64,000 bases of DNA from assembly GCA_963678705.1 (NCBI GenBank), contig OY783214.1:15252001-15316000 (forward strand). The letters run 5' to 3'. Positions within the stretch are counted from its first letter, which is position 1, and the number at the start of each line of letters is the position of its first letter. A program made the translations under genes and the position numbers. Source of the stretch: Panorpa germanica. Its lineage: Eukaryota > Arthropoda > Insecta > Mecoptera > Panorpidae. Positions 1 through 64,000 of the stretch are shown piece by piece. The notes beneath the pieces were generated by a model. It was not told where the DNA came from, made no database searches, and worked only from the letters and a program-made list of their open reading frames with translations.

Positions 1-285
1 AATACTACCAGTAATTAATGAATTTGATCATATTCGTATTAAGCTTTAAACACACTTTATAAATATTAATTAGTACATATATGATTGGTTTATATTATTT
101 ATGAATTGATTGTACTCCATTTAACACGATGCTCATAAATATTTGAGACATGTAACAATAATAATTTATTTTAACAAGATTGAAAACATTTATTATTCAC
201 TTTACTTTACTTTACCTATTGAAAGCATTTATAAAAATCAGACCCAACCTTAAATAGCTACGAAAATAAGTATCTGCTAATAAAT
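1..285 (-). other. 3' UTR / downstream flank of the minus-strand gene, with candidate poly(A) signals
   Basis: On the minus strand this follows the TAA stop of the 520-residue frame. AATAAA hexamers (TTTATT on the plus strand) occur at 285-290, overlapping the stop codon itself, and at 189-194 and 165-170. The latter two sit about 100-120 bases past the stop and are the more plausible cleavage signals. The DNA is strongly AT-rich and contains no other feature I can support. The exact 3' end cannot be told from sequence alone. Confidence 0.5.
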
Positions 286-1848
286 TTATTTCACAAAGAG
301 ATCTTTCAAAGTAGAGCATAGCGATGAATCACAAGTATCTGTGCTCTCTTCCTCATCCGGTTTACCGGAATACCAAGTACCTTCAGTTGTAGAACTAGAT
401 GATTTATCTCCAGTTTTCTTTGGAGGGTTTCGTGGTGGTACTTTTGGAACAGCCCCCTTACTTGGAGAGCTACCTCCAGAGCTTGGTGAGGGCGTTGAAC
501 TTTCCGAACCTCCTGTTCGACGAAGAAATACTTCGATTGCACTACCTAATACTTGGGCGTCGACAACTGATCCGGATCCGTCCCATACCACCTTGTGCTG
601 TGCTTCACCAGTTTGTTTATTTGGTTTCGTATCTTTCAAAGGTTTTTCCTTCGTGGTTTCGTTGCGAGCTTGACCTACAGCGGCCACATTTAACTTTTCA
701 TTTGCGAATGTAACCACCGTCCGTTTTATAGGATTATCTTTTTCTTCCTTTTTGTTAGCCATGGGTTGATGGCGCTTGATAAACCAACTGGATGGACCAA
801 TATTCTTTGAATTAGTGGATATATCTGAATGATTAACTCCATGAAGAATGGATACGTCAAAACTATTAGACCGACTGTTCTTTAATCGATTTCGTCTTTG
901 TTCGATACTAGACGATTGTTTTAAGCAGGATGCTTTAGGTGTTGGTTCGTCATGTTGATTAATTTCTGTTGCCGAGGAAGTAAGTGAAGATAAAATTGAT
1001 ATCAAATCCGTATTTGTACAAACTATTCCCATTGGCACTTTTGTAGACGTGGATGGTTGAGGAGATATTGCAGGACTGATAGGTGGTTGCTCTGATGCTC
1101 TTCGACGTGCTGGAATTGTAGAGAGAGTAGAACCTACAAAATCAGAGTATCGACGTGGTCCTTCTCCTCGTGTGTGAGTGTATCGCATGGGGGAAGATGC
1201 TCCAGGTGTCTCATCCATCGCCTGCACTTCACACACTCGTTCACTGCTGGTGTTCCATAGTTTCATTCGGACTTTACGTGCAGCAACTATGTCATCCATA
1301 ATATCTAGTTGGAGATTATGCACGCTTCCCCGGTGTTCCGTGGATGGAGGGCCTCCCATAGCAGCAATACTTTCACGCCTGTTAGCTTTAATGTTTACAC
1401 TTGGGATTCCACCAGCTGTTGGGAACGCTGCTATGGATTCTCTTCTACCACGACCGAAAAGCATGGGCGGTACTCTTGATATAGTCACTACTGAATGACG
1501 TCTACCTCCAGGTTGAGGTGCTGGTGCTTGGCTCAATGTTGCAAGGAATGCAGCTTCTCGAGGAGTGGGTCCAGATCCCTCGCCTCCACGTTCGGACAGA
1601 CGACGAACTTGACTCGCTGTGATGCCGGTGCAAGCTGGCGTTGGCAAGGAATGTTTACGAGTCTCTCGGGGATCTCGCCATGGGGATAGGAGGTATGGAT
1701 TCATTGGAGAGTCAATGTCTAGGCTGTGACGTGGAGTAGAACGGTTCGACTTGAAGTCTTCTTCATCTGTGCCACCAGATTCTTCTACTACGATCATTGG
1801 TTCCTGGGACAGCTGCCCGGAAAGCATGCTGAACGATCCTCGCCTCAT
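286..1848 (-). CDS. Large coding exon: Ser/Arg-rich disordered protein, weak GRIN_C-like C-terminal patch
   Basis: The frame gives 520 residues, far longer than any other frame here, and is clearly richer in GC than its surroundings. I do not recognise a named gene. The protein is mostly low-complexity and likely disordered, without a signal peptide or membrane segment. Seven RRxS sites (residues 2-5, 82-85, 116-119, 135-138, 157-160, 232-235, 249-252) fit basophilic kinases such as PKA; RKHSLP at 64-69 fits an RxxSxP 14-3-3 site. Residues 181-209, starting LDIMDDIVAARKVRMKLW, form an ordered-looking, probably helical patch. Residues 420-442 carry W-D-x-x-G ... D-x-x-x-L-G-x-A-I-x-x-x-L, reminiscent of the C-terminal domain of G protein-regulated inducers of neurite outgrowth; this is inference. 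PKVPPR at 468-473 fits a PxxPxR SH3 ligand. The ATG is one base after a splice acceptor, so this is the last exon and probably contains the whole CDS; an upstream coding exon is not excluded. Confidence 0.88.
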   Translation of the reverse strand: MRRGSFSMLSGQLSQEPMIVVEESGGTDEEDFKSNRSTPRHSLDIDSPMNPYLLSPWRDPRETRKHSLPTPACTGITASQVRRLSERGGEGSGPTPREAAFLATLSQAPAPQPGGRRHSVVTISRVPPMLFGRGRRESIAAFPTAGGIPSVNIKANRRESIAAMGGPPSTEHRGSVHNLQLDIMDDIVAARKVRMKLWNTSSERVCEVQAMDETPGASSPMRYTHTRGEGPRRYSDFVGSTLSTIPARRRASEQPPISPAISPQPSTSTKVPMGIVCTNTDLISILSSLTSSATEINQHDEPTPKASCLKQSSSIEQRRNRLKNSRSNSFDVSILHGVNHSDISTNSKNIGPSSWFIKRHQPMANKKEEKDNPIKRTVVTFANEKLNVAAVGQARNETTKEKPLKDTKPNKQTGEAQHKVVWDGSGSVVDAQVLGSAIEVFLRRTGGSESSTPSPSSGGSSPSKGAVPKVPPRNPPKKTGDKSSSSTTEGTWYSGKPDEEESTDTCDSSLCSTLKDLFVK

Positions 1849-1867
1849 CCTGCAAATAATTTAGAAT
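1849..1867 (-). other. Splice acceptor preceding the coding exon
   Basis: On the minus strand the bases before the ATG read TCTAAATTATTTGCAG|G ATG. This is a T-rich tract with TGCAG and a CTAAAT branch-point-like motif 11-16 bases upstream. The AG occupies 1851-1850, so the exon starts at 1849 and contributes one base before the ATG. An upstream exon must therefore end with two bases of a codon if the frame continues upstream; otherwise the ATG is the start. Confidence 0.75.
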
Positions 1868-4800
1868 ATTAATAGTAAATTACTAATTACTAACTATTAG
1901 TGTTAAATATCTTGGTCTTGGACCTCACGTTCTTAAAAGAGAACAGAACTGAATGTGTTTCCAGTCTCCATATTTCCTAGAACATGTTATGCGACGGTAC
2001 AAATGTTCGTCAATAATATTATTTGATTTGAGGAAATCCGATAAATGTATATTTTTCATTTAATCCTTGAGGCTAAGATTTTCAATTTATACGTTATCAT
2101 AAAACTAATATTTTAGTTGGAAAAGGATGTACGAACATATTCTTTATGTAATATTATATACCATATATATCTACATGTTTAGTTCACAGAAGCATGATAT
2201 GATATGTTGTAAGTTGGGCATTATAGCTCGTTGGTTATACACGCGTATAATGTAACAACATCAAAAGGAAATAGCTTCCGGCTAGTTTCAACAAATGAAC
2301 CATTCGTTAGAACGATACAGTTAATTCTGTTATCATATTTGTTACATTTAGAGATTTATCTCTTTCATTCAAACACTGAACCTAACTTCTGAAATATTGT
2401 CAGACATGAGTTTTTGGTTTTGTTTTTTCCAAGTAACAAGTCAGAATTTCTGGTTGAAAGAAGATTATGTTTCATAAAGTCTACAACTATAGGCACAAAT
2501 TAATATAGATATGATTTAAACCAGGAGCTTGGTTACTACATACACTCACGCTCCGGTTTACCGGTACAGGTCAACTGTTCCGTCAAAACTGTCCGGTAAA
2601 TCGTTACATGTATGACAACAATAATGTGCAGGTAACTCAATCTCTTTGTAAACATTAATGTAGTATTTACATAGCAGGTACATTTACGGTAAATATTACG
2701 TGGCGTAGTGGGGCCCATCTGTAATGAAATGAATGTATCAGCGCGCCCGACGCATTTTACCACATATTTTTGTTTTAGTAAATGAATAATGATGGAATTA
2801 AGTCGTAATAAGCTTTTCGGCCCTCATCCTTGCCATCTCTGGTGTACAGTGTTCAGTTAGCCTTCCGGATTAAACGGCTTGGTGGATCAGAATGGTCCCA
2901 GGGGCTGAGGATTAGGATTTCTAATACTATCTGTCATGTACAGACCTCAAATACGTATACGGGTGACAAGGGAAATGTGTAAAATGAAACATGGTTTAAT
3001 AGAAATAAATAGTCCTGTATGAAATATTTGTATTCTATAACCCTTGTATATAGTAAGGGATGATTTAGATCGGAGAGCTTCTGTTAATAATATGGGACCC
3101 CTCATATGGGCAATGTGTCATCTAAATCATATCGAATAAAAAATGATCCACATAATTTCACGAATATTCGAGTACGTGAAAATACAGGGTGTTTTAAATA
3201 AAGCGAGAAAATGATCTAAAATATTTGGAATAAATTATATATGGAATATTACTTCACTCGATCGAACCTGAAGACTGAGAAATTATACTTGTAAAAACGC
3301 CTGATTTGTATGCATTTCTTTATACAGTTAAAATTGTAAACGTATAATTTTGTAGAAGTCAACTTGTAGAATAATGAAAATAACCTTTGTTTCAGATATT
3401 ATTATAATACCGAGAATTTTGTAGGTTATGTTTAACGATATTTCAAGAAATACAAGAAGGGTTGATGTAATTAATGTCAACTAAGTGAAACAGCCCTTTA
3501 GATATATTGCAGGGCACGAGATTTCACCCTGGTCTTATTATACAAGTTGATGAGAATTTTCTTGGGTTTATATTTGCACATTCACGTTCGCTTATGAGAT
3601 ACTTGTTAGTGTACATATGAGATGTCAAATTATATTGTCACTGAACTGTAATTTCGCAACAAAGAACGTTCGCTTCCTTAAATTAGGTTCAGGGGGTTTA
3701 AATTATTTTTTAATTTTGTTTGCTTTCTCGGATTAAACATGTTACTGTAGGAATATATTCGAATAGCAGAGTTTATAGAAATTAAGACATGCTTTATAAA
3801 CTCAGTATAGAACAATCTGATCAAATCACCTGTTCTTCAAAGCAAATATTTAATTAGTTTTAAAAATACAGACCAATATTTATTCATTAAAAAAATAATA
3901 ATAATTTGACAGATTTTATAAAGAAAATGAAATTACTACGTAAACATTTATTTAAAGGCACCAGAGAGTTAAAAATCTGCGTTATGTAAACAATGCGATT
4001 TAATGAAGTAATGAAGCAGTTTCTTTTTACAAATAAATATAAAATATTTTTATAAGTTAAGCGAGGGTTTAAACATTATAACTGGTTGTTTAACACAAGA
4101 GGGAATTTATTTCCATTATCTCCTGCTTTATATTTCTTATTCTCTTTGTAATAATGGGTCTTTACAATACAATGCGCCAACGTTTTTCAGTAAAACTTGG
4201 ATGCATGGGCGTCCGCAGAGGGAGTAAACAGGGTTGTTAAATTGAGATTGTGCCCCGTAGGTTTATGGTAAATGCTACGGTAGGTAAAAGGGAGGAAGAG
4301 GTTGTCTAAAGAACACATAATAGAGCTACGTAGTTCATTAGTTAGTAAATACTACAAAAATTAAATTATGTATGTCTTTCTCTTGTTCTCATACTACGAA
4401 ACCATAAGTGTTTCTCGTTTATATATTGAAGGATGTTCAATAACATTAAGAAAAAACTAGCTTTCTTATTATATTTATGAAGAAATGGACCTTTTTCTTA
4501 TATTCTGCAATGTTCCTACATAAAAGAATTTTTTTTGTTAACAAAAACCATGTATTAATATTAAAAAAGAAGTCTCGAAGAAGAAATAATCGTAAATGCG
4601 TTTTCTATACGTTCGACCTTGGAAGTTTACCGGTCTCCAAGTCCTTTCAACTTAATAGGTTTTCTGCGGACGCCCATGCCAGCTTGTATGATACATTCAG
4701 AAACTAATATAGTCAGCAAATTATACTTTATTTGTAATATACCTGAAATAAGCAGTTTTAAGTAAGAATTTTTAAGATATTTGTACATTTTACATTATTG

Positions 4801-6320
4801 GAATTCTATCAAGGGAATTATCCTTATTTATCCATGCGAACTCATGGTGGACATGTGATGATAGACCTACCATAAATCAGGGGTTGCAAATCTTTTAGAA
4901 ATCGCACCGTTTTTGATTATTAAATTTAATAAATATGTTAAGTTTTCTTCGAGTCAAAGGCCTTTATTTTGATTTACAATTTTAAGCAGTCTACTCTTAT
5001 ATTACTCACATATAGTGATATCAAATATAGTATAGTGCTCAAATATTATAAAACGATTAAGATAAATAACAGTACTCTTGAAATGCAGTAATAAAAAAAA
5101 TATTTTCTTACAAAATAATATTTCGCCGCATTTTGTTGCGGTGTAAACAAATTATTTCACTTGAATAACGAATTTTTGTTTAAATTATATAAAATATTTT
5201 ATAGAAAAGCTTCCGAGGTGTCACTGAACTGGAAGAAAATGTTCCTGTCAAAAATCATTATTGTCTCCTCTTTTAAGTTTGTCATACGGAAGTAAATGCC
5301 CCTCAGCCTCCAGTTCCCCACTCTAAATCCCGACTGAAAATTACTTTTGCATAAAAAAAGAACAATTTCTCTCAGCGTGTGTGCTAATAAAATTTAACGG
5401 TGTAATAGAAAGCAAGCTTCTATCTTTCGGAGAATACACACTTGGCTAAACTTGGCTTTTTCTTTATGTTTAAATTCTACATAAAACTTGAAGTCACTGC
5501 GATGTTGTTTTATGGTTTTATAGGAGGAGCTACATGAATACAGAAGAATAGTACGATAAACTGTCTTTAGTGAGAACGGTTTCGTGATGTCATTTTTCGG
5601 ATTTATAAATTTTTTATTGAAATACCCCAGAAAACATTTGAATATACATACTTTATTCATGTAAAACTACACTGTATGTCATATGTCTTACAATGCGATT
5701 GGAATTTTTATACACTATTATCATCTATAATTAACTGTATAACCGTGAGGAACTCTTACACCTGAAATATCAAATAATCAGAATCAGATTCTAAAGTAAA
5801 AGTATAGATATATAACCACAGTAAATCTTTCGGGTAAGTCGTATTATCATGCTATACGTTAGCTATAAATTTTCACACGACGGAGTGTACGGGGAGGTGG
5901 TTTTCACGGAAGCTCCTATTACACGCTTGACACAACAAGTCAACATTTTCCGGGAAACGTATAAAAAACTACACTGAAAAATAAAATTATTTTCATAACT
6001 ATATTTTTCTGTATATCACCTTTCCATTCAGTGAGTAATACCTAAGAGCAGCTTTAATACCGAGCTTTTTTCTATAGGAAGTAATACGGAAGCTTTGCAA
6101 TTATAATATGAGTATGAAGAGACTAAGCTTTTATAGATTTGTATTAAATTCGAATAGAAATATTTACTAGTGTGATAAAGTTGAGCGAGCTTTTAAAATA
6201 TTGATTCAAGTCCTTGATAAAGTAATTTCAATTATTGCCAATGTTGAATTTAATTATATCATTTGAATTATAGGAATATAAATGACACAAATCACAAAAT
6301 AAGGATATTACTTTAAATAT
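1868..6320. other. AT-rich noncoding DNA without a recognisable gene
   Basis: No supported gene. Two GC-richer patches stand out, 2530-2760 and 2816-2930; neither gives a convincing exon. A short inverted repeat, ATGATTTAGAT at about 3060-3070 against ATCTAAATCAT at 3120-3130, could form a hairpin. A lone TACAGGGTGT at 3183-3192 resembles a mariner-type terminus but I see no partner end nearby. Confidence 0.5.
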
Positions 6321-6361
6321 ATGCAACTACGAAACCAAGTACATAGTAGGTCATCAGTGAT

Positions 6362-6420
6362 GGGACTCGTCATCGGAAATAGGCCGACCGTAAGAAAAGA
6401 TATTTATAAAGATAAATTAT
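6362..6420 (+). repeat. Repeat family D, copy 1 (LINE/SINE 3'-tail-like)
   Basis: It contains CATCGGAAATAGGCCGACC followed by an A-rich tail with ATAAA words. Near-identical motifs with A-rich tails recur at 10158-10199, 31486-31547 and, more diverged, 36665-36712, all in the same orientation. A conserved short 3' segment ending in an A-rich tail is what truncated non-LTR elements or SINEs leave behind. No coding portion is visible. Confidence 0.4.
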
Positions 6421-7500
6421 TGGGTACATTAAATATATTAAACACACATTGTTTTACGGTGGGGCAGGTGCGGACAAGGGATAATGTAAATATCTTCATC
6501 ATGAATGTAATTGACAAATTCTGTTATATGTCATTCTAGCTGCCTACCTACAAAGGAGTTTTTCAACCCTTGTTTAAATCCACTCAAAACAAGTCAAAGG
6601 GTTGATTCATAATAGCTTCAATCAACTCAAGAGTATGTTTATGGTTTAAATTCATCTAGATAAAAATGTTTTTAATATTTTGATACACTGTTATTAATTT
6701 CTATATTTTTTCTAATCTGATATTAGCTTAGGTAGGATATAATATTGTGTGAAATACTTGAAATAAAACGAACTGTAATAAGTTCTAAATTACTCAGAAT
6801 TTTAACGGATTTATTTGTAATTAAAATACTCATTTAAAGAGTTAAGAAGATTTAAGTGATATTTGACGTCATGACCGTTTCTTAAAGCAATAATATATAT
6901 GGTTATTTTTTGATATATTACTTGCCTTTTTTATACCCAAATTTATTTTTCAATCAAAATTAAATCCAGTAAAGAAGGATTATATTTTCAAAACTTTCCT
7001 ATCTGTGTCATTATTAAATTATTGATAACTTGTTTTCGAGTGCCAACGTCGTTCCTCCATTCTTACAGCAAGATATTAGAAGTTGCTCCAGTTTGTATAC
7101 TGCTGCAAGAAGCACTTGTAACAAATTCCCAGAGCTACTATTTTAAAGTCACAATTTGTAATCCTAAAATTACAGTCAACTGTATGCGTGGATTAAAACA
7201 AGATCAATCAATCTTGATATAAGATGACAGCGTTATCAATTTTACTTAAGACTTACGTTGAAGAAGAACAAGATTATGCATTAATTTAGAGATTAAGATG
7301 ATATACGTATAAACTAAGATAAAACTATTGTGTTTTAGGAAGAAGGGTAAACGCTTCTAATGATCTATCTACACAACATAAATTTGTCTTTTTTGTGTCA
7401 TTAATTTCACGTAGACTTTGAGACGTTCTGTTAATGTCAGATCCAGTGCGTAATGACGTTGCTTGTCGTTGTAATCAAAGTCATAACTTTAAAAGCATAC

Positions 7501-7615
7501 AAAGGCGCCACCGACGGTAGATTATTTCCTAGTGGAGCCACGGCGGAAGGATGCTACTGAGGGATGTTACAGGGGGTTTGTAACTACATGGGAGGAACGA
7601 TGACAGTGGCGAATC
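7501..7615. other. GC-richer island of unknown nature
   Basis: A block of about 115 bp, including GGCGCCACCGACGG and a G-rich stretch, is conspicuous in the AT-rich surroundings. Frames that I read across it are closed by stops, so it is not a convincing coding exon. It could be a conserved noncoding element or a transposon remnant. Confidence 0.25.
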
Positions 7616-7823
7616 TAACAGCTTTAAATAGATCGACTTCTATCAAATTTGCACAAAGTTGCATATCTGCAAAAACCATGTTTTCTCAAAATAAAATTGA
7701 ATTTAAGAAAGCAGGAAATATTTCTCACAAATCTTCATGAGTATTATAAATAGAAAAGTTGTTTTCGTTGTTTCGTTTCGTTTGAAAATCAGATGTCAGC
7801 TTTAATATGCATAATAATGGGCT

Positions 7824-8450
7824 TATGTCTTAATTTCTATAAAAGTGTTATATATTTTTAATAACTCCTTATATGTTAAGAGATATTAACAATTAAAAAA
7901 GTCATTTTGTCTCTTTAATTATTAAAGGGATTCAACGTTATAGAACATTCCAAGACATGTGACTATGTTGCTATCTCTTTTATACAACAGAGCGCGAAAG
8001 AGATATATTCTTGACAGAACTTTGACAAGATTACAGGTTACAAACCTTACAGCTCATAAATCTCTGCTGTATGTATTTATATATCAAAATATCAAATATT
8101 ATTTACAGCTATTTCAAGGAACAATAAAATTTCAATATTATGTCTGCCTTAGCAGGGTTAAATAAAATAAAAACTTATTATTCTTTGACTTGACTTGATT
8201 ATTTGACTACCAATAGCTACAAAACATTACCACAGCACTGACCTAATCAACAAATAACTGACGTTAAAATGCATTTCACGTCATACAAATATGGCCGACC
8301 ATTTCTACCGCTAAAACTACAATTCAAACTTTTAATTGCTATATCTCCGTCAATATTTAGATATTTAATAAAATAGACACACCAATACACATTTATTAAC
8401 ATCAATTTCAATCAACAATTGAAAAATCGATAACTAAAAAATTCATATAA
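7824..8450 (+). repeat. Repeat family A, copy 1
   Basis: This is collinear, with high similarity, to 21934-22508 (plus strand) and in part to 9722-10068 (minus strand). Shared landmarks in order are CTCCTTATATGTTAAGAGAT, TTGTCTCTTTAATTATTAAA, CAGCTCATAAATCTCTGC, GTCTGCCTTAGCAGGGTTAA, ACATTACCACAGCACTGACC and ATATGGCCGACCATTTCTA. This copy lacks the GAACCTCAAATGTTC block present in the other two. No coding capacity, poly(A) tail or clear terminal inverted repeats are visible, so the class is undetermined. Confidence 0.75.
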
Positions 8451-8662
8451 GTGAAACTACTTGTAAACTTATGCACGTTTGCTTATATCACGGCCACATT
8501 GTTCAGGAAACGAATTTATGGCAACTTTTCTTTGAATTCTTGTCTTCAGGATCCTTAAGATATAAGCCTACCCAAGGAGGCTATCCAATTCAGCTCTGGG
8601 TGTAAATGTAGACTACCCAGAATCCAGACAGACGTCATGTTGGCATGTGCTGTGTACACCGA

Positions 8663-8689
8663 GGGGGTTTTGGGGTTAGGGGAGGGGGG
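8663..8689 (+). other. G-quadruplex-forming candidate
   Basis: Four runs of 5, 4, 4 and 6 guanines are separated by loops TTTT, TTA and A within 27 bases. This satisfies the usual G3+N1-7 rule with G4 or longer tracts. Nothing else in this AT-rich window comes close. It resembles telomere-type repeats by composition only; it is not a tandem TTAGG array. Confidence 0.7.
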
Positions 8690-9721
8690 TAGTGGTACAA
8701 ACACAATCAACAATCATGGTAATATATGACTATGACTAAACTAAATAGAATTTATAAATGAATTTCATGCCATAAGTCAATTTTATATGAAATGAGGGTT
8801 CCGCAAGGACTGCCGCTTTGCAGCTTTATTATGTACTTTGGTTTTAATTAACGAATACGATGGGAATTGTGAAATTGTTATTAATTTATATTGTTGATTT
8901 AATCATTAGCAAATTATTGTTGGGTACAGAGTTAGGGTCCTTTCATTTTGAGTGTTTTATTAAAATTGGAATTAATATTCATCTGAAGTTACGGAACTTC
9001 AAATTAATACATTTTTTTTAAAATTGCGCGCAATTAAATGTTGCAAATTTGTTGTTGGAATAAATACGTAACATTTATAAATTATATGACCGGTGTTTCA
9101 CTGCTAAAGAACTATTACATCAATCATAAATTGCTTTACGTTCTCTCAAAACATTAAAAATTGTATATGACACTTATTGATATATTTTCCTCTTCACACG
9201 ATTATGATTTGAAGCAGAAGAAAAAGTTTTTTCTATAACATGTATACATACAAAAGTAAATACTTATGTGTAAATATGTTATATAAAAATTGATATATTT
9301 CCCGAGACACTTTCTCGCTGAATTGCATTTCATACTATTGGAAATTTTATTTTTAGACATCTCCTTTTGAAAAATGAGTTTATGACAGATATCTTGAAAG
9401 AAATATATTTAATATCAACAGTTCCAAATACAATTTTGCTTGTACGAGTATATTCCAAACGAGTGACATTTTAAATGTAATTTATTCAGCGGAATGTACG
9501 CTACTTTGTAGAGTAAATTTAATTGATACAAGAATCTTTTAAATTGGATATATTTTGCTGACGTGGAAAGTTTCCACGAAGCTGTTTAGATACTTGTAAA
9601 GTAATACATACTACAAATTACTTTAGACTCTTTATTGAAAGGAATATATGATAAATTTTCATTGGATACATGGCTACGACAGCTATTTAATTTCTTTTCC
9701 ATAAATAATTGTAAGGTAACA
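8690..9721. other. AT-rich noncoding DNA
   Basis: I see no gene or clear repeat boundaries in this stretch between the G-rich tract and the second family A copy. Confidence 0.4.
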
Positions 9722-10068
9722 GTGCTGTGGTAATGTTCTGTAGCTGTTGGTAGTCAAATAATCAAGTCAAATCAAAAAATAATAAGTTTTTATTTTATTA
9801 AACTCTGCTAAGGCAGACATAATATTGAAATTTGATTGTTCCTTGAAATAGTTGTAAATAATATTTGATATATAAATACATATTGCAGAGATTTATGAGC
9901 TGTAAGGTTGGTAACCTTACACAAGGATTGTGATGTCACATGCACTTGGAATGTGTACAACGTTGAATCCCTTTAATAATTAAAGAGACAAAATGACTTT
10001 TTTAATTATTAATATCTCTTAACATATAAGGAGTGATTAATAGATAATTGAACATTTGAGGTTCAATA
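9722..10068 (-). repeat. Repeat family A, copy 2 (partial, inverted)
   Basis: The reverse complement aligns with the first half of copy 3 (21934-22508), including the GAACCTCAAATGTTCAATTA block, CTCCTTATATGTTAAG, the TTTAATTATTAAAGGGATTC palindrome region and GTCTGCCTTAGCAG. It stops near ACAGCACTG, so the downstream third containing ATATGGCCGACC is missing. Confidence 0.72.
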
Positions 10069-10157
10069 AATTGATTCTGTACATACATAATCGTTCATTT
10101 AATACCACGATACTATAAATACTGCCAATATGAAGGTCGTCGGTGAAAGAACTTAGT

Positions 10158-10245
10158 ATTGGAAATAGACCAACGTTAAATAAATTTAAAAAAAAAAAAT
10201 ATATATATATATAATTTATTATATATTATTATATATAAATATAAT
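10158..10245 (+). repeat. Repeat family D, copy 2, with A-tract and (AT)n tail
   Basis: GGAAATAGACCAACGTTAAA is followed by an A run at about 10188-10199 and then AT-repeat sequence to about 10245. The order of conserved motif, poly(A) and simple repeat is typical of a non-LTR element or SINE 3' end. The body upstream is not recognisable. Confidence 0.45.
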
Positions 10246-11570
10246 TTAATAATAATCTTGTGTAATAACCAATTATACAATTATATTTTTTAATTTTATT
10301 TGTGCTTCAGCTTATAATTATTCTCTAATGAATGAAATTCTCTTAATTAATTTATTTATGAATTTAAATGGAGTTCCAACTAAGGACTAATTTACTCTTA
10401 ATACACATCTAATTAAAATACATTATCATATTTAAATGCGATTAAAATTGTACTAAAGCATCTCACCGATCTACTCGCAATTTAATGGAATCTGTCTGTT
10501 ATTAATATTGTATAAATTCTAATGAGTGTCTTTCATTAGTCAGCAGCGAGAAGAATTCGCGATATTCGTACTACTTCGCTTTTAAATTGGCAGCTCTGAA
10601 TGCCAGAATCCAGCATTGAAAATTAATGCGTATTTACAAGTGAATTATATTTCCTTTACGTATATTTTGAAAATATGTTTATATTTCACTAAGTTCATAT
10701 ATAATTTGTAAACTGTATTATGTACTTGGTAAAATCGATACAAAAAAAGGATGTTTTTTGACGACACAGTTAATATATGATTATTTCAATAATTACTACA
10801 TGATAAAATAACATTTAAAGAATACTTTGTAAAATTTACATAAATAAATATTAAGAAATGAGGCATAGACAGCGAATCTCCGCTGACGTCACAAAAAAAA
10901 GTAACATTGCGTTGCCACTCATAACTTATCACTGGATTATCTGAATTCAAAAAACCAAAATGATTTCATTAGTTGATAAGTTTCTGCAGGTAACCCTGTC
11001 GAGTTTTATTATATTGATTTTTCAATTACTGCTTAGAAATCAAAATACCGATTTTTCAAGAAAAAAAATAGAAACTTTGTTATTTTTGAAATCGTTACCT
11101 CGGCATTGTTTAGAGAAAGTTATGATTTACGGTTGATTAGAGATAAGCAAACTGTTTACTGGGTAGAAGTATTGACTTTTAACTATTTATAATGTACATA
11201 AAATTATTGCACAAGTATACTGCTAACAATGCGTTTTCGAGTTTCCCTATAGTACTGAAAATGTATTTACCGCTGCTGTATGAGTAATGTGTGCTATATG
11301 TGTATATGAGTATACGTTTAATCGATTCCATCATTTCCACACATGTATTTTCTTCAATTTCCGTTTAATATGGTATTACAACATACAATATTTGCAATTA
11401 AACAAACGCTTTGGAAATTCGGTAAGTAGTAGTAAAACGGAGTAAAACCCTATTCGTACCTACTGGGTTTTAATTTTAATTTTATGTTTCAACCAAAAAT
11501 TAAAGATTTCTGTCTTTGCTAATAAAAAATGTCTAAACTCACAATTAATAATTTAACATACCAACAAAAT
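10246..11570. other. AT-rich noncoding DNA
   Basis: No gene, clear repeat boundary or structured element was seen in this stretch. Confidence 0.4.
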
Positions 11571-12330
11571 ATCCTATATTATAATGTCCCAGGTGTATGT
11601 TTATGATCTTTTATTCTTATATTTTTATATTCTTTATGTTTGGTAGTGAATTTTATATGGTGGCTCAAAAACGGCTTCGTCAATGTTTTTGAGATTACAC
11701 AGAGAAAAAATTCTAAGACTTTTAGCGTCTCCGAATTTTCCCCAGAATTTCCTGGAAACTCGTAATTTTGAAAAAACTGGAAAAAGAATGGGAAATTTTT
11801 GCTATATAACTTTTTATTCATAAAAGATAGAAAGGTAAAATTTTGCATGTGTATTACACAATTCAATGCGAACATATTTTAAAAATTTAGAAATTCAAAA
11901 TTTTATAAAATGAGCGCCGAGAAAATGAGCAGAAAGCTCAAATTTTGTATTTTGTAATAATTGAATATCATATTAAAAAACTGGGGCAGAAGCAGTTGTT
12001 GCCGAGGGTAAAAATTGTGCTGGAAAGTTGAAATTTTGTATGTGGGCTGGCTAACTTTGGTACCTAATTTACGAATCGAAAAAAAATCCCAAATTTTGAA
12101 AAAAAACGAATGGTTAAAAACGAATAAATTGAAATTATATTATATTTTGTTGAAAAAATAAATTATTTTAGTCAGTTAATATGAAAAATTATTTGTTGTT
12201 ATACCATACGTAAAATTAATGTAGATAGAACAAGTTAAATATTTCAATTTAAAAATGGAATTAAAATTTGAAATGAAATTCAAATTACACACAAAAGACA
12301 GTCGTCGCTTGCGACGGGGGTATACTCTAG
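11571..12330 (-). repeat. Repeat family B, copy 1 (inverted)
   Basis: On the minus strand it begins CTAGAGTATACCCCCGTCGC, whose next bases complete the CGTCGC-AA-GCGACG hairpin, and continues with CTTTTGTGTGTAATTTGAAT. Its 3' half shares TTTCCAGGAAATTC-like and ACGCTAAAAGTCTTAGAAT-like blocks with the other copies. It ends with ATAAGAATA-type words and ACATTATAATATAGGATATT. The reading frame at 11579-11875 falls inside it but is not shared with the other copies, so it is not a gene. The architecture recalls short non-autonomous RTE-like LINE derivatives of insects; that class is inference. Confidence 0.7.
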
Positions 12331-15300
12331 TTACGTTTAAAATATATTAACAATTAAATGGTGTTGATTATTTAAAACTCTATTTAAATTGAAATATATT
12401 TATTATAATTGTTGCTCTTGTGTTATCATATTTACATTTCCTTTTTAAATCCTACATTTGTTAGACCAAAAGCTCAGCAGATATCTTGCGGTTTTCAGCA
12501 AGCTGGTTCGACTCGATGAACCAGAAACTTGGTTTATTTATCTCAGTGGTTGGTTGTTGAGTTTTCTGTACACTGTACAATTCACAGTCCACATTTACAG
12601 TTATTAAATGTTGTGAAACTCAAATCCTCTGTTCATGTAACTGAAGATATTTCAATTTAAGTTAGGTTATATAAATATATGCTTAAGTGTACGGTTACAT
12701 GTTTCAGTAGGTTTATTCCGAGAAAAGTTAATATGATGTTTATTAAATAGCAATATATCATGAACACGCGAATGAACTTTGAACCAACGGCTCTATTATT
12801 AACGTTTCAAATGAATGAATATTACAGTTAAAGGGCAAAGGTTAAGTGAGATGGTAATAGTAGCCATTAGAAAATGAAAACAAATTGTTTTTAATGTAGT
12901 TTGGATTATCTATTCGGCTTAGTGCTGTGCATTCGGTTTAGATTGTCGGACTAGACTTATATTCTGGATTTGGTTGTTATCAAATTAAATTGATTATATA
13001 TATACATAATCTTACACTTATTAGGCAACGGATGATTTCACTTTTTAGTAAGTGTTGATATTATTATTTACTAATGCATCTGGACGAAGATACCTGGACA
13101 TTTTGGTCCTTTCAGAGAAAATATGTCGGCCGGGGCCATTAATATTATAGAGGTCCCTAAACATTCTTTTTTTAAATAAAATAATTCTAACTACATGCTA
13201 CTCTATAAACAAGCCCTTTAGAAAGTACTAAAATTAACATCTTAAATATTTTTTATGTAAAATATAAAATTCATTTTGAAGTTTGAACTGTTTGAAAAAC
13301 ATTAAAAAGTACATGGTTTTCGTCGGACAATATAAAATAAGTAATAAAGTAGCCGTGGGCAGTTTTAATGAAAAAACTTTTTTTAATAATAAAGAAATTA
13401 TTTTTCAAAGAAATATATTTTATCAAAACATTAAAAAGATCCAAAAAGAAAAAATGTAAGTTCAAAACAATTTTAGCATGTACGCCCATAGAACGAGTAT
13501 TTAATATAAAAATATATGTCGAAAGAATAAAAACAAGCAAAACATTTTATAGGTTATGTTTAAACGTCAAACACATTTTGAGGTTAGGGTTACAGTTTGA
13601 AACAAGTTCAATTTAAGCTCTGTTTTACATAAACGTACCAAAATAACCACAGATGCTGTTAGATACTGATTGCTTTGAACAGTATATTGATTTTACGTAC
13701 CTGTACTAAATAGGAATTATTAACCCTGAATCGCATGTCCTGTCAGCGCTGATAATATTTGCTATTTACAATTAAGTTACTATTTACTGTGTGCTATGTA
13801 TATTCTAAATATAACTTTGATGTACTTTCTATAGTACATGGCTTAATTCTGAAACTGTTTAAAAGATTACGTTAACAATATCTTTAGTTTCCGATGTAGA
13901 ATAGAAAAAAGAAATAAGAAATACTAATAATATTTTGATAAAAGATCCCACTTTGATTTTGGAGTCACTTTGCCATCATATTGAAGATGCGTATGATTTC
14001 TTTGTCATGAAAGAGTTCATTTACCGTTCAGTTTCTTACAGTTGTTCATATGATATATATATTTTATCTGCAACAAATGACGAAACCACTCCACCTGTTG
14101 GAATACAAATAAAGATAAAGTTGATCCGAACTATAATTGAAGAGCAACAGTGATAGAAACGTCACAAAACAGGACACTTCACCAAATTGTTTACTCCCAT
14201 GTCTTTGGATTTTGTTCTAGAAATTACAAATGTAAATAATAGTCAGCTCTAATTAATACACCCAAAATGCAATGGAGAAAAAATAGTTAATAATCATTAT
14301 TAACAAAGTTGATAATTTATCGCAGTGTTTAAGTTTTCTAACTTCTTCGTTGTAAAATATAAGCAGAAATGTTGAATAGCTCAATAAATTCCACGAAATG
14401 ATTTGAAGTTTAACAATAAATTTCAACAGAGTGTAATATACATTGTTGGTTATCACGAACAGAACAGAATTATATTGATTTTCCTGTCACCTTCGATTCG
14501 CTTGACTTGCAGTCGATTTACCGTCATCATATTACCACCCACCTTGTTATTGACGGCTTGACACCTGATCTTTTTATAAAATATAATTTATAAATACTTT
14601 AGGAGAAGGATAAAACAGGTCAATTGTAAAAGAGTTGTAGGAAAGTTTAGCAGAACAATGGGAATATGTGGTATATAAGGAATATTCTAAAAGTTGACAT
14701 GACGGTGATACGTTTATAGAAATATCATTGAATCAATAATATTGATGTTTATTTTAAATTTCTTTTTAAAGGTCCTTGCCATTAGAACCTTTTTATAACA
14801 GAACGATGTCGTTGACCTTTTGAAATAACTTAGTAATTAGAGAGAATGATAATGTATATTTTTATTCATATTGCAACTCAACTTCTTCAAGAAATTAAGT
14901 GTAAAAATCAAGATAAAGACAAATATAAAAAGCAAATTATTTTATCGTTATTGGCGTTATTTCTCCGTCACGCCTCATACAACCCACTCCCTCCAACTAC
15001 CCCTTCACCCTCTCAAGTGCTACGCTTCACCTGATACACACTCAATGATGCTTTCTCACAATTTCCATGTCTATCCTAACATAATGGTTAAATTGGGTAA
15101 ATTTATCTTCCCAGAGGCAAATGTTTTAGGAGGCTCATAGGCACGGCATTTACATATGTATATTTAGTATATTACGAACACGTAAATTGAATTTGCTCCT
15201 CTGTAAATAAATCAAACCAGTCCCTGTACGAGGAGTATTTTAACCTGGAGGTTTCGTTTAGTTACTGTAATTCACATATCAGAGGGAAAACACCAGATGA

Positions 15301-15670
15301 AACGGCTTGTAATTGTTGTGATGTGTTCTGTGTATTAAATATTGGCAGCAACACCACCCTTCTTCTCTCCTTCTCTGCTAATTAGCAAACTTTATCGTTT
15401 CACGCTAAGTGACGTGCTATGAGTGTAAATGGCGGTGTCAGTTGTTTTATAATGAGAGGTTTCGATACGCAGAAGAAAACACGACGTCTAATTAGGCCAA
15501 GGTCATGTAACACCCAAGCGATTTATTCTGTAACTTTTTCTCTAACGTCTTGCGTCATGAATTGTACTAGTGTGATATTCATTTCTTTAGTAGAAAATTG
15601 TACTGCAGTTGAAACTTAAAAAGGAAATCTCCAATATTAATGAATGCCGAAAAAGAGTATCTAAATATCA
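12331..15670. other. AT-rich noncoding DNA without a recognisable gene
   Basis: Short frames exist but none has recognisable domains or composition unlike the background. A C-rich segment lies near 14970-15030. No tRNA-like fold or clear repeat boundary was seen. Confidence 0.45.
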
Positions 15671-15822
15671 CAAGTAGAAAATTATCTTGTTTCATGTTTC
15701 AAGCTTGCTACAAGCGAATTTTCATTTTCTTTCACACACATAGAAATTGTAACCCAAAATGCAAGATTCAACTTCCTAGCATGCTACAAGCTAATGCAAG
15801 CGTTACAATTCTACCTGGGAGA
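15671..15822 (-). repeat. Tandem-hairpin repeat (family H), full dimer, inverted
   Basis: Read on the minus strand it has two adjacent foldbacks. The first runs from AGGTAGAATTGTAACGCTTG to GTTACAATTTCTA with the core CATTAGCTTGTAGCATGC. The second runs from GAAAATGAAAATTCGCTTGT to ACAAGATAATTTTCTAC. The whole 150-bp unit is collinear with 49399-49555. Single or partial hairpins of the family lie at 21839-21909, 42626-42690, 56737-56785 and 61195-61280. It has no coding capacity. Confidence 0.7.
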
Positions 15823-16618
15823 TATTCTACTTGATCATTCTAATGATTAGCAATACATGACTATTGTGAAATATTCGTTAGCTTATAAGCTTTATCTTTG
15901 TACCTTCTCTTTAGGGTTCTTTCGACCGACTTTTTTAGTAAGATGTAGTAGTCGCATTAGCATACTTTATCGAACATGGTAGTTCGAACTTTAACGTTTA
16001 TCAATACACCACTGTATCGTAGAAGTATGTATTTCAAACGTATTCATAATATGGTTCATATATATGTAGATGAAAGTGTCGCCTTCCGTTTATAATGAAA
16101 GTTGCACGTATCCGAGCAAGTTGTAAACCAAACAATCAAACTTCCCCTCATGATAAAGTGTGATAACGCGACTACACTCTAAGCTTAGATCTTAATCTCT
16201 AATGCATGTATAAAATACTATTTGTTATAATTTTAATCAAAACTTGAATTACCTACGGGATACCCTGCAAAATAAATTCTGACAACAACAGCATAGTCAT
16301 CAATTACATAATAATAAATTATACGAGTTTTTGAAAAGTGTCAAGTTTAATTGATACTAATTGATATTTTATTAAAGCTATCATTTATTGTGTTATTGGT
16401 TTCATAAATTGCATTACATTATCGGCGTGATGAAGTTTAATCAATATTCTGGTATTGTACTAGGGTAAGCGTCCACTGGCACCATCGATCGTATCGCAGT
16501 TATCATTTCAATATGGAAGAGACGAGAAGCTAGTATACCAGGCCCTGGTTTGTGATGATCATATGGCCTGAAGAAAGACGACACAAATCGTATTTCTACT
16601 TATGCTACTACAGACAGT
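15823..16618. other. Noncoding DNA with one GC-richer patch
   Basis: No gene was seen. A GC-richer segment at about 16460-16590 contains CGTCCACTGGCACCATCGAT and CCAGGCCCTGG. It could be a DNA-transposon end but no matching partner terminus was found. Confidence 0.3.
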
Positions 16619-16960
16619 GCATATTGTATTGTATTTTATTGTAGCCTTACAATAACATTTACATTTTACATGTTCTTTACAAATTTTTAACATTTTTGTA
16701 AATTCTCTTCTTCCTTTTCAATGTCCGTTTCCCATGTTATCTTCCTCCACTGCCACCTTCCTTACTTCCACCACCTATCTACCTTCTTCTCTTCTCTTGC
16801 AAGCGTTCTTTACGACTTCCTCTGTTTACAAAGTTTCTTCTGCTTCTCTCTTCCCTTTCTCCTTACCTCCGTCAACCATACTCTTCCTTCTTTCTTTCCC
16901 TGCACTAACTCCTCCGAGCTTAATTCACCTTTCATTTTATCGTGACACCTATACTTAATG
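16619..16960 (-). repeat. Purine-rich (minus-strand) tract, possible old LINE remnant
   Basis: The plus strand is strongly C/T-rich from about 16705 to 16935. On the minus strand a 41-codon frame at 16810-16935 encodes a charged peptide containing EGRVWLTEVRRK. A similar peptide, EGKRWMAEIEKR, is encoded at 47704-47799. Downstream on the minus strand the sequence ends TGTAAGGCTACAATAAAATA, like a retroelement 3' UTR with AATAAA. The purine bias and the shared peptide suggest decayed mobile-element coding sequence; no domain is assignable. Confidence 0.3.
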
Positions 16961-17782
16961 TGTTCTAATTTTTCCTCTTCCTTCAGTACAGTAAATCGTT
17001 CGGCAAATACAGTACAAGGTCGGCAGAACCATTTTCTGTTATTTCTATTTAATTATTAAGCGATAATTATGAGTACAGCAACCGAACCTAACTCTATAAC
17101 TAATCTTTAGATCACAGAATGTACAAAGTAATACTTATCACAGGAATTTAATAGCTAGTCGAATGGAATCGTTTAACAACAAACTACAAACACTTCAAAC
17201 CTATAATTTAAATATGTATTGTTATCGGGTCGAAAGTATATATACGAGTAATAATTTCTCTTTCCATATGTAGTAGTAATGGTATAAATAAATTAGTAAC
17301 TGTGGGTAGCGTAAACCCCTACAAGTTGTAGAGTAGGCCACTACCCACACGCGATGTAGACAAACATGGATTATATAGTTACTGCTCTAAGAACTAACAC
17401 ATGTATAAGTCAAGAACATATATTTTATATAATAAAGGCAATTGGAAGTAATAAGAGAATTTAATAATTATTTATTCATGAATGACTTCATTATGTTCAT
17501 GTAAGTAACGATGTTAGATTCGAGAAGTATATTTGATATGGCCCGTGTATTCACTTCCCCTTAGTAATTTGTAATTGGATACACAAATCAGAGAACATTT
17601 CTAATAAGCGCTTCTTATGTTTCTATTATATTATCTTCATTTCTTCTATGTACTCGTAGTATCATATATACTACGCATTTATTTAAAGAAAATATGTTTA
17701 AATATTTATTGATTTTTGTAATTTAGTTGTCTTAGTTATTCCTGGAATTACCATAAAATAATATTCTGCAAATTTGTAAAGC

Positions 17783-18190
17783 TGTACAAGAAGAAGCTAA
17801 TGCGACTTCAACATGCGACATTCAACATTCATATATTTCCATTCATCTTTGTGCTACATTTGTTGAACTTTTATGGTCCATATTAATGCGAAATTCATAT
17901 AGATATATGTATAGGTAAGTCGGTAAAAGAATAGTCCTTTAAGGACTAGAAGGAACTCATTATTGCGTTTGCATTATTATATGTGGTATAAGGAACTGAT
18001 GCTTGAAAGGTCTCGAAAGAAGAGGTCTCTTCTTTGTACACCAGAGACAACTGTTAAAGACTTTAGTTGACTTTTATTCTAAGCATATAAAGCTGTCTGA
18101 GTGAACTCGTAGTATCGATAAAGGATACCGCAGATGTCTTAAGTTAACAAATGTTGGATGTCGCATGTTGGAGTCGCACTAATTTGTACA
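17783..18190. mobile_element. MITE-like element with terminal inverted repeats (family C)
   Basis: The left end, TGTACAAGAAGAAGCTAATG followed by CGACTTCAACATGCGACATTCAACATT, is matched in inverted orientation at 18150-18190, giving roughly 40-bp imperfect termini. A perfect 9-bp hairpin, AAAGAAGAG-GT-CTCTTCTTT, lies inside near 18016-18035. A third copy of the terminal motif occurs at 55696-55720. There is no transposase frame. The superfamily is not assignable. Confidence 0.45.
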
Positions 18191-21100
18191 AAGCATAATA
18201 AACAAACAAAGTTTAATTTTGAAAGTCTATATGATATGTAACTTAACACGGACGAAAGAAAAATCATTTCCATTGGTAAAATGGTGAAACATAATAACGA
18301 TAATGAATGAATATGTTTTTTTGAAACGCATATGTAACATGATATGCTTGTTCTCAATTATTTCTGTATTAGAATCAGTGACGTCTGTAAATAGGCCTTT
18401 TCTACTATCGATTTAAAGAAAGAATTGTTGTGCCTCACAACTACAAATTGAGCCACTCTGTACCATTGATGACACGGCACGGATCAGAGCAGTTGAATCG
18501 TTATCTTCATTATCATTTCAATATTTTCAGTTGAAATAAAATATGTAGCAAAATATATTGATGTTGAAATATCTTTAATGACCTTGCAGAAGACCTTCTT
18601 CGGGAAAGATTTGAAGACGACACTGAGGTCGAACAGTACGTGGCTGCCAACTGGCTATCAAGGAAACCATCTTCTTTTTTCATGAAGGGGTCAAGAGAGT
18701 TTCCCATTTGTTTTTTTTATAAATCACCAATAAGCCTGTATTAAAATATTCCGCTTTCTATTTGTATGGCGCTTATATTGGGTTTCTGTGATCGATATGC
18801 TGGTAATTTAGCGTAAATTGTTCCACTGTTATTTACTTTTAATAATATCTCATTCCAAAGCTTAATTAATTAAAATTAACATTTGATATTCAATTAATAT
18901 TTTATCTCAAATAAATATTTCATTAAATGAATTCCCTATATTTTATTAGAATTTATATTTATTGAAAGTTTCTAGAAAAGCATATTAAAATATGAAAAGG
19001 TCTTTAATTGAAATTGAGATTCGATTAGGGCACAATAAAAGATTTCAAGAAATTAAATTAGAAATCATTTTAAGTTAAGTAAGTGATCTAAGACATTACA
19101 AAATATATTTCATAATATATAATATAATATTTTGATATGATAGAATTGTAAAAACTGTACTGCCATAGCGTAATAGATTAAAGTAAGAATTTTAAAGGAA
19201 AGTGTCGTTAGGTTCACACAGCTCGCATCAAACGCATTGGCCTTATGGAAGAAAATGTGGAGCAGAGGGACTCTGTTATAGGAATGAAAACAAATGCATC
19301 ACTATGATGTTGCTGATACGATAGTTTATATGAGGTATATTTAGTGGGTGCTGATGACATAGTGAGCGAGAGCATTGATGCTTGACGCAATACTGCTGTT
19401 TTCAGGTTCGATCGTAATCGAGGTGCCGTATTTTGTCTTGCATTTACCAGCGCTGTTATGTGATGTAAAATCAATGTTCTAAAATGATGTGTTATTTTAT
19501 ATAAACAAAGTAAAAAGATGACTCAACATGTAAGTTTGATAACGCAGGAATATTTGGTATTGTTATAGCTTTACGGCCACCATATTTTCAACCATTTATA
19601 CATTTTTATTATAATAAAACATAAAATAACGAATGTATATATTTTTTATATAGAAAGTTAAAATAAAAAACATTAAAATGGATTTATGTATAAAAAAAAG
19701 AATAACAAATAAATTTGGTGAAATGAAATATCAAACAAAGAGAATATTAAAAAGAATTATGTTGAAATATTTACGAGTTTGTTTGAGTGAGTTTGAAAAT
19801 GAAATTATTATGTGTTTTTATATATATTTACACATTACACAAAATGTTCTATTCTGATGAATATTTTTTTGTGTTTTTGTGTTTTGTGCGACATGACAGT
19901 CTGTCTACTGTCAAAGTAAACATAATAAATGAGTTGTTTCTCGTGTCGCTTGTTTGCTGTCACATGAAGCTAAATAAATTGAGCACACAGCGCAGGCTGG
20001 AGCAAACTGCTGCGAGCCGGATATGGATGTGGATGTGACGTATACCTCATTTATCTATTACGTGTAGATTCGCGAAAATACGTAAAGTGTTGGGTACATC
20101 GATGTCTATCACGAAAACTGGAAAAAATCATTCGAATCCAACTACAATTCCTGATAAATTGAAAATTGGCAAGACAAGTAGGATAATTCTGATAAAGGTA
20201 GAGAATTTTATAAAATACAACCCATACTGAGACGTAAGCCATGGTTTGTCAAATTAACATGGCCAAGAAGATTAATAACAATGACCTCAAGACTAAGAAT
20301 GAATCATACTGGAGCTCCGAAACATCCAGCAAGAAACAAAATCATTCCAAACTCTAAATTTACAGATTAATTCTATACAGACTTTGCAGACGCTTCCTAT
20401 TAACACCCCTTTTTTTGATTGAGAAACCGAAATTTATAATTGCAGTAGCCATGAATAGATCATTCTTGTTGTCTGGATATAACGTATAAGAAGAAGCAGA
20501 ACAATATTAGGGGCGATAAAAGGCTACGTGCCTAGGAAGCCCGAGAAACTATATTAAAAAAAACTTATTTGAAACATTTATTTACTTTAACTTTAAAAAT
20601 ATATCTCCTTTTTTAATTTTCTTCCTTCTTTCCTTTGTTTTTATTTAATCTCAGGCCTTTCCGATGTCTTTTTCCTGAATCCGAAAACGTTGTATATTAA
20701 GTAACATTTTTTACGTAACAGATAAAGTTTTATGTTAAACATTCAATATATTTAACTGTAAATACAATCTTAACTTTTTCAAACCGGTATTAAGCGTACA
20801 GATGACAAGCTATGACAAATTTCCTGGCAGAGATTTTAATATACGAATAACTTTTATAAAAGTTTGAATTATACATTTTATGAAAGTTTTCCCGAACACT
20901 TTTAATTGGTTCAAACATTTATGAATAATTGTACTAATTATTCATAATTATAGTTCATTAGTTAACGTCTATTAAATAAATTTAATACCGTCTGTAAGTA
21001 CAGTAATTGATTATATGATCACACGATATTTCCATAAAATCTCACGTCCGACAATGCCGTGGTGCTGGAGGTGGGCTGGCGGTGGCATGTGAGCGGTGAG

Positions 21101-21838
21101 CGGTAAACCATATGTTTTATTTATGTTAAGTGAAACACGAACTTTTTATTGATTTCCTAATTACAATACTGATACTAATAAAATATTGAGTAGGTTAGTA
21201 GCTGACCTTGAGACCTTTACCAATTCGACATTGAAATACAATCACATACAGAACTTTTACCAACGCTTTGATTATTTGAAATAATCAGTTTTAGAGATGT
21301 ATTTCTGCGCTAAAAAAATTCAAAATGGGATTGCGTTAGATTATATTATGTCTGACAAAGTTTCACTGTGAAGGGTGTTTTACACGATCGGATACAATCA
21401 GATGTACTTGTAATAAATCATTTGAGAGATACCGACCGCACTGTATATGTACATATCTTATAGTTATGACATCTCCCATCTATTTGCGGTCTTCATTTAC
21501 GCTTGCTCTTCCACATTAACAAACATAAATCATTTTGTAATTAAAACGTGAGACATTGTTTATTGTTTAACATCATATCAGATAAAACAATAATTAATTT
21601 GATTAGTTTTACCAGAGACTTTACTTTAAGTATTAACTTCTGTTGTTAACTTACTAACTGTTAACATCTTGTTCCTGTTGTAGCCGCTTGTATTTGTTAA
21701 ACATCTTATTAAGTGAGAACATTGGTTGTTACATTATAGAAGTACACAATAAAGTTTGATATTAATATAAACTGAAATAACTCGTTTCAAATATTTTAAA
21801 TTAGCTTTAAAATATTTTGCTGTGCTTGTTATACACCT
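18191..21838. other. AT-rich noncoding DNA
   Basis: No gene was recognised. GGTTCGATC at 19405-19413 is a tRNA B-box-like word but no tRNA fold is visible around it. A G-rich patch near 21053-21105 has GG/GGG runs too short for a strong quadruplex. Confidence 0.4.
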
Positions 21839-21909
21839 AGGTAGAAAATTGTCTTGGAATAAAAGTTCCACACTTGTTACAGGCTAATTCCAAGGTTCAT
21901 TTTCTACCT
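21839..21909 (-). repeat. Single hairpin of family H
   Basis: The arms AGGTAGAAAATTGTCTTGGA (21839-21858) and TCCAAGGTTCATTTTCTACC (about 21889-21908) are near-complementary, giving a 71-bp foldback the size of a microRNA precursor. On the minus strand it reads GTAGAAAATGAACCTTGGAA then TTAGCCTGTAACA, matching the second hairpin of the 49399-49555 dimer. Confidence 0.65.
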
Positions 21910-21933
21910 TTCACTTAGAAATAGGCTTGTGTC

Positions 21934-22508
21934 CTATGTCTTAATTTTTATAAAAGTGTACTATATATTGATAAAGTGAGTTACTAGAACCTCAAATGTT
22001 CAATTATTTTTTAATAACTCCTTATATGTTAAGAGATATTAACAATTAAAAAAGTCATTTTGTCTCTTTAATTATTAAAGGGATTCAACGTTGTAGACAT
22101 TCCAAGTGCATGTGACATCACAATCCTTGTGTAAAGTTACCAACCTTACAGCTCATAAATCTCTGCAATATGTATTTATATATCAAAATATCAAATATTA
22201 TTTACAGCTATTTCAAAGAACACTCAAATACCAATATTATGTCTGCCTTAGCAGGGTTAAGTAAAATAAAAACCTATTATTCTTTGACTTAACTTGATTA
22301 TTTGAATACCAACAGCTACAAAACATTACCACAGCACTGACCTACTCAACAAATAACTTACGTTAAAATGCATATCACGTCATACAAATATGGCCGACCA
22401 TTTCTAGCGCTAAAACTACAATTCAGACTTTCAATTGCTATATCTCCAATACACATTTATTAACATCAATTTCAATCAACAATTGAAAAATCGACCACTA
22501 AAAAATGA
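21934..22508 (+). repeat. Repeat family A, copy 3
   Basis: It matches copy 1 (7824-8450) over its length and carries the additional GAACCTCAAATGTTC block shared with copy 2. It ends with AACAATTGAAAAATCGA as in copy 1. Comparing the three copies puts the family near 575-650 bp. No coding frame is conserved among copies. Confidence 0.75.
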
Positions 22509-25500
22509 GGACACAAAAATCGAGTAACGAGTGTGAAAAATTTAACTTGCCACATCTACCTGGGATGTAATTCTGTAATTTAATTCTTCCAAAGAAGGAA
22601 CGGCAATGACTAATGTTATTCGGACTTGAAAATAAGAAAATAATATTTAGAATGAAGAAATTTCCATCACTTGATAAAGTTGTGATTGATCATTTCTGTT
22701 TTCAAGTACGCTGGAAGAAAGTTAACTAAGCTCGTCGACTGTTATTGGTTCAATTGTGCCATACAGCTTATCGCACGACGTTAAAACTTTACGACTCCAT
22801 AAATAAATTAGCAATAAACCCTTTTGCCTTTACATTTACTTATGCTTAAACCTGTTACTGATTTAAATAAAAAAAAGTTTTATGAGTTAAGTTTTAATGA
22901 CCTAGTCAATGTTACTGTAGAATACGAGTAGCATTATTTCATTTTCCCGGATAACTATAAAAGGACCAACAGAATAGAAAAGGAACAAAAGCGGAACAGG
23001 AAAAGGAACTGGAACAGGATTATCCCTGTGTTCTTGTCCACTTGATTTAATTCAGCCCGAGGGAGGTTTGTCTTTGACGGAATGTAGAAAGGAAATGTTC
23101 CACCGAAAAAGAGAATTAGCTTTGCAGGAGGATGGGGCTGTATTTCACAAAATTATTTAAAGCTTAATGTTTTGTTACGGGTAGAATCATGGGCGTTCGC
23201 AGAAGATTTTCCAGTCATGTCTTCCATTAGGTTGATCCGTAATGCATTTCACCACTCGGTGTTTGTTCTTTCATACGAAATATTTTATGCGTCATATTTT
23301 AGATTTCAATCTTTGTAAGATCTCAATGATTGAGTTACCTGATGTATACACTTTAAAATATTGCATGGGAGAATATGCCCCTATTTCCGGACGCTCATGG
23401 CTAGAATACCAAAATATAATTTCAACAAAATAGCTTTGAAAAGACTAAACAGAAAAGTAGCAAAGGGGTTCGTAATTGAGAATGAAAACAAATGTAATTA
23501 CAGGAAAACAAAGCAGCCCCTCAACAAACAATGAAATTTGTTATGGACGAGTCAAGTTGTAAAGCTAAAGTTTAAATTGATTTTTAAAATCATTTATAAT
23601 GTTGCCTTCAATGATATAAAATAATTACTCTTTGTTTTGTTTTTTAATAATTCATGAATTTTTTGTTAAATTTTACAACAGTTTGATGTCAAGCATAAAT
23701 GATCTCGGGCACTGTACCGGTATTTTAAATAAATAAAAGCTTCTTTTAGATTTTTAGATTCCAGTTAAAAGATGAATGTATCTCTTCTTAAAATACGAGT
23801 AGATTGCAATGTATTCACGAACTGATGTGTCACGTTTTCGCACTATGACAATCGATAAGGTTCTCCTCTTTTACTCTTACTACTTCATGTTTCTAATTGT
23901 ATATATAATGCCGTTAAACTAACAATCAATAGGTAGCCGCGGTACTTGATAGAATGGATTTTACGGCGTCATTATTTAAATAAAAAATAATTGCTCACAT
24001 ATTATAAAATTATTTTTTCTTGTCGCTGTAACATTTTTATTTTTTGATAATTGTTACATTCTATTGAAAAATTGAACCTTTTATAGCCTCGACAGTACAA
24101 AGCGGAAACTGAACGTAAATTGTTAATGTAACTATTCCTAGTACAAATATAGATTTCATTGACCAATAAGCGCACACGTACTTTAACACATAAGACACTA
24201 ATAATATCACCACGGCACCACGTATTCAAGGTTGTCCACAGAAAACATTCAATTACATTCCATAAATAAAAGTAAATGTACCCGAGTAAATAGAAATCAA
24301 TAGAATTGTCAACATTGGTTGGTTATTTATAGAGCATTGGTCTCTAAATGAACCCATTACTGTGGCTAGTGGGTCCATTACGGAAAGCATCCGGAGCGGA
24401 GTCGTCCTCAGAATATCCTTGCTCTTTTCTATTTGCTATTGATATAATAATAAAAGGTCCTTAGTTTTCATGCTGTGTCGGATCTTAAAGGAAGTATAAT
24501 AATATCGTTTCTATAGATGACCACTCAATAGTTATAGGGTCTGGCTCTTGTAGAAAGAAGGTTAACTGGCCTGGCCTGGCCCTCTACGATATTAAAGTAA
24601 TGTATAAACAATTTTACCTTTTTCGTGCGGATGTGGGACATAGCGGCTAAAGGGCCAATAAAGTGTTTGATTTATTTCGTTTATTATGTTTACCAGGTAT
24701 GCACTGGTAGAATATTGGTAAATTGAGATAATAAGGAATAAGACTAATTTTATAAAATATTTTTATAACCAACCTAAAACGGTCCGTATCCCACATAATA
24801 TTAGAAATTTACTGTATGCTCCATAATGTTCAAATGCATAATAAACGTAACAGTATATACGATGTACATGCAGCAATGCTTAAATATACACTTTGCATTT
24901 GCACATACATATGACATACAGTGTAGCTTTTATATCACAACAGCATATACATAGGATATGCAATATACATGAATGTATGACCTTATGTATGTTATATCAA
25001 AATGTGTGCAAAAGCAATGTGTGTATTAACAGCGGGTAAATAAAATTTAATGTTGAATTGTAATTATTATATTGCAACTAAAAAATGTATTATATCAAAA
25101 TCTACAACAGTATTAGTTCAACTGCGTTATAGATCACCAATACATGTAAATAGCAACGTAATGTGTAGCAGGTGCTTTCTGGAGATACGATGCGAGGCTG
25201 ATCCGCGTTATGCTCAGATTTGAGCATCCAATAGATCAAAGGATTCAAACAGGATTCTAACAGATACATGTGCTAGCTGTATAAAAGTAAGATACAGAAA
25301 ACCATATTCAGGTAGATCACAACGTGAATAGAAACGGAAAGAATTACCTTAGCGATTTTCTTCTTAAGTCAGATGAATGATACCTGAAACAAAAATAAAA
25401 ATATGAATATAAATCATTAAATGAAATGGGAAAAATGTGAACGTATTTATCTTAAGATTATTAGAATAAAAGTACTGTTTATGTTAAGTACATATTATCT

Positions 25501-25647
25501 TATGCTTCTAAGTTTAGAGTCAAAATAGAATGATATAGTTCAAATTAGGAGAGATCGACGGCAACTCACGCTATATTATCCATTACACCACTAAACAACC
25601 ATTTGACCTCAGAAATAGCTTCTTGATATGTTTCTTTTTTGTTTTCT
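22509..25647. other. AT-rich noncoding DNA
   Basis: No gene was seen. A short GGCCT pentamer array (three units) lies at about 24567-24582. ATAGTTCAAATTA with the following GAGAG and CGGC-ACTCA words at 25533-25570 resembles the ends of the MITE at 62734-62953. Confidence 0.4.
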
Positions 25648-25662
25648 TGTGTTTACTTGACA
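25648..25662 (+). repeat. Left target-site duplication of LINE insertion
   Basis: TGTGTTTACTTGACA here is repeated perfectly at 26029-26043, directly after the LINE poly(A) run. These are the two halves of the host target. Confidence 0.92.
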
Positions 25663-26028
25663 TTGGTGAACGGGAAACACTGATGCATATATTAAAAGAA
25701 TGCCCAGACTACTATGAAGAGAGAGTAAAATTTCAAGATAGAATAAAAGTCAGAGAAATTGAAAGTCTAGAGTATCTAGTAAATGAAGAGATTAGGTATC
25801 GATACTATAATGAGTATGCGAAGGAGATCTTTGAAACTAGGAAAATGCTATTGAAGAATGATGAAGTAAGAAGAAGAAGAGATGCAAATACAATAATAGG
25901 AAGTGAAGGAGAGGAATTAGAGCAAGCGAATTGGGATAATTTCACGGTGGATGAGATTGAACAAGCAGCACATATGGGCGGAAGCCTACGAGGTGCTATT
26001 AAATTTAATAAATGAAAAAAAAAAAAAA
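25663..26028 (+). mobile_element. 5'-truncated non-LTR retrotransposon (LINE) insertion
   Basis: A 366-bp insert is bounded by a perfect 15-bp target-site duplication and ends in a run of 14 adenines (26015-26028). The open frame enters from the 5' truncation point and reads GERETLMHILKECPDYYEER near its start, the typical C-terminal region of LINE ORF2 after the reverse transcriptase. The element has essentially no 3' UTR: the TGA stop overlaps the start of the poly(A). Perfect duplication, intact frame and pure poly(A) indicate a recent, target-primed insertion. The clade cannot be fixed from about 110 residues. Confidence 0.9.
25664..26015 (+). pseudogene. C-terminal fragment of LINE reverse-transcriptase polyprotein (ORF2)
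   Basis: About 115 residues from the truncation point to the TGA at 26013-26015. Near the N-terminus of the fragment is TLMHILKECPDY, the E-T-L-x-H-I-L-x-E-C-P motif that follows the reverse transcriptase in many LINE ORF2 proteins. The remainder is charged and helical. The reverse transcriptase and endonuclease domains are absent, so the fragment cannot mobilise itself. Upstream codons in the same frame (from the ATG at 25623) belong to host DNA, including the target duplication, and are fused by chance. Confidence 0.85.
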
Positions 26029-26043
26029 TGTGTTTACTTGACA
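26029..26043 (+). repeat. Right target-site duplication of LINE insertion
   Basis: This is a perfect copy of TGTGTTTACTTGACA immediately 3' of the poly(A) tail. Confidence 0.92.
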
Positions 26044-29000
26044 AGTAGACTAAAAGTAGTTCTACCTCCAACTTTATTAGCAACTTTTTTTGTACGGCAC
26101 ACCGCATACGGCTCGTCGTATACGCTTTTGACCAGCTTATCGTATCGGAATCATTATATTTCTATAACTCTTAATAGTTATTTGAAATCCACCTCTGAAA
26201 ATCATCTCTGGTAAAACTTTCATATAACATTATAAATTCTTATCCCATTCATATGAAATTATTGAAGCAGCAGTAATTTTAGTTGGAATATGATTTGCCT
26301 TGATAAATTCTAATCCTCTTTGATCAAAGTACGTTTCAGGCTTTCATTGATATTATTGGTTTTCATGCTGTAGTATACCTCCGGCTCCGGCTTCAGCTCC
26401 TTTGTGTGTTTCTTTACAGGGATCAGTTCTATTTTCAGACCTTGCCAAGTACTAAGAAGTATGCAAAAATTTGTTTTTTTGTTGAGTCAAATACCTTTAT
26501 CAAAGATGTAAATATATGTACCAGTCTATGTAGATGTAGAATTAGGTATACGACCTTAAATCAGAGCTCGAGTTGTGTTATTTAATTAGTGTTAGTTAAT
26601 TTTAAAGACATTTGAGAACTTAACTAGACACTTGGCACACTTGGTGCCGCAGAAAACTTTCCGGGGAAGGGAAAACTGTAAATTTCTATATTTTTGCTGT
26701 AAATTTATATTTTCAGAAAGGGGCAAGTGTTAAGTTTATCCCATTCCGCGCACGCCTATGTTTCGTTTATGTTTATGTTCACAAAACATATTTTATTTCA
26801 TAATGCGTTCTTTTTCCATTTGTTTTGGTAAATTACTTGACATTTCAGCTACGTGTTTCATTCAACTGTGCTAACGCGGAATAAGAGCCCATAAAGTATA
26901 GTGTGGTATTTATTTCCCATACAGTCGTAACTTAGTGAAAGAATTTCCCATCATACCCCATGAGTTATGCACATAAATCTCTTCGGATCATGATTTCATT
27001 ACTGAATAATACATTCTTGCACAAAAAAATAATAATAAAAGAGTAAAATATAGGACGAATGTTTGTTTCTAAAACAGCAGAACTCGAGGCTCTATATACC
27101 TGCGGATTACTTCCAAAGAATAAATGGCATTCGAAAAACAAGAACGTCTACATAAAGAGTTATGCATTATAATAAGGTAATAATTTTAAAGTACAGCTAT
27201 ACAAGTACAAAATTTAAGATTAACTAAAGAACTAAATAAATCTAAGGTACCTGATAAGAAAGGCCGGCCCTGTACCATTTCGAGGAAACAGATGTATAAA
27301 AACAATTTACGGCAAAAGTTTTATGATCGTGAAGAAAATAAAGGAGAGATTAATGTTTCTTAAAAAAATCCTGAACGATTGATTGCAGTGACGAATGATC
27401 AGAATCGAAAAAGCGGATCAAGCTGAAGGAAACTAAACTAATTTATGTTTAGATTTTAAGAAAAATATAAAGCTGGATTTTCTATATACTCGTATGTTTC
27501 ATCAAATAAAATATGAGATAAAAATTATCTAAAATATGAAATAGAAATAAATCTGCTATAAAATATTCGCAGTCTGCGTAAATACATCTGTCTATCAATA
27601 TTGATTCTCTACGATAAAATATGAAAGCAGTCTGCAGCTTAAAATGTTGGTCTCGTAATTAGCTTTAATATAAATAGATTTTATAAAGCTCAGCATAAAA
27701 AGAAGATACAAAAAATATTTTAATTTAAAAAAGTCGTTCTGCGTTATAATAATGTGCAAGCGGAATGATGGTGAAGATTTTCATATTTTTTAATAACAGT
27801 CTTGCATAATTGTAAAAATAATTAAACACATCTTTTTAATTAAATTTTAATGTATACGCTGCATGATACTTCTCACCATTTTATTTAATAATATTTATGA
27901 AAACTAAACGATATGGAAACGAAGTGGATTTTAAAGATAAACTTAAAACTAAAAAGTTATAGTGATTAATAATAGTTATAGCACGTAAATGGATTGGTAT
28001 CATTATAATGCACTTTACTCTAGGTGCTGATAAATTGCGGAGGCGGCATTATGAGAGAAACATTGGAAAAATATATTCCTCGTTTATATTTTATTCTTTT
28101 AATCAAATATATGTTAATATAAATTACCTTGTAGCGTATGAAAATTCAATGTAAGACATCTTCTATATAAAAGAAATGTAAATTAAATTGTATATTAAAA
28201 ATTACAATAAAAAAGGCAAGAAAGCTGAATTACTAAAGCCGATATTAAATTAAAAATGTATGTTTAACATAACAAGAAAATATAATGTCAGAAGAATAAT
28301 TTTTCGTATCGTACCGCCCTGCTCCCTCTCTGTACTCTGTATTATCTTAGTGAATGTCATATGCCATGCCAGAGGATATGACATTTCATATTGTTTTACA
28401 TATTTTATACCTTCGGGACATTTGTGTGTTACATTTCTAGAAATGGTGTATATTAAGCAAATACCACTTTCAATTTGATATCGAAAGTCATATATGTATA
28501 CTTGATGTAACTGAATATATATTTCCATTTATATTTTGAAGTTGTAGATCGCATGTTCTTCTGTTCGTACACCAGATGGGACCATAGAGTGAAATAGAAT
28601 GTGTTTGCATTTCTCTTGTGGCATACATACATAACTTCTACATTTATTTGCAATTTCTATGTGTGATTTGTTCTATTCTGTAGATTATTTTGATATACAT
28701 AGATTTATGGTGCATTCATAAAGGAATATTATCTATTACAGTGATATAGCTGAGATAGATTTGTTTACCATTAATAATAGTAGTAAATATGCTATCCAAT
28801 GATACGATAATATAGATTTATAGATTATTATGATATGGATAGAACAATTGAAGCAAGGAAAGGAATTTGTAAAGGAAAGCTGCCAATAGGGAGGAATGAA
28901 ATACATCTTAAATCTTTCTACGGATGCCTATGCATTCAATGTCACATTTATTTAACCATATCGATTACTCTTTAAATGTCAATCATTTTATTACGGAAAT

Positions 29001-29517
29001 ATGTACTTTATATACAGAAAAAAGTAATAAAACAATAAGCTAACCTGAAAATATCTACTGAATAACCCCTATCAAATAAAGTGAGGATGTAAAATAAAAA
29101 ATGTATCACATGTAGCCATGTGTTCGTCACCTTATGTAGCGAATAGCGTGTTTATTCAGATCGGTTGGCATATCTCCCTCCCTCCTTCGAAGAACACGAC
29201 ACCCAAGGGTTGAACGCTCTTGAATTTATCAATATGGAAAAGTTTATTTATAATAACATATAAAAATACCACAAAAATTTATATCTGCTTGTACAAGGAC
29301 AAGTATTTTGAACGCTAGACGATGGAAATAAAAACAAATAAGAAAAAAAGTGTCTCTAGTACGTGACGGTAAGATAAAATGCTTGTGACACGATAGTGCA
29401 TGGGACTCAATTTAACTCTGTCAAAGTTTTTACTGATGTAAAATAAATTGCTTGCAAGAAAATATTCTAGAAACGTTCTGAAAGTAATTAAAACAGTTGG
29501 ATAATCTTGATAAAAAA
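26044..29517. other. AT-rich noncoding DNA
   Basis: No gene was seen. A palindrome-like GC-richer stretch, CATACGGCTCGTCGTATACG, lies at about 26105-26124. The hexamer-like GGCTCCGGCTTC occurs near 26390. Neither marks an identifiable element. Confidence 0.4.
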
Positions 29518-29762
29518 GGTAGTCCTCGGACTTACAACTGAGGTGTGTTTTTAGACATAGGTCACAAGTTGAGTTCATGCAAAAGAAAAGCTTTAGAAAG
29601 CGGTTTTTCGAATTTATTACATTGGTACAATCCATTGAGTTTTCTTGAGCAACAACACACTCTCGTGTGTTAATTCTTTTTATTTTTTTTTTTTGAAAAA
29701 GCTGGTTTAAGGAAAGTATTTTCAAGCAAGTATTTATACAGGTAGTCCTCAGATTTAACCGG
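29518..29762 (+). repeat. Pair of direct GGTAGTCCTC motifs, possible DNA-transposon remnant
   Basis: GGTAGTCCTCGGACTTACAA at 29518-29537 and CAGGTAGTCCTCAGATTTAA at 29739-29758 share a terminus-like motif in the same orientation about 220 bases apart. A 136-codon minus-strand frame crosses this interval but shows no domain. Two partial copies or a solo-end duplication are possible. Confidence 0.25.
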
Positions 29763-31485
29763 TGAAACTGACAGCAAAAGATTACAGTTAAATGTCAGTT
29801 TTATTTATTTTGTAAAAATGTTACGACAATTGTTTTAAGGCAGTATTGTCTAATAAATAAAAAAGAAACTATAACGCAGATAAACGTGTCCATCTCAAAA
29901 CCTAATATTCGGAGATATCTCAGCAATGAACTAGACGACCGATCTAACAAAGCTGTTACTTATAACGCTCTTCGCGTTTTTATAACTTGGCTCATGTTGA
30001 GAAACGGAGCTTAAATAAATATGAGGTTGAAAACAAAACAAAATTATCAGTACTCTTGTACAGAAAAAGAGAGAGAGAGAGATAAAGTATAACCTGATTT
30101 TATAAAATGTCACAAACGGATTCCTTAAAAGTAATTTCAGTGAATTTCATTTCGATTCGTTGACAAGGTAACAATTGTTCTTGCACAATTCGTTCTAGCA
30201 TAAATTCCTAGTTAGCAAACGTTTCCATTATTTCATGGAATCCTTGTAAAACGATCGCGGAACGCTAGTCCTCTTAAGGATTCCAGTGAAACTGATATAT
30301 ACTACTATCTAGAATCCTACATAGCCTACAAGAAGGTATACACCTATCATAAAAATGTTGTACCGAAAGTTTTCTTTATATCACTCAATTTACTGAAGTA
30401 AAATTTCAACAAACTTTTTCATAAAAACTTTTTGCGACATTTTATAAAAACAGGTTATACTGTAATTTAGTAATGTCAGCCAACATTACAAAACAAAAAA
30501 ATACTGAAAGCTTTTTATCTAACAGTAAAGCAACAAACAGAAGACTTATTACTTTAAAGATGTAATATAAAAGTTTCATAAACTTTTAAAATAACGTTGT
30601 AGTGTTCGGAGCTTTTGCTAAAGTAAGCTTTGGTAAGTAAGTGTTGAAATTAGTTCTTTTCTTAATGACGTAGTATGGTACCAAATTCTTTAGCGAAACA
30701 AGTTGAGATGCATACTAATTAGATGAATATTTTACATTTTTTATTAAATTAGTTTCTGCATGTATTTAGGCCCGGCGACCATACAAAATAGTTTTTGGTG
30801 AAGGTCGTAAAACAAGTTTTGAATTTAGTTTTAAAACATATTTAGTTCACGTTAATAGCGAAAGATGGTTAACTGAATACAAAAAATTTTACCGCAAAAT
30901 TATATCAACTATAAAAGAAAAACAAGAAGAAGATAGTTTATTAAATGCACGTAAAACAATTACAAAAACTAAACTATCAATTCTGTAAACCAGTTTTAAA
31001 CTCGAAAAGTTTTGACTAACTACTTAATTTCTACAAAATTATTATCAAAGTTTTCTATAAATAAATATATTTTAATCCAACTGTTTTACATATTGAAGCT
31101 TCTGCTTTAATTAAAATTAAAACAAACAAGAGATGGCAGCAACTACCTCTAAGATCTAAACATAGTTTGAAGGAGTAGGAGTGAATTTCCCGTTACCTTT
31201 ACTAAATTTACATACTGTGTACATTATGTAAACTTCGTGTTGTAATTTAATAACCACGTTTATAGGCACACGCAGAAATTGAACACACTTTAAGTCAGTT
31301 GAATGTTAAATTAGAGTTAAGTTGTATTGTTGCTTTCTTGATGCTAATTAATTTTGTTTTTAAGACAATGGTTTAAAGTGGAATGATCAGCACTTCCTTG
31401 TTTGGAAATTAGGCAAAGTTAAACTAAAAGTCTTCTTCAAAGATATACTGTAAAAAAATTGGTGGAAAAAATGCTTCAGACACCT
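29763..31485. other. AT-rich noncoding DNA with a short (GA)n run
   Basis: A (GA) microsatellite of about 15 bases lies at 30068-30082. GGCCCGGCGACC near 30771 is an isolated GC-rich word. No gene was seen. Confidence 0.4.
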
Positions 31486-31547
31486 CGTTCTTAGGCTTAG
31501 GCTGCATCGGAAATAAGCCGACCTTAGATAAATTAAATAAAAAAAGG
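31486..31547 (+). repeat. Repeat family D, copy 3
   Basis: GGCTGCATCGGAAATAAGCC is followed by GACCTTAGATAAATTAAATA and an A-rich end. This matches copies 1 and 2 and includes a longer upstream portion, TTCTTAGGCTTAGGC. It is probably a LINE or SINE 3' end. Confidence 0.5.
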
Positions 31548-33893
31548 AAAATGGAATAAATCTGCTCAAATGAGTTTTAACTTAGTCTATTCTATTTGCA
31601 TTAGATGTGTAACGACAATAGAAAAATTCACACTGGTTAAAATAGAATCTCTGAGAAACATACAGTAGTTAAATGTTGCATAGAATAGTGTGTGTACATG
31701 AGACTTTGCAAAAAAGGTCTTCAATTAAATATAAGGAGAGCTTACTAAAGGGCGGCCTGTTCAGAAAACCTCTAGATACGTTACTGACAGTGCGTTCACA
31801 AAAAGAAAACCGTTTTTATAAAACCTGATTTGCATTATTCAAATTACGTTTCCAAAACAAACTCGACATCTCTGCCAAAGCAGGGTCTTCTAGTATAAGT
31901 GGGTTTTGGTTCACCCAAGTGTCCATTAGTAACACTATACAAATGTTTGCTTTAAAGAGCTCCTAGATCAGCGATTTTCAAATGAGCTCATTAAAATATT
32001 TGAAAATATATTTCTAAGTAGTTCTAAGTTTTCATACATTGCAATTTTATTTTTTATCATTTTTATGAGTAAATTTTAATAATATAAAAGGCTTCTCTCA
32101 CTCTGGGGCAGACTACTTGAAGTAACGACTTTTTCAATAAGATGCATTTGAGTTAATACTCATTAGCACATTTTGCCACAGACAAACGTTGTCTGACGTC
32201 ATTTTACCAACCTTCAAACTCATAGTTTAGCTCATGGGGTATTTGAATTGATCACAGATTTTAAATAAAGTAAAAATGTTTAATACTTATATATTCGTAT
32301 TTTAATCTTTCATAAAAAAGATTCTAAAAAATTTCATCGAGGATTAAATGTCTGTACCCTTGACCGTTACTGATCTCCAGGGTTTGTTTGTTCACGTTAA
32401 ACTACCACTACATCCATATTATTATTCATGTTCATTTGGTTGTATTTGACAAAATCTACATAAAATATCCTCAGATTTAGGTTAACTCTCCTAACCTTAA
32501 ATATCGACCTATACCGTTTACTTTTTTGTACACTCTTCCAGTGGAAAGGATTTATATCCGAACCCCTAATGCAACCCCTGAGCAGTTGACGGTGGAGAGA
32601 TAAACCATCTCCCGAGGTTTCATAAGATATATAGGGGTGACATCATCCACCAATGACTATTCACGTTTTTTTAGGGATGGACTGAGATTCGAATAAAACT
32701 TTCGTAATAACATCCACCAGCCACGAGATACATGTGAATGCTTCTCGGAGTGAAGCGTAAAGAGTAAAGAGTGAAGAGTAAAGAGGAGGAAGTAATTTCA
32801 GCCTCAATAAAGTTTATTTTGTGTGCGCTAAGTCGATGACTTGATTCACTGTGGGAAACTGAGGAAGATTCATCATTAGAGATTCGATTAAGTTAAAAAA
32901 TCGTTGAACTTGTTGACGCGTTTAATATAATAAATATTAGGCTGGGCTTTCTGACTGCAAATCAATTTTGAATTATCAGTGAAAATTGAATTTCTATTTC
33001 TTAGATATTAAAACATAAGTAGTGTAATGTTCAATGGTGTCGGAAAAAAGTACCAAAACACAGCTATATGTTTCTAAATAATTGATATACTAATATATCC
33101 TAACGTTTATATGGTTTAAATAGATCAATCGTGTGCAAAGTTATTAACGTTTTTATATTTGAAAACATAGTTGCAAATCAATTGTCATTTTAGTACACTA
33201 TTGCCATTTATATCTAACTATATAACCATGAAGTAATGTTTCACCTTAATGTTTTATTGTAAATAGTAGTTCAGATATCTTGCAGTGCAGTTACTAGCTA
33301 ATTAAAGTGTTACATTTTCTAACTGAGATTGCATTTTGTAACTTTATAATAAACCGATTAATATTAGGCGATTTTTCAAGGGGTCTAAGCAGTGTAGGTG
33401 TAGGAAATTTAGAGTTAATCTTTAGTTAAACACGTATCAAGACGCAATACTTTCGGCCACTGTGCCGTTCTTTATCAAGTTAATAAATAATAAAGAACAC
33501 ATAATTATAATTTAATAACCAAATTATAAACGTAACATTTTAAATTATAACATAAACTAATTGAGTTTTGGTTTATAACAGAATACCGTACGGCGTACGG
33601 AACATTACGTAATAATTTAATCTTTTCTACACATAATTAAAATAGTCTAATTTCGTTAGACGTGATTAAAGGGAATAATTGAATTTAATCTCATCACGTT
33701 TATCATTACAAAAGGTAAAGTCATTTATTATAATTTGAATTCAGTTTCAGTTCCAGCAGTCGTACCCTAGAAAATCTGTTTTATCAAATGAAATTTGATA
33801 TTTAATATTTCAAAGGAAGAAAGATTTTATCAGAATTTCCTGTATTTTAAACCCTTTTCACTTATCCATCTCGTATATATATACATAGGAATA
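31548..33893. other. AT-rich noncoding DNA with a short heptamer array
   Basis: Imperfect AAAGAGT/GAAGAGT heptamers lie at about 32750-32788. A GC-richer interval, 32560-32650, contains a small hairpin (GGAGAGAT/ATCTCCC). CCGTACGGCGTACGG near 33588 is a perfect palindrome with a 3-base centre. No gene was seen. Confidence 0.4.
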
Positions 33894-33918
33894 ATATATA
33901 TATATATATATATATATA
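33894..33918. repeat. (TA)n microsatellite
   Basis: About 12 uninterrupted AT dinucleotides. Confidence 0.9.
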
Positions 33919-36664
33919 CATAGAAATTGTTGAATTTTAATTTAACTAATTTATTTAATAATTTAATTTAATTACTATAATAGACGAACGATATTCTGCA
34001 ACTGATTATAATACATTTTTAAATATAGTAAACAAATTTTCACAAAAAATGATATTTTTGTAAAAACTGCTTTTTATATAAGCACCGTGTTATTTTCCCT
34101 GCTCTTTGCAGTTTGGTTTAGTAATATGACTGTGAATGGCTTTTTATCAAAATATACTGCAAAATAATTGGTATATCGCTGGCGTTCGAGTTAGGGAATC
34201 AAGTTAAAATCGAAGATGAAGTCTTCCTTAAAATATAGATTAGAAGATGCACTTCGTTGCCTTATGTGCATACAAGGGAATGTCAGTATTGGCATATCGC
34301 TGCTTGCGATTTTATATAAAGAATATGAAAGATACATATTATAAAAACAATATCATTATAAACTGTAACTCAAAAATATAAATAAAATCAACAAATTAAA
34401 AATATAAAAGAAAATTGCAAACGTTTCTTATATCAATGACTTTAAATGTGTTAGAAGCCCCTAAATAGGTAGGGTAGCTGCAATTCCTGATGTTATAATA
34501 GTTTAAATTTACACCGTATAACTTTGTTTGTTGCACCGTGCCGTTTTCAAATTGAAATGGATTTCTACAAATTATTTAAATGTAAAATTCTCGCACCATC
34601 TTTAAATATGTATACTTAATCTCATTTTTTTATAAAACACAACTCGAATTTTCAGAAAGAACGAGCGCTCCCTATTACTCAAGACAGGAGAGACTCTTAC
34701 AAATCATATCATATCTATTTTGTCTCCTCTCATATTCGTAATAATTTTATGCTGCTTAAGGGCATAAAATATTCAAATAAACCCTTTATGCAAATCTTTT
34801 AAAGTATGAAAATCAGGGATGCGGAAACTTTTTGCTTGTGAAATATTGCGATTGTTTATAAAGTTGTGTTAAAGAAAAAATCTTGTTTTTATAATCTTAA
34901 TTTTATACATTTAATTTTTTAATTCAACGAGGTTGGCATGATTGAGACAAGTTCATCACTTATTGTAAAATAAAATCTAAAGTAATGTACACTTCAATAT
35001 ACTCTTACCATAAATAATACACTTATAAGAAGTTTCCGTAATATTATTGAAGTGGTACTTGCATCAAACTATAGTTACGTAACACCCACTTCTGACTATG
35101 TACTTATAGATTGAGTTGTTTATTAACTATATCTACCATTTATTCCACAATATTATTATTTATATTATTCAATGTACGTATAGAAAATAACTAACTTTAA
35201 AACTACTACACATTTCTTATGATGCACTTCAACAATTGTAGAGAAATATATTCACTTTTCTAGAAGATTATTCGTGGAATATTGTATCATATTAAGTTTT
35301 ATGCCATCATCATGTTTAAGCTTATTAAAGTTATAAATATACTTTACAAAAGAGATGTTTAACAAAACTTATTAAACAATAATAATTTTAACAACTATTT
35401 GAATCAAACAAAGTTGCATAGCATCTGTGTTGAAAAACAAGCATGCGATGCAGTTTCGGATTAACGCTAATTACTAAAGAGATTAGTTGGATACTCTAGA
35501 AAGAATATCAACTTGTAGCTGTCTAGATCTTAGTTTAGAGTTATTTTAGAGCAAGAAGTATAAAGGGATCTCATGGTACTCGTAATCTTGGACCGTCTCA
35601 TTGCTTAATACAACTCTGATCGGATCGGATTTGAAACATAACTTCAAATTGGTGATAGAGTTAGATCTTTATAACATATTTAGAACACAGTTGTTAGCAC
35701 CATGCGTGAAATGTTCACAAGTTGAACATACTTTCTAAACCAAACTTTCTAACTTCATTTCTTTACCCATTCGATAGAGGTCGTGATTGTGTGTAACTTA
35801 GATCCAATATAGCTGGCAGCTTGACGTCAGGGAAACATTCTTTGTTGCCATAAGAAGGAACTAATAAACTACAAGATGAAAATACCTAGAATGGTAAACG
35901 TTACGTTTAAAAATAAACTTTGTTGGAGATTTATTCGATATTCTGCGACCAAGTGATTGTATTAAGGCGAATGTATTAACGAATTATGAACTTTACACAC
36001 AAGAACTTTATGCTGGATGAATATTTCTAAAAAGAAAAGGCTACCAAACCCGTTCTTAAAATCTCAAGATCCATCAATTCAGAAGAACCCCATATGCTCG
36101 TTTTAAAATTGCTTAAACACCTGCGCTACCATTCACAGAGAAAATATATATACCAACAAAAAGCTTTTATATGTCTCTCATAAAGTTCCGCCATTCTGAA
36201 AAGTTTTTCCCTTAACAACGGACTGAAACAAACGACAAAAATAATAGGTTGTTAGCTTGACGTATGGTGCTGACACAAGCAGTTGTTTTCCTCGAGAATG
36301 AGTTCGAGTTCGCGTTCGGGTTCCTTAATGGTTCGGATTTTACAGGATTACTTAGTTGAATAATAATACCGAAGTAATACCAACGTAAAAACATAAAACG
36401 TAAAACCTGGAACCAATTTAACATCAAATATCATTAAATGGAATTATTATAAACCTTATTTAATATGAAATAAGGAATAGGTAATATTTGGGACTAGATA
36501 TATCTTATTATGGAAATTATGTTAGATTAGAAGTTATTGATTATTGAATAAGGGCTTATTGCAGATATTGGGACTTTGGAAAAAAGGTATTAGTACGGAT
36601 CCAAAAAGTTCATTCATTCTGTAACTTATTTTTTAGGGATGGAAATATTCTAATTTTTGATTGA
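33919..36664. other. AT-rich noncoding DNA
   Basis: No gene was seen. A small array of GTTCGN hexamers (four units) lies near 36300-36322. Confidence 0.4.
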
Positions 36665-36712
36665 AATATAGGTTAATATAGGCCGATGTTAAATAAATTA
36701 AATAATAAAGAA
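36665..36712 (+). repeat. Repeat family D, copy 4 (diverged)
   Basis: TAATATAGGCCGATGTTAAA is followed by TAAATTAAATAATAAAG. It retains the GGCCGA core and the A-rich tail of the family only. Confidence 0.3.
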
Positions 36713-38931
36713 ATAAGTTCATATAATTTTTATTCACAATTGTATGCAAACTATGGATATTGAAATCCTTTCATTTCGTAGTAACATGTTGCAAAATTCA
36801 TTTTTAATGATGAGCTTATTTCGAAATGGGGTAAATCCTGTTATTATTATAATGAGATACTTAAGCATTTGTGTTTTATCTACTACTCTAATGTGCTTTT
36901 CGCATCAGTTAGATAATACATAGCTTTATGAGACATTCGTGAAATAGTTGGTTTATTAATTTTGGATGTTCTATTAATAATATGAAAATATATGTGTGTA
37001 TGTTAGTATATAGTATAGAAGAAGGAGCTAAACCCCAAAAATACGATATACTCACACTAATACAGATTTAAATTAGGGAAAGGGTTATTAGGAAAGTTTA
37101 TTTAACATTACCAAAGATTAAGAACAAAAGTTACTCAAAGTGGTTCTAAGCTAAAACTTGGCTCATGAGTAAATATTACAACAAATACAAAACCGTGGGA
37201 GTGTTTACATGGAAAGTATCATTCCCACGTATTGTTTTAGTTGCAAGAATGGTTTAGCATATAGCAATACAAGTATGTGTATTTAGTTTTATGCTTTTTT
37301 TAGAAGTATGTATATTCTAATCTTTCTAATAACTAAAATATAAAATATGACAGTACAGCGTTCTTTTTAATTGAACGAGTTAGAAAACAGAATGATTAGC
37401 GTCTTTTGAAATATAAAAAAATAGGAATAAATTTATGGCACATAATTTATATTAAATAAAATATATTTCTGTAACTAAAACAAACAATAAAAAGTAAAAT
37501 TTAAAAAGAAAGTAGTAGGTAGGAATTGCCCTTTACCCTATGTGGGTTCATATTTTAGTATAAACTTATACCGAAATATTTACAAATTTGTTGAAGTAAA
37601 ACTATTTGACAATTTTATTTACTTATATATATCCCGCTAAACACAGTTATATATATTTATGATTTATTTTTATGTATATATGATGTAACATTACATTAGT
37701 GAATTAAACTTTTTATGTAAATTAAACAATGTTACATATTAAACTAGTAAATTATGTATTGTATTAAGACTGTTATCAGTAGAAGGAACTTTATTGATAA
37801 CTAGACTATACTATTAACGACAAAAAGTGTTGCCAGACGTAGTTATTATCATTTACATCGTTAACTTAACGATAATGTTTATCGTTAAAACAATTACGCA
37901 ATTGGGCTACAAGCAGTAATCATATAAATAATTTCTTTGATTGATTGAAAACTATGTAAGCGGCCAGCAATTCTCGTGCTTTAGTATTGAGAGTATAATT
38001 TATACAGATAACCGTTACATGCTTTCAGCATTTGCATTATTCTGCACAGATCTGTGGTTCCAGTATGGAAACAGACTAAAAGCGGCACTGGTTTTGAGAA
38101 GCAAGAAGAAAATAATGATAATGATTATTACAATGTAACCATGCAAAGGAATTAAACAGACAAAGCTGATACTTAAAGACATTCTGTATAAAACAATGTA
38201 ATTTTCTTAATTAAATAGCAGTTGCATGTCGAACACATGACCTTAATTAAATATATAGGAAATTCAATCAACAGTGCAAAGCTTTTCTAACAAAACGAAC
38301 AAAGCCTAACATGAAACGAAAAAATACAAAGCTAAGGAAACGCGCAGAATGTCGTTGAAGATAGATGATAACAAAAGAACTGTGGAACTTTCTTTTATCG
38401 CTGAATCACAATTTGGAGAAATGTATTATATAAAGAAACGTGAAGTATTATAAATAATTGTAGATATAATTATATATATGCTTTGGTTGTCTTTGAACCA
38501 ACATCTCTTCCAACCAATATGTAGTGTTAAGATAGTTGTAAAATGGTTTATGAAGTAAAATGTAATGTAGTCTGTGAATTTAAGGCGGAAGAATGTAATG
38601 CTTCTCTCAAATAGAAAATTGTAACGCAATGCCAGTTGCAAACATAGGTTTACTTCTAGGTTCTATTAATGCAATTTACTTGTTGAAAATTCATAAAAAA
38701 TTCTGTAGATATGAGCAGTAATATTTATCTTGGATAGTGTAACGAAACGAACATTAAGTAATGAACGAAATGATAATGCTTCTCTGCTCCTGGCACATCC
38801 TCAGCAGAATCCTTTGAGATTTACGTGATTTGAACATAGAATTCATTAATAAGTTTATATCGCTAGTTATTTAATCGGAGATTATCTCAAACGCAGAAAC
38901 TGTTTCTATATGTATAACTCATTTGTTATAG
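36713..38931. other. AT-rich noncoding DNA
   Basis: No gene was seen. TCGTTAACTTAACGA near 37858 is a palindrome, followed by a further ATCGTTAA word; no element boundaries are evident. Confidence 0.4.
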
Positions 38932-38933
38932 TA

Positions 38934-39129
38934 CAGGGTGTCCAGAAAGGGTATCGGGTATTTGTTTTCGCGCCATATTCGAAACGGGGAGTCTAAAGGG
39001 TGCGGGGAGGGGTTCGTGGCGTCCGCCATTCTGTGGAGTTTTAGTCACGATGGAACAGTACTCGGGGATGCATCGCGCATTTTGCGTACGAGCGTATTAT
39101 CGTAATGGTGATTCAATAGTGACTGCTCA
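38934..39129 (+). repeat. Left arm of the snap-back element
   Basis: This 196-bp segment comprises the terminus, the 5' untranslated region and the first 27 codons of the transposase frame. It is repeated inverted at 39518-39713. Confidence 0.9.
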
Positions 39130-39407
39130 ACGTCTATATCGTACACGCCACGCACCAAGTGACGATAGCATTAGGAAATGGATCAGGATGTTCGAGAATA
39201 CATCAAAAAATCGTCTTTACATTACATTTTAAAGAAAGACTTACATCTAAAAGCCTATAAAATTCAATTGGTTCAAGAATTGAAGGATACGGACTAAGAA
39301 TATCGATAGCTATGTGTCAACGTGTTATCGCCAATCTTCGTTTCCGTTTAGAAGAGTGCCAGCAACGTAACGGTCATCATTTGGATAACGTCATCTTTTC
39401 CAAATAA
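39050..39407 (+). pseudogene. Deleted mariner-type transposase remnant
   Basis: The ATG at 39050 opens a 60-codon frame beginning MEQYSGMHRAFCVRAYYRNG, resembling the N-terminal helix-turn-helix (DUF4817-type) found in insect mariner-like transposases. After a frame change the sequence encodes LHLKAYKIQLVQELKDTD and, after stops and a deletion, NLRFRLEECQQRNGHHLDN ending at TAA 39405-39407; both match the style of internal and C-terminal transposase segments. The DDE/D catalytic core is absent. The protein is not functional. Confidence 0.8.
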
Positions 39408-39483
39408 TTCTCCAATTCATATGCTAATAATAAACAATAAACTTTTTTATTGCATACAAATAATTTTTGTTTCATTGAACTTA

Positions 39484-39512
39484 CAAATACCCGATACCCT
39501 TTCTGGACACCG
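39484..39512 (-). repeat. Internal relic of the original right terminus
   Basis: On the minus strand this reads GGTGTCCAGAAAGGGTATCG followed by GGTATTTGT, the same as the first bases of the element without its terminal CAG. It marks where the ancestral element ended before the inverted addition. Confidence 0.85.
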
Positions 39513-39517
39513 CAGAA

Positions 39518-39713
39518 TGAGCAGTCACTATTGAATCACCATTACGATAATACGCTCGTACGCAAAATGCGCGATGCATCCCCGAGTACTGTTCCATCGT
39601 GACTAAAACTCCACAGAATGGCGGACGCCACGAACCCCTCCCCGCACCCTTTAGACGCCCCGTTTCGAATATGGCGCGAAAACAAATACCCGATACCCTT
39701 TCTGGACACCCTG
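39518..39713 (-). repeat. Right arm of the snap-back element
   Basis: This is the inverted copy of 38934-39129 with one mismatch. Its minus strand again carries the transposase start codon and the first 27 codons, which generates a chance 103-codon frame running out through the junction. Confidence 0.9.
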
Positions 39714-39715
39714 TA

Positions 39716-42219
39716 TTAGCATTTGTAATACTACTTCTCCTACTCAACCCCCTTCCAATCTCATTTTCGTATATAATAACTGAAACTAACAAGAAATAAT
39801 GTTACGTATATAAGCTTTTATGTTTCTACCCTTAATTCCACGAACACCTGCAACCTAAGGGGGTTGACTTAATTAAAAAAAGATATAATCATTTTATATT
39901 TTATGTATAACAAAAAGTTCTTAAAAAAAATAATAAGTATTTGTATTTTAGCTCACGTTTATACAACCATTTGCAATCTGAAAAGCAAAGAGAAAGTTGT
40001 ATTTAAAAATTCATGAAGTTTTTAAAGTTAAATTCTGTTAGAAAATTACCATGGAAAACAAACACTGCTGGAAAAATACTCAGAGGCGAAATAAGGGTGT
40101 GCATTGGATAAATCTACAAACTGAGGCTCAATTAAAACGATGTGCAAAACGAATTTCTATTGGTATTAAAAGTTGAATACTCGTAGATTAAATGTAAATT
40201 ATTTATGACAAAAAGGTTTAGTTTATTAATTCTCTTAACTAGAGTATCAGCTCATTAGACTAGAGTATCAGCATCAGGTAATTCGTGACAAATTTATACT
40301 AGATAGAATAAAGAGATAAATAATGAAGGAATGGCGGGAGGTGTTGTAGTTAATAAGAGAAAAGGATATATAAGTATAGCAGCAGGAGAGGCGGATGGAG
40401 ATACGATGAGAAATGCAGATAGTTGTGGACGAGGAGTATCTAGATAAACAGGGAGGTAAAGAAACTAGAATGATCGCAGATTCCGGCAAGGAAACGAAGA
40501 GAGAGAAAGCAAATATTTGCGTAGGTAGGATATGAAAGGAAGAAAAGAAAGAAGATGAATAGCGTAACTAAGAAGGAGAAGAAGAGAAGAGAGGAGAAGT
40601 TTAATTGCTTTTAGCGCTGTAAACGCTGATTTAGTAAATAATTATACCAGATAACATTTAATTATTTTGTAGTTAATTAACTACTGTTAAATGAAGAAAA
40701 CATTAAATAAACTTTCGGAAACCACTGAAAGCAGATCCACTGTGTGTAATATAGGAATAATTACTTACAACCTAAAACAAAGTTGGGTCAAAATATTTTC
40801 TAATTAAAATAGAACTTCCGCAAGTAGATTATTATTAATCTCTTTATTTTATAAATTGATTACGGTAATCCGCTTGTAATATATACTCGAATAATACGTA
40901 TAACAAATACCAAATAGAGCGCTGTAAGGGGGAAGTCTGTTTTATATTTAAGAGCTTTAAAATGGTAAACACAGAAATATCTCGTTTAATGCATAGATTC
41001 ACTACTCGCATCAAATGAAGTGACTTATTGAATAAATCGAATAAATAATGTTGTGAATAACATAGTGTATTGTTACAGATTAGAGATGTGTTCAAGATTA
41101 AATAAAACTTATTAAATAACTTAAGGCCTTAACAAATAACGTCAATTTTAATTTAAATTTTTAAGGTTTCAAAAAATTAATACAAATAACTTTATCAAAC
41201 TAATTTATCAGCGACATTTTTCTGTCAAAACTTTTAATACCTTAAAATAGCTTAACGTTTTAATTTAATTGAACTAAATCCGATAGAAAAGTGTTGACTC
41301 CATTAATTTAAATTTGTAGGAGATGAGAAATGGAGGACGTCCATTTTAACGACAAAAGTAATATTGTTTCCGACATAATACATTTATCATCCGGACGTGA
41401 AATTGAAAAGTCCATTCAAGCGGTAGTCAACCATAAAACCAATGTCTCTGGGCAAAATGACGGACGTGACCTGGCTTGGAAGCTAGGCTATTTCCGCTAT
41501 TGTAATCTTGTATCATTATTTATACTAGTGGTTTATTCTTGATAATTTTAAAGTTAATGTCGTACTTAACAAAAGCAGAGCTCTAGCTTTTTCTACAGAA
41601 AAATTGCTAGGATCTCTTAAACAAAATCTAATTGAATATCTGTGTTTGACTTCACAGTGAGTGAGAGAATTGCTGCTAGATATCAGGCAGCGTTGTCTAC
41701 TAACCTCTAACCTAGTCCAATCTAATTCTATAATTTTTTACCGTGATTTTGAATATCACATTGTTTTGTCATCTATGTCTTACATAATTACCTATACTAT
41801 CGGCACGTTACCCATTGTGATTATTTTCCATTGTGTAATAAAATCGACCCGGCTCTGAAAATCGAACCCAGTTTATTGTCTATTAAGTTATTACATACTA
41901 GATAATTTCTATATAATTTAAGAGTGTAGTGAAGTAATATTAAAGTTTTATTTTGTGAGACTTCTTAGTACACAATGCTATTTTAACTCAAACCAGCTTA
42001 GACATTTTGTAATTGCATTGCACTTTGCCACCTGGAAAAGCACTCGTGTGCAGGAAGGTAATTTAACATTTACCTGCATTGTCACGTGTACAGGTGAGAT
42101 GCGATACACCGTGACATAGCTTTAGTGGAAATGTTACAACAAGTGGAAATAAGATGTTAGAAAATCAAGTATAAAACTCAACTCCAGTATTTGGAAGTAA
42201 TATAGTGTTAGTACTTCAA
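39716..42219. other. Noncoding DNA including a purine-rich tract
   Basis: Positions 40290-40610 are strongly purine-rich on the plus strand (many GAGA/GAAG words), similar in bias to 47700-47940 and to the complement of 16705-16935; it may be decayed mobile-element coding DNA. No other gene or repeat was recognised. Confidence 0.35.
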
Positions 42220-42282
42220 TTTAAAGTTCAAAAGATTGAATTTGAAGTTCAAAAGGTTGAATTTAAAGTGCTAAGATTGAAA
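42220..42282 (+). repeat. 21-bp tandem repeat, three units
   Basis: Three consecutive 21-bp units start TTTAAAGTTCAAAAGATTGA, TTTGAAGTTCAAAAGGTTGA and TTTAAAGTGCTAAGATTGAA. The period equals two helical turns. It is a small minisatellite, without further function visible. Confidence 0.85.
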
Positions 42283-42419
42283 TTATTAAATACGTATAGG
42301 CAAATTTTTTCGATATTATATATTCTGATTATTTAATTATAGTTGTATCTTTTGCCATTACATAAAATGATGAATTTACTTTGGGGATTCTGTTTTGTCT
42401 GTTAAAAGAAAATAGTTTT

Positions 42420-42439
42420 ACACACACACACATATATAT
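42420..42439. repeat. (CA)n(TA)n microsatellite
   Basis: A short run of CA followed by TA dinucleotides. Confidence 0.8.
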
Positions 42440-42625
42440 GCGAGACTAACTAACAGTTACTAAATACCTCAGTAAATCTGCAAATGCTCATCTTGTGTCT
42501 GACAGTTTTGAAATTATCAAAAGGAATAATTAATATCAAAGATCTAATCACTAATCTGTTATACGTATCTACGAGTATGTTACGTAGATCCAAAACAAAC
42601 ATTTTAGATATGTGCTCTCAGGATG

Positions 42626-42690
42626 AAAATGTAACGCAATGTAACCCTTGGAATTAGTTTGTAGTAAGATAGCAGATGTAAATTTTACAC
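42626..42690 (+). repeat. Family H, partial copy
   Basis: GAAAATGTAACGC followed by CTTGGAATTAGTTTGTAGTA and AGATAGCAGATG matches the hairpin-family core, but the closing arm is degraded. Confidence 0.4.
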
Positions 42691-45141
42691 TGTGGGATCA
42701 TTGTCTACATGGGAGCAATTTTTAACTATATTTTTCTAAGTTAAGCGACTTGCCATTATCATATTTATAGGATAATATTTCTTTAACATCAATCAACAGA
42801 AGTCAAATAAAAAATCCCCATTAAGTTGTTTAATAAATTAAGGACAAAAAGAATCGGATATTTATGATATAACAAATCGACAATGAAACTTAATTTACAA
42901 GTGTCCCAACTGTCATATTGCGCCTATTAATGGTAATATATCATCCCCTAGTTCTGCGTTCCTATCACCTTTTAAACAAAGAAGATGTGATCTCGAATGG
43001 ACATTATTTTAAAGTTTATTGCAGTATTTTCATTTGTCGTACTCTCAACGATCTCGGGCATTGAGCTAGAGAAAGGATAGACTTTGTAGAAAAGAATTCC
43101 TATCACATAATTTATATTAAAATAACAAAAATAATAAACGCCAACTTACTTAACATATATTACATAAATTATCATACCACAATATTCCATAAAAGTCAGA
43201 TCAAACAAATATTATTACATAATATAATAGTTTTAATGATGTAAAAGTAGAAATAAAATAAAACTCTTACAAACAAAAGCTGTAGTTTTAAAATAGTTTA
43301 TTTTCTTTTTATTATTTTTATAACAGATTGAACGTGCACTTTACTGTTACAAATATAATTTATTTATTATAAAAAAAACTTGACTGATACATAAAAAGTA
43401 ATAACAAAAATCTCTTTGAATAAACAAAATGATGTAAAGAAATTGGGACGCAGAGTAAGCGATTGGGGACAAACTAAAGGAAATAATGGAAGTAAACTCT
43501 TATTACCCGGAAATGAAGTCTCTCTCTCTCTTAAATATTATGTAATTTATTTGCAACAAACATATTGTAGAATTATAGACGACGAGTCAATTATAGAAAC
43601 GGCTTATACAGAAATTTTAAAATTCCATTATATAGAATGCAACTAAAAACGAATCTATTTAAAGTGGATAAATACCTTGAATCCATTATTTATGGTCAGC
43701 AACAAAATTACTCCAATTAACAATTTTAAGCCACTATACCCATATAATAATTAAAGCAGCTTTGATAATGCTGACTTTCATTTTATATTTGATTCAGAAG
43801 ATAAAAATGTCACTCTACTAATTTATTTAACTTAATTTATCAGCATCCTTTAATATCCAACCCTTCAATTTCCCCTTGACTCATAAACGTAGTAAATATA
43901 AATGAGCAAGGATGGAAAATTAAAGAAAAAGAGAAGAAGTATTTTCAAATTAACTCCACAGATAGGGGGTGCGGATGCTTGAACCTTTATAACAAAATAC
44001 GAGGTATCTGTGCTTAGTAAGACTTCGTTTTATAATTTATATCCCTCCTGTAGTCTTAAAAGTCATTTTTCATACACAGTAAATGTAGTCTACTTTATCT
44101 AATTCCAATATAAAAAAATAAGTTTACAAAAATGACGTCAGAGAGCATTTCGTTTGGAAAAAATAATTCAATTTTTAAATAGACATTACACTGTCATCTT
44201 TGTTGATTGTAAAATTAAAATCAATTTAAGTTTTGATATGATTTTGACGGCACAGTGTCCAAGAGGGTTTATAGTCGAGGGTTAATAAACCTGTGTCTTC
44301 AGGTTACATTCTCAGGCCATCTACTTGTCATTGTCAAGTACTAAGCCTTTAAAATCTCTTTCTCTCAATGATAAAGTATGTGTCTGTGTCCGTTTAGGTT
44401 AACACGCTTTTTGATGTTTGGAAAAATATATTTTTCCAATATTACTTTTTCTAAATACACCTCTGTTATAATTACGTTCCATTATACCATAAAGGACGCT
44501 TAATCTTCTATTTAATTAATTGCAGGGGGTGTTAATGCTTAATTAAACAATTCGGATAAGCTAAATAGCAGCAGACTATACCGGTAAACGGATAATTATA
44601 TGGTTTCAATAATAAGCCCGCTGTCGACATCATTCACAATGCAGTAACTCAAACAAGTTCGAACTTGCGAAGTTCGGTGCCATTGTACTTCATCTCCAGC
44701 TAGCTGCAGATCAATTACACGAGAATTTACACAATATAGATTTACTGTCAAGAGATTCCTATTTACAATTAGAGATCCTTTTCGTACACAATTTAACATG
44801 AATAACAAATAACGAATAACGAAATACAAAGACATCGTATATGAATAAAATATTGTATTAAAATATTAATAATAAAATCTAAGTTAAAGTTGTTATTCTC
44901 AAGAGGGTTCCCGTTTTAAAATAAATAACATTCTTTTCTTCCTCTTTTGAATGTTACATTATTTCAACATTTGGGATAATACGGGTATGTATGAATAAAT
45001 AAGAAAACCCATCTAGAATTTCAATTAAATGAAAATGAAAAAACTCATCTTACATTGTGAGGAATAAATCCATAAAGTGGGAATTATTAAAACATCAATC
45101 TTTCGCTTCATTGTTGTAGTGTGAGGTGCAATATAAATGAA
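42691..45141. other. AT-rich noncoding DNA
   Basis: No gene was recognised. A 76-codon frame at 43416-43646 has no recognisable domain. Confidence 0.4.
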
Positions 45142-45895
45142 CTAGCTTTTATCCCCGTCGCAAGCGACGTTTGTTTTTTGTGTGTGGCTTGAATTTCATG
45201 TCAAAATTTAATTCCATTTTTAAACTAAAATAATAAATAAATTCGTCCTATATTAATTTTACATATTATAACAATTAATTTTTCATTCAAACTGACTAAG
45301 GAAATATATTTTTTATATTAAAATAAAAAATATTTTCAATTCATGCGTTATTTGACCAACTATTTTTCAAAATTTGGGATTTTTTTTCGATTAGTAAATA
45401 AGTTACCACGAACGCCTATATACAAAATTTCAACTTTCTAGCACAATATTTACACTCGGAAATTACTGCCCCCCGTGCCCCCAAATAAAATTTTGAATTT
45501 TTCTTTTATTAATAATACACCTAATTATTCTAGAATCTAGAATATGAACTTTCTCCAAAGTTTTCTACCGGGCCCCCGAATTTCTTCAACCCCCCCTTTT
45601 TCAATTTTTGAATTTCTAATTTTTGCGAAATGTTAGCATAAAATACCTTAATACACATGCAAAATTTCAACTTTCCATCTTTTACGAATTAAAAGTAATA
45701 CAGCAAAAAAGGCTCCCTTTTTTTCCAGTTTTTCCAAAATTACGGGTTTCCAGGAAATTCAGGGAAAAATCCGGGGACGCCAAAAGTCTTAAAAAAAATT
45801 TCTCTACGAAACAGGCAATTTTCAAAAACATTGACGAAGCCGTTTTAGCGCTGCCATACAAAATTTACTACCAAACATATAAGAATATAAGATCC
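45142..45895 (+). repeat. Repeat family B, copy 2
   Basis: It starts CTAGCTTTTATCCCCGTCGC and includes the perfect CGTCGC-AA-GCGACG head hairpin. It then follows the family order, with CTTTCTAGCACAAT, a CCGGGCCCCCGAATTTCTTC block, ACACATGCAAAATTTCAACT, GGTTTCCAGGAAATTCAGGG and GACGCCAAAAGTCTTA, and ends CATATAAGAATATAAGATC directly against copy 3. A 112-codon frame at 45623-45961 crosses the copy 2/copy 3 junction, so it is not a gene. Confidence 0.75.
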
Positions 45896-46705
45896 CTAGA
45901 GTTTACCCCCGTCGCAATGCGACGTCCTTTTGTCGTGTATGATTTGAATCCAATAGAATAATTCGTAATTACATTTCATATTTAATTCTATTTTTAAATT
46001 GAAATAATAAATAAACTCGCCACACATATAAATTGACTAAAAAATATATTTTTTTTATCAAAATAAAAAATATTTTCAATTTATGCGTTATTTGACAAAC
46101 TTTTTTTCAAAATTTGCGGTTTTTTTTTTCGATTCGTAAATAAGTTACTAAGGTTAGCCTACATACAAAATTTCAATTTTCTAGCACAATTTTTACTTTC
46201 GGCAAATACTGCCCCCGTGCCCCCCAATAAAATTTTGAAATTTTGAATTTTTTTTTATTGATAATATACTTAGTTATTCTAGAATCCAGAATATGAACTT
46301 TCTCCAAAGTTCCCTAACGGGCCCCCGAATTTCTTCAACCCCCCCTTTTTTAATTTTTGAATTTCTAAGTTTTGAGAAATGTCAGCATTAAATACCTTAA
46401 TACACATGCAAAATTTCAACTTTCTATCTTTTACGAATTAAAAGTAATACAGAAAAAAAGGAATCACTTTTTTTCCAGATTTTCCAAAATTACGGGTTTC
46501 CAGGAAATTCAGGGAAAAATCCGGGGACGCCAAAAGTCTTAGAATTTTTTTCTCTACGAAATAGGAAATTTTTAAAAAGATCGCCGGAGCCGTTTTCGCG
46601 CTGCCATACAAAATTCAGTACCAAACATATAAGATCATAAGAATATAAGAATATAAGATCATAAGAATATAAACAAACAGTTGGAACATTATAATATAGG
46701 ATATT
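45896..46705 (+). repeat. Repeat family B, copy 3 (tandem to copy 2)
   Basis: It starts CTAGAGTTTACCCCCGTCGC; the head hairpin carries one extra T (CAATGCGACG). The body matches copy 2 closely, including the CGGGCCCCCGAATTTCTTCA block. The tail has repeated ATAAGATCATAAGAATATAA words and ends ACATTATAATATAGGATATT, shared with copy 1, which fixes the 3' boundary of the family. Confidence 0.78.
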
Positions 46706-48041
46706 TGCATGTAAGAAGTAAACTGTCGTAACTCACATTTTGTAAATTATGTTGTAGATCCGAAATAAGTTTATGATTCTATAATATAACTCTCGTACGG
46801 AAATGGAAGCCAAAACCACAGCAGTTTTGAACGCTCTAGCCTAAGTAATTTGAGGCATTTTTTGACCTATTTCACTGCTTTTTGAAAAATCTCTTTTGCG
46901 CATTTGCTACTCATTTTTTAAGAAAACAATTTTAAGAATTATAAAATTTTAAGGATTTTATAATACCTTTTATTAGGTATTATAGGCTTTATTATTAGGT
47001 ATGCTTCATTAAACTATTACATGAATATAACGTAATATCCATGTTTTGCGAGAACTATTCCAAATAGCTATAAAAATGGAAAGCATTTGTGAAAGATACT
47101 AAAGACACAAGCAATTGAAAACAAATAACATTTCCAAAGATATTTTACTTTATTCCGATTGTTAAAACATCAAAGAAGGTACTCGTATTTTGAAATGAAG
47201 TAGCAAATTGAATTCGTCCAAATGAAAAACAAACACTCGTTCAATGATGCCGATGCCAGCCAAGCCAATGTCAATACCACTCAAAATTAGTAATCTTATT
47301 GCAAATGGAAATGGAATCCATTCAAGTGAAGAAAACGAGAGTTTTGAAGAAACAAAAGCTTTATTTAAAGACAAGGGAACCAAATGGAACGGAACGAAAT
47401 GAAATGGATGCTCTTTGGTTAGTACAAGCAACATTGTTGAATCTGACAAGTAAAGGTTGTAGAACTTTCATTAAACAAGTTCAAAATAAAGTATTTTATT
47501 GTGTACTGACTTAATAAGCTGATTAAAACTGTTCAAACATATTACCTTTTTAAAAAGATCATTTGTACGTAATTGTTGGAAAGAGTACAGTTGACTTAAC
47601 TGTGTCATTAATATCGTGTTCTATGATGGTTCATTTCTTTTTACTTGTATACCCAATTAGTGGTTTAAAACATTTATATTTTCCATAAATAATTAATAAA
47701 GTAATGAGCGAGAAGAATTTTGTGCAGTTATTAAAGGGAGGCATTGAAGGGAAGAGGTGGATGGCGGAAATAGAGAAAAGGAACGAGGAAAGATTTTAAT
47801 CTGAAGTGACAAAGAGACAATAAGACTAAGATGACAAGAGGTGAGAAAACGATGAGAATGAAGGAGGACTAGTGAAAATGAAGGGAGAGGGTCAAGGGAA
47901 GAAGAAGCAGAAAAGTACTTTGGGAAATAAAAAGGTTTAGAATAGTTTAAAGTTTAATTTCAAGTTGAAGTTCTAAGAAATGTATGCTCTCCTCGTTTCA
48001 ATGTAGGTTGTAAAGCCAAAAGGCAAACAATTAATATAATT
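46706..48041. other. Noncoding DNA with a purine-rich tract
   Basis: Positions 47700-47940 are strongly purine-rich on the plus strand. A 31-codon frame at 47704-47799 contains EGKRWMAEIEKR, resembling EGRVWLTEVRRK encoded at 16810-16935 on the minus strand. Possible old LINE coding remnant. No intact gene was seen. Confidence 0.35.
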
Positions 48042-48064
48042 AATATATATATATATATATATAT
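48042..48064. repeat. (TA)n microsatellite
   Basis: About 11 TA units. Confidence 0.9.
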
Positions 48065-48768
48065 GTAATTTGTATAGGAATAAAATTGCTGCTGCAGATT
48101 TAAGCAACAAGAGAATTTATGCTCAATTTTTTAACAAAAATAACACTACAATATATTGATTTCCATTTTACAAGAAAGATAATTTGATATATCAACAAAT
48201 AACATATATAATATAACAAATCGTATTTGCTAGTAAATAAGTTATAAACAATTTGTAAGAAATATGTCTAGACTTGAAACTGTATTCGCAATTTGTATTA
48301 TTATATTATGAATGAAGTAATATTGAATATTGCACGTTATAGAATATCAAATTACCAACAAATATCCACCCTGATGAATAGAACTTTATCTTTTGTTTTC
48401 CACAAGGCGTATCCAGTTTAATATTATAAAATTAAGTCATATAATATGGAGTATGGGTTCAATATTATACGAGTATCTCAATACAGTTAAAAAGTATATA
48501 TAGTATGTAGCAAAATAATGAAAGTATTTAAATGATATAATAATAATTAGTTCTTAAACTAATACTAGTAATGAACTCAAAGCATAACACAAATTAAATT
48601 TAATGTTATAAGTTGATAACTTGTTATTTATAATCAAGTTATTAATTAATAAATAGTTGGATAACATATTAATCTAAAATTTCTTTTGTTAAAAGTAAAC
48701 TTCTTTGTGTTAAATAAACCATAGCTTAAATAGAATCAAATTTGACTCTGTGGTAATATATCTACTTA
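48065..48768. other. AT-rich noncoding DNA
   Basis: Nothing recognisable in this stretch. Confidence 0.4.
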
Positions 48769-49380
48769 CTAGAGTTTACTCCCGTCGCAAGCGACGACTG
48801 TCTTTTGTGTGTGAATTGAATTTCATTCCCAATTTTAATTCTATTTTTAAATTGAAATATTAAACTCGTTCCATATTTATTTTACATATAGAAACAAATA
48901 ATTTTTCCTATAAACTGACTAAAAAATATATTTTTTCCAATTTGTTCATTATTTGACCAACTTTTTTTTAGCCCATATATAAAATTTCAACTTTCTAGCC
49001 CTATTTTTACCCTCGGAAAAGCCCCGTGCCCCCAAATAAAATTTTTGAATTTTGAATTTTTTTTTCTTAATAACTTATTTCGTTACTCCAAAGTTTCCTA
49101 CCACACCGAATTCAAATTTTTTAATTTTTAATTTTCAAAAAAATGTTAGCACTGATACACATGCAAAATTTCAACTTTCTATCTTTTACGAATTAAAAGT
49201 TAAAGAACAAAAAATTAGAAAAATTTATTAGTTTCCAGGAAATTCAGGGAAAAATCGGCGGACGCCAAAAGTCTTAGAATTCTTTTCTCTACGAAATAGG
49301 CAGTTTTAAGGAAAATGCGCGGAGCCGTTTTCGAGCCACCATACAAATCGCTGGAGCATATAAACAAATAAACATATAAA
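48769..49380 (+). repeat. Repeat family B, copy 4 (internally deleted)
   Basis: It starts CTAGAGTTTACTCCCGTCGC with an intact CGTCGC-AA-GCGACG hairpin and CTGTCTTTTGTGTGTGAATT. It retains TTTCCAGGAAATTCAGGG and GACGCCAAAAGTCTTAGAAT but lacks blocks present in copies 2 and 3, and its tail is replaced by ATAAACAAATAAACATATAA. Immediately downstream lies a family H dimer. Confidence 0.72.
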
Positions 49381-49398
49381 TGTTTATATGTTACATCT

Positions 49399-49555
49399 CA
49401 TATAGAAATGTAACGTTTGAATTACCTTGTAGTATGATAGCAAGTTGAGTCTTGCATACCTCATACTTGGTACTTACAATTTCTATGTGATAAGTAGAAA
49501 ATGAACCTTGGAATTAGTTTGTAGTGAAACACTTGAAACAAGATAATTTTTTACG
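49399..49555 (+). repeat. Tandem-hairpin repeat (family H), full dimer
   Basis: The first hairpin runs from CATATAGAAATGTAACGTTT to TACTTACAATTTCTATGTG. The second starts GTAGAAAATGAACCTTGGAA and ends GAAACAAGATAATTTTTTAC. The order and spacing equal those of 15671-15822 on the minus strand, so the dimer is the mobile or duplicated unit rather than two chance neighbours. Confidence 0.7.
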
Positions 49556-51689
49556 TGGGTAAAGGCCTTCATTTAAAGTACTGATTTCTCACTAGTACCT
49601 CATTTTTATGGTAGCCTTTTATCTTTACTGCGAGAGCTTTATAAGCTTTGAGTTCTGCACCGATCCCTTAACCACAATTAACGACCAAGGCCTCTTAATT
49701 CTGTAACATTATATAAAGTCCACTTTCCGTCTGGAAAGTTTAATAAAATAACATATCGTCCAGGAGCCATTCAACCCAACAGTGGCACGAGTGGGTTCAA
49801 GCTCAACCACAATCGTTACCCGTTTGAGGGTTCAACTCATAGAAGCAGTGGTGGACTATGAATCTAAATACAGGGCGCTGGGAGACAAATGTTAGGAATT
49901 TTTTTTTATCTGAAATCTGCTAACAGTGATCAATGCATCTCTATAGTTCTATAACACAAGATATTAATTACATGTTATTACGAGAGGTCTTAAATTAAAC
50001 AAATTTGTACACCATGAACTAATTCTTGACGCTATGTTCTAGAAAAAGCTTTATTTCTGAAACTCCTTCTATTTCAGCATATCTTTTAAAGGCATTCATT
50101 GGGAATATGAACACATGTCATGTTCTATTTACAAAACATGATATATCCTGAGTTTTGTTTTGTATTAAGCACTAGAACAATAGCTTAGAGAAGAGTAGTA
50201 GGAAGAAATAAAGCGAGAATACCTGTCACAAATGTAGATTCCATGCAAATTCTGCATATTCATACATTGCTAAGAACATGTATTAAATACAAGGATATTG
50301 TTTTGAATATCTATTAGTTACAAGTTAAAAGTTTTAATACAGTTTAGCAGAGTAAGATATTTTATACTTGTATTTTGCATAAGCGTTTCTATTCTATTGA
50401 ATCTTATAAAATAATTGAAATATTGGAATTGCATGAGAAATGAATTCTTTTTCTATTAATCTACTAAACGCCGCTTCCAAACGCGCCGAGATACTAGAAT
50501 AATACTTTTCAAAGTGTCTTTTAACTAAATCAAAAAGAATACAAAATTTCAAGCTCCTGTAATTAATTATTGTTTAGATACAGACTCGATAAATGTCGTA
50601 AATGAACAGACTGCCGATTTCCAATATTATTTTCAGTATACGTGTGTTAATGTCAAACAAAAGTGTTCAACAATTTTATATTTTAATGTTGCATAACATT
50701 TTGAAAATATTTTATATATTTTAAATTAGATTTTAATTAACCATTATTACATCATACACTAAACACAGTACTAAAACTTTTCTGCTATGTTATTATTAAT
50801 ATTTAACATAATATTTAGTTTCCTCAATTTATATATATAACATGTACATACATCCCTATACAGTAATACAGTGAACATCCCTCGAGGATATTTTATTCAA
50901 TTTATATTTTACAACCCCCAGCCGATGAAACACAAATATAAAACGAATGTCGGCCATATTTAATTTAATTATTTATTTATTTTAATGAAGTTTTAACTTA
51001 AACAATGTAACAGAAATATAAATATACATGTTTATAGTTAGATAGATGAATATAAAACAATAAAAGTACACATTGTGTATATAAAGACGCCCGCATGCTT
51101 ACGGAAACTTTGTATTGGTAAACGTTAACAAATAATGGTAGCCTGAATGTAAATGTATCGTAAAATACAGGTTATATACTTATACTTATATGTTCGAATA
51201 TATATGTATAAAGAAAATACCTATTGGTTGTAAAAACGCAATAATTTAGTTTTCACATATTTCACAGTAACAGCTGAGGTAATTACTTTTTATTCATAAA
51301 ACGGGTGCGCCTGCTATATGATCTACTACTTCAACACACCTTGTATGTATAACAATATTAATTTTTATTTATAGATTAAAATACTCAAATTGTTTGAAGA
51401 CTACAGAACAAGCGACACTTGTGCATAAGAATTTGAGGACTTAATGTAAGTTAAGTTTAAGTTTTTTTTTATAAAGCACTTAAAGTTAAACATGTTTTTA
51501 ATTATCTTTGAACCTTTATCAAAACATTTGAACATTATCAATAAAAGACTAGTCTTTTCTTTTGCTTAATAATTAGTTTTAATTTTGGTTTTTGTTTAGA
51601 AAATGTAACTGGATTTCCTTTTTTATGTTAGAAGGATACAAGTATCATATCATTCCTGAATCGGCATAACATCTGACAATGTCAAAAAA
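49556..51689. other. AT-rich noncoding DNA
   Basis: No gene was seen. Words resembling the B-box GGTTCAA occur near 49793 and 49839 without a tRNA fold. Confidence 0.4.
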
Positions 51690-51832
51690 TAGAGAATTTT
51701 AAAAAAACTTGAAACTGACGATATCTCGAAAACCATGTATTTACTTAGGTTACATGTTAGGCTTATTCGATGCGTCTGAGCTAGGTCTACCTCCGGTGTC
51801 AGTGTCACGTGCTAATTTTAGGACACTCTATA
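51690..51832 (-). mobile_element. Solo end of a Tc1/mariner-like element
   Basis: On the minus strand this begins TATAGAGTGTCCTAAAATTA then GCACGTGACACTGACACCGG. The GAGTGTCC-type terminus next to TA is mariner-like. The segment is richer in GC than its flanks. No opposite terminus or transposase frame was found, so it is a fragment. Confidence 0.35.
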
Positions 51833-52470
51833 TAATATAACTTCTTTTATATGAAATAACTTTCTCTTTTTATTATACTTGTAGTCTATACTCGTATATA
51901 AAGTCGAAAAAGTCCTCGAAAATTATGTTTCTTTACATAAATATTATCTCATATTCCCTTTTATTATTTTTGTTACTTCAAAATGCAGGGATTGGAACCG
52001 CTGTTTTTATATTTCATTATCTTTAATGATAAAAATAAAACATATTTTTAACGAAACAAAATCTAGCAAATGGGATGTTAAAAACTGTTATTTTTTGTGG
52101 TAAGAAAATTAAAATACTAACAATATTTATTTTTATTTTTATATGTTCATTTTTACCCCTACTGAAGGTAAGGGTAGAAGTTGTGGATATTTATAATTTT
52201 GAAATTATTTTCGTCGTTAATAAATTAAAACAAGATTATTTGAAACAGAGCAATTGTGAATACGCAGAGTATCTTAAGACTAGTATGCACCTATAATTGA
52301 CACAAACCTCCTAAAATAATTGACACAATTTTTAAAAATAACCTGAAACCGATAAAGATGATCAATATTGGTAACTTGATATTAGAACGTAGTACGCTAC
52401 GTGTGGCAAAATCAATAACACGTCGCTGCACAATTTACCGGGTTGGTTAAAATGGTTAATCACTTCGATA
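51833..52470. other. AT-rich noncoding DNA
   Basis: Nothing recognisable in this stretch. Confidence 0.35.
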
Positions 52471-52482
52471 AACTTTGTTTAC

Positions 52483-52583
52483 GCTGGTCGCATACCACGC
52501 TGAATATTATCACAGAGCGGCCCGGCGCTGCGCAACGATAGTGACGGTGACGCCGGCGTCGCGACGTGCTCAAGTTCATTTAG
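52483..52583 (-). other. Candidate coding exon in a CpG-rich island
   Basis: The island at 52495-52580 is strikingly GC- and CpG-rich (CGGCCCGGCGCTGCGC; palindrome GACGCCGGCGTC). On the minus strand it is open between an acceptor-like CTATCAG| and a donor-like CCAGC|GTAAAC. It encodes 33 codons starting LNELEHVATPASPSLSLRS, similar in style to the Ser/Pro-rich protein at 286-1848. The exon would end with two codon bases, exactly the phase required by the acceptor at 1849. The splice sites are weak, so it could equally be a regulatory CpG island. Confidence 0.25.
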
Positions 52584-54010
52584 CTGATAGCATATTTAAT
52601 ATCAGGATATACATAACTACGAATAAGTTACATCTATTTTATACCTGTAGGCTATTTGCAACATCGACACACACATGCATGTAATCCAGACACCTATTCT
52701 TAGATACATCTGATTTATATAAAGATCGTAAAATAGCAGGGGGTGGAATCAGAACGGGTGATTGCCAATAATTAACTACAGTTTATGATACAGTCTAGTT
52801 TATTTAAAAGTCGTTATTTAAAAGAAAAGATGGTCGATTGTTTGGAAATGGTTTTTATCTAGATTATACAGAAACTTGCTCGCATTCATTATGTTTGCAA
52901 AGATCTTCTTAAACTTCTCGATGTGACGTAACACACTTGAATTTTAATCAGGATCGGGAAGCTTAACTTACTTGTACTAACTTTAACGTATATTTAATTT
53001 TACGATAAAGCTGCACTGCAAAAAACAATAATATGGTTTGATGTATTACAGAATTTCTTTATTATTCCTTTTCGCATTTTAGCATTTTACTCTGTGCGTG
53101 TCGTAATAAATTGGCAACAGCACAGCAAAGAAATTACAGCGCTGGTCCGAGAGTTAAAGACAGACCGAAGACGCTGCAGTTTGGCATCAAATATTAATGT
53201 TTTTGGTCTTTTCTTTACTTGTTATACTAGTAAGACGAACAAATTATATTTCATTTTGGAGTTGACATTAGCATCATACTGTTTAGTATAGATTTTTTAT
53301 TTATACAGAGAATATATATTTATACAATATATTTTTTCTCTTGTTTTCCTCGGAATTACTTTTCTTGAACTGGTCGCTTTAATATCTCAAGAACGCCTCA
53401 TTCGATTTAAGTAAAAATTACTCCACATATTCTTTATAGTATTATCTATTGATTCTTGGGAGTGGATTCCCCATTTTTTGTTTACAAAAGAATTTAACCT
53501 AATATTTTAACAAAATAAAACTAAATTTAAAATTCTTTTCCTATGCTAGTCGATAGGTTTTATATTTCTTTACAAGACGGAACAGTTTTTATGTCTTTTT
53601 ATAATATTTTTAGATAATTTCTTATGTTAACAAAAGAAAAAAAATATACTTGAAGGGTGAAAATTCTTTTTATTGTAGTTTTTAGGTGGTCTAACCAGTT
53701 AATCGAATATGAACATTGAAAATCATTATTATTAGTAAGATTACCTTTTCGGATTTTCTACTTATAAGCTATATTTCACCACTTAAGAGACACGTAGTGG
53801 AAAATTACATCTTTGATGTATATACTTGATGTTATTAAAAGCGGATGAATTTTCTGAATGGCTTTATTTCAGAAAAAATATAAAGGTTTAATTAAAATAT
53901 AATATTTATTAAATAATATTTTGAAGGCTTCATTTTTGAGACGATTCAGAGTTAAGGAAATATATAATCCCGGTATTATATGATTTCTAAAGTCTTAGAT
54001 ACTCTCTGGT

Positions 54011-54013
<3 letters not shown>
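52584..54013. other. AT-rich noncoding DNA
   Basis: No gene or repeat was recognised. Confidence 0.4.
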
Positions 54014-54078
<65 letters not shown>

Positions 54079-54131
54079 GTATATTATAATATGTAAAATA
54101 AAGTGTTATATATATATATATATATGTATAT
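54014..54131. repeat. Long interrupted (TA)n microsatellite
   Basis: About 30 TA units at 54014-54074, an interruption, then about 12 more at 54107-54131. Confidence 0.92.
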
Positions 54132-54628
54132 ATTTACTAGATACAATACCTCTGCCTCAGGGAATTTAGCCATCTGGAGAAGTGAAATACACGGTTTAAT
54201 TTTTCACGAACAATTTTACATGAGCACCAACCACACATGATTGCCAATGAAACTAAAATAACGATATAAGCCATTATTGAATCATTAAATCGTTTTAATA
54301 GTCCAGCAGTTTCGTTGCAATGTGCTGTACTGTATTATAAGCTGTCATACTTGAAATCAGAGAAAGTCTAAAAAACAATATTGACTTTATCAATGGATCT
54401 AATTTAATCTCTATATTTTAAATATCCATATTCGTATTTATAAATTTTAAATAATTATTATAAATGAATAGATTATTTTAAGTGTTACTAACTACGGAAA
54501 GTTGATGATACATTCAAATGAATACTAAAAAAAAGATCATTTTTTGTTAACGGTTAAGAAATGTGACAAGATTTAAAACCTAGATCTAGTAATAATAGTT
54601 CTTCATTCTTCAATGTTATCGATTTCTA

Positions 54629-54985
54629 TTGCCGGTTTCACACAAGAGACAGTTTTGAAAACAGTTTTGTTGTCAAAAAAAAAAAACAAAATCATATTTT
54701 GTTTTATTTTAAAACACTTCTGTTTTTCGAAAACAGACTGGTTTTGTTTCTGGTGTTTTTCTGTGTGTCCCATAAAAATTATAAACAACAACTGACAAGC
54801 GTAAATGTTCAAGAAAAACAAAACTGTGTGTTCAAACCAAGTAGACTAAAAAACAACAATAAACGTGTTTCGCTTTGTTTGTTTACTAAAACAGCAACAA
54901 AACAAAAATGTTTTAAGAGCTGTCTCTTTGGTGTAAACATTGCTGTTTTTGTTCGTGTTTTATTGCTCTGGTATGAAACCGGCAA
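54629..54985. mobile_element. MITE with TTGCCGGTTTCA termini
   Basis: A 357-bp element begins TTGCCGGTTTCACACAAGAG and ends with an inverted TTGCCGGTTTCATACCAGAG: 12 bases perfect, 18 of 20 overall. The interior is unusually rich in GTTTT/AAAAC words on alternating strands. The overlapping 131-codon frame at 54699-55094 runs out of the right end, so it is not a gene. The target duplication is ambiguous; the superfamily is not assigned. Confidence 0.7.
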
Positions 54986-55695
54986 ATCAGTTGCACATTT
55001 AAAAAAAACCGAAGCATTATTTGTAAGTAAATTTACTGGATTATACTCGTATATAAACACCTATAGACTCGTAAATAACTACGCGCAAATGTAAATAAAA
55101 CAAGCAGATTCTAATATCTGCGTGCTTTAGCAAGACCTGCGCGCCTATTGATATCGCACACTTGACCTTTACGTTATGTAATTAAAAATTAATCGCTAAA
55201 TGTTACATACCCATTATACCCGTCCTGAGAGTGAAACGAAGCACTCATTTATTTTTTTCAACTTCTTAAATTGTCTCCAATAAAAATAAGATTTTAACAA
55301 TTTAGATTTTACAAACAAATATCTAATAATAATTAATCAGAGATAAATGATTATTCCATAAGAAAAAGAAAAGTTTTTTTCCACTTTATTTTTAATTATT
55401 TTTTCCACAAAGAAATTTTTTAATTTAGAATTCATTACGTATTTAAAGCGGACTTATTTCACAATAGATTCTTTTTAATTAACTTGTTGCATGTTGAGCT
55501 GTTACGTGCAGAATAATAATAAACCTTATAAGTTGAAGGAAAGCCAGTAGAAAGTAGAATAGAGAAAGTAGAAAGAGGATAGCCACCGAATTTTATCTTA
55601 AAAGTTGTTTGTTACGCACTTCAAAGAGAATTTATAATTTGAAGTCAGAACTTTATGGAAATGTGAGTTGTAGTCAGGGGGAAAGTTGTAAACAA
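54986..55695. other. AT-rich noncoding DNA
   Basis: Nothing recognisable beyond chance frames. Confidence 0.35.
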
Positions 55696-55895
55696 AAGCG
55701 ACTTCAACATGCGACATTCATAAAACTCTACGATGCCTCGTATTATGATTATATTCTTTCTTATATCTATTTACCACCTTCGGTCGGTATTAAACAAAAT
55801 ATTTTGTAGACTAGAACGAAAATCTTATTTGTGTTTGTTTACATGGTATAGGAGACTAAAGCTTGAAGAAATATATTTTCTGAAGGCAAATGTAA
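55696..55895 (+). repeat. Family C, degenerate copy
   Basis: AAGCGACTTCAACATGCGAC then ATTCATA repeats the terminal motif of 17783-18190. About 150 bases on, GGTATAGGAGACTAAAGCTT resembles GGTATAAGGAACTGATGCTT inside the first element (about 17982-18002). The closing terminus is not found. Confidence 0.35.
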
Positions 55896-58385
55896 AAAAT
55901 TGATCTGACACCTCCTTCAAGCACGTCCTCAGCACATAGTGCTTTGGTCTTGATCATATAAGCCACTTTTGTTTACTTAGTATTACTTAAGTTTACTTTA
56001 TTTGAGAAATAACTCAAATAATTTTATTTATTAAATTCACCTTGCTAAATATGTTTATTTTTGCAACTGCTTCCTGACTTTACAAAATTTCAATATATTT
56101 TTTATTTTTTTTGAAACATTTTCACGTTTTTCACAGTTCACAAAATATTATATTACGTATAAAGTTGAATTAATTTTTTCTCTTTTTTCATTTTTCTTTT
56201 TTGATAAGCTAGACAAAGCTTTATTGGTTTATGGTATTTTTAATTAACTATAAAATACAAAAACCAGCTATACGACTATTTGAAATTTAATTCTATATTT
56301 TATTGAGCATAATTAAAAAGCAATATTTAAATGAAATAAATTGAATTGGTTGATTAATAGATATTTTTAACATACTCTATGAAAAGTAACGCCTCTTCTG
56401 AGAAACACAGTTATGTGGAATTAAGATTTATATAACATAACAAAACAATTTTACCTACATACAACGTTTTGTGACCTATTTTAATTCTTTTTGAATAATA
56501 AACCTACTCATTTGCAGTTCACAACAGTGGTGTATTGATACACATTATAGTAGAAGCTTCATTTTAAATGATAAAGTCAGATGCCGCAATAATTATTTTC
56601 AGCATGACACTAGTGCTCATTTTTTTAATAAGGGACCGTTAACTTAAAGCAATTTTCAAAGACCTATATTTTCAAAATGTCAGTGCAAAAGCAAGCAAAT
56701 GTGAAACTGCATTGTAATAAACTTTATTTAAGATAAACCTTGAAATTAGCTTGTGGTAGTAGTTAGATGGTGCAATATTTTTATTTTATACTTTTATATA
56801 AGTTTATTTTAAATAAATTCTAATATAGGAATGATGTGTAATGTCGTATACCAGAAATAAAATGATAAAACTTATTTAAGAGTAAACAAAGTCCATAAAT
56901 ATGTATTGTTTAATATGTATTCATAATAAAAGCGTATACGTAAAACGATATATCCAATTCATGCTCCTAGAGAACAACGTTTAGTTCATGTAGTAATACG
57001 TTATTGTCTTTACCCCATTTTACGATTTGTTTAATACTTGAAACCTGAGTTCGTGAGAGTATAAGAGCACAGTTTTCACATATATATTTTCCATTTACAT
57101 TTTACCGTTCGCGCAACGTTTACTATACAGTAGTAAATGTATTTTTATTATTCTTTCGATACGAATATGAGTATTTTTGTTTTCTATTGTGTTTTTCATT
57201 TTAAAGTGTTATGTACTCGTATTTACTTTAAGTGCTTAGTTTTATACGAAGTAATCTAGAATCATATTATATTTAGTGGTTTAACATACTCTGTAGTATT
57301 GTAAAATGATTACTATAAAATAATCACAATGTATGAATCTACTGTTACTAATATGGGGCGTATAATCTTAGAAAGCCTTTAGATAGAAATTAGGTAAAAA
57401 ATATGGTTGTGTTCAATAGATTGTGAATTTAAGTTAGGTACCGATAAAGACGCTATACATAGATTCTTTTTAGGATTTGGCGATTTTTTTTTAAAGCGCT
57501 AGAGAGTTTTAAAGCGTCTGGCGAAAGTTAGATCCTACGGGACAGGTCTGGAATGTTAGTTTTAAACAATATTTTGTAAAACATACGTGAGGTTTTTATA
57601 TATAAAAAATACACATACGTTCTTATTACCATAGTACACTATTTATTCTCAAAAGTTTCAGATGTGTTAGAACGAATTAAGTAAAAGAGCTCTGAGATAT
57701 TGGGCTATTAATTTTCCATTGAAAAGCAATGCTTTATCAACTTACAAAATTCATATTTTTCAATTGTTTTGAAAATTACAATATAACGTCACTAAAAGCA
57801 CTGTAATCCATAGACTAATGGTCGAAATGTCATGAAATTTTTACACATATCGTTTGAAGATTGGTAATATCTAAAAATCATATAGTGACGCCATTAATAC
57901 GAACGTTTCTAATATCCGAAACTCAATTCGTGTGACCTTTAATCAATGCATTACTGAAGGTTGCAGCATGACGCAGTGAACTCCAACCGTTATTATGACT
58001 AATTAATCCGATTAACATGCGCTTTTAATCCAGCAGGATATGAAATACCGTTTTTAAAATTCATTTTGGATTACTATGAATATTAGGTGTCAGCAAAGTC
58101 CGACTTTGTTAACTGATCGACTCTCGATCTCGATTCTCCTGACCTTAAAAATGATGACTACATCATTTGTGAAGGTATTACTCCAATAATAGACGTAGGA
58201 CGTAGCCTGAACGATTTGTAGCCAAATAAAGGATTTATCTCAACGACAATATTGACGCTTGTTTGTAATTCAGAGCACCTTCTGTTGGAAGTTTCGTAGC
58301 AAGGATTTATGGTGCTACGACACGTAGAACCATGCTCCCACATTGTCCACGTCTAGATATAGACTCTACAATGAGAGCATTAAGC
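55896..58385. other. AT-rich noncoding DNA with one partial family H copy
   Basis: Positions 56737-56785 read AACCTTGAAATTAGCTTGTG then GTAGTAGTTAGATGG, a partial copy of hairpin family H. No gene was seen. Confidence 0.4.
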
Positions 58386-58510
58386 TAGAAGTTGCCGGAT
58401 TAAATGGTATTACCATACCACACCGTAGCAAAGCGTAGCACACCGTAGCTTGGCTTAGAGACAACTTATGGACAGTGCTACGTGGTAGTGGTAGTGGTAT
58501 AGGTCCTACG
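58386..58510. repeat. CGTAGC-rich repeat patch
   Basis: CACCGTAGC occurs twice within 30 bases (CACCGTAGCAAAGCGTAGCA and following). It is opposed by GCTACGTGGTAGTGGTAGTG further on, and TACCATACCAC/GTGGTAGTGGTA can pair. It is a small imperfect foldback of unknown origin. Confidence 0.35.
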
Positions 58511-60310
58511 TGACTTTAGAGCTACAAAACAAGCACACAAATAAAATGATGACGAATAAAAAGGAAAGTATCACTTAAACCGAATTGAATTTATGTCAGA
58601 AAATAGTAATAAAACAATTACGTGAAACCGTAGTATACAAAAGGGTAGGATATAAAAGCTCGTATCTAATAAAAAGCTTACAAATTAAAGCTCATATGAA
58701 ATAATATTCTTGTCACGTCATGTTGGTAGTAACTTTGCCTTATTGTGGTGCCAGAGGGTGCGAATATGCGAATAAAAACTAGAACGCCGCCTAATATTAT
58801 ATATAATATATATACTCTGAGATATTTCACGTATCTTTAGTATAAAAAATGTTTTTCTTTAAGTTTTTTGCAGATCTTTTTAATGTAGTAGTTTTTATAT
58901 TATTGTAAGAGATTGTTTCTTCAAACTTAAATTTAAATCTAAAATAGTGAGTTATTGTAATCTTTAATACACCTAATATTAGGGCTAGTGGCTTTCCAAA
59001 GTTCAAAAAAGTGCACAATAATAGGTCTGGATAGAAAAGCACGAGAAAAATGATATTGTAAAACAGTCTAAACCTTGTACCTGTCTAAAAGAAGAACTAC
59101 CCTTTCCAAAGATAGACAGTTGGCATCCCTACATAAGATGGAATGTATATAAGAACCAGTATAGGTAATATTAGGGCTAATAGACGATAGACGACTCCGC
59201 ACGGATTATTCTTCCACCACCTATCTGTGGAAATCATAATGGACAATAATGCGATTTCCTCAAAGTAAGAAATAATTTGAAAGGAGGTAAAAATAACTCA
59301 TATATCTAATATTGAAGGTTATACTCCAGAAAGGAGCAAAAATAAATAGGGATTTTAAGACTGCATCATTTTTAGATGTTGTATGCGATGTATGCAAAGA
59401 AGTGTTGTTATTGCAAATTAATAGAAAAACGCAATATTTTGGAGACATTCAGCAGATATTGTGTTTCATTATCAACTTTAGAGTTTGTACTTTAGTTTAA
59501 AATAAAAATATCACCACTTTTCGAGGAAATATTTAAATAATATTTTACCTGAGAAGTGAAGCTCGTGACATTTGTTTGTTAGCTGCTCGGTCGAGTGTTA
59601 GGTAGTAACTGGGCCCAACATTTTCGAGGGTTTGGGAGTGTGAGTGTGTATTACAATAATGACGTTACGCTGAAAGCTTAACGAAAAAACCAAGATGGTT
59701 GAATAATTCTTTTATACAAAAAATGGAATTGATTTATTCCAAATACATACAACTTCAAGACGTACATACATATTTATATGAAATAACCATCGTGTATTGG
59801 GGTTGTGCTTGCCGGTGGCCGTTGCTGGTTATATCTAGCTACTCATACTTATAAGTATATATATAATAAACATAACAACCACTTGTTTATTTAATATTTG
59901 CAGTGAATGTACGTCGGCGGATGCCTGTTGCGTGTCCTCATATTAAAATGCCATCAACGAATTCAAACTACATAAAAGGCAAAGGGAGAACCAGAGCCAA
60001 AAAAGATTCAGGAGATAATTCAGTTATGACATGGTATCGTACTGGGAGTAGGGGATGAAGAGAAGAAGGGTAGCAAAAAAGTAAAATATTTTACAATGAA
60101 AATGATGATTTTGATGTTTTAAAAGCAAATCGTGTCGTACTTCAAAATTAAAAAAGAAACGTTGCAAATTATTGTTAATTAAATAAGTAATTATTCATAA
60201 AGTGCAAAGGTCACCCGCTAACCACAGTTACGTCAATTTAATGTTTATGCAACATAACAAAACTTATCTGTTACATAAAGGATATAACCAAAAAACAACG
60301 TTTTGTTATT
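58511..60310. other. AT-rich noncoding DNA
   Basis: No gene was seen. A G-richer interval at about 59570-59660 and another at 59790-59830 do not form exons I can support. Confidence 0.35.
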
Positions 60311-60312
60311 TA

Positions 60313-60450
60313 CAGGGTGCGGCATATAACTTCCTTTTTTTGAAAGTGCGTCATTCAATCCGTTGATGTCGTAGCGGAGCGCTAATGGTCTCGTTCGAGA
60401 GGCGGAACAATAAAGTTTTGTTCCAACACAGTTCAGTCGCAATGATGGGT
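60313..60450 (+). mobile_element. Solo 5' end of a mariner-like element
   Basis: It starts CAGGGTGCGGCATATAACTT next to TA. A GC-richer segment with GTAGCGGAGCGCTAATGGTC follows and leads to an ATG about 130 bases in (60441). This layout parallels the 38934 element, whose transposase ATG is 116 bases from the terminus. No body or right end follows, so it is a truncated fragment. Confidence 0.35.
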
Positions 60451-61194
60451 TACTTATTTCACAGTTTCTTAAAAAATAAAGCTAACGTTTTGTGCACATG
60501 TATAAAACTCCTTAAGAACACGTTTTCAAGAATTATAAAATCGGAAGAAGTACTTTTTAAAGATTAAAGGCTTTTAGAATAGCTATAAAATTTGCTTAAA
60601 TAATAGATTACATGAATTTAAGAGTGAAATTTGACACAAACTAAAATGTTTTTTATGTAAAATTTACATAGCTTTGGTAAGCGCGTGTATATGCTATCAT
60701 TTACTCAATTAAATGTCTTATTGCTCTCTAGAGACGTCTGTTTAACTTCTGTTCCCTTTCATCACATTTTATTAGGCGGTATTAATACAATTAGGCATTT
60801 TATTTTTAGTTATTTTATTTACATACGCTCGCCCCTGTGCAAACATTATTGATCCGCTATTTCAGTTTGCCCCTGCTTTACACAATTCAATTCCACCCCC
60901 ATCCCCTCGTTGTTCGGATTATAGATATTTGGTTTTGTTTTATTTCTAGACAGGCTAATGTTTCACTTCCCACATTTTTCCTCACAAATGTTTTTTATTT
61001 AATTTAAAATTTGTTATTTTTACTTCATTTTAATTTTAGAAATATTTCATCTTTTTGTGTTTTCAATATCCAGTGGCTTACGTATACATTTGTATTAAAG
61101 ACTGAAGAATTTTATTAGTTAGACATTCTAATTGATATTTTACAATATAAAAATAAAGGTTCACGTTTGTACATTGGTCATTTCTTTTCAGTGC
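60451..61194. other. AT-rich noncoding DNA
   Basis: A C-rich patch lies at about 60885-60910. No gene was seen. Confidence 0.35.
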
Positions 61195-61280
61195 AAGGTA
61201 GAAAACGAACCTTGTACGATTATTTTGCATTGTAAGATTCACACAAGTTAACATGCCACAAGCTAATGTCAAGGTTCTCA
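61195..61280 (-). repeat. Single hairpin of family H
   Basis: AGGTAGAAAACGAACCTTGT on the left pairs with ATGTCAAGGTTCTCA on the right. On the minus strand the core ATTAGCTTGTGGCATGTTAA then GTGTGAATCTTAC matches ATTAGCTTGTAGCATGCTAG-type sequence in the 15671-15822 copy. Confidence 0.55.
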
Positions 61281-62620
61281 ATATTTCTCATTAAACAATT
61301 TCAATATTTTCTTTTTATAAAAACAAAAACTGAGTTTACCATTTTGTAGAAAACCGTAGAACTTTCTTAAATACTTCGGTGAATTTCGTTTCATTTGATT
61401 TAAATAATTGCATGATTTAATTACTCATAAAACTCAAGCGTCCATTAGCACATCATTTTATAAGGGCACAAAGGAGGGAGGTATGGGTGGGGTTGAATCG
61501 GCTAGTGAACTCCCAGACCTTTGCACAAGATGTTGTATTTTTAGCTTAGAATTTCAAATACGTTCATATGGATATACCCAGCGCCGGATTGAAACATTTT
61601 GGTCCGTAAGACGGATGAGTAGTGACAAACATGTATGAATAAAATTTTCGCAGTTGCTGACTTGCCATAATTACTTTTAAATCTTTTTTGCTTCCAGTTA
61701 CAATCATGAAAGGCGAAAAACGACATGAAAGGTAAAAAACTAAATTAAAATTGTTGTATTAATACAATTTCAAATATCCAATGTATCTATTAAATATCAT
61801 GAAGTTGCTATATTGATTGAAAATTGACGCAGATACTTAATAAAAGAAAAAAAGTATCTGTTATGAAGCTTGTCAGAGTCATGGCCAAAGTTTCAACACT
61901 TGCACTTTTAACTTCACTAATCAGTACAACATTACCTATATTAAAAGCTTTAAATATAATCCAAGCTTAAAAGCTTTTTTAAAATTTAGAAATTAAGGAT
62001 TAGGAAACATTCTAACAGATGTCTAACAGAACGTCCATTGTAAGGATTCAGCTCAAAGATAAAAATGTAAGCGACTTTAATCAAAATTTAGACTTATAGC
62101 TAAGTTTGCTTAAATAGAATATTATTTCGATGTAATGTACCACCCATTTTATTTTTAGATAGAAATAATGTCTGATATGTCTAGACGTATAACCAAAATC
62201 CGTATCACTCTTAAAGCAAATATATAAACGGTTTATTTTAGAAACAAAATTTCGTCGCAATAAGTATTGTAAAATAGTGCATTTAGTTTTTGGGTTAGTA
62301 AACTTAAAAAGTCTTTGGATATCGCTCAGCCGAATTACACAGAACGCAAAGTTCGCACACGGTCTGGGCAAAGCGTTGAGGTAAGTAAGACAGGGGTGCT
62401 TTTGGGTTCGATCCCAATATTAATATTAAATAATCTCAGACTATAAACTATGATTAAGAAGTAATTAGAAATTATTTTAATCCGTAATTATTTTTTTAAT
62501 GCAGGGCAGGGTTTAATGTCGTGCTGCAGAGAATTCTCGGGAAATATTTATAGTTTTATTTCCCGTTTCATCAGCCTCTACAAACCTTAATAACTACTTT
62601 AGTGAACTGATTCGTTGAAA
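61281..62620. other. AT-rich noncoding DNA
   Basis: A G-rich stretch, AGGAGGGAGGTATGGGTGGG, at about 61474-61493 is near-quadruplex. GGTTCGATC at 62405-62413 is an isolated B-box-like word. No gene was seen. Confidence 0.4.
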
Positions 62621-62623
62621 TGA

Positions 62624-62738
62624 ATATAGTTATGATAAAAATACCCGTCATTAGCGCTTAATTGATTATTCTATCCGCCAATGATAATTACGTAAAACAA
62701 GCATTTATTAAAGACGGGTATATTAGTCATAACTATAG
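62624..62738. repeat. 115-bp foldback element
   Basis: The left arm ATATAGTTATGATAAAAATA then CCCGTC (62624-62649) is complementary, with few mismatches, to the right arm GACGGGTATATTAGTCATAA then CTATAG (62713-62738). It is a palindromic MITE-like unit abutting the next element. Confidence 0.65.
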
Positions 62739-62953
62739 TTCAAATTACGAGAGTTCGGCGGCGACTCATACTTAAAACAAGTTATGAGGTATAAACTGCC
62801 GATATTACTAAAAAGCACTGACTTAATTATTTTTCTATAATATCTATAGAAACGAATAAAATAAAATTCATTATCGTATTATAGATTTATACCGCTCTTA
62901 TAACCTTTTCTAATTATAAGTTGCCGCCGAACTATCGTGATTTCGACTATATA
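62734..62953. mobile_element. MITE-like element with about 37-bp inverted termini
   Basis: The left end TATAGTTCAAATTACGAGAG then TTCGGCGGCGACTCATA is matched by the inverted right end (62912-62951), which reads TATAGTCGAAATCACGATAG then TTCGGCGGCAACTTATA on the minus strand. A related single end occurs at 25533-25570. The ends begin next to TA. No transposase frame is present. Confidence 0.6.
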
Positions 62954-63219
62954 TGATTTTGAATGAAATAGACTGTATATAACAACTGTAGAGGCTAAAG
63001 AAATGAGATCTGATAATAAAATATTTCCCGGGAATTTTTGAGAGCACCCTCTAGTTAAAAACAACACATTATTTTATATTTCGGATTTTTAATTTTGTTT
63101 CATTTTTAATGTTTAATAAAACAGAATTAATTATTCGTTTAACGTTCAGAGTACTAAAAATTCTAGCTTTATATTGCAATATTTGTGATTCAGAGATTGA
63201 GGGTATATAATCAGTATAT

Positions 63220-63299
<80 letters not shown>
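63220..63299. repeat. (CA)5(TA)n microsatellite
   Basis: Five CA units lead into about 35 uninterrupted TA units, the longest pure dinucleotide run in the window and a candidate for cruciform or slipped structure. Confidence 0.93.
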
Positions 63300-63301
<2 letters not shown>

Positions 63302-63551
63302 CGATTTACATAATGTTCTGCGCGCGAACCTTTTCCCGGGAAATCCAAAATAATTTACATTATAATAGTTTCAAAGTTATTTTAGTCAACAGAATATCCG
63401 TCGGGAATGTAAAACACAACCTTTGTTATTTCATCAAATAAATAACATCCATCAAGTATTTCAGCAATACTAATTAAACTAAAACTAATTAACAAACCCA
63501 ATTTAATTAAGATAGTTCTACAACATAAATTAAATTACAAAAACTATTTAC

Positions 63552-63900
63552 CTGACGAACAATTTTTGTTCTTAGGGGCGAAATCCGCAATCAAATGTAT
63601 CTATCACGTATTCCACAACACTTTTTTAAAATAATTATTTTTATCTCGAGAAGATCGCAGACTTCGCAGACGCAGTTTAAATTTAACGAGCTTGTAGATA
63701 GTCGTCCTGTTGATAGTCGATTGTCGATGTGAAGCTCGTAGAGTCCTGCCAGCTACTGAGCTTTCGTGAGGCTGCTACGTTCGGGACCGCCCAGATCAAC
63801 GGATCTCATGTATACGGGAAGGGATAGAAACCAGCAGCGACTAGATCTGCAGCTGGTGCTCCACCAGTGTAGAACACACTACGCGTAAGGTTTAAGTACA
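63552..63900 (-). other. Candidate 5' UTR exon / promoter region of the minus-strand gene
   Basis: About 63640-63900 is clearly GC-richer than the surrounding DNA. Read on the minus strand, the block ends GTTCGTCAG|GTAAATAG, a good donor with the last exon base at 63552. Joined to the exon starting at 1849, the frame upstream of ATG contains TAA at 63572-63574, seven codons before the ATG, and the ATG has A at -3. That is the expected structure of a noncoding first exon. The transcription start is not determined; an Inr-like TCAGT lies at 63755-63759 on the minus strand. The right boundary is approximate. Confidence 0.4.
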
Positions 63901-64000
63901 ATGCATGATGAAGCTAGAAACAGAGTCTATCTATCTATGAGGATAGACCACCACATTTATGGACAATCAGTGTTTTATTTAAATAACAAACCCATATTGT

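Follow-up and report, generated by a model that had tools for sequence, protein, structure and literature searches.

A snap-back derivative of a DD41D Tc1/mariner transposon in Panorpa germanica, with a candidate origin at a cut right end

How does a transposon whose relatives end in short inverted repeats come to carry long inverted arms, with a terminus that resembles its old right end stranded just inside one of them? The question is raised by a 780-bp element at 38934-39713 of the window, a 64,000-nucleotide stretch of the Panorpa germanica genome (assembly GCA_963678705.1, contig OY783214.1, positions 15,252,001 to 15,316,000 of the forward strand). The element has TA dinucleotides outside both ends, two inverted arms of 196 bp (38934-39129 and 39518-39713) with a single mismatch between them, and a relic of an ancestral right inverted terminal repeat (ITR) inside the right arm. 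An earlier note, made from the letters of this stretch, had described each of these features, and all are confirmed here; its coordinates for the relic, 39484-39512, were off by one and become 39483-39511. The parts of the element and its immediate surroundings, with the strand where one applies, are as follows.

38932-38933, no strand: left TA target-site duplication, from the sequence and the TA flanks of the copies
38934-39713, plus strand: non-autonomous 780-bp snap-back transposon, a derivative of the 913-bp form (described below) by a 133-bp internal deletion
38934-39129, plus strand: left arm, the ancestral 5′ 196 bp, which holds the start of the transposase reading frame and has a C-to-A change at 38990
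38937-38965, plus strand: core of the outer left ITR, 29 bp
39200-39202, plus strand: 3-bp microhomology at the breakpoint of the 133-bp deletion, seen as the overlap of two matching blocks in the 913-bp copies
39297-39298, plus strand: breakpoint of the large internal deletion, common to the 925- and 913-bp forms and flanked by parent positions 508 and 1088
39299-39512, plus strand: ancestral 3′ region, parent positions 1088-1301
39483-39511, plus strand: 29-bp relic of the ancestral right ITR, with the same sequence as the outer core at 39682-39710
39513-39517, plus strand: filler CAGAA at the snap-back junction, 5 bp (6 bp, GCAGAA, if 39512 is counted)
39518-39713, minus strand: right arm, parental positions 196-1 inverted
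39682-39710, plus strand: core of the outer right ITR, which repeats the relic in the same orientation 199 bp away
39714-39715, no strand: right TA target-site duplication, from the sequence and the TA flanks of the copies

The arms differ because this copy alone has changed from C to A at 38990, in its left arm; the right arm retains the parental base. Parental copies end in ...GGACACC followed by GTG or TTG and then TA; the window copy reads ...GGACACC-GCAGAA-TGAGCAGTCAC..., of which the last part is parental sequence from 196 to 1, inverted. The relic therefore keeps at most one of the three parental end bases, the G at 39512, the base with which a GTG end would begin. Since the parental right-end base varies, this G may be parental or may belong to the filler, and the end of the relic is not fixed to the base. 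The longest ATG-initiated frame on the plus strand of the window copy is 60 amino acids. The element has the attributes of a miniature inverted-repeat transposable element (MITE), in that it lacks a complete transposase frame and exists in several copies of the same structure (the 12 junction copies described below). The predicted fold of its transcript, at -481 kcal/mol compared with a mean of -191 for 20 shuffles, restates the inverted repeat. The suggestion in the earlier note that the arms are a possible siRNA source has this predicted hairpin as its basis.

To whom is this element related? Relatives were scored at 40 of 211 candidate places, and both ends were read in 24 full-length copies (L015-L027 and L029-L039; L028 is broken at its right side), with L040-L042 serving as context. 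These relatives are ~1303 bp long (range 1239–1312 bp, n = 24) and have short ITRs, TA on both sides in all 24 cases, and no 196-bp arms. Their left ends consist of CAG or CAC and then GGTGTCC, and their right ends are either GGACACCGTG (the GTG type, 18 copies) or GGACACCTTG (the TTG type, 6 copies). All six copies with TTG right ends (L030-L033, L038, and L039) have CAC at the left end.

An uninterrupted frame of 359 amino acids with D155, D250, and D292 is present at 11 of the 25 loci L015-L039 and is a possible helper transposase. Between D250 and D292 lie 41 residues, the DD41D spacing of rosa elements, rather than the 34 residues of the classical mariner DD34D. In Pfam, the frame matched PF16087 (helix-turn-helix) above the cut-off and DDE_3 at 24.3 bits, below the cut-off of 28.6; its best match among solved structures (PDB) was Sleeping Beauty (E = 8.4e-14). 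On the strength of spacing, Pfam, and structure match, we assign the parental element to the DD41D (rosa-like) sort of Tc1/mariner transposon, and it has both the terminal inverted repeats (29-bp core) and the cognate DDE/D transposase of that superfamily. The description of the window element as a mariner derivative in the earlier note is to be corrected accordingly.

To learn where else the junction occurs, the 464-Mb genome (249 contigs) was searched with a 39-bp pattern of the junction between the relic, the CAGAA filler, and the inverted 5′ part, allowing up to three mismatches. The pattern was found at 12 sites, 11 of them exact and one with a single mismatch, and because the reversed pattern gave no match anywhere in the genome, the junction recurs above chance. 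The 12 loci (L001-L011 and L013, which appear again as L043-L054) are spread over nine contigs (C1-C7, C11, and C226). Nine copies (L001-L008 and L010) have both ends and a TA on each side, the target-site duplication of the Tc1/mariner superfamily; the right tip is missing from L009 and the 5′ part from L011 and L013. The flanks differ where they adjoin the element, and some have repeats in common further out. Since one junction is present at 12 loci, nine of them with TA-flanked ends in different flanks, we conclude from the sequences that the snap-back form itself has transposed. The earlier note had proposed a genome search for the junction as the way to decide this matter, and its central claim, that an inverted copy of the 5′ end lies beyond the original 3′ end and is used as the new end, is borne out by the short-ended relatives, the 12 junctions, and the TA at nine of them. 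From the common termini and TA flanks, we infer that the parental transposase mobilized these copies in trans.

In seven copies (L001-L006 and L008), changes in the arms are always confined to one arm. The arms of L007 are three substitutions and one gap apart, and those of L010 have one difference in the 170 bp compared. The near identity of the arms had been attributed to either a recent event or gene conversion. On the pattern of these changes, the arms point to a recent origin; arm-to-arm conversion is unsupported, as no change is common to both arms in the seven copies.

The junction copies also form a size series. L010 (1459 bp) has the junction together with almost the whole parental body, from which it lacks 39 bp and 4 bp. 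L004 (925 bp) has the junction and the large internal deletion, and shows neither the 12-bp deletion nor the T-to-A change seen in the 913-bp forms. The large deletion and the 12-bp deletion occur together in L002, L003, L005, and L006 (each 913 bp), L007 (911 bp), L008 (914 bp), and L009, and the T-to-A change at the breakpoint is found in all copies that have both deletions, other than L008, in which the sequence is altered there. The window copy has the large deletion, the 12-bp deletion, and the T-to-A change, as well as a 133-bp deletion of its own with 3-bp microhomology. These features suggest an order of events in which the snap-back came first (as in the 1459-bp L010), followed by internal deletion (925 and 913 bp), and then by the window copy. 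That L010 precedes L004 is parsimonious rather than proven, and L010 is unscorable for the 12-bp deletion, its own 39-bp deletion covering the site. The window copy, which had been taken to be a snap-back product, belongs to the snap-back lineage; it would be a shortened derivative of the 913-bp form and not the primary product. Because L002, L003, L005, and L006 differ from one another at only 1 to 7 positions in 913 bp, we judge the spread of the 913-bp copies to be recent.

A polymorphism in the body, at column 288 of the alignment, is split among the snap-back copies in a way that runs against a simple tree. Because of this conflict, exchange between snap-back and full-length copies is possible. 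A tree of the copies, built without L011, L013, and L028-L039, contained too little variation and gave conflicting placements.

Could the snap-back be undone? L012, a 714-bp copy with TA on both sides, has the body of the 913-bp form, including the 12-bp deletion and the T-to-A change, and has no outer arm. Its right end is CTG, like that of the outer arm, and over its 714 positions the copy differs by 2 substitutions from what L002 would give if it were cut at the relic and CTG were added. L012 may represent a collapse back to short ends via recombination between the two 29-bp direct repeats. This reading is weakened because family members differ in the third base from the right end (G, T, or C) and because L075 and L077 also carry CTG, which makes three places (L012, L075, and L077) where ancestral 3′ sequence ends in exactly CTG. 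L075 (G000:C1:1382247) and L077 (G000:C17:2323844) are 5′-truncated and retain body sequence that the 913-bp form lacks; both could have arisen by collapse of full-length snap-backs or could represent an independent end variant. L012 has no snap-back junction and is located within an older inverted repeat (~80% identity). This repeat was considered as a trace of the snap-back event and rejected, as it is too diverged.

In the genome as a whole, the ends of the family (up to three mismatches) matched at 160 left and 153 right sites, with no match for the controls. Pairing within 3 kb was assessed among 100 of the 160 left ends and 100 of the 153 right ends, those listed. Of these 100 left ends, 61 pair with a listed right end, the partner in the junction copies being the relic. 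The commonest class of pair among the ends listed is 905 bp (17 pairs), followed by 1303–1304 bp (12 pairs). There are also seven left-left pairs and no right-right pairs among these ends, and six of the seven are junction copies. The seventh (L055 546-857; G000:C5:10737145-10737456) is a 312-bp near-palindrome with TA on both sides, laid out as parental 1-131, a 2-bp AT, and inverted 179-1, with no relic. Either a further deletion in a snap-back copy or a second event may have produced it. A separate copy, L014 (G000:C8:9782665-9783401), is 737 bp long and has its own internal deletion and ordinary ends. A search of a plasmid collection gave no match.

If the snap-back form is a derivative of a short-ended element, how did it arise? 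We favor, with moderate confidence, an account in which a recently active DD41D Tc1/mariner transposon gave rise to the non-autonomous form by a cut at the right end and inverse copying of the left 196 bp, after which the form was mobilized in trans and later shortened. The transposase would have cut the right end of one near-full-length copy, and the strand ending 2–3 nucleotides inside the terminus would have been extended through a short filler (5–6 nucleotides) and then, as an inverted copy, by the left 196 bp of that copy or of a sister element. A second left terminus would thereby have been placed outside the old right terminus, where it could serve as the new end. Transposase acting in trans would then have carried this unit, with a left end on either side, to new TA sites; deletions in its interior would have shortened it to 925, 913, and then, in the window, 780 bp, and one copy may have lost its outer arm again through recombination between the two 29-bp direct repeats. 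The transposase cut as trigger, the template switch, the mobilization in trans, the order of events, and the collapse are the parts of this account that we infer.

The position of the junction bears on the trigger. The relic stops 2 or 3 nucleotides short of the parental terminus. The first nick of Sleeping Beauty and mariner is reported, in the available text of the source, to fall 3 nucleotides inside the element (PMC7827188), and for the Tc1/mariner family the nick is placed two to three nucleotides inside, with the other strand cut at the tip (PMC7827188; PMC2170065). Since the relic ends where this nick would fall, a transposase-cut end probably started the snap-back. Within the family, the right end of L009 has lost its terminal 26 bp and continues with a repeated GGCGCG, after which the left flank is copied in direct orientation; this damage looks like repair involving two template switches and would be a parallel for template switching at a right end. 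A donor locus, in which the right flank would be the inverted left flank, was not found among the 12 loci over the 474–1500 bp of flank compared. For the filler, there are 7-base matches in the arm interior (CAGAATG) and at parent position 617 (GCAGAAT), neither of them significant. As a mechanism, gap repair or template switching is plausible.

The same final structure would also result if two copies lay near each other in opposed orientation and a deletion brought the right end of one up against position 196 of the other (L...R-relic-L′), after which the composite transposed from its outer ends. A like origin, from nearby or head-to-tail copies and abortive gap repair, has been proposed for rearranged mariners of Rhodnius in the portion of that report available (PMC4678618), and the abundance of the family, with its 160 left-end and 153 right-end matches, favors fusion of neighboring copies. 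However, fusion would require that a breakpoint fall within 2–3 bp of the terminus by chance, unless the end was cut by transposase, with at most 5–6 bp of filler between the joined parts, and no opposed copies with facing right ends were present within 3 kb among the 100 of 153 right ends listed. We regard fusion as a real possibility, although an unlikely one. The earlier note had named two findings that would overturn its interpretation, one of them being that all family members have 196-bp inverted ends and no internal relic. Long-TIR DD40-41D elements do exist in aphids (the LTIR group; PMC5490172, as far as its available text describes them), and the inner relic could then be a chance or regulatory repeat, but all 24 full-length relatives read at both ends carry short ITRs without 196-bp inverted arms, and the junction, which includes filler, is found at just 12 places. 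Together these observations rule out ancestral ends of ~196 bp, to which we attach hardly any credence. The other was an assembly artefact; although inverted repeats can mislead assemblers, one junction with identical filler recurs at 12 loci on nine contigs, within different flanks and in several size classes, which rules out this explanation and leaves it practically no chance.

It is also conceivable that the order of events was reversed, so that a short deleted element such as L012 came first and gained an arm, and L010 and L004 later regained their bodies by conversion. The column 288 polymorphism hints at exchange between copies, and CTG right ends exist outside the snap-back group. However, this order requires two separate conversions of the body (in L010 and in L004), and L012 has the derived 12-bp deletion and T-to-A change in common with the 913-bp forms, and we consider it very unlikely. 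An early snap-back with subsequent shortening is the order that we retain.

Mariner MITEs rearranged in this general way have been published before, and what the present case adds is the intermediate forms and the position of the junction at the nick site. In the available portions of Wallau et al. (2014; PMC4161770), seven sublineages of Drosophila mariner MITEs are described in which the 3′ part has been replaced by 5′ sequence, one rearranged MITE has two TIRs in its 3′ region, and the origin of the rearrangement is called elusive. Like the Panorpa copies, the Drosophila Dromar7, Dromar11, Dromar28, and Dromar36 lineages are non-autonomous and amplified and have long TIRs, both ends consisting of 5′ sequence; the two TIRs in the 3′ region are a feature of the most abundant rearranged Drosophila MITE, as they are of the Panorpa element, and 23 of the 27 Drosophila MITE sublineages, at 900–970 bp, are near the size of the 913-bp form (PMC4161770). 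Whereas the 3′ part of the Drosophila MITEs is described as replaced (PMC4161770), it is retained as the relic in the 12 junction copies; the separate 312-bp L055 does have its 3′ portion replaced. The Panorpa set differs further from the Drosophila MITEs, as these are described there, in that it includes a near-full-length snap-back and a copy, with a single 3′ TIR, that may have collapsed, and in its transposase class, DD41D. No near-full-length snap-back intermediate of a mariner was named in the literature searched, which was judged mostly by titles and the starts of abstracts and included few subscription journals.

Other systems resemble the Panorpa element in part. In Rhodnius prolixus, Rpmar49 and Rpmar17 also have long TIRs that arose by one end replacing the other, in a mirror case in which the 5′ part was replaced by 3′ sequence; most copies of Rpmar17 are described as differing in breakpoint, in contrast to the single common junction found here (PMC4678618, available text). 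The aphid rosa DD41D elements are similar to the parent in their spacing, their length of ~1.3 kb, and their ~30-bp TIRs, and the LTIR DD40-41D group, which is related to rosa, has long TIRs; however, complete LTIR copies are described with TIRs of ~460 bp, whereas long arms are seen here only in copies that lack a complete transposase frame (PMC5490172). Among elements with two direct-repeat sites in each inverted repeat (IR/DR), we compared Sleeping Beauty (PMC7827188) and Bari2 and Bari3 (PMC4877112; PMC8834629), as described in the available parts of these sources. In Sleeping Beauty, the TIRs measure ~220 bp and the inner repeats are shorter by 2 bp (PMC7827188); in Panorpa, the right-end repeats are 199 bp apart and the inner one is without its terminal 2–3 bases. 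Unlike IR/DR elements, the Panorpa element has its inner repeat at the right end only, with two sites on the right and one on the left. Sleeping Beauty is stated to require all four sites (PMC7827188), and the relic is at most a putative binding site. Galileo is described as another element with expanding TIRs, from a different superfamily (PMC4168063).

Much of the series is present in one genome, from short-ended relatives with uninterrupted frames and a near-full-length snap-back to copies that were shortened and spread, together with a candidate reversal and the near-palindrome of 312 bp. Because the junction coincides with the nick site expected for the transposase, the origin can be tested: template switching and fusion predict different donor loci. 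It is conceivable, if rather improbable, that a single repair accident at a cut end turns a short-ITR element into one with an IR/DR-like end, in which an inner site in the same orientation lies ~200 bp away without the 2–3 terminal bases that cleavage would have removed. Should the relic bind transposase, this would be a directly observed route from short-TIR to long-TIR IR/DR transposons such as Sleeping Beauty and Bari3, and if the IR/DR reading were true, recombination between the direct repeats would be a way back.

Two further observations concern the window and the family. On the minus strand of the window, 286-1848 holds an open frame of 520 amino acids, which no other frame in the window exceeds at a cut-off of 110 amino acids. 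A common non-autonomous class of the family, at 905 and 1090 bp, has an unrelated insert of ~212 or ~398 bp between parental 1-187 and 797-1303. In L056 (687-898) and in the middle of L057, this insert consists of a ~185-bp tandem unit, with one extra copy in the 1090-bp form, and the unit is possibly a satellite seed inside a transposon.
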